Below are positions 1-56,130 of a stretch of 56,130 bases of DNA, one piece after another. How positions within the stretch are numbered: the stretch's first letter is position 1; each line of letters starts with the position of its first letter. The notes below the pieces were generated by a model. That model was not told the DNA's origin, did not search any database, and saw nothing but the letters and a program-made list of their open reading frames with translations. Both the position numbers and the translations under genes were made by a program. The DNA comes from an uncultured Verrucomicrobia subdivision 3 bacterium. Its GTDB lineage: Bacteria; Verrucomicrobiota; Verrucomicrobiia; Limisphaerales; UBA11358. Location of the stretch: NCBI GenBank assembly GCA_903827955.1, contig CAIKKJ010000022.1, forward strand, positions 1 through 56,130, read 5' to 3'.

Positions 1-1596
1 AACACCGACTTCTCGCATTTGACCGCATTCTTCACCGGTTTTTACGCCGGCATGACCATTCTCGCCGGCTGGGTCATTGACAAGATCGGCACCAAAATGG
101 GCTTGGCACTCTCGCTAGTCGTCTGGTCCATTTTTGGCATCGCCAACGCCTTCGTCGGGCGGCTGGTGAACATGCACGTGCTGGTGCGCAGTTTGTTTGG
201 CATCGGCGAGGCCGGGAATTTTCCCGCCTCCATCAAGACCGTGGCGGAATGGTTTCCCAAGCGTGAACGCGCACTGGCCACCGGCATTTTCAATAGCGGT
301 TCCAACTTCGGCGCGATGATCGCCGCGCTTTTCGTGCCGTGGTGCATGGTTTATTTCGGCAACGAAAAAGGCTGGAAGATGGCGTTCATCCTCACCGGCG
401 CCGTCGGCTTCATCTGGCTGATTTTCTGGTTCTGGCTCTACGACACGCCAGGTAAAAGCAAACGGCTGTCACAGGCGGAATACGACCTGATTCACAGCGA
501 CAAGGATGAAACCAAGCCAGCGGAAAATCCGGCCAAGAAGCCGGCCGTAAATATATTCTCCTTTGCCGGCCGGCTGCCGCGCTCCGCCTTTTGGGGCATG
601 ACCATCATGATTCACATCCTGTGCGTCTTCATTTATTTCATCACCAAAAAAATTGTCGGTGCCGACGTGCTGCAAAACAAACCGTCGCTGATTTTTTTCG
701 CCGTAACGGTCGCCGTCGCCGTCGCGGCGAGCATGGCTCTGCACGTCCGCCGCTGGCATGACCAGAAAAAATCCGGCTGGCTCGCGTTGACATATCTCAT
801 TCCGGTGGTGGCGGGATTTGTCTCGGTGATTGCGCTCGGTTTTGAAAATCAGATTTATCTCATTGGCGTCGCGCTGGCGCTGCTGGCAATGGTTGTTGCC
901 GGCTTCAGTGCGGGCGCAGCCGAGCCGAATCAATTCGGAAACTCCGGCAGCCCCGGCCTGCTTGGCTACCGCCAAACGTGGGCTTTTTTTGTGGGTAAAC
1001 TGATGACCGATGGCATCTGGTGGTTTTACCTGTTCTGGTTGCCGGACTACCTGGTGAAACAATTTCACATGCCCATCCATGACACGATGTGGCCGACGTT
1101 CATTGTTTACGGCGTGGCCATCATCGGCAGCGTTTACGGCGGCAGCATTCCGATGACGCTCATGAAAAGCGGCATGCCGGTTTACAAAGCGCGCATGACG
1201 GCGATGTTTCTCATCGCCCTGTGTCCGCTGGTCGTGCTCACCACACAGTATTTTGGCAACGTCGAACATTTTGGCGACATGGCCAAAGTATATGCCGTGG
1301 CGGTCATCTGCATCGGCGCCGCCGCGCATCAAGCGTGGTCGGCGAATCTGTTCACGACGGTTTCCGACATGTTTCCCAAAACGAGCGTCGGCTCCGTCAC
1401 CGGCATTGGGGCGATGGCCGGCGGCCTCGGCGGCGTTATTGTCCAACTAATCGCCGGCACACTCACCGACACTTACAAGGCAACCCCGTCGAAAGCCTAC
1501 ATGATCATGTTCGTCATCTGCTCTTTCAGTTATCTGATCGCGTGGGGCGGGATGAAGTTACTGGTGCCCCGGCACAAGCCGATCACTGACTTGTAA
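1..1596 (+). CDS. Hexuronate (ExuT-like) MFS transporter with an inserted DUF805 domain, 5' end outside window
   Basis: The frame is open from base 1, so the true start lies upstream; 531 codons are visible. It is a proton-coupled inner-membrane carrier, probably for glucuronate or galacturonate. The N-terminal half has the ExuT-type run GEAGNFPASIK, AEWFPKRERALATGIFNSG and later the RQTWAF / WWFYLFWLP block that opens the second half-carrier. Between them, at about codons 181-318, lies an extra module with the DUF805 signature: FSFAGRLPRSAFW, then VRRWHDQKKSGWLAL, and a closing EPNQFG, with about four membrane segments. Normal ExuT proteins have only a short hydrophilic loop here. The sugar is inferred from the adjacent fructuronate reductase and KDG kinase, which are convergent with it. 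The family call is firm and the substrate likely. Confidence 0.85.
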   Translation, partial: NTDFSHLTAFFTGFYAGMTILAGWVIDKIGTKMGLALSLVVWSIFGIANAFVGRLVNMHVLVRSLFGIGEAGNFPASIKTVAEWFPKRERALATGIFNSGSNFGAMIAALFVPWCMVYFGNEKGWKMAFILTGAVGFIWLIFWFWLYDTPGKSKRLSQAEYDLIHSDKDETKPAENPAKKPAVNIFSFAGRLPRSAFWGMTIMIHILCVFIYFITKKIVGADVLQNKPSLIFFAVTVAVAVAASMALHVRRWHDQKKSGWLALTYLIPVVAGFVSVIALGFENQIYLIGVALALLAMVVAGFSAGAAEPNQFGNSGSPGLLGYRQTWAFFVGKLMTDGIWWFYLFWLPDYLVKQFHMPIHDTMWPTFIVYGVAIIGSVYGGSIPMTLMKSGMPVYKARMTAMFLIALCPLVVLTTQYFGNVEHFGDMAKVYAVAVICIGAAAHQAWSANLFTTVSDMFPKTSVGSVTGIGAMAGGLGGVIVQLIAGTLTDTYKATPSKAYMIMFVICSFSYLIAWGGMKLLVPRHKPITDL

Positions 1597-1610
1597 AACT
1601 CCTTAAAACA

Positions 1611-1650
1611 AAAAAGCCCGTTGAAGCGAAATGCTCCAACGGGCTTTTTT
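1611..1650. terminator. Bidirectional intrinsic terminator between MFS and SDR genes
   Basis: A hairpin with arms agcccgttg and caacgggct (1615-1645) is flanked by an A-run before and a T-run after it. It can stop transcription from the plus-strand carrier gene and from the minus-strand reductase operon, whose stop codons face each other here. Confidence 0.85.
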
Positions 1651-1663
1651 ATTTTCGGAATAA

Positions 1664-2437
1664 TCAAATGCTCATCGCATCGAAACCGCCGTCCACGACG
1701 ATTTCCGCGCCGGTGATGAAGCTGCCCGCGTCCGACGCCAGCAACAGCGTCGCGCCCACGAGTTCATGCGCCTCGCCAAAACGCTTCATCGGCGTCTTGC
1801 CCATGATCTGCGCGACGCGTTCGGGATTGAGCACCTTGCGGTTCTGCTCCGCCGGGAAAAATCCGGGCACCAGAATGTTCACGCGCACGCCCGCCGTCGC
1901 CCACTCGCGCGCGAGGTTCTTGGAGAGGTTATGCACTGCGGCTTTTGATGCCGAATAGGTGAACACACGCGACAACGGGGTCAACCCCGAGGCCGAGCCG
2001 AGGTTGATGATGCTGCCAGATTTTTGTTCAACCAGATGCTTGCCGAAAATCTGGCATGCCAGCACGACGCCCTTCAAATTTACCGTAATAATTTTGTCGA
2101 ACTCATCTTCGGGAATATCGAAGAATGGCGTAGGTGAGTTGATGCCCGCGCCATTCACCAAAATATCCACCCGACCATATTTCTTCAAAACATCCGCGAG
2201 GAGTTGCTGTAGCGCGGATTTGGAAGTCGCTTCGCATGGGAAAAAATCCGCCTTGCCGCCGCCCTTGGCGATGGCATCCAAACGCGCCTGCGCCTTGGCG
2301 GCATCGCGTCCGACGAGCGCCACGGTTGCGCCCGCGATGGCCAGGCCTTCCGCCATTTCGCCGCAGAGCACGCCCGTGCCGCCGATAACGACCGCTACTT
2401 TGCCCTTGAGTGAGAACAGTTCTGTTGGTGTTTTCAT
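1664..2437 (-). CDS. uxuB: SDR-family D-mannonate oxidoreductase (fructuronate reductase)
   Basis: 257-residue classical short-chain dehydrogenase. It probably interconverts D-fructuronate and D-mannonate with NAD(H) in hexuronate breakdown. Seen: a Rossmann nucleotide loop [10 protein letters not shown] near residue 19, the NGAG strand motif, a serine in LGSASG followed by the YSASK active-site pair, and a C-terminal [12 protein letters not shown] end. The length is typical for SDRs. It lies 14 bases after the KDG kinase gene on the same strand, so the two are probably cotranscribed. The SDR fold is certain. The substrate rests on context (ExuT-like carrier, KDG kinase) and on resemblance to the Bacillus-type UxuB, which is also an SDR; gluconate 5-dehydrogenase is an alternative. 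Confidence 0.75.
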
Positions 2438-2451
2438 AATTTTAATTTTGT

Positions 2452-3546
2452 TTACCGTTGAACGCGGGCGCCGCCGCCGCCGATGGTTTTTTCCACTTCC
2501 TTGCGAGTCGCCATCGAAGTGTCACCCGGCGTGGTTGAAGCCAATGCGCCGTGAGCCGCGCCGTATTCAACCGCCTTCTGCGCGTCGTTGAATTCCATGA
2601 AACCAAACTGCACGCCGGAAGCGAAGCTGTCGCCGCCGCCAACGCGGTCGAGGATTTCGAGGCCGGGATACTGCTTGCTCTCGTGAAATTTGCCATCGTG
2701 CCAGAGAATCGCGCTCCAGTCGTTCTTCGTGGCGGTGATGACGTGGCGCAACGTGGTCGCGGCCACCTTGAAGTTGGGAAACTCTTTCACGGCAGTCTCG
2801 ATCATCGCCTTGAAAGCGTCCGTTTCGATGTGCCCGAGCGTTTCCTGGCCTTTGACCGCAAAGCCGAGCGAGGCGGTGAAATCTTCTTCGTTGCCGATCA
2901 TGACATCGACATACTTCGCAATTTCGCGATTCACTTCCTGCGCCTTCTTCAACCCGCCGATGGTTTTCCAGAGCGAGGGGCGATAGTTCAAATCGTAACT
3001 GACAATCGTGCCGTGTTTCTTAGCGGCTTTGACGGCCTCAACAGTCAATTCTGCCGTGGAAGCGGAAAGCGCCGCGTAGATGCCGCCGGTGTGAAACCAG
3101 CGCACGCCGACCTTGCCGAAAATGTGATCCCAATCAATGTCGCCGGGCTTGAGTTGCGAGGCGGCGGTGTTGCCACGGTCGGGGTTGCCGACCGCGCCGC
3201 GAATGCCAAAGCCACGTTCAGTAAAATTCAAACCATTGCGAACCGTGCGACCGATGCCGTCGTCCTCGCGCCACTTGATGAAGTCCGTGCAGACGCCGCC
3301 CTGCATGATGAAGTCCTCGACCAGATGGCCGATTTCGTTATCCACGAACGCCGTGACGACGGCGGTTTTATAATTGAAACATTTGCGGAGGCCGCGCGAA
3401 GTGTTGTATTCGCCGCCGCCTTCCCAGACTTGGAAATTGCGCGCGGTGCGGATGCGCCCTTCGCCGGGGTCCAGGCGCAGCATGACTTCGCCGAGCGAGA
3501 TTTGGTCGTATTTACAGGTGGATTTGTCGCGTAATTGAATAGCCAT
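2452..3546 (-). CDS. kdgK: PfkB-family 2-keto-3-deoxygluconate kinase
   Basis: 364 residues if started at the ATG at 3546 (MAIQLRDK), where GGA lies a few bases upstream. An upstream in-frame extension to 3627 lacks family similarity and is probably leader. The enzyme would phosphorylate KDG to KDPG in the cytoplasm, after the uronate reductase and dehydratase steps. Seen: an N-terminal substrate-binding stretch [14 protein letters not shown] and [11 protein letters not shown], and the C-terminal PfkB signature [12 protein letters not shown] carrying the catalytic aspartate. It is followed closely by the SDR gene, forming a two-gene uronate operon. No KDPG aldolase or mannonate dehydratase is inside the window. 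The kinase family is firm, the substrate probable. Confidence 0.75.
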
Positions 3547-3664
3547 AAGGATTCCAAATTTTAGCCAAGAATTAGGCGAACACAAATGCAATGATGGGCA
3601 TTTAATTTCAAAAAAGTGAACTGTCAAAATGGAATCAGCCGGCGAAAAGAATCAAGATTGCCGT

Positions 3665-4906
3665 TTAGCTAGCCGCAATCTTCGCCAGCACTGCGGCCAG
3701 CACGCGCACGCCTTTTTCAATTTGTGACGGCGAAGAAAATTCGTCGGGCCGATGGCTGTAGCCCTTGAGGCACGGGATGAAAACCATCGTCGTCGGGCAG
3801 ACCTGCGCCATGAAAAGCGAGTCGTGATAGGCGCGGCTGATCATGCGCTTGACGGAAAAATTTAACTTCTTCGCCACGGCTTCCGTCGTCGCGACAAGCT
3901 GCGCGTCGCAAATCGCGGGCGAATCAACATTCAAACGCTCCATCGTGAATTCGATTTTGCGGCGCGTGCAGATTTCTTTCACCGCAGTTTCAATTTGCCC
4001 CAGCGCCGCATCGCGCGTTTTCACGAGCGTGTCGCGCAGATCAATCTCCAGCCAGACGCGGCACGGAACGCTGTTCACCGCGCCGGGTTCTACGCGAAAC
4101 ACACCCGTCGTGCCAACGGTGTCCGGGCTGCCGGTGGTGGTTGCGGCTTTCTCGACGGCGAGGGCAATCTCCGCGCCGGCGAGTAAGGCGTCGCGTCGTC
4201 CAAGCATGAGTGTCGCGCCGGCGTGGCCGCCCACGCCAGTGAGTTCCAGACGCAGCGTGCTGGGCGCGGCGATTTTTTCCACGACGCCGATGTCAATGTT
4301 CTCGGCTTCGAGAATCGGTCCTTGCTCAATGTGCAGTTCGACAAACGCGGCGTAGCAATCCTTCGGCAGTTTCACGGAATCAAGCGCGCCTTGGCAACCG
4401 CCTTGCGCGCGCCAGAATTGCAAATCCTTGCCATCGCGATCGCGCAACGCAGCGGCACGTTCGAGCGACAGCACGCCGCCGAGCAAGCGACTGCCGAGGC
4501 AGCCGATGCCGAAGCGCGTCGGCTCTTCGGAAGTAAAGATGATGAGTTCGAGACTACGCTTCGGTATAAAGCCCGCTGCTTGCAACGCGCGAATCGCCTC
4601 AATCGCGCCGAGCACGCCCACGACGCCGTCGTATTTGCCGGCATTTGGAATCGCGTCAATGTGCGAACCGGTGACGACGGCGGGAAGTTTTTTGTCCGCG
4701 CCGGGCCAGCGCGCGAAAATATTTCCAACCGCGTCCTCGCGCAAAACTAATCCAGCCTCGCGGCAAAGATTTTTCACAAACGCGCGGCCGCGCAAATCTG
4801 ATTCGGAAAACAAAACACGCGTGACAACCGGCGGGACGGCCTCGGTGATGAGCGCGAGATCGTCGATTTCTTTTTGCAGGCGGGTTTTGTTGACAGAGAT
4901 TTTCAC
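3665..4906 (-). CDS. M20-family ureidoglycolate amidohydrolase
   Basis: 413 residues from a GTG at 4906 that overlaps the upstream stop as GTGA. The longer reading frame to 4999 runs over the neighbour and is rejected. It should hydrolyse (S)-ureidoglycolate to glyoxylate, CO2 and two ammonia, the last ureide step. Seen: di-metal peptidase M20 motifs GSHIDAIPNAGKYDG, SEEPTRFGIGCLGSR and FVELHIEQGPILE, and near the C-terminus SRAYHDSLFMA followed by IPCLKGYSHRPDE. That YHDS / GYSH combination is the form I associate with plant UAH, whereas the paralogue at 7034-8233 has GAGHDA / GISHNPAES, the allantoate type. It is the last gene of the purine operon. Alternative: a second allantoate amidohydrolase. 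Confidence 0.78.
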   Translation of the reverse strand: MKISVNKTRLQKEIDDLALITEAVPPVVTRVLFSESDLRGRAFVKNLCREAGLVLREDAVGNIFARWPGADKKLPAVVTGSHIDAIPNAGKYDGVVGVLGAIEAIRALQAAGFIPKRSLELIIFTSEEPTRFGIGCLGSRLLGGVLSLERAAALRDRDGKDLQFWRAQGGCQGALDSVKLPKDCYAAFVELHIEQGPILEAENIDIGVVEKIAAPSTLRLELTGVGGHAGATLMLGRRDALLAGAEIALAVEKAATTTGSPDTVGTTGVFRVEPGAVNSVPCRVWLEIDLRDTLVKTRDAALGQIETAVKEICTRRKIEFTMERLNVDSPAICDAQLVATTEAVAKKLNFSVKRMISRAYHDSLFMAQVCPTTMVFIPCLKGYSHRPDEFSSPSQIEKGVRVLAAVLAKIAAS

Positions 4907-5649
4907 AGCGGCGAGCGGTTCACGTCCTTGTAGTAGATGTAGCTCGACTTTGTTTTGCCCTGCGCGATGAACCACTGCGGGCAATAGCTCCCCATCCAAA
5001 TTACATCGCCGGCGGTCACGCGATGGCGGTCGGCGTCCAGTCGGTAGATACCGCCACCGCTCAACATCAGCAAGCCATGCTCCATGATGTGCGTCTCGAC
5101 GAATGGCAGCGTCGCGCCGGGGTCGTAGGTAAAAATGTTCACGGCCAGGTCGAAGGAAGGATGATCGGGCAGCAAGACTTGCAGCCGCGCGTCTTTGTGG
5201 CCGAGGAATGGCTTGCCTTTGATGGCGTTTGCGTGACCGACAATGATGCCGGGAATTTTTTCACCCACGAGCCGCTCGAACTTTTTCTGGAACGAAAGCA
5301 GCTTCGTCCCCTTGCTCGCGCCAGAGAATTGGAACTTCGCTTTCGGTGGCAGAAACAGATAACTGCCGGTGGTCAGCTCATGTTGCTTGCCATTGAGTTG
5401 CGCGGTGCAATCGCCTTTGCTGACGTAGTAAAAATGTTCGAGCGCACCGGTGTTGCCCGTGCCGCTGCTGGTTTCGTCCAGCGTGATCGCCAGTTGCGTG
5501 AAGCGCGGGCCGCCCATCACCGGCGCGATGTGAATGATGACCACGGCGTTCTTCCAGCCGGGCAGCACGCTCGGCACGAAGCCGTCGGGCGTGATGAGCG
5601 CGTAGTTGCGTTTGACCACGGTGCGGGTGGAGCCGGATTTTGATTTCAT
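4903..5649 (-). CDS. allE: (S)-ureidoglycine aminohydrolase, bicupin
   Basis: 248 residues. It converts (S)-ureidoglycine, released from allantoate, to (S)-ureidoglycolate plus ammonia. It consists of two cupin barrels. The C-terminal barrel holds the expected Mn(II) ligand set: Glu and His in FVETHIMEHG, the second His four residues on, and the Gln in CPQWF. The N-terminal barrel has EHFYYVSKGD and FLPPKAKFQF. The start ATG overlaps the allantoinase stop as ATGA, and its own stop overlaps the next gene as GTGA, so all three are translationally coupled. The length matches the UGHY/AllE family. It is a decisive gene for the route, since without it ureidoglycine decays nonenzymatically. Confidence 0.9.
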   Translation of the reverse strand: MKSKSGSTRTVVKRNYALITPDGFVPSVLPGWKNAVVIIHIAPVMGGPRFTQLAITLDETSSGTGNTGALEHFYYVSKGDCTAQLNGKQHELTTGSYLFLPPKAKFQFSGASKGTKLLSFQKKFERLVGEKIPGIIVGHANAIKGKPFLGHKDARLQVLLPDHPSFDLAVNIFTYDPGATLPFVETHIMEHGLLMLSGGGIYRLDADRHRVTAGDVIWMGSYCPQWFIAQGKTKSSYIYYKDVNRSPL

Positions 5650-6989
5650 GCTGGTTTAATCAGTTTGCCACCGCTGGTCGCGGTGATTTTGCCGTCCTTA
5701 AAAATCGTTTTGCCACGCAGGATGGTCCGAACAACGCGGCCTGTCAACGCGCGGCCAATGTATGGACTCTGCGGGTGGCGATAGAACAAATCTTCCTTCG
5801 CAACGGCAAAGGTTTGTTTCAAATCCACGAGTGCGAAATCGGCATCGAAGCCAGTGGCAATTTTTCCTTTGCTCGGAATTTTGAAACGGCTGGCGACGTT
5901 TGCAGAAAGCAAATCCGCGATGAACGGGAGCGCGATGCCACGATTGACGAGGCCTTCCGTGAGCATCAGCGGCAGCGTGTGCTGCACGCCGGAGATGCCG
6001 CCCCAGACTTTGAAGAAGTTGTAGTTGCGCTTCATGTCCGGCGGCGCAGGCGAATGATCGGAGCCGATGGTTTTGACAAAACCGTTTTCCAGATAGCGCC
6101 ACAAAACATCCTGTGCGGACTTCGGGCGGAGCGGCGGAGCGCACTTGGCGATGGCGCCGAGTTTTTCCACATCGTCTTCCGTCAACACGAGATAATGTGG
6201 GCAGGTTTCACAGGTGACGTCCACTCCCTGCGACTGCGCGCTGGCGATGAGCGCCACGCCCGCGCCGCTGCTGACGTGAACGATGTGCAAAGCGCATTTT
6301 GTTTCGCGCGACATCTCGATGGCGCGGTGAATTGCCTCCAGTTCCGCGTGGATGGGGCGCGAGTCGAGATAATCGCGAATGGAAAACTTTTCCATGGCCA
6401 GCGCTTGCGCCGCAAGTCGAGCGGTGATCGCGTCGCTCTCGGCGTGGACGGCGACGAGTTGGCCGAGCGCCGCGCAACGCTTCATGCCTTCGCGCAAAGT
6501 CGCGTTGTCCACGCAGTCAAAATCTTCGATACCGCTGTTCGACATGAACGCCTTGAAACCAACCACGCCGCGAGCCGCGAGCCGCTCTAACTTGTCGAGA
6601 TTGCCGGGCACGAGTCCGCCCCAAAGCGCGAAGTCGGTCAAAGATTTTTCTTCCGCGGTAAAAACTTTTTCGTCGAAGCTCGCCGCGTCACACGTCGGCG
6701 GATGCGCGTTGAGCGGCATATCAAAAAATAAAGTGCCGCCGCCCGCCGCCAGCGCGTGCGAACCGGTCTCAATGCCTTCCCAATCCGCGCGGCCCGGTTC
6801 GTTGAAGTGGACATGCGAATCTATCACGCCGGGGAAAACGTGCAGCCCAGTGCAATCAATTTCCTCGCGCGCGGGGCCGCTGTCGCCGAGTGAAACAATT
6901 TTGCCGTGCGCGATGGTGACATCGGTTTGCAATAAGCCATCCGGTGTGATGACCGTGCCGCCGCGTAATATCAAATCTAGTTCGTTCAT
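5646..6989 (-). CDS. allB: Allantoinase
   Basis: 447 residues from ATG 6989 (MNELDLILRGG). A longer frame to 7037 would translate a palindromic repeat and is rejected. This cyclic amidohydrolase opens allantoin to allantoate. Seen: PGVIDSHVHFNEPGR with the metal-binding HxH, GFKAFMSNSG carrying the lysine that is normally carboxylated, VHAESD, HIVHVSS, TCETCPHYL and the late SDHSPAPPDMK aspartate motif. These are hallmarks of AllB rather than dihydropyrimidinase. It lies between the allantoate amidohydrolase and ureidoglycine aminohydrolase genes, in pathway order, with a compound palindrome in the 44-base gap upstream. Confidence 0.93.
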   Translation of the reverse strand: MNELDLILRGGTVITPDGLLQTDVTIAHGKIVSLGDSGPAREEIDCTGLHVFPGVIDSHVHFNEPGRADWEGIETGSHALAAGGGTLFFDMPLNAHPPTCDAASFDEKVFTAEEKSLTDFALWGGLVPGNLDKLERLAARGVVGFKAFMSNSGIEDFDCVDNATLREGMKRCAALGQLVAVHAESDAITARLAAQALAMEKFSIRDYLDSRPIHAELEAIHRAIEMSRETKCALHIVHVSSGAGVALIASAQSQGVDVTCETCPHYLVLTEDDVEKLGAIAKCAPPLRPKSAQDVLWRYLENGFVKTIGSDHSPAPPDMKRNYNFFKVWGGISGVQHTLPLMLTEGLVNRGIALPFIADLLSANVASRFKIPSKGKIATGFDADFALVDLKQTFAVAKEDLFYRHPQSPYIGRALTGRVVRTILRGKTIFKDGKITATSGGKLIKPA

Positions 6990-6994
6990 TTCAT

Positions 6995-7050
6995 GCAGCG
7001 GCGGTCTGTGACCGCCGAATCCAACAACGGCGCTCACAGAGCGCCGCTAC
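6995..7050. repeat. Compound palindrome at the allC/allB junction
   Basis: Two 23-base arms (6995-7017 and 7028-7050) are inverted copies with 20 of 23 positions matching. Each arm is itself a hairpin: cggcggtc-tgt-gaccgccg and cggcgctc-aca-gagcgccg. The element runs 16 bases into the 3' end of the allantoate amidohydrolase gene, so its last codons (CSGAL) and stop are element sequence, and it ends just before the allantoinase ATG. It resembles a mobile REP-like unit. Confidence 0.8.
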
Positions 7051-8233
7051 AATTCTTTGCCAATCGCAAAATAAAGTCCGCCAGCACTTCCACCGCCACG
7101 CGCACGTCGGCGGGCTTCACCGACTCGGCGGGGTTGTGGCTGATGCCCTTTTTGCAGCGGACGAATAACATCGCAACGGGACAAATCGCGGCGAGCACCA
7201 CGGCATCGTGACCCGCGCCGCTCGGCAGCTTGAGCACTTCCAGTCCGCGTTGCGCTACGCAGTTAGAAAAAATTTGCGTCAGTATTTTATCGCACGGCAC
7301 AGCAGCGGCTTGCTGAACGGGTTTCCAACTCAATTCGAGTCCGCGTTGTTTGCAAATGGCTTTGGCCTTGGCGCGCAACGCACGAACCACTGCGAGCCGC
7401 TGTGAATCTCTTTGGTCGCGCACATCCAGCGTCAATAGCGCGTGGCCGGGAATCACGTTGCTGGCTCCGTGCGCCACGGACAATTTCCCGACCGTGGCCA
7501 CCGTTCCCGCGCCGTCGGCGGCAATGGCTTCAACCGCCAGAATAAATTCCGCCGCGCCCGCCAATGCGTCGCGACGCTGCTTCATCGGAACCGTGCCCGC
7601 GTGTCCAGCGGCACCTTGAAACTCCACTTGCAGCCGACTTTGCCCCGCGACGGCAGTGACGACACCCACTGGAAGATTTTTTTCTTCCAGCACCGGCCCT
7701 TGCTCGATGTGAACTTCGGCGTAGCCAAAGAATTCTCCACGCGGACGGCGGGCTTTGACGATTTGTTTCTCCGCAACGTGCGCCAAATCAGCCGCAGTCA
7801 AAGTGCCGGCGAGCGCGCGACTGCCGAGATATGTCGTGTGATAACGCACGCCTTCCTCGTCGCTGAAGCCGACGACTTCAACATGGAACGGCAGTTCTAC
7901 GCGCCGTTCGCGGAGGAGTTGCACGGCGGCGATGGCGGTCAACACACCGAGCGGGCCGTCGTATTTGCCAGCGTTGCGGACGGTGTCGAGATGCGAGCCA
8001 AGCAGAAAAGTTTTCGCGCCGCGCTTTTTGGATTCCCAGCGACCGAGCAGATTGAAGGCGGCGTCCTCGCGCACTTGCAGTCCGGCGGCGCGCATCCACG
8101 AGCCGACAAGTTTGTTGGCGCGGCGCATGGCGGGCGACGCAAAGGTGCGGGTGAGTTGTCCCCGTTCTTCGCTGATCGCGCCGAGGTCGTCGCAGCGACG
8201 CATCAACTGCCGCGATAAGTCGAGTAGGCCCAT
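7034..8233 (-). CDS. allC: Allantoate amidohydrolase, M20 family
   Basis: 399 residues from ATG 8233. A second ATG at 8203 overlaps the uraH stop as TGATG and would give 389 residues; either is possible. It removes the carbamoyl amide of allantoate to give ureidoglycine, CO2 and ammonia. Seen: the RCDDLGAISEE opening typical of this family, SHLDTVRNAGKYDGPLG, the SDEEGVRY metal-ligand stretch, EVHIEQGPVLE, and SGAGHDAV with RCKKGISHNPAESV near the C-terminus. These are diagnostic of the AllC/AAH group. It sits between uraH and allB in the operon. The last five residues are encoded by a palindromic repeat. Confidence 0.9.
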   Translation of the reverse strand: MGLLDLSRQLMRRCDDLGAISEERGQLTRTFASPAMRRANKLVGSWMRAAGLQVREDAAFNLLGRWESKKRGAKTFLLGSHLDTVRNAGKYDGPLGVLTAIAAVQLLRERRVELPFHVEVVGFSDEEGVRYHTTYLGSRALAGTLTAADLAHVAEKQIVKARRPRGEFFGYAEVHIEQGPVLEEKNLPVGVVTAVAGQSRLQVEFQGAAGHAGTVPMKQRRDALAGAAEFILAVEAIAADGAGTVATVGKLSVAHGASNVIPGHALLTLDVRDQRDSQRLAVVRALRAKAKAICKQRGLELSWKPVQQAAAVPCDKILTQIFSNCVAQRGLEVLKLPSGAGHDAVVLAAICPVAMLFVRCKKGISHNPAESVKPADVRVAVEVLADFILRLAKNCSGAL

Positions 8234-8559
8234 GGTGTGCAGAGCAGTGGAACGTGATAGCCCGCGCCGGCATCGGCGATGCCGAAGCGCACGGGGACTT
8301 TGTCGAGGAAACGTATCTTCGGCAAGTTCGCCGACTTGGCGGCAAAATAATCGCCCACGAAGAAAATAATTTCGTAGTGGCCCACCTGCATTTCATCGGG
8401 GCCGAGCAACGGCGTTTCCGTGCGGCCATCAGCATTGGTCTTGGCGGTGGTCACGAGCGTGCGATCCTCGCCGTCCAGCGACCAGAGTTCGATTTTCATC
8501 CCCGCCGCCGGGCAACCGTGCGCGGTGTCGAGGACGTGGGTACTTAATTTGGCGGGCAT
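8203..8559 (-). CDS. uraH: 5-hydroxyisourate hydrolase (transthyretin-like)
   Basis: 118 residues, the normal size. It hydrolyses 5-hydroxyisourate, the urate oxidase product, to OHCU. Seen: the LSTHVLDTAHG N-terminal signature with its active-site histidine, a central beta-sandwich, and the exact C-terminal tetrapeptide YRGS that separates the enzyme from vertebrate transthyretin. There is no signal peptide, so it is cytoplasmic. It follows uraD by three bases and runs into the start of allC. Confidence 0.95.
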   Translation of the reverse strand: MPAKLSTHVLDTAHGCPAAGMKIELWSLDGEDRTLVTTAKTNADGRTETPLLGPDEMQVGHYEIIFFVGDYFAAKSANLPKIRFLDKVPVRFGIADAGAGYHVPLLCTPWAYSTYRGS

Positions 8560-8562
8560 AAA

Positions 8563-9075
8563 TCAATCAGCAATCAAATCGTGCAACCGAAGTTCCGCGA
8601 TTTTGAAAATTTCTTCAAGCGCCGTTTTGACCTCCTCGGCGCGCGAATTTTTCAACCGCCGTTCAAAGCCTGCGAGAATCGCCGCCTTTTTATTCAACCG
8701 CGCGCAGATCACAAATGGAAAATCGAATTTACTTTTGTAAGCGGCATTTTGCCTTTGGAACAGTTCAATTTCTTCCGACGAAAGATTATTTAATTCGGCA
8801 CTCGCCTGCTCGCCGGTGGATTCGCGCGTAAGTGTGCCGGCAAGCGCGGCGCGACCCACCAAATCTGGATGCGCACAAATTAAGGCGAACTGTTTTTCTT
8901 CGGCAGCATTTTTCACGGTTTCACAAAGCGCGCGATGCAAACTTTTTAAATCCGCAAACGGCTTTTTTCCCCAGGTCGCCGCCGCAATCCACGGCGAATG
9001 TTCAAACACCGGACCGATGACGCGAACAAACTCCGGCGCAGAAAACTGGTTGAGCTGTGAAAGTGTGAGGCTCAT
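8563..9075 (-). CDS. uraD: OHCU decarboxylase
   Basis: 170 residues from ATG 9075, one base after the adenine deaminase stop. A frame to 9087 adds four residues and overlaps that gene, so the shorter start is preferred. It decarboxylates OHCU to (S)-allantoin, fixing the stereochemistry that the later enzymes need. Seen: an all-helical protein opening LSQLNQFSAPEF, the active-site LICAHPDLVGRAAL block with its histidine, STGEQASAEL and a central NAAYKSKFDFPFVICARLN stretch, all characteristic of UraD. It is directly followed by uraH, the enzyme acting just before it in the pathway. Confidence 0.93.
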   Translation of the reverse strand: MSLTLSQLNQFSAPEFVRVIGPVFEHSPWIAAATWGKKPFADLKSLHRALCETVKNAAEEKQFALICAHPDLVGRAALAGTLTRESTGEQASAELNNLSSEEIELFQRQNAAYKSKFDFPFVICARLNKKAAILAGFERRLKNSRAEEVKTALEEIFKIAELRLHDLIAD

Positions 9076-9076
9076 T

Positions 9077-10786
9077 TCAATCAACAAACAAGGTGGTTTT
9101 CTTCAGTTTCGTTGCGTCAATCAAACCTTGGTCGGTCAGTTTCAGCGACGGAATCGGCGACAGCGCCAGAAACGAAAGCGCCATGAACGGCGCGGCGAGA
9201 TCGCAGCCCAGCGCGCGCGCGGCGGCGTTCAAATCGTCAATCAACTTCAGCGCGCGCGGCAGCGGCTGGTCGGTGACCAGCCCGGCGATGGGCAGCGGCA
9301 GCACCGCCTTCACCTTGCCATCGGCCACGGCGATTTGTCCGCCCTGAATTTTTTCCAACTGCTGGATCGCAAACAAAATATCCGCGTCATTCGTGCCGGC
9401 AACGATGACGTTGTGCGCGTCGTGCGCGACGGTCGAGCCAATCGCGCCGGATTTTAATTTGAAGCCACGCACGAAGCCAACGCCGACATTGCCGGTGGCG
9501 CGATGGCGCTCGACCACGACCATCTTCAAAATGTCGCGTGCCGGGTCGGCAACAATTTGACCGCTCTCATTTTTCGGCGTCGTGATGAGTTCCTTCGTGA
9601 CGATCTGGTCGGGGATGATTTCGATGACGCGGATTTTTTTTGTGCCGCTAGCCTTGACGACAAAATCTTTCGGTGCATAGCGCAGATTCATGGTGCTGCG
9701 CGGCAAACTGATTTTGGCGGGCGATTGGCCGAGAAATTTTCCGTTCTCCGCCACCAGCACGCCCTTCTTGTAAGTCTGGCGCACGCGGAAATTCTTCAAG
9801 TCATCAAACACAATAAAATCTGCCCAGTAACGCGGCGCGATGGCTCCGAGGTTGTGCAGTTGATAATGCCGCGCGGTGTTGATGGTCGCAATCTGGAGCG
9901 CGGTGATCGGCGGCACGCCGCCGGCGATGGCGAGGCGCACGGCATGATCAATGTGACCTTCGTTCACAAGGTCGCCCGCAAGCTTGTCGTCCGTAGCGAA
10001 GGAGCAATTCTGCGAGTTGTGGGCGTTAATGAGCGGGAGCAAATGTTTCAGATTCCGCTCGGTGCTGCCCTCGCGCAACAAGATGTGCATCCCAAGCCGG
10101 AGTTTTTCGCGCGCCTCGTCCACGGCGACGGATTCGTGATCGGAGCGGACGCCGGCGAGCGCGTAGGCGTTGAGATTTTTTCCGCGCAGGCCGGGCGCGT
10201 GACCGTCAATGGCCTTGCCCTTCCCCGCCGCGATTTTCGCCAGCTCGTTTTTGAAGCCAAGATAAACGCCGGGGAAATTCATCAGCTCGGCAATGCCCGC
10301 GACGCGTTCGTCCGCGATCATCAGCTTCAAATCGTCGGCCGTGAGTTTCGCGCCCGCAGTTTCCAGATGCGTCGCGGGAACACAGCTCGGCAGCATGATG
10401 AAAAAATCCACCGCGAGATATTTCGTGGATGCCAAAACGTAGCGGATGCCGTCGAGGCCGAGGACGTTCGCGTATTCGTGCGGGTCAATTACCACCGCGC
10501 CCGTGCCGTGCGGGACGACGGCACGCGCAAATTCCGGCGCGGTAAGCATGGAACTTTCAACGTGAAAATGCCCATCAATCAAGCTCGGCGCGAGATACGC
10601 GCCCTTCAAGTCAACGACGCGCTTCGCCTGATAATCGCCAAAGCCGATGACGCGTCCGTCCTCAACGGCGACACTCGTCTGGTGAATTTCACCGCTGAAA
10701 ACATTGACGACGCGGGCGTTCTTGAAAAGCAGTTCAGCGCGCAATTCCCCACGCGCCACGGAAAGTTTTTGCCGAATGTTGCGCAT
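9077..10786 (-). CDS. ade: Adenine deaminase
   Basis: 569 residues, typical for the two-domain bacterial AdeC family. It deaminates adenine to hypoxanthine, feeding the xanthine dehydrogenase encoded just upstream. Seen: LIDGHFHVESSM with the metal-binding HxH, VIDPHEYANVLG, GHAPGL, SDHES, and a C-terminal domain with the AHDAHNV stretch. The start is four bases after the XDH stop. No guanine deaminase or purine transporter is visible in the window, so adenine and hypoxanthine are the inputs that can be supported here. Confidence 0.93.
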   Translation of the reverse strand: MRNIRQKLSVARGELRAELLFKNARVVNVFSGEIHQTSVAVEDGRVIGFGDYQAKRVVDLKGAYLAPSLIDGHFHVESSMLTAPEFARAVVPHGTGAVVIDPHEYANVLGLDGIRYVLASTKYLAVDFFIMLPSCVPATHLETAGAKLTADDLKLMIADERVAGIAELMNFPGVYLGFKNELAKIAAGKGKAIDGHAPGLRGKNLNAYALAGVRSDHESVAVDEAREKLRLGMHILLREGSTERNLKHLLPLINAHNSQNCSFATDDKLAGDLVNEGHIDHAVRLAIAGGVPPITALQIATINTARHYQLHNLGAIAPRYWADFIVFDDLKNFRVRQTYKKGVLVAENGKFLGQSPAKISLPRSTMNLRYAPKDFVVKASGTKKIRVIEIIPDQIVTKELITTPKNESGQIVADPARDILKMVVVERHRATGNVGVGFVRGFKLKSGAIGSTVAHDAHNVIVAGTNDADILFAIQQLEKIQGGQIAVADGKVKAVLPLPIAGLVTDQPLPRALKLIDDLNAAARALGCDLAAPFMALSFLALSPIPSLKLTDQGLIDATKLKKTTLFVD

Positions 10787-10790
10787 AAAT

Positions 10791-13700
10791 TTATTTTTTA
10801 AAATTCAGAAAATTTGGCTTGGCCCTAATTTGATTTTGAATCGCCATCCAAATCGCCTCACCCGTCGCGGGCGATGCGAGCGCGACTTCACCTTTTCCCG
10901 CACCAAACGCCGCCACTGCATCGCGAATCGCTTCGCGCACGGAGATGGCGAGCATCAACGGCGGTTCGCCCACGGCTTTGCTGCCGAAGATGGTGTTCAC
11001 TTGCGTCGCGTTCTCCAGCAGCTTCACGTTGAACTCCAGCGGACGGTCGCCGACGGCAGGGATTTTGTAAGTGTCTGGCGAATGCGTCAGCAACACGCCT
11101 TGGTCGTTCCAGATGAGTTCCTCGCAGGTGAGCCAGCCTGCGCCTTGCACATACCCGCCTTCGATCTGTCCGACGTTGATGCCGGGATTGATGGAGTTGC
11201 CGGCATCTTGCAGGATGTCGGCGCGCAAAATGCGCATCATGCCGGTGAAGCCGTCCACTTCGACCTCGGTCACCGCCGCGCCGATGGCGAAATAATGGAA
11301 CGGCTTGCCCTGACCCTTCGCGCGGTCGTAATGGATTTCCGGCGTGCGATAAAATCCCGTGGACGAAAGCCCGATGCGTTGAAAGTAAGCTGACTGCACG
11401 ACCTTGGCGAAGGAAACTTTCACTCCAGGCAACGCGCGGTAAAAAACAAAATCGTCTGCGAAAACTAAATCTTGCTCCGTAGGAGACGACGTGAGGAGTC
11501 TCTGCTTTTCATTTGATTTGAGACTCGTCATCTCGTCTCCTAAAAGTTTCAAAGCAACCGGCTTGAGCCGCTCCCGCAAAATGTCGCACGCATTTTTCAC
11601 CGCCATGCCGTTCAAATCCGTGCCGCAGGACGCCGCCGTCGCGGAAGTGTTCGGCACTTTGTCAGTGCTCGTCGGCATCACGCGAACTTTGTCGAGCGAG
11701 ACACCCAACTCCTTCGCCGCGACCATCGCCATGTTCGTATGAAGACCCTGACCCATCTCCGTGCCGCCATGATTCACCTGCACCGTGCCGTCCTGATAAA
11801 TCAACACCAGCGCGCCGGCTTGATTGAGATGCGTGAGCGTGAAGGAAATGCCGAACTTAACCGGCGTCATCGCAAGGCCGCGCTTGTGCTGTGGATTTTT
11901 GGAATTCCATTGCGCGATTTCCGCTCGGCGTTTTTCAAAAGCGGCATCTTGTTTTAATTCCTGCCACACGCGCTGGATGCGGTTGTCTTCGATTTCCTGA
12001 CCGTAATGCGTCGTGTTCGTCTCGCCCTTGCCGTGATACAGATTGAGTTCGCGCACCGCTTCCGGCGATTTGTCGAGCCGCCGCGCGATGCGATCCAAAA
12101 TTTCCTCGATGACCAGCATCCCTTGCGGCCCGCCGAAACCGCGGAACGCCGTGTTCGATGCCACGTTCGTCTTCATCGCCTGCCCGCTGAACTCGACGTG
12201 CGGAATGTAGTAGGCGTTGTCCAGATGGAACAGCGCGCGGTCGGTGACGGGCATCGAGAGATCGAGCGACCAGCCGCCGTTGGAAAATAATTCCACCTTG
12301 GCCGCGAGCAACCGGCCTTCGGCATCATACCCGACCTTGAAGCGCGCTAGAAACGGGTGCCGCTTGCCGGTGATCATCATGTCGAGGTCGCGGTTCACGC
12401 GCACGCGCACCGGCTGTTGGGTCTTGGCCGCCGCGAGCGCCGCGAACGCCGCGAACGTCGCCGCCTGCGTTTCCTTGCCGCCGAAACCGCCGCCCATGCG
12501 CGGACTTTGCACGACGACGTGATTGCTTGGCACATTCAAAACGTGCGCCACGATGTGCTGCACCTCGCTCGGATGCTGCGTGCTCGACATCACGAACATC
12601 GCGCCATCCTCGCCCGGCTCGGCATACGCGGCCTGCATCTCCAGGTAAAAATGTTCCTGCCCGCCAAAGGAAAATTCGCCTTCCAAAATCTGTGGTGAAC
12701 TTTTCAACGCAACTTGCGCATCGCCGCGCCGGATAAAATTCGGTTCGTAGTGAAAACTGTTTTGCGCGATGGCGTCCTCGATTTTAAGAATCGGCGGCAA
12801 CGGTTCATACTCGATCAAAATTTTCGCAGCGGCATTGCGACATGCTTCCTGTGTTTCGCCGACGACCAGCGCGATAATCTGGCTGTGATAAAAAACTTCC
12901 TTGTCCGCCAACAGCACTTCGTCATGCCGCACCGCGCCGACATCGTTCAAACCCGGCACGTCTTCCGCAAGAAGAACGGCGGCGACACCTGGCATCGTCT
13001 TCGCGGCGGAAGCGTCGCGTTTGAGAATCTTCGCCCGCGCGTGCGGCGCGCAGACCGGCCAGACCTCGAGCATGTGTCGGCGCGCGCCGAAATCATCCGT
13101 GTAGATGGATTCGCCGGTAACGTGCTTGTGCGCGCTTTCGTGGGCAACGGTAGCACCCGCGTCCCGCCGAAAATCTCGTTCAACCAAATTAAGTTTGTCC
13201 GACGAAGGTTCGGGCGCGGCGCCCGAACCGACCCGCGAGACGCGGGTGCTACCATCAGCAAAAAACTTTTCGAGCAAACTCGTGATCAGTCCGCTGCGAT
13301 ATTCCGCCGTGCCGCGCACATCGGAAATGGGTGTGAACTCCGCCCGCAAAATCGGCAGCACGCTTTGAACCGTCTCCACGTTCCAAATTTTGCCGAGCAA
13401 TGCGGCCTCGGTTTTCTTTGCGCGAGAAGGCATCGCCGCTACACCGCCGTAGCCGAGCCGCGCGTGGCGGATGATGTTTTGCGAATCCACATCCACCACG
13501 AACGCGCCCGCCACCGTGCTGATGTCCATCTCGCGACGCTTGGAAACTTTGAACCACACCGCCTTGCGCGTCAGTCCCGCCGCTGAAATGCCGCGCGGGG
13601 TGACGATGGTCTTCAAAATCTCATCAGGACGCAGCGCGGTCTTGCGATACGACAGGAAAAATTCGCCGATGGACAATGTGCGCTCGCCAGACTCCGACGC

Positions 13701-14666
13701 GAGCACGACCTTTGCATCCAGCGCGAGCAAGCATGGCGCGCTGTCGCCGATGGGCGAGGCGGTGACGATGTTGCCGCCCATCGTGGCGCGGTTGCGGATC
13801 TGCCGCGAGCCGAACACGCGCAGCATGTCGTTGAGCATCGGAAATTCCGCGCCTAGCTTGTCCTTGATGACGGTGAGCGTGACCGCGCCGCCGATGCGCC
13901 ACTCGCTCACCGTGGATTTAATCTCCGTCAGTTCCGCGACGGCTTCGGTGGAGATGAGCGTGGAAAACTTTTTGTAACGCTTGGTGATTTCGAGACCGAG
14001 TTCCGTCGCACCGGCGATGAGCTTCGCGTCGGCGTTCGCCTTTTGCAGCCGGAATAATTCCGTCAGTGAAGTTGGACGGAAGAATTTTTCTCCGGCAAAT
14101 TCGTATTCTGCCGCGCCAAGTTTGGCGTCGGATCTTTTCAGGCGCTCGGCAAAAGCATCGTTGCCATTTTTTGCCGCGCGTTCGGCGAAGGCTTCGATGG
14201 CCGCGTCGCGGATCGGGCGGTAGCCGGTGCAGCGGCAGAGATTGCCGGAAAGCTGGTCGTCGAGGTCTTCGTGCGTGTGGATGTCGTCGCGATAGTAGCC
14301 CTCGAACAGCGAGCAGATGAAACCGGGCGTGCAATAGCCGCATTGCGCGCCGTAGCCCTCGGCCATCGCGCGCTGGACGGGATGCGAATTTTTGGAACAG
14401 CCCACACCCTCGACGCTGACGACTTCGCGGCCCGCGAGCAGGCAGACGGGCATGAGGCAACTGTTCACCGCGCGAAAAGAATTTTTTCCATGTGCATCGC
14501 GTTCGACCAGCGCGACGGAGCACGCGCCGCAATCGCCTTCCGCGCAACCTTCCTTCGTGCCGGTGAGTCCAGTGCCGCGCAGAAATTCCAGCAGCGTCGT
14601 GTTCGGCGAAACCGCCTCGACGCGAACCGGCTTGCCGTTCAGGGTGAATTCCAGCGCGTCAGTCAT
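10791..14666 (-). CDS. Xanthine dehydrogenase, single-chain [2Fe-2S]2/FAD/molybdopterin enzyme
   Basis: 1291 residues. It oxidises hypoxanthine to xanthine and urate. Domains in order: a ferredoxin-like [2Fe-2S] cluster (GCAEGDCGACSVAL, about residue 40), a helical second cluster (QCGYCTPGF and NLCRCTGYRPI, about 110-155), an FAD domain (GATELGLEITK, TMGGNIVTASPIGD, about 190-460), and a molybdenum domain with QEHFYLE, GGGFGGKETQ, the active-site arginine in TAFRGFGGP and the catalytic glutamate in KAVGEPPLML. Bacterial XDH is more often split into XdhA and XdhB; here all parts are fused as in eukaryotes. Two palindromic elements are inserted in frame, at about residues 472-506 (FAD-Mo linker) and 1042-1062. 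All key residues survive. It is the first gene of the eight-gene purine operon. XdhC is not in the window. Confidence 0.95.
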   Translation of the reverse strand: MTDALEFTLNGKPVRVEAVSPNTTLLEFLRGTGLTGTKEGCAEGDCGACSVALVERDAHGKNSFRAVNSCLMPVCLLAGREVVSVEGVGCSKNSHPVQRAMAEGYGAQCGYCTPGFICSLFEGYYRDDIHTHEDLDDQLSGNLCRCTGYRPIRDAAIEAFAERAAKNGNDAFAERLKRSDAKLGAAEYEFAGEKFFRPTSLTELFRLQKANADAKLIAGATELGLEITKRYKKFSTLISTEAVAELTEIKSTVSEWRIGGAVTLTVIKDKLGAEFPMLNDMLRVFGSRQIRNRATMGGNIVTASPIGDSAPCLLALDAKVVLASESGERTLSIGEFFLSYRKTALRPDEILKTIVTPRGISAAGLTRKAVWFKVSKRREMDISTVAGAFVVDVDSQNIIRHARLGYGGVAAMPSRAKKTEAALLGKIWNVETVQSVLPILRAEFTPISDVRGTAEYRSGLITSLLEKFFADGSTRVSRVGSGAAPEPSSDKLNLVERDFRRDAGATVAHESAHKHVTGESIYTDDFGARRHMLEVWPVCAPHARAKILKRDASAAKTMPGVAAVLLAEDVPGLNDVGAVRHDEVLLADKEVFYHSQIIALVVGETQEACRNAAAKILIEYEPLPPILKIEDAIAQNSFHYEPNFIRRGDAQVALKSSPQILEGEFSFGGQEHFYLEMQAAYAEPGEDGAMFVMSSTQHPSEVQHIVAHVLNVPSNHVVVQSPRMGGGFGGKETQAATFAAFAALAAAKTQQPVRVRVNRDLDMMITGKRHPFLARFKVGYDAEGRLLAAKVELFSNGGWSLDLSMPVTDRALFHLDNAYYIPHVEFSGQAMKTNVASNTAFRGFGGPQGMLVIEEILDRIARRLDKSPEAVRELNLYHGKGETNTTHYGQEIEDNRIQRVWQELKQDAAFEKRRAEIAQWNSKNPQHKRGLAMTPVKFGISFTLTHLNQAGALVLIYQDGTVQVNHGGTEMGQGLHTNMAMVAAKELGVSLDKVRVMPTSTDKVPNTSATAASCGTDLNGMAVKNACDILRERLKPVALKLLGDEMTSLKSNEKQRLLTSSPTEQDLVFADDFVFYRALPGVKVSFAKVVQSAYFQRIGLSSTGFYRTPEIHYDRAKGQGKPFHYFAIGAAVTEVEVDGFTGMMRILRADILQDAGNSINPGINVGQIEGGYVQGAGWLTCEELIWNDQGVLLTHSPDTYKIPAVGDRPLEFNVKLLENATQVNTIFGSKAVGEPPLMLAISVREAIRDAVAAFGAGKGEVALASPATGEAIWMAIQNQIRAKPNFLNFKK
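11480..11542. repeat. Palindromic element inside the XDH molybdenum domain
   Basis: Arms at 11480-11502 and 11520-11542 (23 bases each, 20 matching as inverted repeats) flank a 17-base AT-rich centre. The 63-base unit equals 21 codons and keeps the frame. It adds a serine/lysine/threonine-rich stretch after KLLGDE that other XDH chains do not need. Confidence 0.8.
13149..13253. repeat. 105-base compound palindrome in the XDH FAD-molybdenum linker
   Basis: Perfect 15-base outer arms, ggtagcacccgcgtc at 13149 and its reverse complement ending at 13253. Inside are a perfect 11-base hairpin with a one-base loop (13207-13229) and a second hairpin acccgcg-aga-cgcgggt (13231-13247). The unit is exactly 35 codons long and translates as linker between the FAD and molybdenum domains. 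Confidence 0.88.
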
Positions 14667-14891
14667 AATTCACAAACCCGAACCAAAGGCGGTTGAAAGC
14701 CATTTTACAAATTCAGTTTTTGCGCTTCGGAGATTTTTCAATGTGTTCCTTTATTTGAAAATTATTGTAGCCAATGCGCCCAAAGCGAGTTAAAAATTAA
14801 AAGCCAGTTACAAGGAAAGAACCCATGCCGACATCCGTCGCCAATGCCAACAGACTTAAATTGCCAAGCCTTGTCACGCTCCGATTAATTT

Positions 14892-15713
14892 ATGGAAACA
14901 CAAATCATGGACTGGCTTAACCTGCTGCTGCGCTGGGCGCATGTGTTTGCGGGCATCATGTGGGTGGGCGCGACGTATTACTTCACCTGGTTGGACGGGC
15001 AATTCGTCGCGCTGGAAAAAAAGGCCGCGAAAAATCCCGGCGACAAAAATCCTGAAAAATTTGTTTGGATGGTCCACAGCGGCGGATTTTATCTGGTCGA
15101 GAAGGAAAAAAATCCCCGACTGCTGTCCCAGACGCTGCATTGGTTTCGCTGGGAGGCGGGCATCACGTGGATCACCGGAATCTTGCTGTTCGGGCTGATG
15201 TATTATCACGGCAGCATGCTGGTCAGTTTTGAAGATTCACCCATCAGCCAAAAGGCGGCGATTGGGTTGAGCCTCGGCATGATTGCGGCCGGCTGGGTCG
15301 CTTATGATTTGCTTTGGAAATTTTGCAAGATTGAAATGCTCGGCGTCGCCATCTCGTATGCCCTGACGGTCGTGGCGGCATATTTTTCCTGCAAATATTT
15401 CACCGGCCGCGGTGCGTATCTGCAAGTCGGCGCGATGATGGGCACGATCATGGCGGCGAATGTCTGGATGCGGATTTTGCCGGCGCAACAGCGCATGGTC
15501 GCCGCTTTGAAGGCGGGCACGCCGCCGAATCTCGCAGAAGGTGCGCGGGCCAAGGCGCGGTCGAAGCACAATTCCTTCATCGTCGTCCCGGTCGTGTTCA
15601 TGATGATCAGCAACCACTATCCGGGCACTTACGGCAGCCCGCACAATTGGATCATTCTGTCGGTGCTGGTGCTGGTCGGCTGGGGCGCGGCGAAAATCAT
15701 CCGCCGCGCTTGA
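14892..15713 (+). CDS. puuD: Integral-membrane urate oxidase (PuuD type) lacking the cytochrome c domain
   Basis: 273 residues with about eight membrane segments. PuuD oxidises urate to 5-hydroxyisourate at the membrane and passes electrons to cytochrome c. Seen: the family opening LLLRWAHVFAGIMWVGATYYFTWLDGQFV, given here only as its position (residues 10-40), VWMVHSGGFYLVEK, HWFRWEAGITWITG, GTIMAANVWMRILPAQQRM and HNSFIVVPVVFMMISNHYPGTYG near the C-terminus, all Urate_ox_N features. Known PuuD proteins continue into a C-terminal haem c domain with CxxCH; this one stops at residue 273 and has no CxxCH. It is divergent from the XDH operon across a 225-base spacer that must hold both promoters. 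An ATG at 14907 is an alternative start. Confidence 0.85.
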   Translation: METQIMDWLNLLLRWAHVFAGIMWVGATYYFTWLDGQFVALEKKAAKNPGDKNPEKFVWMVHSGGFYLVEKEKNPRLLSQTLHWFRWEAGITWITGILLFGLMYYHGSMLVSFEDSPISQKAAIGLSLGMIAAGWVAYDLLWKFCKIEMLGVAISYALTVVAAYFSCKYFTGRGAYLQVGAMMGTIMAANVWMRILPAQQRMVAALKAGTPPNLAEGARAKARSKHNSFIVVPVVFMMISNHYPGTYGSPHNWIILSVLVLVGWGAAKIIRRA

Positions 15714-15740
15714 AGTTTCTCTGAAGCTTGGATCTGTATT

Positions 15741-16859
15741 TTACTTTTTCAAAATCTTCCGCAGCGCGCCCAAGACGGCGTCTACGTTTTCTTTGGTGGA
15801 AGCCTCGCCCATCAGGCCGATGCGCCAGATTTTTCCCTTCAATGGACCGAGGCCGGCACCAATTTCGATGTTGTAGTCCGTCAGCAAATGCTTGCGCACG
15901 GCCAGTTCGTCTACGCCCGCCGGCACACCGACGGCGTTGAGCTGCCAAAGTTGATGTCCCGCTTGCGACACGATTTCCAGACCGATTTCCGCCAAACCTT
16001 TTTTGAGCGCGAGATGATTCTGCTCGTGACGATGCCAGCGGTTTTCCAAACCTTCCAGCAGCACGCGGCGCAGGGCTTCGTGCAAACCGTAGGTCATCGA
16101 GATGGGCGCGGTGTGATGATAGACGCGCTCCTGACCCCAATACGCCGACAGCAAATTCACATCCAGATACCAGCTCTGCACCTTGGTCTTGCGCTTGGTA
16201 GCAACCTCCATCGCGCGCGGACTGAGCGAAACGGGCGAAAGTCCCGGCGGCGCGCTCAAACATTTTTGCGTGCCGCTGTAAACGGCATCCACGTTCCAAT
16301 CATCAATCCGCACCGGGCAACCAGCGAGTGAGGTTACGCAATCCAGCAGCATCAGCGCCCCGGCGGCGTGTGCGAGTTTGGAAATTTCTTCCACCGGCGT
16401 CAGCGCGCCCGTGGAAGTTTCAGCGTGAACAATGGCGACGAACTTTGGCTTGGAAACTTTTTTTAACGCGTCGGCGATTTGCTCCGGCGTGATGATGGTT
16501 CCCCACGCGGATTCAACCTTCGTGACTTTCGCGCCACAGCGTTCGGCCACATCGCACATGCGCGTGCCGAAAACGCCGTTGACGCCAATGATCACTTCGT
16601 CGCCCGGTTCGATGAGGTTGACGCAGCAAAACTCCATGCCCGCGCTGCCCGTGCCGCTCACGGGAAACGTCATCTCATTTTTGGTGAGCATCACCGCGCG
16701 CTGCATCGCCTTGATCTCTTCCATCATCTTGACGAAGACGGGATCGAGATGGCCGACGAGCGGCAGCGACATCGCCTCCAGCACGGAAGGCGCGACATCG
16801 CTGGGGCCGGGGCCGAGTAAGCGACGCGGTGGTGGATTGAAAACAGGTGGCACTTGCAT
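15741..16859 (-). CDS. Class V aminotransferase, serine/alanine(ureidoglycine)-glyoxylate type
   Basis: 372 residues from ATG 16859 (MQVPPVF). The extra 12 codons to 16895 are not family-like. It is a PLP enzyme that probably aminates glyoxylate to glycine with serine, alanine or ureidoglycine as donor. Seen: LLGPGPSDVAPSVLEAM, FPVSGTGSAGMEFCCVNL, LLDCVTSLAGCPV, and the PLP-lysine motif YSGTQKCLSAPPGLSP, followed by a C-terminal IWRIGLMG stretch typical of AGXT/PucG. It lies next to the purine operon, whose end product is glyoxylate, and downstream of an Ldh2-type dehydrogenase gene. Because UGHY and UAH are present, a PucG role is not required; glyoxylate-to-glycine conversion is the simplest reading. 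Confidence 0.82.
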   Translation of the reverse strand: MQVPPVFNPPPRRLLGPGPSDVAPSVLEAMSLPLVGHLDPVFVKMMEEIKAMQRAVMLTKNEMTFPVSGTGSAGMEFCCVNLIEPGDEVIIGVNGVFGTRMCDVAERCGAKVTKVESAWGTIITPEQIADALKKVSKPKFVAIVHAETSTGALTPVEEISKLAHAAGALMLLDCVTSLAGCPVRIDDWNVDAVYSGTQKCLSAPPGLSPVSLSPRAMEVATKRKTKVQSWYLDVNLLSAYWGQERVYHHTAPISMTYGLHEALRRVLLEGLENRWHRHEQNHLALKKGLAEIGLEIVSQAGHQLWQLNAVGVPAGVDELAVRKHLLTDYNIEIGAGLGPLKGKIWRIGLMGEASTKENVDAVLGALRKILKK

Positions 16860-16898
16860 ATCGCGAAACGCTAGCAAATAGGCAAGGCGTGGCAATTG

Positions 16899-17996
16899 TT
16901 AAACCTGCACCGATTTGAATTCAGCCAGATTCCAAGCTGCCTCGCCGACTTCGTGCGCGAGATGATTCAGTTCCTCGATCTCCGCCTTCGTGAACAGCAG
17001 GCCGCCGTGCTGCTTGGACAAGCCGCCCCAGCGCGCTTCCGGCTGACCGGGCAACAGGCACTTCTCGTTGCCGTGACCGAGCACGTCTTCGATGATCGCC
17101 TTCACGTTCTGGATTTGCGAACGGCCTTTGACGTAGTCGTTGCCCTTCATCGCGTCGGGATGGATGACCTGGAAATAAAACGTCGAGCCGCGCTTCTCGC
17201 CTTCGCCGCCCAGCATCGTTCCGCGAATTTGCGGGAGCGAACCGCCGATGTAACCCGCGTAAAGTTCGTCAATCAAACCGAGGCCGTAGCCCTTGTGCGC
17301 GCCGAACGGCAGCAGCGCGACGGCTTTGTTCGGATCGGTCGTCGGATTGCCCTCGGCATCCACGGCGCAACCGGGCGCAAGTTGTTTGCCCTCGCGCTTC
17401 ATCACTTGCACGCGGCCCATCGCGATGGTCGAAGTCGCCCAGTCAATCACGATGGGAAAACCGATCGCGTCCTGCGTCGGGAACGCCCACGAATGTGGGT
17501 TCGTGCCCATCGTCGGCGTCTTGCCGCCGAACGGCACGACTTCGGACGTGGCCGAGGTGCAGTTCGTGTAGGCAAGGTAGCCCTTGAGCGCGGCGTCCAT
17601 GACGTAGCCGCCGCCCCAGAGATAATGCGTCGCGTTGTCCACGCTCACCATGCCCACGCCGAATTTGTCGGCGAGCTTCATGCAGGTGTCCATCGCCTCG
17701 TAGGCGACGGCCTGGCCGAGCTTGTTGTGGCCATTCCAGATTTCGGCGGCGGCGAAGCGCGACGGCAGCTTCTCGATCTTCGCGCCGGGCGTCCAGCGGC
17801 CGACCTTGCTGCCGAACAATTCGTCGAGGTGCAGCGCCTTGATGGCGTTGTGCGTGCGGATGCCGTAATACGCGGCGCTGGCGCAGAACCGCGCGCCGGC
17901 GGCGGCCTCGGCGTCGTCGTAACCGCGCTTGAGATACGCCTGCGTGACGAGCGAATCGTGTTTTTCTTTGGGGATGATGTAGTAGGTTTCGGGCAT
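16899..17996 (-). CDS. Ldh2/malate dehydrogenase-family NAD(P)-dependent oxidoreductase (AllD-like)
   Basis: 365 residues. The family oxidises or reduces 2-hydroxyacids and includes ureidoglycolate dehydrogenase (AllD), malate and sulfolactate dehydrogenases. Seen: the YYGIRTHN catalytic-histidine stretch (SHG in many relatives), SVDNATHYLWGGGYV, GTNPHSWAFPT (the GTNP motif), DWATSTIAMG and the KGYGLGLIDE block. Beside an aminotransferase for glyoxylate and a ureide operon, a role on ureidoglycolate, glyoxylate/glycolate or hydroxypyruvate is plausible, but the substrate cannot be read from the sequence. The start ATG is four bases after the upstream DUF2130-like gene, and the aminotransferase follows 39 bases later. 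Confidence 0.72.
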   Translation of the reverse strand: MPETYYIIPKEKHDSLVTQAYLKRGYDDAEAAAGARFCASAAYYGIRTHNAIKALHLDELFGSKVGRWTPGAKIEKLPSRFAAAEIWNGHNKLGQAVAYEAMDTCMKLADKFGVGMVSVDNATHYLWGGGYVMDAALKGYLAYTNCTSATSEVVPFGGKTPTMGTNPHSWAFPTQDAIGFPIVIDWATSTIAMGRVQVMKREGKQLAPGCAVDAEGNPTTDPNKAVALLPFGAHKGYGLGLIDELYAGYIGGSLPQIRGTMLGGEGEKRGSTFYFQVIHPDAMKGNDYVKGRSQIQNVKAIIEDVLGHGNEKCLLPGQPEARWGGLSKQHGGLLFTKAEIEELNHLAHEVGEAAWNLAEFKSVQV

Positions 17997-18000
17997 AAAA

Positions 18001-18984
18001 TTATTCTTTCGGCGATGGAAGAGCTAACGGCTCGTATTTTGGTTTCTCTAATTTCAGTAATTCTTTGCCTTCTAAAACGCGGCCAACATTATCTCGAACG
18101 TGAGACACATCGTAGTGAATAGTCTGATAAATCTTATATCTTTCGATCCAATCTCTCTTGTGCTGCTCCATCTCCTTAAACAAATTTTTTTGTGCATGGT
18201 CAGCTTGTGAGATCGCTTCTTCTAGTGGTGTTTTGCAGATTGGGCTCGTGACGTAATCCATCAGCCGCTTTGCAGCTGCTTCCTTTTGTTCAGCGTCAAG
18301 TCGTTGCCTCGCCATCGTGACGAGACTTTCTCTACAAATACCTGCGAGCGTAAGCACACCAGCTTGCGCGACGATAAAAATATCTGAAGCCTGATCGAGT
18401 CCGAAAAAACCTTTGCGAGTTCCCGTCGTGACAAGAATTCCATAATCTGCCTGCCTTGTCTTTTTGGCTAGTGCTGTTTGGGCAATATGATCATTTTCAA
18501 TTTTGTCATAGCGCTTGCATTCATAAACAATGCAGCCTGCATCCTTGCCTTCAAAAATAACAAAATGAAGAACATCGCCACCTTTGCCAACATGTTCAAT
18601 TCGATCATGCGGGAATTTTTCTTCAAGTTTGGCGACCAAAGTTTTCTCGTCAGCCAAACCAATTCCTTGTGGAGTGGTGCCCCTCTCAATCATTTTGAGA
18701 CGCTCTTGAAGCTTCTTCATTTTAGCTGACTGCCCCTGTATGAGCCGTTCGGAGCGCTTTTTTTCTGCGACTATTCCTTCTTTGCGCGCAGCTTCTGCGT
18801 CTTGTTTTGCTTTGAGCTTTATTGCTTTTTCTCGCCTTTTCCCTTCAGCAACAGCTTCATTGGCAGCCGCAATTTGATTCTTAAATTTTTCCAGCTCCTT
18901 TTGTTGAGCCAATTGCTTCTTGAATACCTCGCGATACCGACTTTCGGTCAGTGGACTATCGCAGAGTGGACAAGTGTTCTTCAC
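18001..18984 (-). CDS. DUF2130-like coiled-coil protein with a restriction-endonuclease-like fold
   Basis: 327 residues from a GTG at 18984, the first start after an in-frame stop. The order is: a single CPLC zinc-knuckle-like pair at residues 4-7, a long charged coiled coil (about 15-105), then a compact domain (about 115-215) with GGDVLHFVIF, YECKRYDKIEN and ADYGILVTTGTRKGFFG, and a helical tail. The spaced Asp and ExK (ECK) pattern and the following ILVTT strand match the PD-(D/E)XK arrangement of DUF2130. The substrate is unknown; a nucleic-acid-binding or nuclease role is inferred from fold only. The DNA is visibly AT-richer than the genes around it, which suggests transfer. It is embedded between glyoxylate-metabolism genes and a DUF4160/DUF2442 pair. 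Confidence 0.65.
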   Translation of the reverse strand: MKNTCPLCDSPLTESRYREVFKKQLAQQKELEKFKNQIAAANEAVAEGKRREKAIKLKAKQDAEAARKEGIVAEKKRSERLIQGQSAKMKKLQERLKMIERGTTPQGIGLADEKTLVAKLEEKFPHDRIEHVGKGGDVLHFVIFEGKDAGCIVYECKRYDKIENDHIAQTALAKKTRQADYGILVTTGTRKGFFGLDQASDIFIVAQAGVLTLAGICRESLVTMARQRLDAEQKEAAAKRLMDYVTSPICKTPLEEAISQADHAQKNLFKEMEQHKRDWIERYKIYQTIHYDVSHVRDNVGRVLEGKELLKLEKPKYEPLALPSPKE

Positions 18985-18995
18985 GAGGTGGCTAT

Positions 18996-19124
18996 TTAGT
19001 TAACTTTCTTCACCGGCACTTCAGGATTCACCTGCGCGATGGGTTTTTCGCCATTCATCGCGAGGATGAGATTTTTCACGGCGCAGGTGGCCTGCCGCAC
19101 CACGTTTTCGTTTTTCATTTTCAT
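18996..19124 (-). pseudogene. 3'-end remnant of a 2-hydroxyacid dehydrogenase gene, copy A
   Basis: A 42-codon frame whose ATG overlaps the DUF2442 stop as ATGA. Its product ends VRQATCAVKNLILAMNGEKP then IAQVNPEVPVKKVN, which looks like the last helix and tail of D-isomer-specific 2-hydroxyacid dehydrogenases (glyoxylate/hydroxypyruvate reductase type: ..NL..ALxGE.P...VNPEV). No catalytic or Rossmann part is present. Bases 19000-19082 are a direct repeat of 19707-19789 with about five differences, mostly at third codon positions. It may still be translated as a small peptide through coupling. Confidence 0.6.
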
Positions 19125-19423
19125 GCAGGTCGTAATTCCCATTCCCGAGCGCGGGCCGCAAAAGCGTCGGCATTTTCCGGCCAGTCGTGCAGCGTGGACG
19201 GGTCAAAATCCGCGCCGTTCGGCCAGACCAGCGTGTGGACTTCGGAATCAATTTTCACCTGATTGAACAGCGCCAGTTCGCGCAGCGGACGGTAAAGTTC
19301 GCCCGCCAGCACCGGACGAAAATCAATCACCTGTTCCGTCGCATCATCGAAGCCCACGCGCAACGTGTAGGGCGCGACAATTTTGACCGAGCGGACTTTG
19401 TAGATAGGATGGCCCGTTTTCAT
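19121..19423 (-). CDS. DUF2442 protein
   Basis: 100 residues. Seen: the DUF2442 pattern YTLRVGFDDATEQVIDFRP, then LYRPLRELALFNQVKID, and the conserved close TLVWPNGADFDPSTLHDW. Function is unknown. Genes of this family are very often found next to DUF4160 genes, as here, where the upstream DUF4160 stop is directly followed by this ATG with no gap. The pair has been discussed as toxin-antitoxin-like, but nothing in the sequence proves that. Confidence 0.85.
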   Translation of the reverse strand: MKTGHPIYKVRSVKIVAPYTLRVGFDDATEQVIDFRPVLAGELYRPLRELALFNQVKIDSEVHTLVWPNGADFDPSTLHDWPENADAFAARAREWELRPA

Positions 19424-19693
19424 TTATTGCAAAGGTGCGATTGGTTGCGGCAGTTGTCCAGCCTGCAGTCGCCGCCAATCTTCGAGCAGCGCGTCCTGAT
19501 GCAATTCCGCCCACGCTTCGATCAGGCGTTGCTGGCGCTTGGGCAGTTCGCCGCCGATGAGCTCTACCGGATTGATGCCATAGACCGCGACGCCGTCCTG
19601 ATAATAAGCATGGAAATGCGGCGTGTGATGTTGCACGCCGGCTTCCATATACATCCGGATGATGATTCCGAAAAATCGACTCAATTCAGGCAT
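19424..19693 (-). CDS. DUF4160 protein
   Basis: 89 residues. Seen: the family opening PELSRFFGIIIRMY, the histidine-rich HHTPHFHAYYQDG, and an acidic/Arg-rich tail EGWxx-like AWAELHQDALLEDW. Function is unknown. It is the first gene of a DUF4160-DUF2442 couplet and lies 9 bases downstream of remnant copy B of a 2-hydroxyacid dehydrogenase. The two small genes are therefore bracketed by an 83-base direct repeat. Confidence 0.85.
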   Translation of the reverse strand: MPELSRFFGIIIRMYMEAGVQHHTPHFHAYYQDGVAVYGINPVELIGGELPKRQQRLIEAWAELHQDALLEDWRRLQAGQLPQPIAPLQ

Positions 19694-19702
19694 GGCGAAA
19701 GG

Positions 19703-19813
19703 TCAGGTAACTTTCTTCACCGGCACTTCGGGATTCACCTGCGCGATGGGCTTCTCGCCGTTCAGCGCGAGGATGAGATTTTTCACGGCAACGCGGCAGC
19801 TGGTTCTTGGCAT
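19703..19813 (-). pseudogene. 3'-end remnant of a 2-hydroxyacid dehydrogenase gene, copy B
   Basis: A 36-codon frame (MPRTSCRVAVKNLILALNGE, ending NPEVPVKKVT). From VKNLILA onward it matches copy A at 18996-19124; the first nine codons do not match. Upstream bases to 20029 show no more of the dehydrogenase. The third-position bias of the differences between copies indicates that both once encoded protein. Confidence 0.55.
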
Positions 19814-20029
19814 AAAATCTAAAACGAATGATAACTAAATCGCGCCGGCCAGTTCAAACGCCGAATGTCAAAATCACGGTGCATTTATTCAAGACAGTGC
19901 TGCAAAATCTGTGAACTCACCGTGGGCCATGTCACCGGTTCGCGCCGCCATCATCGCGCCTCCGAACACTCGCGGCAAGCGAACGAATGTTCGGGTGCCG
20001 GCACCACACGCTGATTTGCAAGATTCTCT

Positions 20030-20174
20030 GGTAGGGACAGCGCGCTGCGCTGCTCCCCGTCGCCGAGCGCAGCGTCAGGCGACGGAAACGAATAGTCAAA
20101 ACGTGCGCCATACCACGTTCGTTCCGCCCTGCGCTGCGCTGCGGGCGGGGACGGCGCGGCGCACCGTCCCTACC
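20030..20174. repeat. 145-base compound palindrome in the 19814-20236 spacer
   Basis: Outer arms 20030-20057 and 20147-20174 start ggtagggac and end gtccctacc, with 22 of 28 positions pairing. Inside are a hairpin with arms ccgtcgcc and ggcgacgg and GC-rich gcgctgcgctgcg runs. The rest of this 423-base gene-free spacer holds a smaller ccgaaca/tgttcgg inverted repeat near 19970-19995, the divergent promoters, and no believable gene. Confidence 0.75.
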
Positions 20175-20236
20175 TATTTTCCGGCCGCCAATTGCATTTG
20201 GCCACCGCGCGCGGATGAGCTATCGTCAGGCCGGTC

Positions 20237-20932
20237 ATGCTCAAATCCATTTTCAAATGGCTGCTGGGATTGTTTCTCCTCGGCGTCGTGCTGCTGGTGA
20301 TTTTTCTGCTGTCGCTGGACACGTTGCTGCGTGTGCTGGTCGTGCATAACATCCGCGCCCAGACCGGCATGGTGGTGGAAATCGGGAAATTTCATCTCGG
20401 CCTGCGCGAGCCGGTGATGACGATCACGGATTTGAAAATTCACAACCCGCCCGGCTTCGGCGGCGCGCCGTTTTTGAACATTCCGGAAATCCACGTGGAA
20501 TACGACCGCGATGCACTGGCGAAAAACCAAATCCACGTCACGCTTCTGCGCTTCAACCTCGGCGAACTCGACATCGTGAAAAACGCGGCGGGGCAGACAA
20601 ATCTGTTCCAGCTCGGCCTCGCATTGCCGGCGAAAAAAACGGTCAGCGCCGAGGCCAGCACCAAGCAGCTTGCGGAATTCAAAAAGCAGACCGGCCTCGA
20701 ATTCAAGGGCATTGATGAGCTGAAGGTTTCCGTCGGCACTTTCAAATACCTCGACCTCGCCGAACCCAAAAACAACCGCGAGCAAAATGTCGGCATCGAA
20801 AACCTGCCCGTAAAAAAAATCACCAGCTTGGCCGACCTGACCGGCTTGAGTCTGATGGTCGGCCTGCGCAGCGGGGATTTTTTCACGACGCTGTTCGGCG
20901 AGAGCCTGCTGCAAGGCGTCAAAGGTTTTTAG
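20237..20932 (+). CDS. AsmA-like membrane-anchored protein of unknown function
   Basis: 231 residues. One N-terminal membrane anchor (about residues 8-35) is followed by a periplasmic beta-rich region. Seen: NIRAQTGMVVEIGKFHLGL, ITDLKIHNPPGFGGAPFLNI and IHVEYDRDAL, the pattern of the short AsmA/DUF748-type proteins linked to envelope biogenesis ("I.d..i.NP.GF....l.i..i.v..d"). No enzyme motif is visible. It is followed 47 bases later by proB, and its own upstream spacer is full of palindromes. The family call is moderate and the function open. Confidence 0.6.
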   Translation: MLKSIFKWLLGLFLLGVVLLVIFLLSLDTLLRVLVVHNIRAQTGMVVEIGKFHLGLREPVMTITDLKIHNPPGFGGAPFLNIPEIHVEYDRDALAKNQIHVTLLRFNLGELDIVKNAAGQTNLFQLGLALPAKKTVSAEASTKQLAEFKKQTGLEFKGIDELKVSVGTFKYLDLAEPKNNREQNVGIENLPVKKITSLADLTGLSLMVGLRSGDFFTTLFGESLLQGVKGF

Positions 20933-20979
20933 TGAATTTTTGCATTTTCCGCGCGCAATTTTTTTCCTAACTTCCCGCC

Positions 20980-22056
20980 GTGCATCGCGATTCGCTCAAA
21001 TCATCCGCGCGCCTCGTCGTCAAACTCGGCACCGGCGTCCTCACCGACAGCCGGAAGCTGATTGATCCCGCGCAACTCGAACAGCTCGTCGCGCAGGTCG
21101 CCGCGCTGCGCAAAGCAGGCAAGGAAGTCGTGCTCGTCACCAGCGGCGCGGTCGGCGCGGGCATGGGCGTGCTCGGCTACGAAAATCGTCCGACCGACCT
21201 CGCGGAAAAACAGGCGTGCGCCGCCGTCGGCCAGTCGCGACTGATGGCCGTGTATGAAAAACTTTTTGCCGCGCACGGTCTGCACGTCGCGCAGGTGTTG
21301 CTAACGCACGAGGATTTGGAACATCACGAGCGCCATCTCAACGCTCGCAACACGCTCGTCACCCTGCTCAATCGCGGCGTGGTTCCCATCATCAACGAAA
21401 ACGACGCCGTGTCGTTCACAGAAATAAAATTCGGCGACAACGACAAACTATCCGCGCTCGTCGCGTCGCTGCTGCCTGCGGATTTATTGGTGATTCTCAC
21501 GACCGTGGACGGCGTGATTGAAAATTTCGGCAAGCCGGATGCGAAAATTATTTCCGCCATCGAGCAGATTGATTTCCACATCGAAAGCATGGCCGGCGGC
21601 ACAACGAGCGCCACGGCGGTCGGCGGGATGAAGTCGAAAATTGACGCGGCGAAAATCGTCGTGCGCTCCGGCATCCCGCTCGTTATCGCGTCCGGCCAGA
21701 AAAAAAATGTGCTCGCGGAAATCCTCGGCGGCGTGGACGAAGGAACGTTGTTCGTCGCGCAGCCGAACAAGCTGCAAGGCCGCAAACGCTGGATCGCATT
21801 CTTTCATCACCCCAAAGGCGCGCTGTTCGTGGACGACGGCGCGAAGAAGGCGTTGCGCGAGTCTGGCAAAAGTTTGCTGCCGCCCGGCGTAACGCGCTGC
21901 GAGGGCGAGTTCGCGGCGGACGACGTGATTCGCATCTGCGATCTGGATGGGACGGAATTTGCGCGCGGCATCGCGCGATTTAGTTCCGCCGCCGTGCGCG
22001 GGAAAAATTTGCCGAAGGAAGAACTCGTGCACCGCGATGATTTGGTGATTTTGTGA
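20980..22056 (+). CDS. proB: Glutamate 5-kinase with PUA domain
   Basis: 358 residues from a GTG. It phosphorylates L-glutamate, the first step of proline synthesis, in the cytoplasm. Seen: VVKLGTGVLTD, VTSGAVGAGMGVLG, the catalytic INENDAVSFTEIKFGDND segment, GGMKSKIDAAKI, and a C-terminal RNA-binding-like PUA domain (about 270-358: KGALFVDDGAKKAL, DDVIRICD). The length agrees with the PUA-containing form. proA is not adjacent. A palindromic repeat lies between its stop and mazG. Confidence 0.95.
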   Translation: MHRDSLKSSARLVVKLGTGVLTDSRKLIDPAQLEQLVAQVAALRKAGKEVVLVTSGAVGAGMGVLGYENRPTDLAEKQACAAVGQSRLMAVYEKLFAAHGLHVAQVLLTHEDLEHHERHLNARNTLVTLLNRGVVPIINENDAVSFTEIKFGDNDKLSALVASLLPADLLVILTTVDGVIENFGKPDAKIISAIEQIDFHIESMAGGTTSATAVGGMKSKIDAAKIVVRSGIPLVIASGQKKNVLAEILGGVDEGTLFVAQPNKLQGRKRWIAFFHHPKGALFVDDGAKKALRESGKSLLPPGVTRCEGEFAADDVIRICDLDGTEFARGIARFSSAAVRGKNLPKEELVHRDDLVIL

Positions 22057-22059
22057 TTG

Positions 22060-22120
22060 GCCACAGAGTGCACAGAGTTTTAAGAACTGATTTTGTCTGT
22101 GGCCTTTGTGCCTCTGTGGC
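22060..22120. repeat. Inverted repeat between proB and mazG
   Basis: gccacagag (22060-22068) and ctctgtggc (22112-22120) are perfect inverted arms, with further partial copies of the same words (cacagag, ctgtggc) inside. It fills the spacer and may act as a weak terminator or simply be an interspersed repeat. Confidence 0.6.
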
Positions 22121-22131
22121 AAAATAATGTC

Positions 22132-22812
22132 ATGAAAAAACAACCTGCAATCAACGACCTGCTAAAAGTCATGGCCCGCCTGCGTTCGCCGACGGGCTGT
22201 CCGTGGGATCGCGAGCAGGATCACCTGACGTTGCGCCGTCACGCAATTGAGGAGGTTTATGAATTGATTGACGCCATCGAGGCGCGCGATGACGTCGAGA
22301 TGGCGGAGGAGTTGGGCGATCTGCTGTTGCAGGTGGTTTTTCACTGCCAGCTCGCGCGCGAACGCGGGGCATTTGATTTTGAAAAAGTCACGCGGCATCT
22401 CGTGGACAAATTGATCCGTCGCCATCCGCACGTCTTCGGCAAAACCAAGGTCAAGAACGTGGACGAAGTCTGGGCGAACTGGGAAAAAATCAAGAAGGCT
22501 GAAAAGCACGGGACGCACTTGGAGCGCAAATCCGCGTTCGATGGCATTCCGAAACATTTGCCGGCGCTGCTGCGGGCGGAAAAACTTTTGAAAAAGGCAA
22601 AAAAGGTTTTTGCAGACAACCGCCAGACGGTGACGGGAAAATCAAAACGCGCGTTGACCAAAACCGCGCTGGCCAAGGAATTGTTTGCGCTGGCGTCATT
22701 CGCGCAAGCGAGCGGCTGGTGCGCGGAAGAATTATTGGCCAGTGAAATCAAGCGGCGGGAGCGCCGGTGGCGGCAACAGGAACAAGCTGTTTTGCCAAAA
22801 AACAGGCGTTGA
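22132..22812 (+). CDS. mazG: Nucleoside triphosphate pyrophosphohydrolase MazG
   Basis: 226 residues from ATG 22132 (MKKQPAIND); the 13 codons before it are translated repeat. It hydrolyses NTPs to NMP and pyrophosphate. Seen: MARLRSPTGCPWDREQ, the metal-binding EEVYELIDAI and EELGDLLLQVVFH (the ExxE-12-28-ExxD pattern), RRHPHVFG and VWANWEKIK. The C-terminal half is shorter and more basic than in E. coli MazG (263 residues). Its TGA overlaps the -35 box of the rplU promoter. Confidence 0.92.
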   Translation: MKKQPAINDLLKVMARLRSPTGCPWDREQDHLTLRRHAIEEVYELIDAIEARDDVEMAEELGDLLLQVVFHCQLARERGAFDFEKVTRHLVDKLIRRHPHVFGKTKVKNVDEVWANWEKIKKAEKHGTHLERKSAFDGIPKHLPALLRAEKLLKKAKKVFADNRQTVTGKSKRALTKTALAKELFALASFAQASGWCAEELLASEIKRRERRWRQQEQAVLPKNRR

Positions 22813-22837
22813 CAGTTGGCGGAAATCTGGTTTAATT
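22809..22837 (+). promoter_or_regulatory. Sigma70-type promoter for rplU-rpmA
   Basis: TTGACA at 22809-22814 and TTTAAT at 22831-22836 are 16 bases apart, about 27 bases upstream of the rplU ATG. The -35 box overlaps the mazG stop codon. Confidence 0.7.
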
Positions 22838-22863
22838 GCCGACCCTTTGCGGGAAAATTTATT

Positions 22864-23175
22864 ATGTATGCCGTTTTAGAAACAGGTAGCAAACAGTATC
22901 GCGTCACCGCGGGCGACAAGCTCGAAATTGAACGCCTTGAAACCGAAGCGGGCAAACCCGTCACGTTTGACCGCGTGCTGCTCGTCAACAACGACGGCAA
23001 ATTGAGCGTCGGCGCTCCCACCGTCACCGGTGCGACCGTCACCGCCGATGTCGTCGAACACAAGCGCGGCGAGAAAAAACTGACTTTCAAGATGAAACGC
23101 CGCAAGGGCTATCACAAGACCATCGGTCACCGCCAGGAGCTGACCGTGGTGAAAATCACCTCCATCAACGCTTAA
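22864..23175 (+). CDS. rplU: 50S ribosomal protein L21
   Basis: 103 residues from ATG 22864; the upstream frame (MAEIWF..) is leader. It binds 23S rRNA in the large subunit. Seen: the opening MYAVLETGSKQYRVTAGDKL, VTFDRVLLV, and the closing basic KMKRRKGYHKTIGHRQELT, all standard for L21. It is followed six bases later by rpmA, the usual L21-L27 order. Confidence 0.98.
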   Translation: MYAVLETGSKQYRVTAGDKLEIERLETEAGKPVTFDRVLLVNNDGKLSVGAPTVTGATVTADVVEHKRGEKKLTFKMKRRKGYHKTIGHRQELTVVKITSINA

Positions 23176-23181
23176 AATTTT

Positions 23182-23436
23182 ATGGCACATAAAAAAGGTC
23201 AAGGCAGCGTCAAGAACGGACGCGATAGCGTCAGCAAACGTCTCGGCGTAAAAGAATTTGGTGGCACGGTTGTGACCGCCGGCAGCATCCTGGTTCGCCA
23301 GCGTGGCAGCAAATTTCTCGCGGGCATCAACGTCAGCATCGGCCGCGACTGGACGCTTTTCGCGCTCAAGGATGGCGCGGTAAAGTTCGACAAGAACAGC
23401 CGCCGCATCAACATTGTTCCAGTGACCGCAAACTGA
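23182..23436 (+). CDS. rpmA: 50S ribosomal protein L27
   Basis: 84 residues. It sits near the peptidyl-transferase centre, with its flexible N-terminus reaching tRNA. Seen: [36 protein letters not shown] and the [12 protein letters not shown] core. It has the short N-terminus without the cleaved Firmicutes-type prepeptide. It is followed by a strong terminator. Confidence 0.98.
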
Positions 23437-23453
23437 TTTGCCGTTTTATTTTC

Positions 23454-23482
23454 AAGGCGAGGCTGAACGCCTCGCCTTTTTT
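23454..23482 (+). terminator. Intrinsic terminator after rpmA
   Basis: Stem aaggcgagg / cctcgcctt with a seven-base loop, followed by six T's (23477-23482). Confidence 0.92.
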
Positions 23483-23495
23483 ATTTTCCAAGCGC

Positions 23496-23564
23496 TTAAT
23501 CGCAATCCTAATCTTACTCGTAATCGGCGAGCGATTAAGATTAAGATTAGGAATTAAGATTAGG
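23496..23564. repeat. Inverted and direct repeats upstream of obgE
   Basis: ttaatcgc (23496-23503) pairs with gcgattaa (23531-23538), and cctaatctta (23507-23516) pairs with two direct copies of taagattagg (23542-23551 and 23555-23564). It fills the leader immediately before the obgE ATG at 23573. Confidence 0.65.
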
Positions 23565-23572
23565 ACTAGAAA

Positions 23573-24781
23573 ATGTTTATTGACGAAATAAAAGTTTACG
23601 CGAAGGCCGGCCACGGCGGCAAAGGCGCAGTGGCGTTCCATCGCGAAGCCTATATCACCAAGGGCGGCCCGAGCGGCGGCAATGGTGGGCGTGGCGGCAG
23701 CGTGATTTTGCAGGCCGACCACGACCTGAATAATCTCGTCCAGCAGTTTTACGTTCCGCGCCTCATTGCGGAGGTCGGCGAAGGCGGCATGGGCAAGGGC
23801 AAGGATGGTCTTGCAGGCAAAGACCTCATCATCAAAGTCCCCTGCGGCACGCTCGTCTGGCGGCTCAAGGATACCACGCCGCCCATCCAGAAAAAAATGA
23901 CCAGCCCCGATGGCGATGATGAAGACGCGGAAGAAAATCCGTTCTTCACCACCGGCACCAGCAACCGTCCGGTGATCCGCAGTTCCAGCGGCATTTCCGC
24001 CGCGCTGGAAGTGGACTTAAGCAAAGAAGCCGAAGACGCGGTAAAACCCAGCGCGCCTGAAAACAAAGGCGAACTGGTTGCCGACCTCACGACGCACGGA
24101 CAGCAATTTGTTTTGTGCAAAGGCGGACGCGGCGGTTTGGGCAACCGTAATTTCGCCACCGCGCGCCACCAGACGCCACGTTTCGCGCAACCGGGCGAAC
24201 CGGGCACGGAAGGTGATTACCTTTTTGAGCTTCGCATCGTCGCCGAAATCGGTCTGGTGGGTTATCCGAATGCCGGCAAATCCACGCTGCTCACGGCCAT
24301 TTCGCGTGCGCGCCCAAAAATTGCCGCGTATCCCTTCACCACGCTGCATCCGCAGATTGGTATCGTGGAATACCTGCCGGATTTCAAACGCCTGACCGTG
24401 TGCGACGTGCCGGGGCTTATCGAGGGCGCGCACAACAACGTCGGCCTCGGCCACAAATTTCTGCGCCACATCCAGCGCTGCAAAATTCTCGTGCTGCTGC
24501 TCGACATGGCCGGCACGGACAACCGCAAGCCGTGGGACGATTATAAACAACTGCTCAAGGAGCTGGAACTTTACGACCCCGCGCTCGTGGAAAAACCGCG
24601 CCTCGTCGTGGCCAACAAAATAGACGAGCCAGCGGCGGAAAAGTTTTTGAAGCAGTTCAAAACCAAATTTAAAAAAGTCAAAGTGCTGCCCATCTCCGCC
24701 GCGTTTGATCAAGGCATGGACAAGTTCAAGCAAACCATCCGCAAAGAAGTAGAAGCTGCGGAAGCCGCTGAAAAAAGTTAG
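23573..24781 (+). CDS. obgE: Obg-family GTPase with an acidic insert
   Basis: 402 residues. A ribosome-associated GTPase. It has an N-terminal glycine-rich Obg fold (GHGGKGAVAFHREAY, GGPSGGNGGRGGSV, KGGRGGLGN) and then a G domain with GYPNAGKST (about 230), DVPGLIEGAH, NKID and the late SAAF. The Obg fold is interrupted at about residues 98-165 by an extra acidic/serine-rich stretch (SPDGDDEDAEENPFF and so on) between the GTLVW strand and ADLTTHGQ, which are adjacent in most Obg proteins. It lacks a long C-terminal extension. Its tail overlaps rsmD, on the opposite strand, by four bases. Confidence 0.95.
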   Translation: MFIDEIKVYAKAGHGGKGAVAFHREAYITKGGPSGGNGGRGGSVILQADHDLNNLVQQFYVPRLIAEVGEGGMGKGKDGLAGKDLIIKVPCGTLVWRLKDTTPPIQKKMTSPDGDDEDAEENPFFTTGTSNRPVIRSSSGISAALEVDLSKEAEDAVKPSAPENKGELVADLTTHGQQFVLCKGGRGGLGNRNFATARHQTPRFAQPGEPGTEGDYLFELRIVAEIGLVGYPNAGKSTLLTAISRARPKIAAYPFTTLHPQIGIVEYLPDFKRLTVCDVPGLIEGAHNNVGLGHKFLRHIQRCKILVLLLDMAGTDNRKPWDDYKQLLKELELYDPALVEKPRLVVANKIDEPAAEKFLKQFKTKFKKVKVLPISAAFDQGMDKFKQTIRKEVEAAEAAEKS

Positions 24782-25350
24782 GCGGTTTCCAAAAACCGCA
24801 TCAGTGTGTCGCCGTGCTTGAGCGTTTTCACTTCGGTCCACGGCGCGACGAATTCCAACGTGTCGCGTTTGGTGTGGCCTAAAACCAGTCTCCCGCCTGG
24901 CGCAACCAACTTCGGCAGATTCGGATCGTCGAGCAGTTGCTGCGCGAAAGATTCGGAACGGCGGTTCACATTTTTTTCTCCGTAAGGCGGATCGGCCAAA
25001 ATCAAATCAAACTGCCGGCCGCTTTCCGCGAGCTGCTTCATCGCGGGAAAAACATCCTGGGTCCGGGTTTCCAAAATTTCGCCGTAACCCGCCGCGACCG
25101 CGTTGCTGCGGATAAATTCCGCGTGGCGATGCGACTTCTCGATGCACAGCACGCCCGCCGCGCCGCGGCTCAAACATTCCAGGCTCAACGCGCCGCTGCC
25201 GGCGAACAGCTCCAGAACTTTCGCGCCCACGACGCGTTCGCCGAGCGAGTTGAAGACCGCCTGCTTGACCAAATCAGGCGTGGGGCGGACATCGAGTCCT
25301 TTCGGGACCTTCAAAATCCGCCGAGCTGCATTGCCGCCAGTGATACGCAT
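24778..25350 (-). CDS. rsmD: 16S rRNA (guanine-966-N2)-methyltransferase
   Basis: 190 residues from ATG 25350 (MRITGGNAARRIL, the standard family opening); a longer frame to 25386 is translated repeat. It methylates G966 of 16S rRNA with SAM. Seen: RPTPDLVKQAVFNSL, the SAM-binding VLELFAGSGALSLECLSRGA, and the catalytic LADPPYG (DPPY) motif near residue 130. It converges with obgE. A large inverted repeat lies directly upstream. Confidence 0.93.
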   Translation of the reverse strand: MRITGGNAARRILKVPKGLDVRPTPDLVKQAVFNSLGERVVGAKVLELFAGSGALSLECLSRGAAGVLCIEKSHRHAEFIRSNAVAAGYGEILETRTQDVFPAMKQLAESGRQFDLILADPPYGEKNVNRRSESFAQQLLDDPNLPKLVAPGGRLVLGHTKRDTLEFVAPWTEVKTLKHGDTLMRFLETA

Positions 25351-25358
25351 GGGAAAAT

Positions 25359-25434
25359 TTAACCACGGATCAACACTGATGGACACAGATAAAGAAATTT
25401 CAATCCGGGTTTATCTGTGTCCATCCGTGGTTAA
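25359..25434. repeat. Inverted repeat upstream of rsmD
   Basis: Left part ttaaccacggat (25359-25370), a ten-base insertion, then ggacacagataaa (25381-25393). Right part tttatctgtgtcc-atccgtggttaa (25410-25434). The arms are perfectly complementary apart from the ten-base interruption. It lies between two minus-strand genes. Confidence 0.8.
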
Positions 25435-25438
25435 AATT

Positions 25439-26215
25439 TTATTTCAGGATGTCGCTGAAAAATAATTTCATCACCGCCCACGAACGCTTGTCCGCCTTTT
25501 CGTTGTAGGCCGCGCCTTTGGAATTATCATTGCCCGCCATCGGCTGCGTGAAGCTGTGCACCGCGCCGCCGAACTTGATGAGCGACCAGTCCACGTTCGC
25601 CACGCGCATTTCGTCCTCGAACGCCGCGAGGTCGGCGGCCTTCACGAACGGATCGTTTGCGCCGTGGCAGGCGAGGACTTTGCATTTTATATTTTTCCCG
25701 TCCGCTGGCGTCGGCGAATCCAGTCCGCCGTGAAAGCTGACAACGCCCTTGATGTCCGCGCCGCTACGGGCAAGTTCGATGACCGTCGTGCCGCCGAAAC
25801 AATAGCCGATGGCCGCGACGCGGGAGGTGTCCACAAGTTCGGATTTTTTTAATTCCGCCAGACCGGCGTTCACACGGTCACGCAAAAGTGCGCGGTTCGA
25901 TTTGTATTTCGTCGCCTCGACGCCCGCTTCCTGCGTGTCTTTCGGGCGGACGCCTTTGCCATAAATGTCCGCGCAAAACGCCACGTAGCCAAGCTGCGCG
26001 AGCATTTCCGCGCGATGCTTTTCGTAATCCGTCAGGCCGAGCCATTGATGAACCACGAGCACGCCGGGCCGCGCGCCGGTCACGGCGTCGTCCCAGACCA
26101 GCACGCCTTCGAGCGTGGCGTCGCCCTGTTTGTATTCGATGGTTTTTGTTTGGATGGCGGCGTGCAGCGAAAACGCGCCGAGCAGCAAGGCGGCGGAGAG
26201 GAAAAGTTTTTTCAT
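25439..26215 (-). CDS. Secreted dienelactone hydrolase-family protein
   Basis: 258 residues from ATG 26215. The signal peptide (MKKLFLSAALLLGAFSLHA, cleavage about residue 19) puts it in the periplasm or outside. It is an alpha/beta hydrolase of the DLH type. Seen: VLVVHQWLGL, the nucleophile motif GYCFGG (Cys in place of Ser, normal for DLH), the acid in CHGANDPF and the catalytic histidine in GAVHSFTQP. The natural substrate is unknown; most exported homologues are carboxylesterases of undefined role. The gene stands alone, between a repeat and a divergent TPR-like gene. Confidence 0.82.
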   Translation of the reverse strand: MKKLFLSAALLLGAFSLHAAIQTKTIEYKQGDATLEGVLVWDDAVTGARPGVLVVHQWLGLTDYEKHRAEMLAQLGYVAFCADIYGKGVRPKDTQEAGVEATKYKSNRALLRDRVNAGLAELKKSELVDTSRVAAIGYCFGGTTVIELARSGADIKGVVSFHGGLDSPTPADGKNIKCKVLACHGANDPFVKAADLAAFEDEMRVANVDWSLIKFGGAVHSFTQPMAGNDNSKGAAYNEKADKRSWAVMKLFFSDILK

Positions 26216-26325
26216 GCGCAACCAAGCTAGCCGACCGCGCGCCGTTTGCCAACGGGTGAATAATTTTTTGAAAATAGTTCATTCCGCAGCTTGCCAAATT
26301 TCGCCGGTGAGGTTTATTTATTGGT

Positions 26326-26829
26326 GTGCAAGGCATCCCACCACCGGACATCCATTTCCTGAACGCCGCACAAGGCTGGCTCGGCCTCGACTGCCCGGAC
26401 GAAGCGCGCATCGAGTTGAACGCCATCGCGCCGGAACTCCAGACGCACGGTGATGTTTTGGATGTGCGCTGGCAGTTGCACACGCGGATGCAAGACTGGC
26501 AGGCCGCGCTGCAAGTTGCCCAGCTTGAAATCAAAACCCGGCCTGACGAATCTTCTGGCTGGCTACACCATGCGTATGCCTTGCGTCGCGCGAGCCGGGG
26601 CGGCCTCATCATGGCGTGGGGCGCGCTGCTGCCGGCCGCGCATAAATTCCCCAAGGAGCCGGTCATCGCCTTTAACCTCGCGTGCTACGCCTGCCAGTTG
26701 AAACAGCTTGAGACGGCACGCGAATGGCTCGACCGCGCGGTGAAGGCCGGCGGCCGCGAGGAAATCCGCAAGCTCGCGCTAGCCGATGACGACCTGCAAC
26801 CGCTCTGGCCGGAGATCAAAGAGTTGTGA
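26326..26829 (+). CDS. TPR-like protein of unknown function
   Basis: 167 residues from a GTG. It is built of helical tetratricopeptide-like pairs: LNAAQGWLGLDCPDEARIEL, WQLHTRMQDWQAALQVAQ and AFNLACYACQLKQLETARE (described by these segments at about 12-31, 48-65, 115-133), each with the small-residue/aromatic spacing of TPRs. There is no signal peptide or enzyme motif, so it is probably cytoplasmic and protein-binding. The upstream spacer is short and the next gene starts 70 bases later. I do not recognise a named family beyond TPR. Confidence 0.6.
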   Translation: MQGIPPPDIHFLNAAQGWLGLDCPDEARIELNAIAPELQTHGDVLDVRWQLHTRMQDWQAALQVAQLEIKTRPDESSGWLHHAYALRRASRGGLIMAWGALLPAAHKFPKEPVIAFNLACYACQLKQLETAREWLDRAVKAGGREEIRKLALADDDLQPLWPEIKEL

Positions 26830-26899
26830 CTTTTTAGTTCCGTGCGAAGCAATTCCGGCGATTTTTTCCATGTCCATTTTCGGCTGATTCACGCATTCC

Positions 26900-27700
26900 G
26901 TGGTTTCAAAATTGAAAAGCTCCCAGCCCATTCTCTCCGTTGAAAACCTCAGCATCGTGCGCGACGGCACGGTGATTCTCGACGACGTGAACTGGCGTGT
27001 TCAGCCCAGTGAACATTGGGTGATGCTCGGTGCGAACGGCTCCGGCAAAACTTCGTTGCTGAGCGCGCTCACCGGTTATCTGATGCCGACCAGCGGGGAA
27101 ATTTCCCTGCTCGGAAAAATTTACGGCGAAGCCGACTGGCGCGAGTTGCGCAAAAAAATCGGCCTCGTCAGCTCGTCCATCCGGCAGATGATGAACGATG
27201 AGGAACCCGCGCTGGAAACCGTCGCCAGCGGCAAATATGCGATGATTGATTTTTGGGGGCGCGTGACGCGCGCCGAAAAAATTCAGGCGCGAAAATTATT
27301 GCAGCAGGTCGAGTGCGAGTATCTCGCCGACCGACCCTGGCGCGTGTTGTCGCAAGGCGAACGCCAGCGTGTTTTGATCGGCCGCGCGCTGATGGCGCGG
27401 CCGCGCGTTTTGATTTTGGACGAACCGTGTGCCGGCCTCGACCCGGCGGCGCGCGAACATTTTTTGCAATTCATCCAGCGGCTCGGTGGTCAAAAAAATT
27501 CGCCGACACTCGTGCTGGTCACGCATCACGTCGAGGAAATCGTGCCGGTGTTTTCACATCTGCTGCTGTTGCAGGCGGGGCGCGTGCTGGCGGCGGGAAA
27601 AATGGCGGACGTGCTGGATTCAAAAAAACTTTCCCGCGCTTTTGGCACGTCGATGAAATTGCAAAAGCATGGCCGGCGTTTTGACTTGAGCATCCGGTGA
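26900..27700 (+). CDS. ABC transporter ATPase (single domain, ModF/YlmA-like)
   Basis: 266 residues from a GTG. Seen: Walker A GANGSGKTS (about residue 44), signature LSQGERQR, Walker B VLILDEP, D-loop GLD and the switch histidine in VTHHVEEI. The PTSGEISLLGKIYGEADWRELRKK region and the VSSSIRQ Q-loop area resemble the YlmA/ModF-type molybdate-family ATPases. No permease is encoded nearby, so the transported substrate, if any, is unknown; some relatives act without a permease. Its stop overlaps a GTG of the following small frame as GTGA. Confidence 0.82.
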   Translation: MVSKLKSSQPILSVENLSIVRDGTVILDDVNWRVQPSEHWVMLGANGSGKTSLLSALTGYLMPTSGEISLLGKIYGEADWRELRKKIGLVSSSIRQMMNDEEPALETVASGKYAMIDFWGRVTRAEKIQARKLLQQVECEYLADRPWRVLSQGERQRVLIGRALMARPRVLILDEPCAGLDPAAREHFLQFIQRLGGQKNSPTLVLVTHHVEEIVPVFSHLLLLQAGRVLAAGKMADVLDSKKLSRAFGTSMKLQKHGRRFDLSIR

Positions 27701-27852
27701 ACTACCAGCCGCACACACTTTTGATTCACAATTTTACCGAAAAACATTATCTTTTAGACAAACAGAAATTCCGCGAGGTGTTTTTTGAAGGCCTGGAGGA
27801 TATATTCATCCAATCCGTCATGAGTCCGCGCGCAGCATCGGCCACGGCCTGA
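27697..27852 (+). CDS. Possible 51-residue protein, unknown
   Basis: A GTG that overlaps the ABC ATPase stop (GTGA) opens a 51-codon frame ending one base before the next gene's ATG. The product starts VNYQPHTLLIHNFTEKHYLL, is fairly hydrophobic and aromatic in the middle (FREVFFEGLEDIFIQ) and has no known motif. The tight coupling on both sides favours translation, but the frame could be chance or the remnant of a longer gene. Confidence 0.35.
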   Translation: MNYQPHTLLIHNFTEKHYLLDKQKFREVFFEGLEDIFIQSVMSPRAASATA

Positions 27853-27853
27853 A

Positions 27854-28978
27854 ATGACAGCAGCCATCACCATCATCACCGACTCGTTGAGCCGCCGGCG
27901 CGGTGGCGCGGAAATTTACATGGGCAACCTCGCCGCCTTTCTCGCGCAGCACGGCCGCAACGTCCGCGTGCTGGTGCGCCGCCCGAGCCCGGATTTTTCC
28001 GCGCCCGGGGTGACGGTGGAATCCATCCGGGCCAATGGTGGCGGGTTGCCGGGTGAAAAAGATTTTTCGCGCGCGGCGCAGCAGCACCTGCGCGGCCACC
28101 GGGGGGTTGCGCTCTCAACCATCGCGATGCCGAGCATCACCCATTACCAGCCGCACATGGGCTTGCAACGTCGCGGTTTTTTCGCCTCGCGCTGCTCGTG
28201 CGACTCGATGTTGGCCCGCTCCTTGCACGGGCTGGGCACGCAATTCAATTTCAAACGCCGCTGGCTGGTGCAGGCGCAGGAACGGCTGCTGGCGCGAGAT
28301 TCAACAACGCAGGTCATGGTTTTCTCGCAACTGGTGCGCGGCCAGATTCTGGAGGATCACCCCGTGCCGGCAGCCAACATCACCACCGTGCCGCTCGGCG
28401 TGGATTTGAAACGCTTCCAGCCGGATGATAAAAAAATCGACCGCCGACCGGAACAATTGCAACTGCTGTTTACCGGCCACAATTTTCGTTTGAAAGGGCT
28501 GCACTGCCTGTTCGCCGCGCTGCAGCAAGCCCAAAAACAAGGGTTGAAGGCGGAATTAAAAATCGTCGGCAACGGTCCGCGCGCCACGTTTGAAAAAATC
28601 GCCGCACAGTTGGGCCTGGCCGCACAGGTTCACTTCCTTGGGTTGGTGGACGATGATGGCGTGGCGGCGCTCTACCGCTCCAGCGATGCACTGATGCATC
28701 CAACTTTTTCCGACCATTGCTCACTCGTGGTTCTGGAGGCACTCGCCAGCGGCCTGCCGGTCATCACCACACGGCAAAACGGCGCGGCGGAATTCATCGA
28801 GAATGAAAAGCAAGGCTTCGTCATCAGCCATCCGCGCGACACCGACGCGTTGGCGAACGCCATGCTCCAGCTGCAGGACCGGCGGCGGCTCGCCACAATG
28901 AGCGCGGCGGCGGCGGCGTTGCGGCCGCACCTTGACTTCAACCAGCACGCCCGGCAAGTGCTGGCGTGGCTGACATGA
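27854..28978 (+). CDS. GT4-family glycosyltransferase (WaaG-like)
   Basis: 374 residues, GT-B fold. It transfers a sugar from a nucleotide sugar, probably onto lipopolysaccharide core or another envelope glycan. Seen: the N-terminal RRRGGAEIYMGNLAAFLAQHG acceptor-domain opening (residues 14-34), YQPHMGLQRRG, PLGVDLKRF, the donor-domain LLFTGHNFRLKGL and VGNGP, and the C-terminal HPTFSDHCSLVVLEALASG with the E-x7-E-like glutamates. It resembles RfaG/WaaG in the G-G-A-E and PHMGLQRRGFF features. Its stop overlaps the next gene as ATGA. Confidence 0.85.
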   Translation: MTAAITIITDSLSRRRGGAEIYMGNLAAFLAQHGRNVRVLVRRPSPDFSAPGVTVESIRANGGGLPGEKDFSRAAQQHLRGHRGVALSTIAMPSITHYQPHMGLQRRGFFASRCSCDSMLARSLHGLGTQFNFKRRWLVQAQERLLARDSTTQVMVFSQLVRGQILEDHPVPAANITTVPLGVDLKRFQPDDKKIDRRPEQLQLLFTGHNFRLKGLHCLFAALQQAQKQGLKAELKIVGNGPRATFEKIAAQLGLAAQVHFLGLVDDDGVAALYRSSDALMHPTFSDHCSLVVLEALASGLPVITTRQNGAAEFIENEKQGFVISHPRDTDALANAMLQLQDRRRLATMSAAAAALRPHLDFNQHARQVLAWLT

Positions 28979-29964
28979 AGCGGCTGCTGGCCATCACTGA
29001 CCCCGGTTGCACCGCCTCAACGCGCTACCGCGTGGCACAATTTGAAAAATATTTGCTTGAGCAGGATGTGCAGTTGGAAATCATCCCCTGCCCGCGCGAA
29101 AAAAAATCCGTCGCCCGATTGCTCCAAGCGGTGAAACAGGCTGACGTGGTCGTGATTCAACGAATTCTGCCGCGCACCGCTCTATTGAAAAAAATCCGCC
29201 AGGGTGCCGCGCGACTGGTCTTTGACTATGACGACGTGGTTTTCCGCAACGATTCCAACGGCGGCAAGCCGCATTTGAAACTTGGCCGGTGGTGGCGTTT
29301 CCGGCATCTGCTCCGCACCTGCGACGCCGTGACCGCCGGCAATGATCACCTCGGCGTCCTGGCGGCGCGTCACGCCGATGCCCGCCGCATTTTCACCGTG
29401 CCAACCGTCGTGGATCTGGCACGTTATGAACGCGAGCCGACTCCGGCAGAAACACCGGCCGCGCTGGGCTGGATTGGCAGCCGGTGGACGTTGCCGTATC
29501 TGGAACAACTCCGCTTGCCGCTGGAAAAATTGTCCCGCATTCATCCTGAACTTTTTGTCCGCGCGATTGCTGATCAAAAACCGGATTTGGGAAAAATGCA
29601 CGTCACACTGTCGCCGTGGAGCGAGGCGAATGAGGTGCGGGATTTGAAATCCTTGCGCGGCGGCCTTGCGCCGTTACCGGATGATGCTTGGACGCGCGGC
29701 AAATGCGGATTACGACTGTTGCAATATCTGGCCGCCGGAATTCCCGCCATCGCCTCGCCCGTCGGGACGCAGGCGGAAATCATCCGCCACGGCGCGGCAC
29801 TGGCGGCGAGTTCGGACGATGAATGGTTGCGCGCTCTTGAAAAGATTTTGGCAGAGAAAAATTTCGCCGCCGAGCTGGCGGCGAAGGGAAAAGAGCTGGT
29901 GCGCGAACGGTTCAACCTGACAACGTGGTCGTCCCGAATTTTTGAAGTTTGGTTTTCTAAATAA
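28975..29964 (+). CDS. Glycosyltransferase (GT-B, group 1-like)
   Basis: 329 residues from ATG 28975, overlapping the previous stop as ATGA (an ATG at 28966 is rejected). Seen: ASTRYRVAQFEKYL, typical of glycosyltransferases that open with a "RyRv" motif, LVFDYDDVVFRN, a GNDHLGVLAARH segment, LGWIGSRWTLPYL, and a C-terminal KCGLRLLQYLAAGIPAIASPVG (residues about 246-267) that is the donor-binding part. It probably acts on the same envelope glycan as its partner. A terminator follows. Confidence 0.8.
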   Translation: MKRLLAITDPGCTASTRYRVAQFEKYLLEQDVQLEIIPCPREKKSVARLLQAVKQADVVVIQRILPRTALLKKIRQGAARLVFDYDDVVFRNDSNGGKPHLKLGRWWRFRHLLRTCDAVTAGNDHLGVLAARHADARRIFTVPTVVDLARYEREPTPAETPAALGWIGSRWTLPYLEQLRLPLEKLSRIHPELFVRAIADQKPDLGKMHVTLSPWSEANEVRDLKSLRGGLAPLPDDAWTRGKCGLRLLQYLAAGIPAIASPVGTQAEIIRHGAALAASSDDEWLRALEKILAEKNFAAELAAKGKELVRERFNLTTWSSRIFEVWFSK

Positions 29965-29966
29965 AA

Positions 29967-29994
29967 AACCGGGCGGGAAAAATCCCGCCCGGTT
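29967..29994. terminator. Bidirectional hairpin terminator between glycosyltransferase and PEP-CTERM gene
   Basis: A perfect 12-base stem aaccgggcggga / tcccgcccggtt with a four-A loop. Six A's precede it on the plus strand (29963-29968), giving a T-tract for the minus-strand PEP-CTERM gene; the plus-side tail (ttggcttt) is weaker. Confidence 0.85.
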
Positions 29995-30016
29995 GGCTTT
30001 AAATTTTGGCTGTAAA

Positions 30017-30601
30017 TTACGAGAGCTTGCGGCGGATGAGGCCGAGCGCAGTCAACGCGCCGCCAAGCATCGCCACCGTGGTGCCGCCGTCCGGAACGCG
30101 GCTCGGAGCCGTGGCTGCCAAGCTGGCAATCAAGACGTTACCGGAACCAGCCGTAACATCAATGTAGCGGTGCGAGAGGTAGCTGGTAATATCCAAGCTG
30201 CCGTCAGCGGCGATGGTTGAAATCAACGTGCCGAGTGTTCCGGACGCATCAGAGAACCAAATTTTGGCGGTTTCGCCGGACTGCACGCTGGACAGGAAAA
30301 TCGTCGCGAGCGAGGAACCGAGCAACTGGCTCACGTCGAGCTGAACCCAAGCAGCCGAGGTGATTTCATGATCAGCATCTTTAGTCATACCGAGACCAGT
30401 TTCGCTGGCACCCGCGCTCTTTGCGTAAAGCGTATCATTGATGCCGGTGGCCGTGATAGAAAAGCCGCCTTCAGTGAAGGTGCTGCTTGATCCAAGTGTG
30501 CCAAGGCCATTTTCTTGGAAGGTATAGTTCAGAGTTACGGCTTGGGCAGTGATTCCAAATCCGACCAGCGCGGTGATGGCAAATAAGTTTTTGATTTTCA
30601 T
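30017..30601 (-). CDS. PEP-CTERM sorting-domain protein
   Basis: 194 residues from ATG 30601; the frame upstream to 30802 is leader. The signal peptide MKIKNLFAITALVGFGITAQA is given by position (1-21). A Thr/Ser/Gly-rich beta domain follows, and the C-terminus is a sorting tail: VPDGGTTVAMLGGALTALG plus RRKLS. The VPDGG variant is the form common in Verrucomicrobiota. Such proteins are exported, cut by exosortase and become part of the surface or an extracellular matrix. There are no catalytic motifs. The exosortase gene is not in the window. Confidence 0.88.
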   Translation of the reverse strand: MKIKNLFAITALVGFGITAQAVTLNYTFQENGLGTLGSSSTFTEGGFSITATGINDTLYAKSAGASETGLGMTKDADHEITSAAWVQLDVSQLLGSSLATIFLSSVQSGETAKIWFSDASGTLGTLISTIAADGSLDITSYLSHRYIDVTAGSGNVLIASLAATAPSRVPDGGTTVAMLGGALTALGLIRRKLS

Positions 30602-30733
30602 AATTGTAAACAGATTTAAGCAGGCACGATGCCAACGATAAAAAATAAAATTTAAATCATCGCAAGCCATTGTTTTTAAATAGCTTTTACATAAATTATT
30701 TATTCTCAAATCCGTTTGCTCAACCGATAAAAC

Positions 30734-30782
30734 TGGAAACGTTTCCGACAATAAATCCAACTCACCGCTGTAAAATTTACAG
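30734..30782. promoter_or_regulatory. Two operator-like palindromes in the 30602-30916 spacer
   Basis: tggaaacgtttccg at 30734-30747 contains a perfect 12-base palindrome with central CG, the form of LacI-family operators. ctgtaaa-a-tttacag at 30768-30782 is a second perfect palindrome. They lie in the AT-rich 315-base spacer between the divergent PEP-CTERM gene and the membrane-protein gene; nothing else clear is seen in this spacer. Confidence 0.4.
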
Positions 30783-30916
30783 AAACAGATGCATTTCAGC
30801 AAATTTCAGTCGGGTTGTAACAACTTCCGACAAACCTAGCCTCAGTTTGTGGGTTCACTTGCAGGCTATTGGGATTGGGCTTTACAGAACCCGCAGCTTC
30901 AACGAATGATGTTGGC

Positions 30917-32101
30917 ATGAAGCGATTCAAACTTCTCATCGTAACTGCACTTGCACTGCTGACATTGGTCGCGACCACGCGCGCTGATATTGCCACCGCC
31001 GGTCAGGCTGACCCGAATCCATCGGCAAAAAAACTTTGTGAAACGGTTTCACTGGTCACGGGCGTGGCAATTTCGCCGCTCATGGGTGTCGGCGGCGTTG
31101 GCGCCTATCAATATTTTTCCGCGAAAACGGCGGAGGAAAAAGCCCGGTTGCCATGGTTTGCCAACCCGTTGTTCTGGTTGCCGGCGATGCTGCTGGTAGG
31201 CGTATGTTTCTTGAAAGATTCCGCTGGGGCTACGGTGTTGCCGACCGTTCTTAAAAAACCGCTCGACGCCGCCGAGACCATTGAACACAAAGTCTCCGGC
31301 CTCGTCGCCACCGGCGCGTTCGTGCCGGTAGTCGCCTCGATTTTTCACGCCGCCGCCCCGCTCACGCCGCAAACCTCGCTGGCCACGGCGGGATTTGCCG
31401 CGATGGATCTGCACTGGCTTTACAACGCGCTGATGGTGCCCGTGGCGATGGCCGCGTTCTTCATCGTCTTCCTCGCGTCCAACGCCATCAACATTTTGAT
31501 CCTCATCAGCCCGTTCTCGACGGTGGACACCGCACTAAAAGTTTTTCGCACCGCGATCCTTGCCAGCGTCGCCGGCACTTCCTTCGTCAATCCGTGGGTC
31601 GGCGCGGCGTGGGCCATCATCGTGATTTTAATTTCCTACCTCATCGCGGGCTGGTCTTTCCGCCTCTCTCATTTTGGCCTGGTCTTCGTCTGGGATTTTT
31701 TCACCGGCCGCAAAAGCCGTTTCAAGCCGGACGTCACAGCGAACAAATTATTCCTCGGCAACAAGATTGAAAAAGTTCCCACGCGCACCTACGGCAAATT
31801 GTCGCGCACTGACAAGGGTGAACTCACCTTCAAATACCGCCCGTGGCTCATCCTGGCGCCGCGCACGCTGATTTTACCTGCCGGGCATTACGAAGCCGGA
31901 CGCGGCGTGTTCTACTCTGAAATCTTGCGCCTCGACGGCGACTCCACGAAGACTGTAATTCTCCTGCCGCCGCGCTACCTCGGCCACGAGGAAGAAGTCG
32001 CGCGCATCTACAATCTGGCCGGCACCCGCGACGTCGGCCTCCGCGCCGCGTGGGGGTGGTTCAAGAGTTTGTTCAGCAGCAAGACGGCGACGGCCAGCTA
32101 A
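30917..32101 (+). CDS. Multi-pass membrane protein of unknown function
   Basis: 394 residues from ATG 30917 (MKRFKLL). It has a signal-like N-terminus (about 1-24), then roughly five or six membrane segments: around residues 45-65, 78-95, 137-155 and 175-200, and the AAWAIIVILISYLIAGWSF region (235-253). A soluble C-terminal domain of about 120 residues follows, rich in basic and aromatic residues (KYRPWLILAPRTLILPAGHY, LPPRYLGHEEEVARIY). No transporter or enzyme motif was recognised. It overlaps no neighbour but is followed five bases later by a small unknown gene. Confidence 0.6.
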   Translation: MKRFKLLIVTALALLTLVATTRADIATAGQADPNPSAKKLCETVSLVTGVAISPLMGVGGVGAYQYFSAKTAEEKARLPWFANPLFWLPAMLLVGVCFLKDSAGATVLPTVLKKPLDAAETIEHKVSGLVATGAFVPVVASIFHAAAPLTPQTSLATAGFAAMDLHWLYNALMVPVAMAAFFIVFLASNAINILILISPFSTVDTALKVFRTAILASVAGTSFVNPWVGAAWAIIVILISYLIAGWSFRLSHFGLVFVWDFFTGRKSRFKPDVTANKLFLGNKIEKVPTRTYGKLSRTDKGELTFKYRPWLILAPRTLILPAGHYEAGRGVFYSEILRLDGDSTKTVILLPPRYLGHEEEVARIYNLAGTRDVGLRAAWGWFKSLFSSKTATAS

Positions 32102-32106
32102 AATCT

Positions 32107-32523
32107 TTGCAAACAAACTACAAAATCAAAAATGGAATCTACTTGGCAGTTGATGGCTTAGAGCTGGACTTGCATAACAATTACAACTTTGTTGGCTTGG
32201 AATATTCCATCGAGAAGCGCGCTGCCAAATTTATTTGGCAACGAGGCGCAGGCGATTGGATTCAAGAAACTCTTCCAAAGAATGTTGAAATCAATTTTGA
32301 ACGCATTTTAGTTTTTGAGTTCCGTCCGCGCGATTCCGAGATGCCATTCTCCGAAGATGACTGCTTGAGCAACGCGGGTTTTTTGACCGATAAAGACTGG
32401 GGTGATGGGGTTTTCGTCACAGGCGGAGAGCCTGACCCAAATTGGAAAACCGCGTTTGAATTTAGGTCGGGTGCTGTCATCGCGCTGAAAGCTGAAACTG
32501 GAACCGCCAAAGTTCTCGTCTGA
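32107..32523 (+). CDS. Small hypothetical protein, start uncertain
   Basis: 138 residues if begun at the TTG at 32107; GTGs at 32050 and 32056 are alternatives that overlap the membrane-protein gene. Seen: GIYLAVDGLELDLHNNYNFVGLEY, then FIWQRGAGDW, RDSEMPFSEDDCL and GAVIALKAETG: a compact mixed alpha/beta protein with conserved-looking aromatic and acidic patches. I cannot name a family; it has the look of small immunity-type or solitary hypothetical proteins. The base composition is AT-richer than the surroundings. Its stop is two bases from the end of a livF remnant on the other strand. Confidence 0.5.
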   Translation: MQTNYKIKNGIYLAVDGLELDLHNNYNFVGLEYSIEKRAAKFIWQRGAGDWIQETLPKNVEINFERILVFEFRPRDSEMPFSEDDCLSNAGFLTDKDWGDGVFVTGGEPDPNWKTAFEFRSGAVIALKAETGTAKVLV

Positions 32524-32525
32524 AA

Positions 32526-32590
32526 TCACCTGACGAGATACGCACCCTTCATCGGCGGATTCTATCACAGCGAGGCCGCGTCGCAGAAAT
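32526..32590 (-). pseudogene. Decayed copy of the livF 3' end
   Basis: Read on the minus strand this gives CDAASL, two stops, NPPMKGAYLVR and a stop. The intact livF end (34428-34490) reads GDSASLRQNPQVKSAYLGG and stop. By hand, 17 codons align without gaps and 40 of 51 bases match. It is a non-coding duplicate separated from livF by the secreted-protein gene. Confidence 0.6.
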
Positions 32591-32649
32591 AGCGTTGTTA
32601 CATCAGCCAAAGTTGCTAGGCTGGCAGTGTAGTGAAAGGAAAATTATCT

Positions 32650-34427
32650 ATGAAAAATCTTTTCAAAAAACTTTTAGCAATGTTGCTCACCACGGCCTGG
32701 ATATGCGGCAGCGTTGGCCAAGCTGCCACGCTCACGATTTCGCCCGCAGTCACCAGCAACACCTACAGCGGCGTGATCACGCTCAACATCGCCGGACTCG
32801 TCAGCGGCGAGCAGGTCAGCCTGCAAAACTGGATTGATGGCAACACCAACGGCGTGATTGATGCGGGCGACTTGCTGATGGACGGCGGTAAAATCAGCGA
32901 CGGCGAAGTCATGGTCATCGGCGGCGTGACCAACATCAGCAAACCTTTCGATAGCAATCTCGCAGCGGGAGCCATTACCACCACGCTGAATTTTGCACCA
33001 CCGCTGACATTGGAAAATGTGGTCGCGCAGCACCTTTACCGGCTTTCGAGTCCGAGTAATAATTTTACCGCCGTGACGGCCTCGTTCATCGTGACCAACG
33101 CCGCCACCGCGCAGCGTGTCACCGGCATCATTTACAGCAACGGTATTGCGCCGTTGCCGTATGCGAGCATCGTGGCGACCCCGACGGCGGGCGGCTATGC
33201 GGGCGCGGCGGTGGCCGATGTGAACGGACGCTATTCTCTGAACCTGAATCCCGGCTCTTACAACCTCATTGCCACCGCACCGAATTATTATTTTGATTTT
33301 GCCACGGGCGTGACCGTGGTGCTGACGAACGGGGTCTCGGCCACCAACAATCTTACACTGACGCGCGGCACGGTCACGATTTCCGGCTTGGTCTATAATG
33401 CGGCCAACAGTAACAAACAGGAAGGCGTGATGCTGCAATTGGATTCAGGAAGCTTATTTGCCATCGCCTTCAGCGACACGAATGGAATTTTTTCCGCCGC
33501 CGTCACGCCGAATTTTTGGAAAGTTCAGCCCATCAAGGAACGTTTGGCGCGGCGCGCGGTCGTGGCCTCGCAAAACGGTTTTCAGGTTGACACCACTTCC
33601 GGCAATGTGACCAACGCCAACCTCGGCCTGCCCAAGGGCAACGCGCTTTACTACGGCCGCATCACGGACAATGCCAACGTGCCATTCAACAACATCCGGG
33701 TGGACGCCGGTGATGGCACGAACAATTTATACAGCGCCATTGGTTACAGCGATGCCAATGGCTACTACGCCGTCGCCGTCCTGGGCAACACCAGCCCGGA
33801 CTGGAATTGCAACGCCAGCGATCCGGACAACCTGACGCTCGCCAATTACATCCTGAACACGTTTAACAACACGAACATCGCTGTTGGCCAGGCGCTCCAG
33901 CAAAATTTTGTGGCGCTGCCCGTGACCGGCCACATTTCCGGTAAGGTGCGGGACAACCTTGGCAATATCGTCAGCGGCGTGACGCTCTACGCCAACCAGT
34001 TCAGCGGCGGGAATAATTATCAGTCGCAAAACGCCAGCACGGACGGGTCGGGAAATTTTTCACTCGGCGTTGCCAACGGCCAGTGGCAGGTCTATTTCAG
34101 CTACGGCAGCGACGACCTCGCCAGCCACAGTCTCGTAGATTTGTTCCAGCCTTACACCGTGACCATTCCGCCGACGAACGTCACGCTGAACCTCACTGTC
34201 TATACCAACGGCACGCCATTCATCAGCCAGCCGCAGCGCCAGTCCGCCACGCAGTTTGGTTTTAATGTCGTGGGTTCTGTCGGCGTGAATTATTCCGCGC
34301 AAGTCTCAACGAATCTGGCGAAGACGAACTGGACGACGTTTTCCACGTTCACGCTTACATCGAATTATTTTCCCATCGTGGACACGCACGCTACGAACGG
34401 TGCGCGGTTCTACCGGCTGTTGAAGAA

Positions 34428-34431
<4 letters not shown>
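32650..34431 (+). CDS. Secreted protein with repeated carboxypeptidase-regulatory-like domains
   Basis: 593 residues from ATG 32650, with AAAGGA seven bases before it. Signal peptide about residues 1-25 (ending GQAA). The body holds several CarboxypepD_reg-like Ig folds: RVTGIIYSNGIAPLPYASIVATP (about 155-178), VTISGLVYNAAN, GHISGKVRDNLGNIVSGVTLYA, each followed by a DANGxY / DGSGNF turn. The C-terminal 70 residues (YSAQVSTNLAKTNW .. FYRLLKN) are the short beta-domain that ends many verrucomicrobial exported proteins. It probably has a structural or binding role at the cell surface. Its stop overlaps the livF stop inside TTAA. Confidence 0.75.
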
Positions 34432-35135
<704 letters not shown>

Positions 35136-35138
35136 TTT

Positions 35139-35903
35139 TTAGTCTCCCAGATACGCTGCGATGACTTTTGGGTTCTTGCGCACTTCATCCGGATTGCCTT
35201 CGGCGATCTTGATACCGTAATCCAACACCACGATGCGTTCACAGATTTCCATGACGAGTTGCATGTCGTGCTCGACCAGCAAAATGGAGATCTGAAACTT
35301 ATCCTTGATGAAGCGGATGAGTCGCGCGAGCTCAACTTTCTCCGTTGGGTTCATGCCGGCGGCAGGCTCATCGAGTAAAAGCAATTTCGGTTTGGTCGCC
35401 AGCGCACGGACGATTTCCAAACGCCGTTGGTCGCCGTAGGGCAGGCTCTTCGCAGACTCATCACGAAATTTTCCGAGCTGAAAAATCTCCAGCAGCTCCA
35501 TCACCTGCCGCGCGATTTCTTGTTCGCCTTCGCGAAAAGCGCGGCCGCGCCAGAGCGAATTGATGACCCGCCGTTCGCAATGCAGTTGCGCCGCTGCGCG
35601 CACGTTGTCGAATACCGTGAGCGAGCTGAACAACCGGATGTTCTGGAATGTCCGCGCAATTCCCCGCCGCGCGAGGTGGTGCGCCTTGAGTTTGGCCGTT
35701 GGCGCGCTCGCGAAAGAAATTTTTCCCGCCGTCGGCTGATAGACGCCGGTGATGAGATTGAAAACGGTCGTCTTACCCGCGCCGTTCGGACCAATTAAGC
35801 CGACGAGTTCGCCTGCTCCGATCTGCAAATCCAGTTCCGACACTGCCGTCAACCCGCCGAAGCGGATGGTCACGTTTTCGAGTTGAAGCAGTGATGCGCT
35901 CAT
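35139..35903 (-). CDS. livG: Branched-chain amino acid ABC transporter, ATPase LivG
   Basis: 254 residues from ATG 35903, which overlaps the livM stop as ATGA. Seen: Walker A GPNGAGKTT, GIARTFQNIRLFSSLTVFDNV (position about 85-105), signature LPYGDQRRLEI, Walker B LLLLDEPAAGMNP and the switch-histidine EHDM. The characteristic 'FQNIRLF' and 'AAGMNP' of LivG are present. Confidence 0.93.
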   Translation of the reverse strand: MSASLLQLENVTIRFGGLTAVSELDLQIGAGELVGLIGPNGAGKTTVFNLITGVYQPTAGKISFASAPTAKLKAHHLARRGIARTFQNIRLFSSLTVFDNVRAAAQLHCERRVINSLWRGRAFREGEQEIARQVMELLEIFQLGKFRDESAKSLPYGDQRRLEIVRALATKPKLLLLDEPAAGMNPTEKVELARLIRFIKDKFQISILLVEHDMQLVMEICERIVVLDYGIKIAEGNPDEVRKNPKVIAAYLGD

Positions 35904-36829
35904 GCCTTGGCCCGCCATGGGTTTTTGAAATTAAACAGCCCTTGCGGCCGCAAAATCATCAGCACGATGATGAGCAGTGAATATAGAATCATCCGGTATT
36001 CCGCGAAGCCGCGCAGGAATTCCGGCAGCAGCGTCAGCAGCACCGCCGCGACGATGACACCCGCCGTGCGCCCCATGCCACCGAGGATGACCATCATCAC
36101 GATGTCTATGCTCTTGAGAAAATCGAAGCCCGTCGGCGAGAGGAATTGCTTGTGATGCGCGTAAAGCCCGCCCGCGATACCCGCAAAAAATGCGCCGAAC
36201 ACAAACGCGGTGACTTTGTAGCGCACCGGGTTCACGCCGATGGAACTGGCGGCAATCTCGTCGTCGTGGACGGCGATGAAGCCGCGTCCGTAGGTAGAGT
36301 TCACGATGGACGTGACGACGAAAACGGTGATAGCGGCGAACGCCCAGGCCCAGAATAAATTCGTGTCGTGCGGAATATTTTTCAATCCACTCGCCGCGCC
36401 AACAGATTCCATGTTCTGCAAAACCACGCGGATGATTTCGCCGAAGCCGAGCGTGACGATGGCGAGATAATCGCCGCGCAACCGCAGCGTCGGCACGCCG
36501 ACGGCGAGGCCGGACAGCGCCGCGAGTAAGCCGCCTGACAACAGTGCGGCGACAAACAAAACCGGCGCGAGTTGCGCCGGGATTTTATCCGAGAAGACGA
36601 TGGAGATTTTCGCCGCCGCGTAAGCGCCGACAGCCATGAAGCCCGCGTGGCCCAAGGAGAATTGCCCGGTGTGGCCGTTGATGAGATTGAGGCTGACCGC
36701 GAGGATGACGTTGATGCCGATGTCAATCACCACGCCGAGGTAGTAGCGGTTGAACTGCGCGGAGAAAGCCGACACGACCGCCGCCACGAGGATGGCCGCA
36801 ATCAGAAATCTTTTGGCGCCGGAGTTCAT
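35900..36829 (-). CDS. livM: Branched-chain amino acid ABC transporter, permease LivM
   Basis: 309 residues with about eight to nine membrane segments. Seen: NLINGHTGQFSLGHAGFMAVGAY (about 49-71), LRGDYLAIVTLGFGEIIRV, and the SIGVNPVRYKVTAFV coupling-loop region, all LivM features. The start overlaps the livH stop as TAATG. Confidence 0.92.
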   Translation of the reverse strand: MNSGAKRFLIAAILVAAVVSAFSAQFNRYYLGVVIDIGINVILAVSLNLINGHTGQFSLGHAGFMAVGAYAAAKISIVFSDKIPAQLAPVLFVAALLSGGLLAALSGLAVGVPTLRLRGDYLAIVTLGFGEIIRVVLQNMESVGAASGLKNIPHDTNLFWAWAFAAITVFVVTSIVNSTYGRGFIAVHDDEIAASSIGVNPVRYKVTAFVFGAFFAGIAGGLYAHHKQFLSPTGFDFLKSIDIVMMVILGGMGRTAGVIVAAVLLTLLPEFLRGFAEYRMILYSLLIIVLMILRPQGLFNFKNPWRAKA

Positions 36830-37740
36830 TAGACTTTTTCCACCGTTGATTTGCCGAGCAGTCCGGCGGGTTTTAACAGCAGAATCAAAATCAAAATCGC
36901 GAAGGCGATGCCGTCGCGGTAGTTCGACACGCCGGGGATGCCGCCGGCAAAAGTTTCGAGCAATCCTAAAATCAATCCGCCGAGCGCTGCGCCCGGCAAA
37001 TTGCCGATGCCGCCCAGCACGGCAGCCACGAACGCCTTCAAGCCGGTCTGCACGCCCATGAGCGGGTCAATGCTCGCGTAGTTCATCGCAAACAAAATGC
37101 CGCCCGCGCCCGCGAGCGCGGAGCCGAGGCCGAAGGTGAACGAGATGACGGAATTGATGTTCACTCCCATGAGCGCGGCGGCGGGTTCGTTGAAGGACAC
37201 GGCGCGCATGGCGGTTCCCATCCGCGTTTTTTGCACGATGAACCGTAGCGCGACGAGCAGCACGGCAGTGGTGACGAGGACGATGATTTGATTCACGCCG
37301 ATGACGAGGCCGTTGAAATTAATTGTGGTGGCGGGAATGAGATCGGGGAATTTATGCGGGGCAGCACCAAAGACGCTTTTATGCTGGCAGGTGTATTCGA
37401 TGAACAGCGAAACGCCGATGGCGGTGATGAGGACGGTCAGTTTGGGGCGAGAACGCAACGGACGATACGCGAGAAATTCAATGACGACGCCGAGCAACGC
37501 GCAGATTGCCATCGCGAGCACCAGCACGAGCGCGCCGCCGACGTAGGATTGCGCGGGCAGAAATTTATTTACGACCGGCGACAAATAATAACCCGCGAAC
37601 GCGCCGAGCATGAAGACATCGCCGTGCGCGAAGTTGATGAAGCGGAGGACGCCATAGACCATCGTGTAGCCAAGCGCGATGAGCGCGTAAATCGCGCCCA
37701 GCGCAAGGCCGTTGATAAGTTGTTGGAGAAATTCTGTCAT
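36829..37740 (-). CDS. livH: Branched-chain amino acid ABC transporter, permease LivH
   Basis: 303 residues with about eight membrane segments. Seen: the opening LINGLALGAIYALIALGYTMVYGVLRF (residues 8-34), INFAHGDVFMLGAF, the MRAVSFNEPAAALMGVN coupling loop and VLGGIGNLPGAALGGL. It partners LivM in the membrane. Thirty bases separate it from livK. Confidence 0.93.
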   Translation of the reverse strand: MTEFLQQLINGLALGAIYALIALGYTMVYGVLRFINFAHGDVFMLGAFAGYYLSPVVNKFLPAQSYVGGALVLVLAMAICALLGVVIEFLAYRPLRSRPKLTVLITAIGVSLFIEYTCQHKSVFGAAPHKFPDLIPATTINFNGLVIGVNQIIVLVTTAVLLVALRFIVQKTRMGTAMRAVSFNEPAAALMGVNINSVISFTFGLGSALAGAGGILFAMNYASIDPLMGVQTGLKAFVAAVLGGIGNLPGAALGGLILGLLETFAGGIPGVSNYRDGIAFAILILILLLKPAGLLGKSTVEKV

Positions 37741-37770
37741 CCAGCGTCGGTCGAACGGCGCTAGATTGCC

Positions 37771-38919
37771 TCAAGGCTGGATGGTTTCCAAGTATTTGAA
37801 TTTCCCGGCTTCGACCTTGAGGATGACGGCGGACTTCGAAGCATCGCGATTTTCATTGATGGTGATCGTGCCGGTGACGGCGGGGAAAGTCTTGGTAGCG
37901 GCGATGGCGTCACGGAGTTTCGGACCATCGGTCGTGCCGGCGCGTTTGATGGCATCGGCGAGGACGAGCGCGGAGTCGTAACCGCACGCGGCCATCGTGT
38001 CGGGCGTTTTGCCGTTCCAACGCTTCGCGTAGTTCTCATTAAATTTTTTCGAGATCGGTGTGCCGACGGACTGGTGGTAATGCGTGGAGAAATAATTGCC
38101 ATTGACCGCGTCACCACCGATTTCCACAAGGGTGGATGCTTCCCAACCGTCGCCGCCGAGGAGGGGAACGTTGAGGCCGAGTTGCTTGGCCTGCACGCAG
38201 ATCAGCGCAGCTTCAGTGTAATAGCCGGGAACGAAAACACCGTCAGGATTGGCGGCTTTGATGCTGGTGAGTTGCGCTTTGAAATCTTTATCGCCGCCGT
38301 TGTAATCAAGTTCCACCACAATCTCGCCGCCGTTGGCTTTGAATCGTTCCTTGAAAAATTTTGCCAGGCCCTTGCTGTAATCACTCTTCACATCCGTGAA
38401 CACGGCGACGCGTTTGGCCTTCAAAGTTCCCGAGGCGAAGTTTGCCATGACCGTGCCTTGGAAGGGATCAATGAAACAGACGCGGAAAATGTAATCGCCG
38501 GTCTTGGTCACATCAGGATTCGTGGAGGATGGCGAAATCATCGGCACTTTGTTCTGCTGACAGATGGGCGCGGCTTCAAGCGAGCGCGACGAGGCAACTT
38601 CGCCGAGGATAGCGATGACGTTGTCGCGCGAGATGAGTTTGTTGACGACGGTAGCGGATTCGCCAGCCTTGCATTGCGTGTCCTCAGTGAGCAGCTCAAG
38701 TTTTTTGCCAAGCACGCCACCGTCGGCGTTGATTTCCTCGATGGCCATGAGCGTGCCCTCGTGCGAGGAAATGCCGAACGTGGCATCCTTGCCGGTGAGC
38801 GAGGCAAACTCGCCGACCTTGATGGTTCCGCCCGCGCCGGGCGTGGAGGACTGGTTGCAACCGGTGAGAATGAAAGATGTCGCGACGGCGGCAAAAAAAT
38901 GTGCGGGCCAAATTTTCAT
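37771..38919 (-). CDS. livK: Branched-chain amino acid (or amide) ABC transporter, substrate-binding lipoprotein
   Basis: 382 residues. The lipoprotein signal peptide has lipobox LTGC (Cys about residue 21), so the protein is membrane-anchored and periplasmic. Type I periplasmic-binding fold: KVGEFASLTGKDATFG, EDTQCKAGESATVVNKLI, GEVASSRSLEAAPICQQ, ISPSSTNPDVT, DYIFRVCFIDPFQG and VFVPGYYTEAALI. First gene of the liv operon. Family members bind leucine, isoleucine and valine but also amides or urea; the ligand cannot be read here. Confidence 0.88.
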   Translation of the reverse strand: MKIWPAHFFAAVATSFILTGCNQSSTPGAGGTIKVGEFASLTGKDATFGISSHEGTLMAIEEINADGGVLGKKLELLTEDTQCKAGESATVVNKLISRDNVIAILGEVASSRSLEAAPICQQNKVPMISPSSTNPDVTKTGDYIFRVCFIDPFQGTVMANFASGTLKAKRVAVFTDVKSDYSKGLAKFFKERFKANGGEIVVELDYNGGDKDFKAQLTSIKAANPDGVFVPGYYTEAALICVQAKQLGLNVPLLGGDGWEASTLVEIGGDAVNGNYFSTHYHQSVGTPISKKFNENYAKRWNGKTPDTMAACGYDSALVLADAIKRAGTTDGPKLRDAIAATKTFPAVTGTITINENRDASKSAVILKVEAGKFKYLETIQP

Positions 38920-39016
38920 AATGTTGGAATCGTATTTTTCAAAACCGCCGCCAGCCTAAACATTCACGCCGGAGATTCAAGCCTTTGCCGGTTCGGCTTG
39001 GATTCAAACACACAAT

Positions 39017-39057
39017 TCAAACAAGTGTTTGACTTGCGCCGCGGTTGAATCTAAATT
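39017..39057 (+). promoter_or_regulatory. Promoter with overlapping operator palindrome for the RND pump
   Basis: TTGACT (39029-39034) and TAAATT (39052-39057) are 17 bases apart, just upstream of the adaptor gene ATG at 39067. The palindrome tcaaaca-ag-tgtttga (39017-39032) overlaps the -35 box, a typical position for a TetR- or MarR-type repressor. No such regulator gene is in the window. Confidence 0.6.
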
Positions 39058-39066
39058 CGCCGCCTT

Positions 39067-40191
39067 ATGAAACGTCAGGTGTTCATCGCGGTCGGCATCG
39101 TGCTCGCCATCTTCATCGTGCTCGCGGGCGTCAAGGCGCTCCAGATTGGCGCGCTGATTTCTTTTGGCAAAAAATTTTCACCGCCACCGGAGACCATCGC
39201 CTCCGCCGTGGCGCATGCAGAACAATGGCATAACTCCCTTTTCGCCGTCGGCTCCATCGTCGCTGAGCAAGGCGTGATCATCGCGCCGGAAATCGCCGGC
39301 AAGGTTAGCGTAATCGCCTTTGAATCCGGGGTGAATGTGACGCAGGGTGACTTGCTGGTAAAACTCGATTCCGCAATGGAAGACGCGCAGCTGCGCGCCG
39401 CCGAGGCGCAGTCCGACTGGGCCAAAGTCAGTGTGGAACGGTTGCGCAAACTGCGTGCCGATGGCACGGCGTCGCAATCCGAACTCGACCAAGCCGAGGC
39501 CGCGACCAAGCAAGCCGCCGCCAATGCCGACACCATCCGCGCGACGATTGACAAGAAGGCCATCCGCGCGCCGTTCACCGGCCAACTCGGCATCCGCATG
39601 ATCAATCTCGGCGAGCAGATCACCGCCGGCAAAAGCATCGTCTCGCTGCAATCGCTCACGCCAGTGTTCGCGGATTTTTCTTTGCCGCAGCAGGAACTGG
39701 AAAAAATTTCCACCGGCCTCACCGTGCGCGTGACGAGCGACACGTTTCCGGGAAAAATATTTACCGGCGAAGTGGCCGCCATCAATCCCGACCTCGACAC
39801 CGCCTCGCGCAGCGTCCGCCTCCGCGCAAAATTTTTGAACGCAGAAAAATTGCTGCGCCCCGGAATGTTCGTGCGGGCAGAAGTGGCGCTGCCGGGCGAT
39901 GAAACCGTGCTCGTGGTTCCGTCCACCGCGCTGTTGAGCGCGCCATATGGCGACTCCGTTTTTGTCATCGAGACGAAGGTGGAGGGCGGCAAGACCAATT
40001 CCATCGTGCAGCAGAAATTCATCAAGACCGGACGGACGCAGGGTGATTTTGTCAGCGTGATCTCCGGCTTGAATTTAGGCGACAAGGTGGTTTCTTCCGG
40101 CGGTTTCAAATTGCGCAACGGCATGGCGGTGACTGAAAACAACCAGACCACACCCAAACCGAGCAACACACCGACACCGCCGAATTCCTGA
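39067..40191 (+). CDS. RND efflux periplasmic adaptor (HlyD/AcrA family)
   Basis: 374 residues. One N-terminal membrane anchor (about 6-25). Then a biotinyl-lipoyl half motif (GVIIAPEIAGKVSVIAFESG), a coiled-coil hairpin (about 110-160, QLRAAEAQSDWAKVSVERL .. EAATKQAAANAD), the second lipoyl half (IRAPFTGQLGIRMINLGEQI) and a beta-barrel with PGKIFTGEVAAINP and LRPGMFVRAEVAL. It links the pump to an outer-membrane channel. It is followed six bases later by the permease. No TolC-like gene is present in the window. Confidence 0.9.
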   Translation: MKRQVFIAVGIVLAIFIVLAGVKALQIGALISFGKKFSPPPETIASAVAHAEQWHNSLFAVGSIVAEQGVIIAPEIAGKVSVIAFESGVNVTQGDLLVKLDSAMEDAQLRAAEAQSDWAKVSVERLRKLRADGTASQSELDQAEAATKQAAANADTIRATIDKKAIRAPFTGQLGIRMINLGEQITAGKSIVSLQSLTPVFADFSLPQQELEKISTGLTVRVTSDTFPGKIFTGEVAAINPDLDTASRSVRLRAKFLNAEKLLRPGMFVRAEVALPGDETVLVVPSTALLSAPYGDSVFVIETKVEGGKTNSIVQQKFIKTGRTQGDFVSVISGLNLGDKVVSSGGFKLRNGMAVTENNQTTPKPSNTPTPPNS

Positions 40192-40197
40192 ACGCCG

Positions 40198-43100
40198 ATG
40201 AAATCATCCTTCACCGACCTGTTCATCCGCCGCCCCGTGCTCGCGGTGGTGGTGAACCTCATCATCCTCATAGCCGGGTTGCAGGCCGTCCGCACGCTGG
40301 TCGTCCGCCAGTATCCACGCAACGAAAACGCCACCGTCACCGTGACGACGGCCTACGTCGGCGCGAGCGCGGAACTCGTGCGCGGCTTCGTCACGCAGCC
40401 GCTCGAACGCGCCATCGCGGCGGCAGACGGGATTGATTACATTGAGTCCAGCAGCCAGTTGAGCGTCTCGAAAATCACGGCGCGGCTGAAATTAAATTAC
40501 GACGGCAAACGCGCGCTGGCGGAGATCAATTCCAAGGTCAACCAGGTTCGCAACGACTTGCCGCCGGAAGCCGAGGTTCCCGCCATCAACATCGAAACGG
40601 CGGACTCACAATTCGCCTCGGCCTACTTGAGTTTTTCGTCATCGAACGTTCTCGCGGCGAACCAGATCACTGATTACCTCACGCGCATCGTGCAGCCCCG
40701 TCTCGCCGCGCTCGAAGGCGTGCAGCGCGCGGACATCCTCGGCGGCCGCACGTTTGCGATGCGCATCTGGCTCAAGCCTGACCGGCTCGCGGCGTTCAAC
40801 ATCAGCCCGAACCAGATTCGCGTGGCGCTCGCGGCGAACAACTTTCTGGCCGCCGTCGGCCGCACGCACGGTTCGCTGGTGCAGGTGAATCTCACGGCGA
40901 ACACCGATATGCGGAGCGTGGATGAATTCAAGCAACTCGTCATCCGTCGCGATGGCGACAACCTCGTGCGCCTCGCCGACGTGGCGGACGTGGTGCTGGG
41001 AGCGGAGGATTACGACAGCGAAGTGCGTTTCAGCGGCGAACACGCGGTGTTCATGGGCGTGTGGGTGCTGCCGAACGCGAACTCGCTTGACGTTATGAAG
41101 CGCGTCCGCACTGAAATGGACGCCATCGCCAAGGAACTGCCTGCCGGTCTCAACGGGCGCGTGGCTTACGACGCGACGAAATACATCGAGGACGCCATCC
41201 ACGAAGTTTTGAAGACGCTCACGGAAACGCTGCTCATCGTGAGCGTAGTGATTTTTCTTTTCCTCGGCTCGTTCCGTTCAGTGTTGATTCCGCTGGCGGC
41301 GATTCCGCTCTCGCTCATCGGCGGCGTGTTCGTGATGCAGACATTTGGCTTCTCGCTGAATTTGCTGACGCTCCTGGCCATCGTGCTGTCCGTCGGGTTG
41401 GTGGTGGACGACGCCATCGTCGTCGTCGAAAACGTCGAGCGCCATGTCCGCGAAGGTAAATCGCCATTCGATGCCGCCATTCTGGGCGCGCGTGAACTTG
41501 TCGGGCCAATCATCGCCATGACCGTCACGCTGGCAACGGTCTATGCGCCGATCGCGTTTCAAGGCGGCCTGACCGGCTCGTTGTTCCGGGAATTTGCGCT
41601 GACGCTCGCCGGCGCGGTGTTTATTTCCGGCATCGTCGCACTGACGCTTTCGCCGGTGATGGCGTCGCGCCTGCTGGATCACGAAACCGAGGAACATGGT
41701 TTTCCCGGCTACATCAACCGCCAGTTTGAGCGGCTGAAAAAATTTTACGGACGCATCCTCGACGGCACGCTCAAGGCGCGGACGGCTATTTACGCCGTGT
41801 GGATCTGCCTGAGCCTGCTGGCGATTCCGATGTATTTGAATTCGCCAAACGAACTTGCGCCGACGGAAGACCAGAGCGTCGTGTTTGGAATTTTGGAGGG
41901 CCCGGCGGACGCGAGCATCGAGGCGACCTCGTTCTATGCCGACGAAGTTTTTAAAATTTTCACGAACACGCCGGAATACGACCACGCGTTTCAACTCACC
42001 TTTTCCGACAGCGGCTTTGGCGGCATGGTCACCAAGCCATGGAAGGAGCGCAAACGCACCACGATGGAAGTCCAGCCAGTCGTGCAGGAGATGGTAAATC
42101 ACGTTCCTGGCGTGCGCATGATGATGGTCACGCCACCCGCACTGCCCGGCGGCGGACAATTCCCCGTCGAGTTCGTAATCTCGGCAACGTCCGAACCAGA
42201 GCAGATTCTGCCGTTCGCACAAGCCATCGCGCAGAAGGCCGCCACGAACGGGATGTTTGCCTTCCCGCCCATCGTGGACACCAAGCTCGACCAACCGGAA
42301 GTGCAGCTCGTGATTGACCGCGACAAGGTAGCCGCGCTCGGCTTGAGTCTCCAGACTATCGGCTCGGATCTCGCGGCGCTCGTCGGTGGAAATTATGTGA
42401 ACCGTTTCAGCCTCGCCGGCCGCAGCTACAAGGTGATTCCCCAGCTCGGCCGCGTCTCGCGGTTGAACCCCGACCAGTTGGAAAACAATTACGTCACCGG
42501 GCCGGAAGGAAAATTGATTCCCGTCAGCACCTTCGCGCACCTGGAAAAGCGGACCACGCCGCGCTCGCTGAACCGTTTTCAGCAGTTGAACTCGATCAAA
42601 CTAAGCGGCGTCGCCATCGTGCCGCTGGACACCGCGCTGAAATTCCTAGAGGACGAATGCGCCAAGACACTGCCCGCCGGCAGCCGCGTGGATTACACCG
42701 GTGAATCGCGCCAGTTGCGCACCGAAGGAAATAAATTTCTCCCCGCACTCATCCTGTCGCTCTTGATGATCTTCCTCGTGCTGGCCGCGCAGTTTAACAG
42801 CTTCCGCGACCCACTCATCATCCTGCTCGGCTCCGTGCCGCTGGCGATTTTTGGCGCGCTGATTTTCTGCTTCCTGAAAATGCCCAGCCCCGCCGTGCCG
42901 TTCTGGACGAACGGCTGGACGACCACGCTGAACATCTACGCGCAAGTCGGCCTCGTCACGCTCGTCGGCCTTGTATCGAAGAACGGAATTTTGATTGTGC
43001 AATTCGCCAACGAACTCCAGCGCGACGGGCGCACGAAAATTCAGGCCATCCGCGAAGCCTCGCTGCTGCGATTGCGTCCGGTGCTGATGACCAGCGTCGC

Positions 43101-43326
43101 GACCGTTGCCGGCCATTTCCCGCTCACGATGGTCACTGGTGCCGGTGCGGCGGCGCGCAATTCCATCGGCCTCATCGTCGTATCCGGCATGTTCCTCGGC
43201 ACCATTTTCACGCTGCTGGTAATTCCGTCCATCTACATGCTGCTGGCGAAAGATCATCACGATGAAAAAGTGGATGCACCGGAAGGATTGAAAGCGGCCG
43301 TCGTCTCCGGCAATCTTGGAGCATGA
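40198..43326 (+). CDS. RND efflux transporter permease (AcrB/MexF-like)
   Basis: 1042 residues, twelve membrane segments and two large periplasmic loops. It is a proton-driven drug, solvent or metabolite exporter. Seen: the opening FTDLFIRRPVLAVVVNLII, AEINSKVNQVRNDLPPEAE, and the proton-relay aspartate pair in VDDAIVVVENVERH (TM4). Also VGLVSKNGILIVQFANELQ, LRPVLMTSVATVAGHFPL and a C-terminal GMFLGTIFTLLVIPSIYML (membrane segments 10-12). These indicate the HAE1 (hydrophobe/amphiphile) group rather than heavy-metal CusA. The stop overlaps the next gene as ATGA. Confidence 0.93.
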   Translation: MKSSFTDLFIRRPVLAVVVNLIILIAGLQAVRTLVVRQYPRNENATVTVTTAYVGASAELVRGFVTQPLERAIAAADGIDYIESSSQLSVSKITARLKLNYDGKRALAEINSKVNQVRNDLPPEAEVPAINIETADSQFASAYLSFSSSNVLAANQITDYLTRIVQPRLAALEGVQRADILGGRTFAMRIWLKPDRLAAFNISPNQIRVALAANNFLAAVGRTHGSLVQVNLTANTDMRSVDEFKQLVIRRDGDNLVRLADVADVVLGAEDYDSEVRFSGEHAVFMGVWVLPNANSLDVMKRVRTEMDAIAKELPAGLNGRVAYDATKYIEDAIHEVLKTLTETLLIVSVVIFLFLGSFRSVLIPLAAIPLSLIGGVFVMQTFGFSLNLLTLLAIVLSVGLVVDDAIVVVENVERHVREGKSPFDAAILGARELVGPIIAMTVTLATVYAPIAFQGGLTGSLFREFALTLAGAVFISGIVALTLSPVMASRLLDHETEEHGFPGYINRQFERLKKFYGRILDGTLKARTAIYAVWICLSLLAIPMYLNSPNELAPTEDQSVVFGILEGPADASIEATSFYADEVFKIFTNTPEYDHAFQLTFSDSGFGGMVTKPWKERKRTTMEVQPVVQEMVNHVPGVRMMMVTPPALPGGGQFPVEFVISATSEPEQILPFAQAIAQKAATNGMFAFPPIVDTKLDQPEVQLVIDRDKVAALGLSLQTIGSDLAALVGGNYVNRFSLAGRSYKVIPQLGRVSRLNPDQLENNYVTGPEGKLIPVSTFAHLEKRTTPRSLNRFQQLNSIKLSGVAIVPLDTALKFLEDECAKTLPAGSRVDYTGESRQLRTEGNKFLPALILSLLMIFLVLAAQFNSFRDPLIILLGSVPLAIFGALIFCFLKMPSPAVPFWTNGWTTTLNIYAQVGLVTLVGLVSKNGILIVQFANELQRDGRTKIQAIREASLLRLRPVLMTSVATVAGHFPLTMVTGAGAAARNSIGLIVVSGMFLGTIFTLLVIPSIYMLLAKDHHDEKVDAPEGLKAAVVSGNLGA

Positions 43327-43859
43327 ATTTTAAATTTCTTTTCGCACTATTGCCCGCGCTGGCATTGTTCATTGGCTGCGGAAAATCCACGACCACTGCG
43401 ACCACCACCGCCCCAGCGGCCGCACTTTCGCTTGAGGATATTCTGCCGAAACACGCCCAGCCTAAGCTGACCACCATGAAAATTTATCTCGGCGCGGAAA
43501 CACTTGACGCCGAGCTGGCGCTTTCGCAGCAGGAGGAAATGACCGGCATGATGTATCGCACGAACATCCTGGAAACAGATGCCATGCTGTTCGTTCTCCC
43601 CTACACGCAGCAGGCAAATTTTTGGATGAAGAACTGTCCGGAATCCATCTCCGCCGCCTACATCAATCCCGATGGCGTGATTCAGGAGATTCATCACCTA
43701 GAACAAAACGACACCAACGGCGTGGCCGCTGCGACCGACAACATCCGCTTCGTTTTGGAAACCCGCGAAGGTTGGTTCACGCGCCACCACATCGCGCCCG
43801 GCACAGTCATCCGCACAGACAAAGGCTCGCTGGCGGACACGTTTTTGCGCGGACGGTGA
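43323..43859 (+). CDS. DUF192 lipoprotein
   Basis: 178 residues. Signal peptide with lipobox FIGC (Cys about residue 19), so it is lipid-anchored. The DUF192 core has ELALSQQEEMTGMMYRTNI, MLFVLPYTQQANFWMKNC, the conserved xFWMKN stretch, SISAAYINPDGVIQEIHHL and a Gly-rich tail TRHHIAPGTVI. Function is unknown. Translational overlap with the RND permease gene suggests envelope-associated coexpression. Confidence 0.85.
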   Translation: MNFKFLFALLPALALFIGCGKSTTTATTTAPAAALSLEDILPKHAQPKLTTMKIYLGAETLDAELALSQQEEMTGMMYRTNILETDAMLFVLPYTQQANFWMKNCPESISAAYINPDGVIQEIHHLEQNDTNGVAAATDNIRFVLETREGWFTRHHIAPGTVIRTDKGSLADTFLRGR

Positions 43860-43862
43860 AAA

Positions 43863-44288
43863 TCATTTTCCGGCGGCGAATCCCTCCAGCTTCGCCTTCA
43901 ATTCCGCTTCCGATATCAGCCCGGTGATGCGGTCGGCAACTTTGCCGTCCTTGAAAAAAATCAGCGTGGGAATTCCCTGCACAGAAAAATTCTGCGCGAT
44001 GCCCGGCGATTCATCCACGTTGATTTTCACGAACTTGATTTTGTCCGTCAGCGGCCCCGCCAGCCGATCGAGCAGCGGCGACAACGTGCGGCACGGCCCG
44101 CACCACGTCGCATAAAAATCCGCCACGACGTCGTTCGTGCTGCGCGTCACTTCATTTTCAAACTCGCTCTGACCGATATGCTTCACGCTGGCCGTGGACT
44201 GATTCATCGCCGCCGGATTGCCGCAGCCGGTCAGCAACAAAATAACGGCAGCGGCGACGGCGGGGAAAAACCTGATTAAATATTTCAT
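43863..44288 (-). CDS. Lipid-anchored thioredoxin
   Basis: 141 residues. Signal peptide with lipobox LLTGC (Cys about residue 22), then a standard thioredoxin domain: VVADFYATWCGPCRTLSPLL (active site WCGPC), VKINVDESPGIAQNFSVQGI and the cis-proline GIPTLIFFKDG. The thioredoxin-type WCGPC suggests a reducing or quality-control role outside the cytoplasm. It is convergent with the DUF192 gene (three-base gap). Confidence 0.9.
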   Translation of the reverse strand: MKYLIRFFPAVAAAVILLLTGCGNPAAMNQSTASVKHIGQSEFENEVTRSTNDVVADFYATWCGPCRTLSPLLDRLAGPLTDKIKFVKINVDESPGIAQNFSVQGIPTLIFFKDGKVADRITGLISEAELKAKLEGFAAGK

Positions 44289-44379
44289 CTACCGAATTTA
44301 ATGCCATCAGCGGCAGACGCAAATTGTTTTCCGCCGCCAATCTGTTTACGAAAATGTTTTTCTCGCATACGCTTCGCCC

Positions 44380-45267
44380 ATGCTTTCGCTGGAACAACTC
44401 GCCGGATTGCTCGGACAAAACCACACCGCCACAACTGCCTGCGTCAAAGAATTCTCCATCGGCGGCAAAAAATTTCCATTCAACTCGCAGCCCGCCGTCA
44501 TGGGCGTCATCAATCTTTCCGCCGACTCATGGTATCGGGAAAGCGTATGTCTATCAGCTGAATCTGCGATTCAACGCGGCATCACCCTCGCGTCGCAGGG
44601 CGCGGCTATCATTGATGTTGGCGCGGAATCCACGCTGGCGCACGCGGCGCGCGTGGCTGGTGCGGCGCAGAAATCAAAGTTGCTTCCCGTCATCAAAGGC
44701 CTGCGCGAAAAAAAAATTCTCGTATCGGTGGAGACCTACTCGCCGTCCGTCACACGCGCGAGCCTGGCAGCGGGCGCGAATATTTTGAACCTCACCGGCA
44801 CGACGGCTTCCAAAGAAATCTTCCGGCTCGTTGCCGCGCACGATGCGGCGGTCATCATCTGCTACGTCGCCGGGAAAAATGTCCGGACGGTGGGAGACTT
44901 TGATTTGAGGGCTGACCCCATTCCCATGCTGCACGAATTCTTTTCACGCCAAATTGAACTCGCGCAAAAAAACGGCGTGGAAAAAATTTCCATCGACCCC
45001 GGCCTCGGCTTTTATTACCGCAACTTGCAGGACAGCGCGGTGCGTGTGCGGCATCAGATGAGCATTTTCCTGAACACGTTTCGGCTGCGCAAACTCGGCT
45101 TTCCCGTCTGCCACGCGCTGCCGCACGCGTTCGAATTTTTTGGCGATGAAGTGCGCTGTGCCGAGCCGTTCTTCGCCGTGCTCGCGGCACTGGGCAAAAC
45201 GGATTTGTTCCGCACCCACGAGGTTCCGCGCATCAAGGCGGTGCTGGACACGATGAGAGTGTTTTAG
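44380..45267 (+). CDS. Divergent pterin-binding (dihydropteroate synthase-like) protein
   Basis: 295 residues with a TIM-barrel pterin-binding pattern: MGVINLSADSWYRES (normally MGIxNxTPDSF), IIDVGAEST, ISIDPGLGF and the late FRTHEVPRIKAVL, which resembles the DHPS RxHDV element. Differences from true DHPS: the GGESTRP motif is GAESTLA, so its Thr-Arg-Pro is lost, and no SRKS lysine loop is seen before the last helix. Either a folate enzyme with altered p-aminobenzoate contacts or a relative with another pterin or one-carbon substrate. The gene stands alone between a thioredoxin and an inverted repeat. Confidence 0.6.
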   Translation: MLSLEQLAGLLGQNHTATTACVKEFSIGGKKFPFNSQPAVMGVINLSADSWYRESVCLSAESAIQRGITLASQGAAIIDVGAESTLAHAARVAGAAQKSKLLPVIKGLREKKILVSVETYSPSVTRASLAAGANILNLTGTTASKEIFRLVAAHDAAVIICYVAGKNVRTVGDFDLRADPIPMLHEFFSRQIELAQKNGVEKISIDPGLGFYYRNLQDSAVRVRHQMSIFLNTFRLRKLGFPVCHALPHAFEFFGDEVRCAEPFFAVLAALGKTDLFRTHEVPRIKAVLDTMRVF

Positions 45268-45268
45268 T

Positions 45269-45331
45269 CTCACGCAAAGGCGCAAAGGCGCAAAGAATTT
45301 TCTCCTTGGCGACTTTGCGGCTTTGCGTGAG
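45269..45331. repeat. Inverted repeat between convergent genes
   Basis: Perfect 11-base arms ctcacgcaaag (45269-45279) and ctttgcgtgag (45321-45331), with further copies of ggcgcaaag inside. It sits between the ends of the DHPS-like gene and the cytochrome oxidase operon and could serve as a shared terminator. Confidence 0.65.
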
Positions 45332-45336
45332 CTTGC

Positions 45337-45759
45337 TTACTTCTGCGGAAAGATTTTGTAAAGCAGCAGGTAGATCACCACGCCAGTGACGGAGACATAC
45401 ATCCACAGCGGCCAGGTCCAGCGCGCGATTTTTTTGTGCAGCTCGAAGCGTTCGGTTTTTGCGCGCCACAGCGTCAGCAGAATCAGCGGCACGATGACCA
45501 CGGCGAGCACGGTGTGTGTAAGAAGAATCACGAGGTAAATCGGCTTAAACCAGTTTTGAGGAAACACCGTGCGCCCGGCGTAAAAGTGGTAGGTCAGATA
45601 ACAGCCGAGAAAAATCACCGAGGTGCAGAACGCCGAAATCATGCAGTTGCGGTGCGCGATTTTGTTCCCGCGCTTGATGAAGATGAAGCCGAGCGTGAGG
45701 AAGACGGCGCTCAAGCCATTGAGCGTGGCGTTGACGGCGGGCAGATCGTGGATGGTCAT
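45337..45759 (-). CDS. DUF420 membrane protein of the cytochrome oxidase operon
   Basis: 140 residues, four membrane segments. Seen: LPAVNATLNGLSAVFLTLGFIFIKRG (residues 5-30), HRNCMISAFCTSVIFLGCYLTYH, HTVLAVVIVPLILLTLWRA and a final HKKIARWTWPLWMYVSVTGVV, with histidines placed at membrane ends as in the DUF420/YozB family. These proteins are regularly encoded in cytochrome oxidase clusters, with a likely assembly role. Start overlaps the SCO stop as ATGA. Confidence 0.85.
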   Translation of the reverse strand: MTIHDLPAVNATLNGLSAVFLTLGFIFIKRGNKIAHRNCMISAFCTSVIFLGCYLTYHFYAGRTVFPQNWFKPIYLVILLTHTVLAVVIVPLILLTLWRAKTERFELHKKIARWTWPLWMYVSVTGVVIYLLLYKIFPQK

Positions 45760-46415
45760 GGTTCGTTCTCCAACTGGTGGACGGTGGAAATTATTTTTGG
45801 CAGCACGGCGTTCGTCCAGTCCACGCCTTCGCCGCCGGTCTCGAAAACGGCGCGGAGTTGTGCGTGTTTGTCCACGATGACGAAGCTGGTGCTGTGAATG
45901 AGCAGGTCGGCGGGGTTCTGCTGTTCCTCCGGCTTCACGGGCTGGAAACCCAACTTCAGGCTACCGGAGGCGAACTTGCTAATTTCAGTTTTCCCGCCCG
46001 TGAGAAATGTCCAGCGGCTGAAATCCGCGCCGTAGTGTGTGCCGTATTTTTTCAACTGCTCGGGCGTATCAATTTCCGGGATGGTGGTGACGGTCACGAA
46101 CCGGACGCGGCTGTCGGCGGGAAGTTTTTCCTGAAGCGATTTCATCTGCGCCGTCATGCGCGGGCACGGCCCGGCGCAAGTGGTGAAGATGATATCGGCA
46201 ATCCAAACGTGATTGGTGAAGTCCGCGAGCGTGGAAACGTTTCCATCCTGATTCGTCAGCGTGAAGTCGGCAACCGGGCCGATAGTGGGCGGCGGAGTTT
46301 TTTGCAGGCGCGCGTTTTGCAACAGCGAGACGAAAACGGCCAGCCCAATCAAACCAAAGGCGAGGCTGCTGCCCAGCCACACGGAGCGCGGCAAGGGGCG
46401 GGCGGGTTCAGCCAT
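45756..46415 (-). CDS. SCO1/SenC copper chaperone
   Basis: 219 residues. N-terminal membrane anchor (about 13-34), then a thioredoxin fold facing the periplasm. Copper ligands visible: the two cysteines of TTCAGPCPRM (CxxxC) and a histidine in LLIHSTSFVIVDK. It delivers copper to the CuA site of subunit II, whose gene lies directly upstream. Confidence 0.92.
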   Translation of the reverse strand: MAEPARPLPRSVWLGSSLAFGLIGLAVFVSLLQNARLQKTPPPTIGPVADFTLTNQDGNVSTLADFTNHVWIADIIFTTCAGPCPRMTAQMKSLQEKLPADSRVRFVTVTTIPEIDTPEQLKKYGTHYGADFSRWTFLTGGKTEISKFASGSLKLGFQPVKPEEQQNPADLLIHSTSFVIVDKHAQLRAVFETGGEGVDWTNAVLPKIISTVHQLENEP

Positions 46416-46421
46416 TTGAAC

Positions 46422-47195
46422 TTATTGAAGGTCTTCCAGCTTGGTGCGGCTGGTGTTCGACTTCATCCACTTGTCGAATTCATCCTGCGTCTCGACGAGG
46501 ACGAAGCCGCCGGCCATCGCGGAGTGGCCGCCGCCACATAGCTGCGCACAGACAACCTGGTAGCGTCCGACTTGCGTAGGCGTGAAGGTGAGCGGGATAC
46601 GCAGGCCGGGAATCGCGTCCTGTGTCACGCGCATGGCGAGCAGCTTGAACGAATGGATGACGTCTTTAGAGCTGAGATAAATGATGACGGGCTTGTTTAC
46701 GACGACGTGAATGTTGCCGTTGTAAAGCTGGAGGTCGTCTTTGCCGTGTTCGTCTTTCGGATCCACGCCAAAGATGTTGTTGTCGGCGACGAGGTTCATC
46801 TGCTGCGCGCCGAAAATTCCATCCGGCCCGGCGTAGCGATAGTTCCAGCCGAATTGTTGCGCCTGCACTTGGATGACCGTGGAATCTTTCGGGTCAGGAA
46901 ATTGTTGGACGTTTTTGCTCCAGAGGTTCGCCGCAACCAGCAGCAGACAGGCTTCGATGCCGACGATGGCGATCTCGGTGTATTTCGGGAGGCTGCTCTT
47001 GGAGCCGACGTGGTCGGCTTTGGCGTTGCGCTTGGCGTTGAAGCGCCAAAGGGTGTAGGCAAAATAGGCCACCCAGCCAATGAAGAGCACGACCATCAGG
47101 TAGTGGACATAGACCATGAGGTCGTCAATGGGCTTCGCGCTGACCGAGGCACGTTGGGGCAGTCCGAGGATGTTGTAGGCAAACCAGTCGTTCAT
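46422..47195 (-). CDS. coxB: Cytochrome c oxidase subunit II
   Basis: 257 residues. Two membrane helices (about 25-48 and 73-93), then a cupredoxin domain binding the dinuclear CuA. Seen: QAQQFGWNYRYAGPDG (the aromatic electron-entry loop), DVIHSFKLLAMRV with the first CuA histidine, and CAQLCGGGHSAMAG carrying two cysteines, a histidine and the methionine. No cytochrome c domain is fused, so an external donor is needed. The start overlaps the preceding small gene as ATGA. Its place near the end of the operon, after subunits I, III and IV, is unusual. Confidence 0.95.
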   Translation of the reverse strand: MNDWFAYNILGLPQRASVSAKPIDDLMVYVHYLMVVLFIGWVAYFAYTLWRFNAKRNAKADHVGSKSSLPKYTEIAIVGIEACLLLVAANLWSKNVQQFPDPKDSTVIQVQAQQFGWNYRYAGPDGIFGAQQMNLVADNNIFGVDPKDEHGKDDLQLYNGNIHVVVNKPVIIYLSSKDVIHSFKLLAMRVTQDAIPGLRIPLTFTPTQVGRYQVVCAQLCGGGHSAMAGGFVLVETQDEFDKWMKSNTSRTKLEDLQ

Positions 47196-47449
47196 GTTTT
47201 GGAAATTTTTTGGGCGGTTTCAGCGGCGGCATTCAGCGCCTCGCTTTTACGGATGATGTAAATCAGAAAGGTCAGGAAGGTCGCCAGCACCGTGCCGATG
47301 ACGCCCATCAATGTGAAGATGCCCCAGTTCATGCCGTCGGCCATGGGCGAATCGATGTTGCCGCCGTAGCACGTCGCGCAGGCAAAGACTTGCGACGGCG
47401 CGAGGAGGGTCAGCGCGAGCAGCAATAAAATTTTCGCGGACAACTTCAC
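47192..47449 (-). CDS. Small exported CxxC membrane protein of the oxidase operon
   Basis: 85 residues from a GTG that overlaps the upstream stop as GTGA. Signal peptide about residues 1-23 (LLLLALTLLAPSQVFA), followed at once by a CATCYGG motif, then a membrane helix (about 42-65) and a short basic tail. I do not know a named family. The CxxC directly after cleavage and the position between oxidase genes suggest a periplasm-facing redox or copper site used in assembly; this is inference. Confidence 0.65.
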   Translation of the reverse strand: MKLSAKILLLLALTLLAPSQVFACATCYGGNIDSPMADGMNWGIFTLMGVIGTVLATFLTFLIYIIRKSEALNAAAETAQKISKT

Positions 47450-47631
47450 AGGTAGCTGATCTTTTTCAGTTTCTTCAAAAAATAAATGCCGTAGATGATC
47501 ACAATGATGCCCGTCGCGATGCCCACCACGCCCCAGCCGGGCTTGCTGTTGCTGAACGCCCATGCCGCGCAGCCGAATGACAGCGAGGTCAGCAGCGTCA
47601 CGAAAATCAGATGAAAGGCTTTCAACGACAT
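47446..47631 (-). CDS. Small two-helix membrane protein of the oxidase operon
   Basis: 61 residues: helix about 5-27 (LIFVTLLTSLSFGCAAWAF), a Pro/Gly turn SNSKPGW, helix about 33-51 (VVGIATGIIVIIYGIYFL) and a lysine-rich end KKLKKISYL. No known domain. It is coupled to its downstream neighbour and lies six bases after the subunit IV gene, so it is cotranscribed with the oxidase. Possibly an accessory subunit. Confidence 0.6.
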   Translation of the reverse strand: MSLKAFHLIFVTLLTSLSFGCAAWAFSNSKPGWGVVGIATGIIVIIYGIYFLKKLKKISYL

Positions 47632-47637
47632 ATCAAT

Positions 47638-47958
47638 TCAGTGGACGGCGGTGCCGACCGGGAAATCACTCATCGCCCACAACGTCAGACCCGCCAGACC
47701 GATGACAAAAAACACGGTGAACGCGAGCACGGTATAGACGAGTTTTTTTTCGGACAGCAAGTGCATCAGGTAGCCGGCAACCAGAAACGCGTTCACGGCG
47801 GCGATGGTGAGGATGATGGATACTTTCGTCGGCCAGCCGTAATGCGGCAGGAACGACGCGTAAATCATCAGGCTCGTGGCAATGAGGACGCCTGCAAAAA
47901 CATACGCACAAGTTTTGACATAGCTTTGAAAAGAAACTGGCTTTTCGGATTCGCTCAT
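47638..47958 (-). CDS. Cytochrome c oxidase subunit IV
   Basis: 106 residues with three membrane helices. Seen: YVFAGVLIATSLMIYASFL, KVSIILTIAAVNAFLVAGYLMHLLSEKK (described at about 45-72; the MHLL.E element is the family mark) and VLAFTVFFVIGLAGLTLW. It matches the prokaryotic COX4/CtaF-like small subunits that accompany I and III. Confidence 0.85.
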   Translation of the reverse strand: MSESEKPVSFQSYVKTCAYVFAGVLIATSLMIYASFLPHYGWPTKVSIILTIAAVNAFLVAGYLMHLLSEKKLVYTVLAFTVFFVIGLAGLTLWAMSDFPVGTAVH

Positions 47959-47976
47959 AAAATTTATTTTAATCGT

Positions 47977-48780
47977 TCAGGTCAAATACATCACCGGGAA
48001 CAGGAAAATCCAAACGAGATCAACGAAGTGCCAGAACAGGCCGGAGACTTCGATGCGGTTGGTGAAGCGTTCGGGATCCGTCTTCCACATTTTGCTGCCC
48101 GGACCCCAGAGATAAAAAATCACCAGCGTGCCGCCGAGAATGTGCAGCGCGTGCAGACCGGACATCGTGAAATAAATCGCGGTGAAGGTATTATGCCACG
48201 GGCCGTAGTTCTGCATTTTTTTGATGTCAGCGGCCTTGATTTCAATTTCCTTGTGGACGGCTTTTTTTGCTTCTTCCGTGCGCAAGTCCATCAGCTCTTT
48301 GCGGTCTTCGACGATGTGGCCTTCGATGGTGACTGTGCCGGTTTTTTTCTTCAGGTCGAAGTCGGCGGATTTTTCCTTGAGATGGCCGTCGGCAAACGTG
48401 CCATCCGCGAGCGCGATTTCGTAGTGGATAAATTTGTCGTGATACTCGTAAGACTTGATGCCCAAGAACGACAGCGCGAGCAGAATCGTGCAGGCGTGGA
48501 AAAATTTGAACTTACCGAAGTCGCGCACCTTGCACGCCGCCCACGCGAGCAGCGTGGTGATGGCCGAGAGAGCGAGCAGCAGCGTGTTGACGGTGCCGAG
48601 CGTGACGTTAAGCCAGCCGTGCGGCCACATGCCGGGCTCCGCGCCGGCGCGGAGCAAAACGTAGGCAGAGAAAAGCCCGCCGAAGAGCATCACTTCGGAC
48701 GCGAGAAAAAGCCAGATGCCCAGCTTGGCGTTGTAGAGGCCGGTGTCCGGCCGGTTTTGGACTGTGTAGGGGATTTCCAT
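47977..48780 (-). CDS. coxC: Cytochrome c oxidase subunit III with a soluble insert
   Basis: 267 residues. Helices with LGIWLFLASEVMLFGGLFSAY (about 20-40), FHACTILLALSFLGIK, YFTMSGLHALHILGGTLVIF and the final HFVDLVWIFLFPVMYLT are those of bacterial five-helix subunit III. Between the third and fourth of these lies an extra hydrophilic stretch of about 70 residues (120-190), rich in Lys, Glu and Asp (ADGHLKEKSADFDLKKK .. EEAKKAVHKEIEI), which ordinary subunit III lacks. It is placed in the operon directly after subunit I. Confidence 0.92.
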   Translation of the reverse strand: MEIPYTVQNRPDTGLYNAKLGIWLFLASEVMLFGGLFSAYVLLRAGAEPGMWPHGWLNVTLGTVNTLLLALSAITTLLAWAACKVRDFGKFKFFHACTILLALSFLGIKSYEYHDKFIHYEIALADGTFADGHLKEKSADFDLKKKTGTVTIEGHIVEDRKELMDLRTEEAKKAVHKEIEIKAADIKKMQNYGPWHNTFTAIYFTMSGLHALHILGGTLVIFYLWGPGSKMWKTDPERFTNRIEVSGLFWHFVDLVWIFLFPVMYLT

Positions 48781-48789
48781 GAAAAAATT

Positions 48790-50664
48790 TCAGTGATGCG
48801 CGGGCTGGCCGTGGTCGTCGTGACCGTGAGTGGCGGCGGGGAATTCCGCCTGCGGTGCGTAGCTGCCTTCGTGGCCGGGCGCGTTGTATTCGTAAGGGCC
48901 GCGCACGATGACGGGTTGCTGCGGGAAATTTCCGTGCGGCGGCGGCGTGGGCGTGTGCCAGTCGAGCGTGGTCGCTTCCCATGGGTTCGTGCCGACTTTT
49001 TCGCCGTGCTTGATGCTCCAGAAAATATTGATGATGAAAGGAATTTGCGCGAGTCCCAGCCCGATGGCGGCGGCGAGAATCCACGTGTTCAATTCCATGA
49101 CGGAACCGGGCAGCGTGTCAATCGCACCGGGCACGCGCGCGGCGGAATAATTCACGCCGCCGTCGCTCATGCGGCGAATCATTCCCTTGATGCCCTGCGC
49201 GAACATCGGCATGAACACCAAATTCATGAACACGAACGAACACCAAAAATGCACGCGGCCCCAGAATTCATTCATCTTTCGCCCGGTCATTTTTGGAAAC
49301 CAGAAATACACTCCGGCGAAAAGCGCGAAGATCGTTCCGGGCGCCACGACGTAATGGAAGTGCGCGATGATGTAGTAGGTGTCATGCAGATACAAATCCG
49401 CCGCCGCGAGTCCGAGCGGCAGGCCGGTCAGACCGCCGATGCCGAACATCGGCAGAAAGGCGAGCGCGAAAAGCATCGGCGTGTTGATGCGGATGGAGCC
49501 GCCCCACAGCGAGAGAAAGAGGCACGTCAAAATAATCACCGACGGCACGGAAATCATCATCGTCGTGATCTGGAAGAACGTCGCGATTTTCTGGCCCATG
49601 CCCGTCATATACATGTGATGCGCCCAAACGATGAAGGATAAGAAGCCGACGGACAGCACGGCATATACGAGGGATTTGTAGCCCCAGAGCGGCTTACGCG
49701 TGTTGTTGGCGATGATTTCCGCCACGACGCCCATCGCGGGCAAAATCAAAACGTAAACCTCGGGATGGCCAAGGAACCAAAACAAATGTTGCCACAGCAA
49801 CGGACTGCCGCCGCCGCTGGCTTCACCGACTTTGCCCGCAACCGCAAGGCCGGTGGGCAGAAAGAAACTGGTGCCGAGCGCATTGTCCATCAACTGCAAA
49901 ACACCGGCGGCTTCGAGCGGCGGAAACGCGAGCAACAAAATGAAAGCCGTCACAAACTGCGCCCACACAAACCACGGCAGGCGCATCCACGTCATGCCGG
50001 GCGCGCGAAGTTGGATGATGGTCGCAATGAAATTTACAGCGCCGAGCAGTGACGAGGTGATAAGCAAAACCATGCCCACGAGCCAGAACGCCTGACCGTT
50101 CGTCGGAATCGTCGTCGCGAGCGGTGAATACGAAGTCCAGCCCGCCTGCGCCGCGCCGCCAGGAATAAAAAAGCTCACGAGCATCACTACGCCGCCGAGA
50201 AAAAATGCGTGATAGCTTGCCATGTTGATGCGCGGAAATGTCATGTCCGGCGCGCCAATCATCAGCGGCACGACGTAGTTGCCGAACGCGGCGAATGCCA
50301 GCGGCACGACGCCGAGGAAAACCATGATCGTGCCGTGCATCGCGCCGAAGGCGTTGTAGAGGTCGGCAGAAATCACGCCGCCCGCAGCCATCGGCCCGAG
50401 TGTTTTCGCGAGCAGCGGGCCGAGGAACGGCACCGGCTGGCCCGGGTGCGCAATCTGCCAGCGCATGAGCAGCATCAGGAAAAATCCAAACAGCAAAAAT
50501 GCGAGCGCAGTGAATCCGTATTGGATACCGATGACCTTGTGGTCGCTGGAGAAAATGTATTTGCTCCAGAATCCCGGCTCGTGGTGCTCGTGGCCATGGT
50601 CGTCGTGGCCGTGCGCCGGCTGCGGTTCACGGAACGGCGGAAATTGTTGAACGTTTGACTGCAT
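48790..50664 (-). CDS. coxA: Cytochrome c oxidase subunit I
   Basis: 624 residues, twelve membrane helices plus a long polar C-terminus. It contains haem a, haem a3 and CuB and reduces O2 with proton pumping. Seen: GAMHGTIMVFLGVVP (haem a ligand region), WQHLFWFLGHPEVYVLILPAMG with the CuB histidine and cross-linked tyrosine, VWAHHMYMTGM (two CuB histidines) and YIIAHFHYVVAPG (haem ligands). N- and C-termini are His/Asp/Gly-rich (HGHDDHGHEHHE, HGHDDHGQPAHH) and could bind metal. The GHPEVY Glu/Tyr pattern is that of A-type oxidases. Confidence 0.97.
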   Translation of the reverse strand: MQSNVQQFPPFREPQPAHGHDDHGHEHHEPGFWSKYIFSSDHKVIGIQYGFTALAFLLFGFFLMLLMRWQIAHPGQPVPFLGPLLAKTLGPMAAGGVISADLYNAFGAMHGTIMVFLGVVPLAFAAFGNYVVPLMIGAPDMTFPRINMASYHAFFLGGVVMLVSFFIPGGAAQAGWTSYSPLATTIPTNGQAFWLVGMVLLITSSLLGAVNFIATIIQLRAPGMTWMRLPWFVWAQFVTAFILLLAFPPLEAAGVLQLMDNALGTSFFLPTGLAVAGKVGEASGGGSPLLWQHLFWFLGHPEVYVLILPAMGVVAEIIANNTRKPLWGYKSLVYAVLSVGFLSFIVWAHHMYMTGMGQKIATFFQITTMMISVPSVIILTCLFLSLWGGSIRINTPMLFALAFLPMFGIGGLTGLPLGLAAADLYLHDTYYIIAHFHYVVAPGTIFALFAGVYFWFPKMTGRKMNEFWGRVHFWCSFVFMNLVFMPMFAQGIKGMIRRMSDGGVNYSAARVPGAIDTLPGSVMELNTWILAAAIGLGLAQIPFIINIFWSIKHGEKVGTNPWEATTLDWHTPTPPPHGNFPQQPVIVRGPYEYNAPGHEGSYAPQAEFPAATHGHDDHGQPAHH

Positions 50665-50670
50665 AAAATG

Positions 50671-51573
50671 TTATTTCAGTTTGTCGAACACCAGCGCCAC
50701 CAGCAGCAATGGCAGATAAATGATTGAGGCAAAAAACAGTTGTTTCGCCCGCTGCATGGTCAACTGCCGCGAAAATTGGATCGCGCAGAACAGAAAGCCC
50801 GCGCCCAGGACCAGCGCAGTCGCGAGATAAATTTTTCCACTGATGCCCAACGCGAACGGGAACAGGCTGACGAAGATGAGCGCGATGGTGTTGCTCACGG
50901 ATTGATGCGCGGTGCGGCTGCCATCGGGGTCAATGTTCGGCAGCATCACAAAACCGGCTTTGGCGTATTCATCGCGGTAAAGCCACGCGATGGCGAAGAA
51001 GTGCGGCAACTGCCAGAACGCGAGAATCGCAAAGAGCGCCCAGCCTTCACCGCCGAGTTCGTTGCGCGCGGCGGTCCAACCCATCAGCGGCGGCAACGCG
51101 CCGGGAATCGCGCCGATCAAAGTGTTCGTCCACGTCACGCGCTTGAGCGGCGTGTAGATGAAGAGATAGCTGATTGAAGTCACCGCCCCGATGACGCTCG
51201 TAAGCGGATTCACCAGCACCGCGAGATAGGCAAGACCGGCGACGGTCAAGGCACCACCAAAAATCGCGACGGACGTGGGCTGTAAACGTCCGCTGGGCAA
51301 CGGGCGGCTCGCGGTGCGGCGCATCTTGGCGTCGTATTCGCGTTCGAGCAGTTGATTCAACGCCGCCGCGCCGGACGCCACGAGCGCGGTGCCGAATAAG
51401 GTATGAAACATCAGCACGAAATTCATCGCGCCATGCCAGCCCAGGTAAAAGCCGACGAGCGTGGTGAGCAGCACCAACATCGTCAGCCGCGCCTTGACCA
51501 AATCGGCAAAAACCGCCGTCCAGGATTTTTCCGAGACGGCGTTTGGATTGAAAACTTCCGCTGAAACTTTCAT
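50671..51573 (-). CDS. ctaB: Protohaem IX farnesyltransferase (haem O synthase)
   Basis: 300 residues, about nine membrane helices of the UbiA superfamily. It farnesylates haem B to haem O. Seen: VKARLTMLVLLTTLVGFYLG, the first Asp-rich motif NQLLEREYDAKMRRTASRPLP (described by its NxxxDxxxD core at about 93-100), YTPLKRVTWTNTLIGAIPGA and the second motif region AWLYRDEYAKAGFVML. It is followed six bases later by coxA. Confidence 0.95.
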   Translation of the reverse strand: MKVSAEVFNPNAVSEKSWTAVFADLVKARLTMLVLLTTLVGFYLGWHGAMNFVLMFHTLFGTALVASGAAALNQLLEREYDAKMRRTASRPLPSGRLQPTSVAIFGGALTVAGLAYLAVLVNPLTSVIGAVTSISYLFIYTPLKRVTWTNTLIGAIPGALPPLMGWTAARNELGGEGWALFAILAFWQLPHFFAIAWLYRDEYAKAGFVMLPNIDPDGSRTAHQSVSNTIALIFVSLFPFALGISGKIYLATALVLGAGFLFCAIQFSRQLTMQRAKQLFFASIIYLPLLLVALVFDKLK

Positions 51574-51613
51574 TAAAAATTTTATACGGGCGCATCAAAA
51601 AAAACCGCGCCAA

Positions 51614-51634
51614 GCAGGGCTTATTTTGCCCTGC
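51614..51634 (-). promoter_or_regulatory. Hairpin in the ctaB leader
   Basis: gcagggc-ttatttt-gccctgc forms a seven-base stem in the 122-base spacer upstream of ctaB. Read on the minus strand it is followed, after a short GC stretch, by a run of eight T's, so it may attenuate transcription entering ctaB from ctaA. Confidence 0.35.
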
Positions 51635-51695
51635 GAAAGCAATTTCTGTCAATGTTGTTCGCTAGCAGAGCACCAAGCATTGCTCGGCGTTCTGA

Positions 51696-52679
51696 TTAAA
51701 TCCGCGTCCGCCGCGCGGCGACAAGCCACCAGACTGCACCAGTCAGCAACGCCAGCGCGCCGACCATGACGTGGCCGGTGGCGATGTCCGCTGCCTTATT
51801 CGACCAAATCGTGGCCGCCCCAAGCACTATTTGCAGGGAAAGCAGCGCCAACCAGAACCACGCGAATTTCGTGAGCCAGTCCGCGCCGCCTAATTTTTTG
51901 CGCGAGAGAAACGCCGCCGCCGTCACGCCGAGGAAAATCAAATAGGCCACGAGCCGGTGAACCATCTGCAAATTTACCTGAAACGCCGTGATTGGATTGC
52001 CAATGGTGCCGGCGGGACGATGCGCGTTGTAGTCGGCGATGGCCTCGGGCGTGGTGGCGGGCCAAATTTTTCCATGCGCCAGCGGAAAATCTGAAATCGC
52101 CAGCCCCGCGTGCTGATGCCGCATGGTGGCTGCGATAAGCAACTGGATGAAAATTAAAATTGTGACGTAAAGAATGTGACTGCGGAGTCCGCGCGGAACG
52201 GGGATTTGTTTTTCGGTTTCAGAATTTTTCCACCAGCGGCTCGCAAACAAAGCAATCGCGCAGGTCAGCACGAGGAACGTTTGCGCAACTGCGCCGTGCG
52301 GCACGCCGAGCCAGTCGAGGTTCCAGCGCACACGCAGACCGCCGAGAATGCCTTGCACGATTACGAGTAGAAATGCGGCGATACCAAGCCAGTGCATCCA
52401 TTTGCGCGCATCCTTTGCCCAAAGCCAAATAGCCAAAATCGTGGTCAGCAAACCAACGATGGATGCGAGCAGACGATGCGAATGTTCATAGAAAATTCCG
52501 CCAACCCATTTATCGAGCGGGAAGAGAAACATGTTGTAGCCATAGGTGGTGGGCCAGTCGGGCACAGACATTCCCGCTTCGTGGCTGGTCACAAGCCCGC
52601 CAAGGCCGATAAGCAGAAACGTAGCGACAGCGTTCAGCACGGCGAACCAGAACAGCGCGGGTTGGTAACGGGAATTCAT
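51696..52679 (-). CDS. ctaA: Haem A synthase
   Basis: 327 residues, about eight membrane helices. It hydroxylates haem O to haem A for subunit I. Seen: GGLVTSHEAGMSVPDWPTTYG (described at about 27-47; conserved TxSG/HEAGxSxPDWP motif), EHSHRLLASIVGLLT with its haem-ligand histidine, VWWK-like RWWKN and MRHQHAGLAISDFPLAHG in the second half, and VHRLVAYLIFLG. It lies in the same operon as ctaB and the oxidase subunits. Confidence 0.93.
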   Translation of the reverse strand: MNSRYQPALFWFAVLNAVATFLLIGLGGLVTSHEAGMSVPDWPTTYGYNMFLFPLDKWVGGIFYEHSHRLLASIVGLLTTILAIWLWAKDARKWMHWLGIAAFLLVIVQGILGGLRVRWNLDWLGVPHGAVAQTFLVLTCAIALFASRWWKNSETEKQIPVPRGLRSHILYVTILIFIQLLIAATMRHQHAGLAISDFPLAHGKIWPATTPEAIADYNAHRPAGTIGNPITAFQVNLQMVHRLVAYLIFLGVTAAAFLSRKKLGGADWLTKFAWFWLALLSLQIVLGAATIWSNKAADIATGHVMVGALALLTGAVWWLVAARRTRI

Positions 52680-52745
52680 TTTGGCATTCGTATCAAAAAG
52701 AACGACCGCTGCGTTTTGCGCAGCGGCCGCTGGACGGGCAAAAAA

Positions 52746-53438
52746 TTATTTGGCTTCAAACGCGAAGTCCTGCGTCGCGCCGTCGGCTTTCACTTCGACT
52801 TCAACTGTCTTAGTGCCGAGCTTGCGATGGGCGAATTCCACGGTGTATTTGCCGGCGGGAACATTCTTGATGGTGAATTTGCCGTCCTTGTCGCTCAAAG
52901 AAAAATACGGGCTGTCCACCACGCTGACCCAAGCGAACATCCACGGATGCACGTCGCACTGGAATTTCAGGAACGGCTCAGGCTTGTCGAAAGCGAATTC
53001 CAAATCCGCGCCGCCGGGCATCTGCACCAAGTTTTTCATCTCGTTTTCCTTCGGCACGGTGTGGACGTTATGCACGCACGGGTCGGAATTTTTCACGATG
53101 ATTTTCTGGCCGGTTTGCACGGCAAGAATGGTTGGGGAATAAATGCAACCCTTTTGATCGAGGATTACCGGCGCAGACTTCGCGGCTCCGGTGGGCGCGC
53201 CTTTGATGGACACAACCACATCCGCCAGTCCGCCGCTCGCGCTGACGGCATAAAAATGTGTCATCGGCAAACCCGCCGGATACAGCGCGCTGCAATTCGG
53301 GTCGTCTTTGATCGGCGTCATTTCTTTTTCCGCCGGCGGTGTGCCCTTGAAAGTAACGGTGCCGGTCAGGTCACCCGCCATGACGTTGAGCCCAAGTGAT
53401 ACCAGCGCTGACGCTGCCAAAAAGATAGTTTTTTTCAT
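52746..53438 (-). CDS. Secreted cupredoxin-like protein with carboxypeptidase-regulatory domain
   Basis: 230 residues. Signal peptide about 1-21 (ending VMAGD). A plastocyanin-like fold with possible type-1 copper ligands: histidines in DPCVHNVHTVP and the later QCDVHPWMFAW with Cys, His and Met. The last 70 residues (FSLSDKDGKFTIKNVPAGKYTVEFAH, by position about 175-200) form a carboxypeptidase-regulatory Ig fold. It could be a periplasmic electron carrier or copper carrier for the oxidase, since it is the first gene of the operon, but the electron-transfer role is inference. Confidence 0.75.
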   Translation of the reverse strand: MKKTIFLAASALVSLGLNVMAGDLTGTVTFKGTPPAEKEMTPIKDDPNCSALYPAGLPMTHFYAVSASGGLADVVVSIKGAPTGAAKSAPVILDQKGCIYSPTILAVQTGQKIIVKNSDPCVHNVHTVPKENEMKNLVQMPGGADLEFAFDKPEPFLKFQCDVHPWMFAWVSVVDSPYFSLSDKDGKFTIKNVPAGKYTVEFAHRKLGTKTVEVEVKADGATQDFAFEAK

Positions 53439-53549
53439 AGGAATTGTTTAACGACCGCCGCCAAAGTATCAGCCTTGCCGCGTCCTCGCAAGCTGTCGCG
53501 CATGGTTTCACCGTCGCTGATGCTGGCGTTGATGCGGGCTAATTTCCAA

Positions 53550-54053
53550 TCAGAACGGAATACCATCGTCCGCCGACGGCAAAGTAGCCATGACGCGCGC
53601 CATTGTCAGCGCGGTCTGCGCGGCTTCGAGGCCGCGGTTATGGTTTTTATCGAGGCAGCGTTGCCTGGCCTGCAATTCATTTTCCAGCAACAGGACTTCG
53701 TGGATGATGGGGACTTCGTGTGTGATCTGAATTTGTGCCAGCGCGTTGCTCACGGCTTCGCCGATGTGCTGGGCATGCGTGGTCGCGCCGCGCAAGATGA
53801 CGCCAAGGCAAATGATGGCCGAGGTTTGATTCGTAAAACGTGAAGCGCGGGCCAGCCGCGCTGCCACCACAGGAATTTCATAAGCGCCCGGCACGCGGAC
53901 GATTTGCACGGTCCCGCCGGCGCGCAAAATTTCCCCCTTCGCCGCGCGCAGCATGGCGTCAACGTAACGTGAATTGTATTTTGAGGCGACGATGGCGAAA
54001 TGTCCGCCGAGCGCCGCGATTTTTTCCTGCCGGACTTTCTTGAGCATGGCCAT
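53550..54053 (-). CDS. ribH: 6,7-dimethyl-8-ribityllumazine synthase
   Basis: 167 residues from ATG 54053 (MAMLKKV; ATG 54047 is equally possible, the frame to 54110 is leader). It makes the lumazine precursor of riboflavin. Seen: FAIVASKYNSRYVDAML, VQIVRVPGAYEIPVVAARLA, ICLGVILRGATTHAQHIGEAVSNAL (segment about 90-114, with the catalytic histidine area), the IIHEVLLLENELQA region and a NHNRGLEAAQTALTM helix. The family usually has PVxFGVLT at the IIHEVLLL position; the substitution is minor. Confidence 0.92.
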   Translation of the reverse strand: MAMLKKVRQEKIAALGGHFAIVASKYNSRYVDAMLRAAKGEILRAGGTVQIVRVPGAYEIPVVAARLARASRFTNQTSAIICLGVILRGATTHAQHIGEAVSNALAQIQITHEVPIIHEVLLLENELQARQRCLDKNHNRGLEAAQTALTMARVMATLPSADDGIPF

Positions 54054-54116
54054 TAGTATTCCAGCGACGCGGTGGAAATTCAATTCGTGACTTTGCCGAC
54101 CGGCCGGCAAAATAAA

Positions 54117-54148
54117 ACGGCGGGAACCCGTGCTTGGATTCCCGCCGT
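54117..54148 (-). terminator. Intrinsic terminator after hsp20
   Basis: Stem acggcgggaa / ttcccgccgt with a 12-base loop; on the minus strand a T-rich tract (ttttatttt) follows. Confidence 0.8.
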
Positions 54149-54163
54149 GTTTCCAGACGCGCG

Positions 54164-54598
54164 TCAGTTGACGCTCACGTCAATGTGTTTTGGCTTGGCG
54201 GCCTCGGCTTTCGGCAGCGTGACGGTAAGGATGCCGTCTTTGTAGGCGGCTTTCACCTGGTCGGCGGCGACGGCGACGGGCAGCGTGAGCGCACGGGAAA
54301 ATTTCCCGTAATAGCGTTCGCGCCGGTGAATCTCCGTGCCTTCGCTGACCGTCTCGACTTTGCGTTCGCCGGCGATGACAAGGCTGTCGTCTTCAATCTG
54401 CACGGTGATGTCCTCGCGTTTGAGGCCGGGCAGTTCGAGGTTGACGGTGAACTTGTCCTTATCCTCCTGGACATCGAGCGCCGGTGCCCATGTTTGCAAC
54501 GGAGTTTCAAACAGGCGATCCAACTCATCGTTCAGGTTCAGCAGGCGTCCGAAGCTCGGCCATGCGAGTCCGGGTCGTTGATAGGTCACTACTTTCAT
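54164..54598 (-). CDS. Hsp20-family small heat shock protein
   Basis: 144 residues from ATG 54598, with AAAGGA seven bases upstream; the longer frame to 54856 crosses a palindrome and is rejected. An ATP-independent chaperone that holds unfolding proteins as oligomers. Seen: N-terminal RLLNLNDELDRLFE, then the alpha-crystallin domain APALDVQEDKDKFTVNLELPG (about 40-60), ITVQIEDDSLVIAGER, YYGKFSRALTLP and KDGILTVTLPKAE, with a short C-terminal tail. No CIRCE or other heat-shock operator was recognised upstream. Confidence 0.95.
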   Translation of the reverse strand: MKVVTYQRPGLAWPSFGRLLNLNDELDRLFETPLQTWAPALDVQEDKDKFTVNLELPGLKREDITVQIEDDSLVIAGERKVETVSEGTEIHRRERYYGKFSRALTLPVAVAADQVKAAYKDGILTVTLPKAEAAKPKHIDVSVN

Positions 54599-54763
54599 AT
54601 TTTTCCTTTCGTTTAATGTTTGGTTGTTGGTTTCGGTTCGACACTTTTCATTTAGCTTTGGCAATGCCAACTCGCCTGACGGCGTAAATTCATTGAAAAC
54701 AAAGACGAATTGAGCAGGTGGAAAGTTTTTAACCAAAGGACGGGAAAAATTTGGCGCAGTTTT

Positions 54764-54803
54764 CTGTGCCAACCGAGGGAAGCGTCTGTCACGGTTGGCA
54801 CAG
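54764..54803. repeat. Inverted repeat upstream of hsp20
   Basis: Perfect 12-base arms ctgtgccaaccg (54764-54775) and cggttggcacag (54792-54803), 16-base spacer. It lies about 165 bases upstream of the hsp20 start, within the 330-base spacer 54599-54928, which otherwise holds only the hsp20 leader and the fba terminator. Confidence 0.75.
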
Positions 54804-54884
54804 CTGGAGCGCGCAGACTTGCTCTGCTCGAAACATTCGCGGCGCTGGCGGAGCACGGTTCCGCGCGGCTGGCAAAAAACAAAA

Positions 54885-54910
54885 AGCCCCGGACGAAATC
54901 GTCCGGGGCT
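54885..54910 (-). terminator. Intrinsic terminator after fba
   Basis: Stem agccccggacg / cgtccggggct with a four-base loop; on the minus strand the stem is followed by a T-rich tract (tttttgtttttt). Confidence 0.92.
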
Positions 54911-54928
54911 TGGAGCAAAAATAATTTT

Positions 54929-55891
54929 TCAGTTGAACGCCTGGCCGGAACAGCACAGCACGTTTTTGACTTTGTGGCGGACGAGGTCTTTGACCATCTG
55001 GCGGGCCGGGCCCATGTATTTGCGCGGATCGAATTCCTTCGGGTTGGTCGCAAACACTTTGCGGATGCCGGCGGTCATGGCCATGCGGAGATCGGTGTCA
55101 ATATTGACCTTCGTGCAACCCACGCGGCGCGCGACTTCGATGTCGGCTTCCGGCACACCCTGCGAGTCGGGCATGTTGCCGCCGTATTTGTTGATCTCGT
55201 CGGCGAGATACTTCGGCACGCTGGACGCACCGTGCAACACCAGCGGGTAGTCGCCAAGATTGGCTTCCATGAGCGCCTTCTTGATGAGCTTGAGGCGTTC
55301 GAGATCAAGGTGCTGTTCGCCCTTGAATTTGAACGCGCCGTGGCTGTTGCCGATAGCAACCGCGAGAGAATCGCAGCCGGTTTCCTTGACGAATTTGACG
55401 GCTTCCGCCGGATCGGTGTAATGGCCACTGCTCGAGTGCGCGCCGCCTTCTTCGCCTTCGTCGAACTGCGCGCCGACGAGATGGCCGAGTTCGGATTCCA
55501 CGGAGCAATTATGCGCGTGGGCGTATTCCACAACTTTCCGGGTGATCTCAACATTTTTTTCAAACGATTCGTGCGAAGCGTCGATCATCACGCTGGTGAA
55601 ACCTTCATCAATGCACTGTTTGCACAACTCGAACGTATCGCCGTGATCGAGGTGAACCGCAATCGGGATGTTGGACAAACTCACAGCGGCTTCGATGAGC
55701 TTTTTGAGGTAAACCGGATTGGCGTATTGGCGGGCACCTTTGGAAATCTGGAGGATCAGCGGGGCTTTCTCCTCTTCGCAGGCTTCGACAATCGCCTGGA
55801 TGAGTTCCATGTTGTTGACGTTGAAAGCGCCGAGGGCGTATTTGCCTTTGAGTGCTTTAGCGAACAGGTCTTTGGTATGTGTCAGTGGCAT
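54929..55891 (-). CDS. fba: Class II fructose-bisphosphate aldolase
   Basis: 320 residues. It cleaves fructose 1,6-bisphosphate in glycolysis and forms it in gluconeogenesis. Seen: ALGAFNVNNMELIQAIVEA, AVHLDHGDTFELCKQCIDEGF (zinc histidine and catalytic aspartate, about 77-97), SVMIDASHESFEKNV, ESELGHLVG, the zinc-ligand LAVAIGNSHGAFK and LVLHGASSVP, and KVNIDTDLRMA at the phosphate site. The order and spacing fit the metal-dependent class II family. It has its own terminator and is followed on the same strand by hsp20. Confidence 0.95.
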   Translation of the reverse strand: MPLTHTKDLFAKALKGKYALGAFNVNNMELIQAIVEACEEEKAPLILQISKGARQYANPVYLKKLIEAAVSLSNIPIAVHLDHGDTFELCKQCIDEGFTSVMIDASHESFEKNVEITRKVVEYAHAHNCSVESELGHLVGAQFDEGEEGGAHSSSGHYTDPAEAVKFVKETGCDSLAVAIGNSHGAFKFKGEQHLDLERLKLIKKALMEANLGDYPLVLHGASSVPKYLADEINKYGGNMPDSQGVPEADIEVARRVGCTKVNIDTDLRMAMTAGIRKVFATNPKEFDPRKYMGPARQMVKDLVRHKVKNVLCCSGQAFN

Positions 55892-55992
55892 AAATTTTAG
55901 TCTGGTTTATCGAACGGAGCGTCTGGGTTTCTCCTACAGCCGCGGATGATAAAAAATCCCGCACGAAAGAAAATGAAATTTTATCAACCAAG

Positions 55993-56077
55993 TGGTGCCC
56001 ACGACAGGACTTGAACCTGTATGATTTTACTCACTAGAACCTGAATCTAGCGCGTCTGCCAATTCCGCCACGTGGGC
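55993..56077 (-). tRNA. tRNA-Leu (CAG)
   Basis: 85 bases with the CCA end encoded (plus-strand tgg at 55993-55995). Acceptor stem gcccacg / cgtgggc, D-arm tggcggaattggcaga, anticodon stem ctaga/tctag with loop TTCAGGT (anticodon CAG, plus-strand 56041-56043), a long variable arm typical of leucine tRNAs and the T-arm ggttcaagtcc. Confidence 0.95.
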
Positions 56078-56130
56078 AACGTGTATTTGCAACGTATTTT
56101 TGACTTTACCTGTCTTCCGATTTACCTTTG

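Follow-up and report, generated by a model that had tools for sequence, protein, structure and literature searches.

Two palindromes lie within a single open reading frame of the window, that is, the whole stretch of 56,130 nucleotides analysed here, and the question raised by this locus is where these palindromes come from and how they came to be part of a gene for a fused XdhA-XdhB xanthine dehydrogenase (XDH). We propose, with a probability of about 0.86, that both units are non-autonomous dimers of GTAG/GGAG REP sequences (REPINs) that were placed by RAYT transposases and now code for linker segments of XDH. The features on which the analysis is based are collected in Table 1.

Two palindromes in a fused xanthine dehydrogenase gene

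In profile searches of the XDH protein, TIGR02963 (XdhA) matched residues 5-470 with 495 bits (cut-off 467) and TIGR02965 (XdhB) matched residues 506-1278 with 1023 bits (cut-off 849.5), while matches in the PDB comprised mammalian XDH and chains A and B of the Rhodobacter capsulatus enzyme (1jro), in which XdhA and XdhB are separate chains, not fused as here. With the XdhA match ending at residue 470 and the XdhB match beginning at 506, the 105-bp unit, which corresponds exactly to codons 472-506 in phase 0, occupies the joint of the fused subunits. The 63-bp unit (11480-11542) begins within codon 1042, at its second base, and the alignment to mammalian XDH breaks near this site (1039 to 1088/1090). 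The site-2 copy has a GTAG foot at 11479, the other foot being degenerate (TTAG). Folding z-scores were -7.8/-7.4 for the 105-bp unit and -6.2/-7.4 for the 63-bp unit, and none of 200 shuffles folded as well.

Table 1. Coordinates of the XDH gene, its palindromic units and related elements
Feature	Position	Strand	Remarks
Fused XdhA-XdhB xanthine dehydrogenase gene	10791..14666	-	One open frame, 1291 codons (1291 aa)
Site 1, REP dimer, family E	13149..13253; GTAG..CTAC = 13150-13252	-	Residues 472-506, XdhA/XdhB joint; translation GSTRVSRVGSGAAPEPSSDKLNLVERDFRRDAGAT
Intact E REP unit, GTAGC-ACCCGCG-TCT-CGCGGGT	13231..13252	-	
Opposite E REP unit	13150..13171	+	Internal deletion, 3 mismatches
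Site 2, REP dimer, family A	11479..11543	-	Mo domain, about residues 1042-1063; translation LGDEMTSLKSNEKQRLLTSSPT
XDH joint-spanning peptide, example			VGSGAAPEPSSDK
GTAG-type inverted-repeat unit outside XDH	20030..20174	.	Completes TAG stop of minus-strand ORF 20174-20914
AlaRS-nested RAYT, window's genome (G000)	G000:C118:3332-5554 (L251:2324-4555)		About residues 459-613 of frame, between REP hairpins
PriA-nested RAYTs	L262:3069-6023, L277, L263, L258, L254, L283		Two RAYT types, one linker, six genomes
Other nested RAYTs	L259, L282, L284 (ClpB); L256, L261 (DnaE); L278 (ThrRS); L253 (DinG-like helicase)		

The original prediction, which placed one palindrome in a linker and the other in the Mo domain of an otherwise intact enzyme, was borne out on these points, including the catalytic residues, as the Fe-S, FAD-loop and Mo-site motifs are all intact. 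Its further claim that both lengths are divisible by three holds for the units as then drawn (105 and 63 bp) but depends on the edges chosen, the biological units from GTAG to CTAC measuring 103 and 65 bp. The open frame argues for translation of both REP stretches, in agreement with the prediction of mobile-type palindromes turned coding. An AlphaFold model of residues 190-1291 based on only 18 sequences was weak (pLDDT 62.7, pTM 0.43); in it the confidence for the site-1 peptide is very low, as a flexible linker would lead one to expect, and the site-2 peptide is mostly helical, which in so weak a model is no proof.

The window's XDH is also mosaic-like, residues 1-480 being nearest to congeners and residues 540-800 nearest to one relative (G110), with the switch near the REP-bearing linker, a pattern that suggests a recombinant history of the gene.

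REP families and the history of the two sites

Sequences were assigned to the GTAG REP superfamily when an unpaired GTAG (or variant) foot stood beside a short-looped stem of 5-13 bp, a form shown by the E unit (Table 1) and by the consensus unit of family A (GTAGC-AGCCGAC-GTGA-GTCGGCT). In each element a GTAG or GGAG foot with a short hairpin is followed, after a spacer, by an inverted copy, the arrangement of a REP dimer. Family A is present in 47 of 49 congeners (0-156 half-sites; no backward-control matches); of 146 relatives, 38 carry family E, with most copies in G032 (36 half-sites) and rare backward-control matches; the E pattern recurs with 0 mismatches in G032, G022, G025, G021, G015, G129 and others. 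The genome-wide count proposed along with the original prediction found both families repeated in relatives but scarce in the window's own genome, where E has two half-sites, both in XDH, and A five in all, and this near absence of other copies counts against our reading. An own-genome BLAST had made the 105-bp unit look like a single-copy oddity, an interpretation dropped after a search of relatives with the REP core.

The usual form of family E is a dimer of about 153 bp with four hairpins, usually intergenic in congeners, of which the window copy has kept the first half, the second being fused by an internal deletion. Copies in other genomes measure mostly 153-158 bp for E (one 116) and 65-94 bp for A, following no multiple-of-three rule. 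E dimers of G032 are mostly intergenic, and the majority of the 20 loci fall outside any long frame; one apparently intragenic copy (L232) was left uncounted, its long ORF reading as a membrane protein plus a spurious upstream extension. Stop-free frames are not enriched in families E and A (2.33 versus 2.33 and 2.17 versus 2.06 open of six), so neither shows a special fitness for translation. Elsewhere in the window, the unit at 20030..20174 occupies a position at a stop codon that is typical for REP, and an 85-bp direct repeat (18998-19082 and 19705-19789, 93% identical) has its copies 707 bp apart.

XDH orthologues were compared from 25 named loci and the genomes of 12 relatives. The same residues in distant relatives would mark both stretches as native protein; distant orthologues have neither insert, their linker (Chthoniobacterales, Myxococcus) being 24-32 aa of unrelated sequence and their site 2 uninterrupted. 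Linkers free of REPs span 24-32 aa and that of the window 39 aa; for site 2 the figures are about 30 and 42 aa, respectively. Given so small a change in linker length, REP DNA has taken over the linker, not merely lengthened it: the native linker is largely gone, replaced by REP DNA. The elements are absent from distant orthologues, as predicted, but are not clean insertions. No exact empty XDH site was found among the orthologues compared, which also weighs against our reading. That the stretches are native linker, palindromic by chance, might be argued from a total length close to that of orthologues, yet is scarcely credible when the palindromes exceed chance in shuffles, exact REP units recur in other genomes and congeners carry different palindromes at the same joint.

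These site-1 inserts share a GTAG/GGAG foot and a small hairpin in inverted pairs and belong to family A in G038 and G031, B in G046, C in G021, D in G001 and G138, and E in the window's genome (G000). Since the palindromes differ and 5-6 changes are needed on the trees, site 1 is a recurrent landing place, and on the sequences compared the XdhA-XdhB linker is a hotspot for five REP families across congeners. Other insert peptides, e.g. RTGGTPVPL, occur in XDH of relatives at L039, L043, L044 (alignment column 500), L048 and L049, and look repeat-derived.

Besides the window's genome, six others hold a homologous palindrome at site 2, one of them (G138) only a same-order relative. The site requires 2-4 changes, its history not being clean on the trees, a further point against our reading. 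Across the seven elements 87.5% of cells pair, and six pairs changed on both sides (none of 500 shuffles reached this; slid controls gave 0-1). This covariation may reflect selection on the palindrome, but the changes match A subtypes seen elsewhere, so conversion among A copies accounts for it too. It also bears on a possible role in mRNA, whereby a stable stem at the XdhA/XdhB boundary would slow the ribosome and let the first domains fold first. We regard such a role as unlikely: the pairing at site 2 maintained through double changes and a coding-strand MFE of -67 kcal/mol across the 105 nt that coincide exactly with the domain joint would fit it, but the corresponding place in relatives holds unrelated REP families or no REP at all, the second half of the window's E copy has decayed, and conversion between repeat copies also accounts for the covariation.

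RAYT transposases, stand-alone and inside host genes

Y1_Tnp/RAYT genes are found in nearly all congeners, many bordered by GTAG/GGAG REPs, and two of them (L114 and L124) score above the REP_Tyr_transpos cut-off (86.7 and 82.7 versus 80); IS200-like Y1 genes with long TIRs at their flanks were set aside as a separate group. For family E, matching RAYTs with the same REPs at their flanks exist in G022 (contig C188), with E units on both sides, and likewise in G025 (C76), where the RAYT is nested in PriA; the G022 gene is therefore a plausible source of mobility for the XDH element. The G001 RAYT (L124) is bordered by REP D, identical at 25/28 positions to the XDH linker insert of G001 and at 26/28 to that of G138. 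No RAYT flanked by family A units was found among the RAYT flanks of congeners, which speaks against our reading for that family. Cutting of single-stranded REP has been reported for the E. coli RAYT (cited in PMC3733652). By analogy with TnpA_REP, family E would be mobilized by transposition, and RAYTs probably spread such repeats in the genus.

This association bears on the comparison with Rickettsia palindromic elements (RPE) drawn by the original prediction, and on a reading under which the units are selfish palindromes, with no known transposase, that enter genes as peptide. The outcome is the same, in-frame palindromes in otherwise intact genes, but RPE-4 and RPE-6 are CGTC-type repeats without a dedicated transposase (PMC3733652), whereas the XDH elements have GTAG/GGAG feet and are tied to RAYTs, which makes a Rickettsia-type origin very improbable.

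RAYT matches in 49 genomes were screened by frame length for nested cases, and 20 RAYTs were identified in frame inside host genes of 15 genomes: AlaRS (seven, at two sites), PriA (six, at one site), ClpB (three), DnaE (two), ThrRS (one) and a DinG-like helicase (one). A further long frame (L257) in G138, which belongs to another family, stands outside these 20. The AlaRS site of the window's genome, in which the frame runs off the contig end shortly past the RAYT, is also used in G021, G027, G004 and G040, and another AlaRS site in G046 and G013; the RAYT inside priA of G022 lies in a single frame of 985 codons. In the nested frames scanned with Pfam, host domains stand on both sides of the RAYT. 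Searches for alaS and priA found no second copy, so that the gene with the RAYT is the sole copy identified; where alaS matches were listed as two or three, they were read as fragments of a single gene interrupted by inserts or contig ends. PriA linkers of congeners are empty (36 aa in the stretch), REP-only or occupied by RAYT plus REP, a series from which the path can be read. At AlaRS site 2, low-complexity repeats (GSTDKPAGS.., VGANPP..) expand in L313 (G017) and L314 (G019) the linker that elsewhere holds RAYTs.

All 20 nested copies match NF047646 (E about 1e-15 or better, several above the 80-bit cut-off) and carry the HUH motif, and a YIxxNP-type motif was detected by regular expression in 18 of the 19 scanned, which identifies them as Y1/HUH transposases with RAYT signatures. 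Their dN/dS values of about 0.03-0.2, rough because synonymous sites are often near saturation, point to strong purifying selection. Phylogenetically they form two clades (support 99/97 and 100/96) that include none of 29 stand-alone RAYTs sampled by search rank; the nested and stand-alone states need two changes, against a shuffled mean of 15.6 (0/500 shuffles), and a single origin of nesting is also compatible with the data (p-AU 0.318). On balance we favour the view that two RAYT lineages have specialised as translated domains in linkers of these single-copy essential proteins (AlaRS, ThrRS, PriA, ClpB, DnaE and the DinG-like helicase), intein-like without splicing. Transposase function would be kept by purifying selection, the host frame would provide expression and protection from loss, the presumed benefit of nesting, and REP dimers shed by these RAYTs would come to rest in frame in further linkers, the XDH linker among them.

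Proposed origin and comparison with known systems

Under the REPIN explanation, RAYT (Y1/HUH) transposases would have placed REPINs as single-stranded hairpins, and the survivors would be copies that brought neither a stop nor a net frameshift into tolerant inter-domain linkers, the surrounding native linker being lost later so that REP DNA came to code for the linker. Site 1 would have been occupied repeatedly by different REP families, and site 2 probably reflects one acquisition in the group, its palindrome kept via paired changes that may have arisen by conversion between copies or by self-correction. Family E is tied to the RAYT lineage in frame inside PriA (G022, G025), which has a relative inside alanyl-tRNA synthetase in the window's own genome. 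The REP peptides are most likely passive spacers, with selection mainly on frame and linker. Mobile hairpins would thus have been repeatedly turned into protein linkers at one position. The persistence of RAYTs in genomes is a long-standing puzzle, and the nested copies suggest that in-frame residence within genes indispensable to the cell can let them persist.

The closest known system was described by Di Nocera et al. (2013, PMC3733652), who reported GTAG REP dimers inside genes, specifying 20-30 aa and most numerous in Opitutus terrae, and the assumption that such cases are little described in this phylum has to be abandoned. These are likewise GTAG hairpins, mostly dimeric or grouped, that lie in frame within host genes of the same phylum, and two Xanthomonas species were reported to carry different REPs at nearly the same position in recB (PMC3733652). 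In contrast to that work, the XDH linker described here holds five REP families across relatives, with the native linker replaced, and whole RAYTs lie in frame in host genes, none being found in that paper. REPINs and REPtrons (TnpA_REP; PMC3116915, PMC8266576) share inverted REP pairs, RAYTs with matching REPs, and HUH and YIxxNP-type motifs, but a subset of the RAYT genes reported here lies inside host coding sequence without stops, not stand-alone. RPEs resemble the XDH elements in that in-frame palindromes become peptide in functional genes, but no sequence relation to them was noted. Inteins are also in-frame mobile sequences in single-copy essential genes (helicases, DNA polymerase, tRNA synthetases); however, a Pfam scan of nine nested ORFs detected no intein or Hint family, nothing suggests splicing, and a nested RAYT would be expected to stay as an inserted domain. 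Unexpectedly long Y1 proteins have been mentioned before, explained as fused genes or faulty annotation and left out (PMC6006769), and in a literature search of incomplete coverage no earlier description of RAYTs nested within essential genes came to light. The XDH elements therefore belong to the already published intragenic REP dimers, with an unusual hotspot, while the nested RAYTs, reached by following the transposase, constitute the new part.
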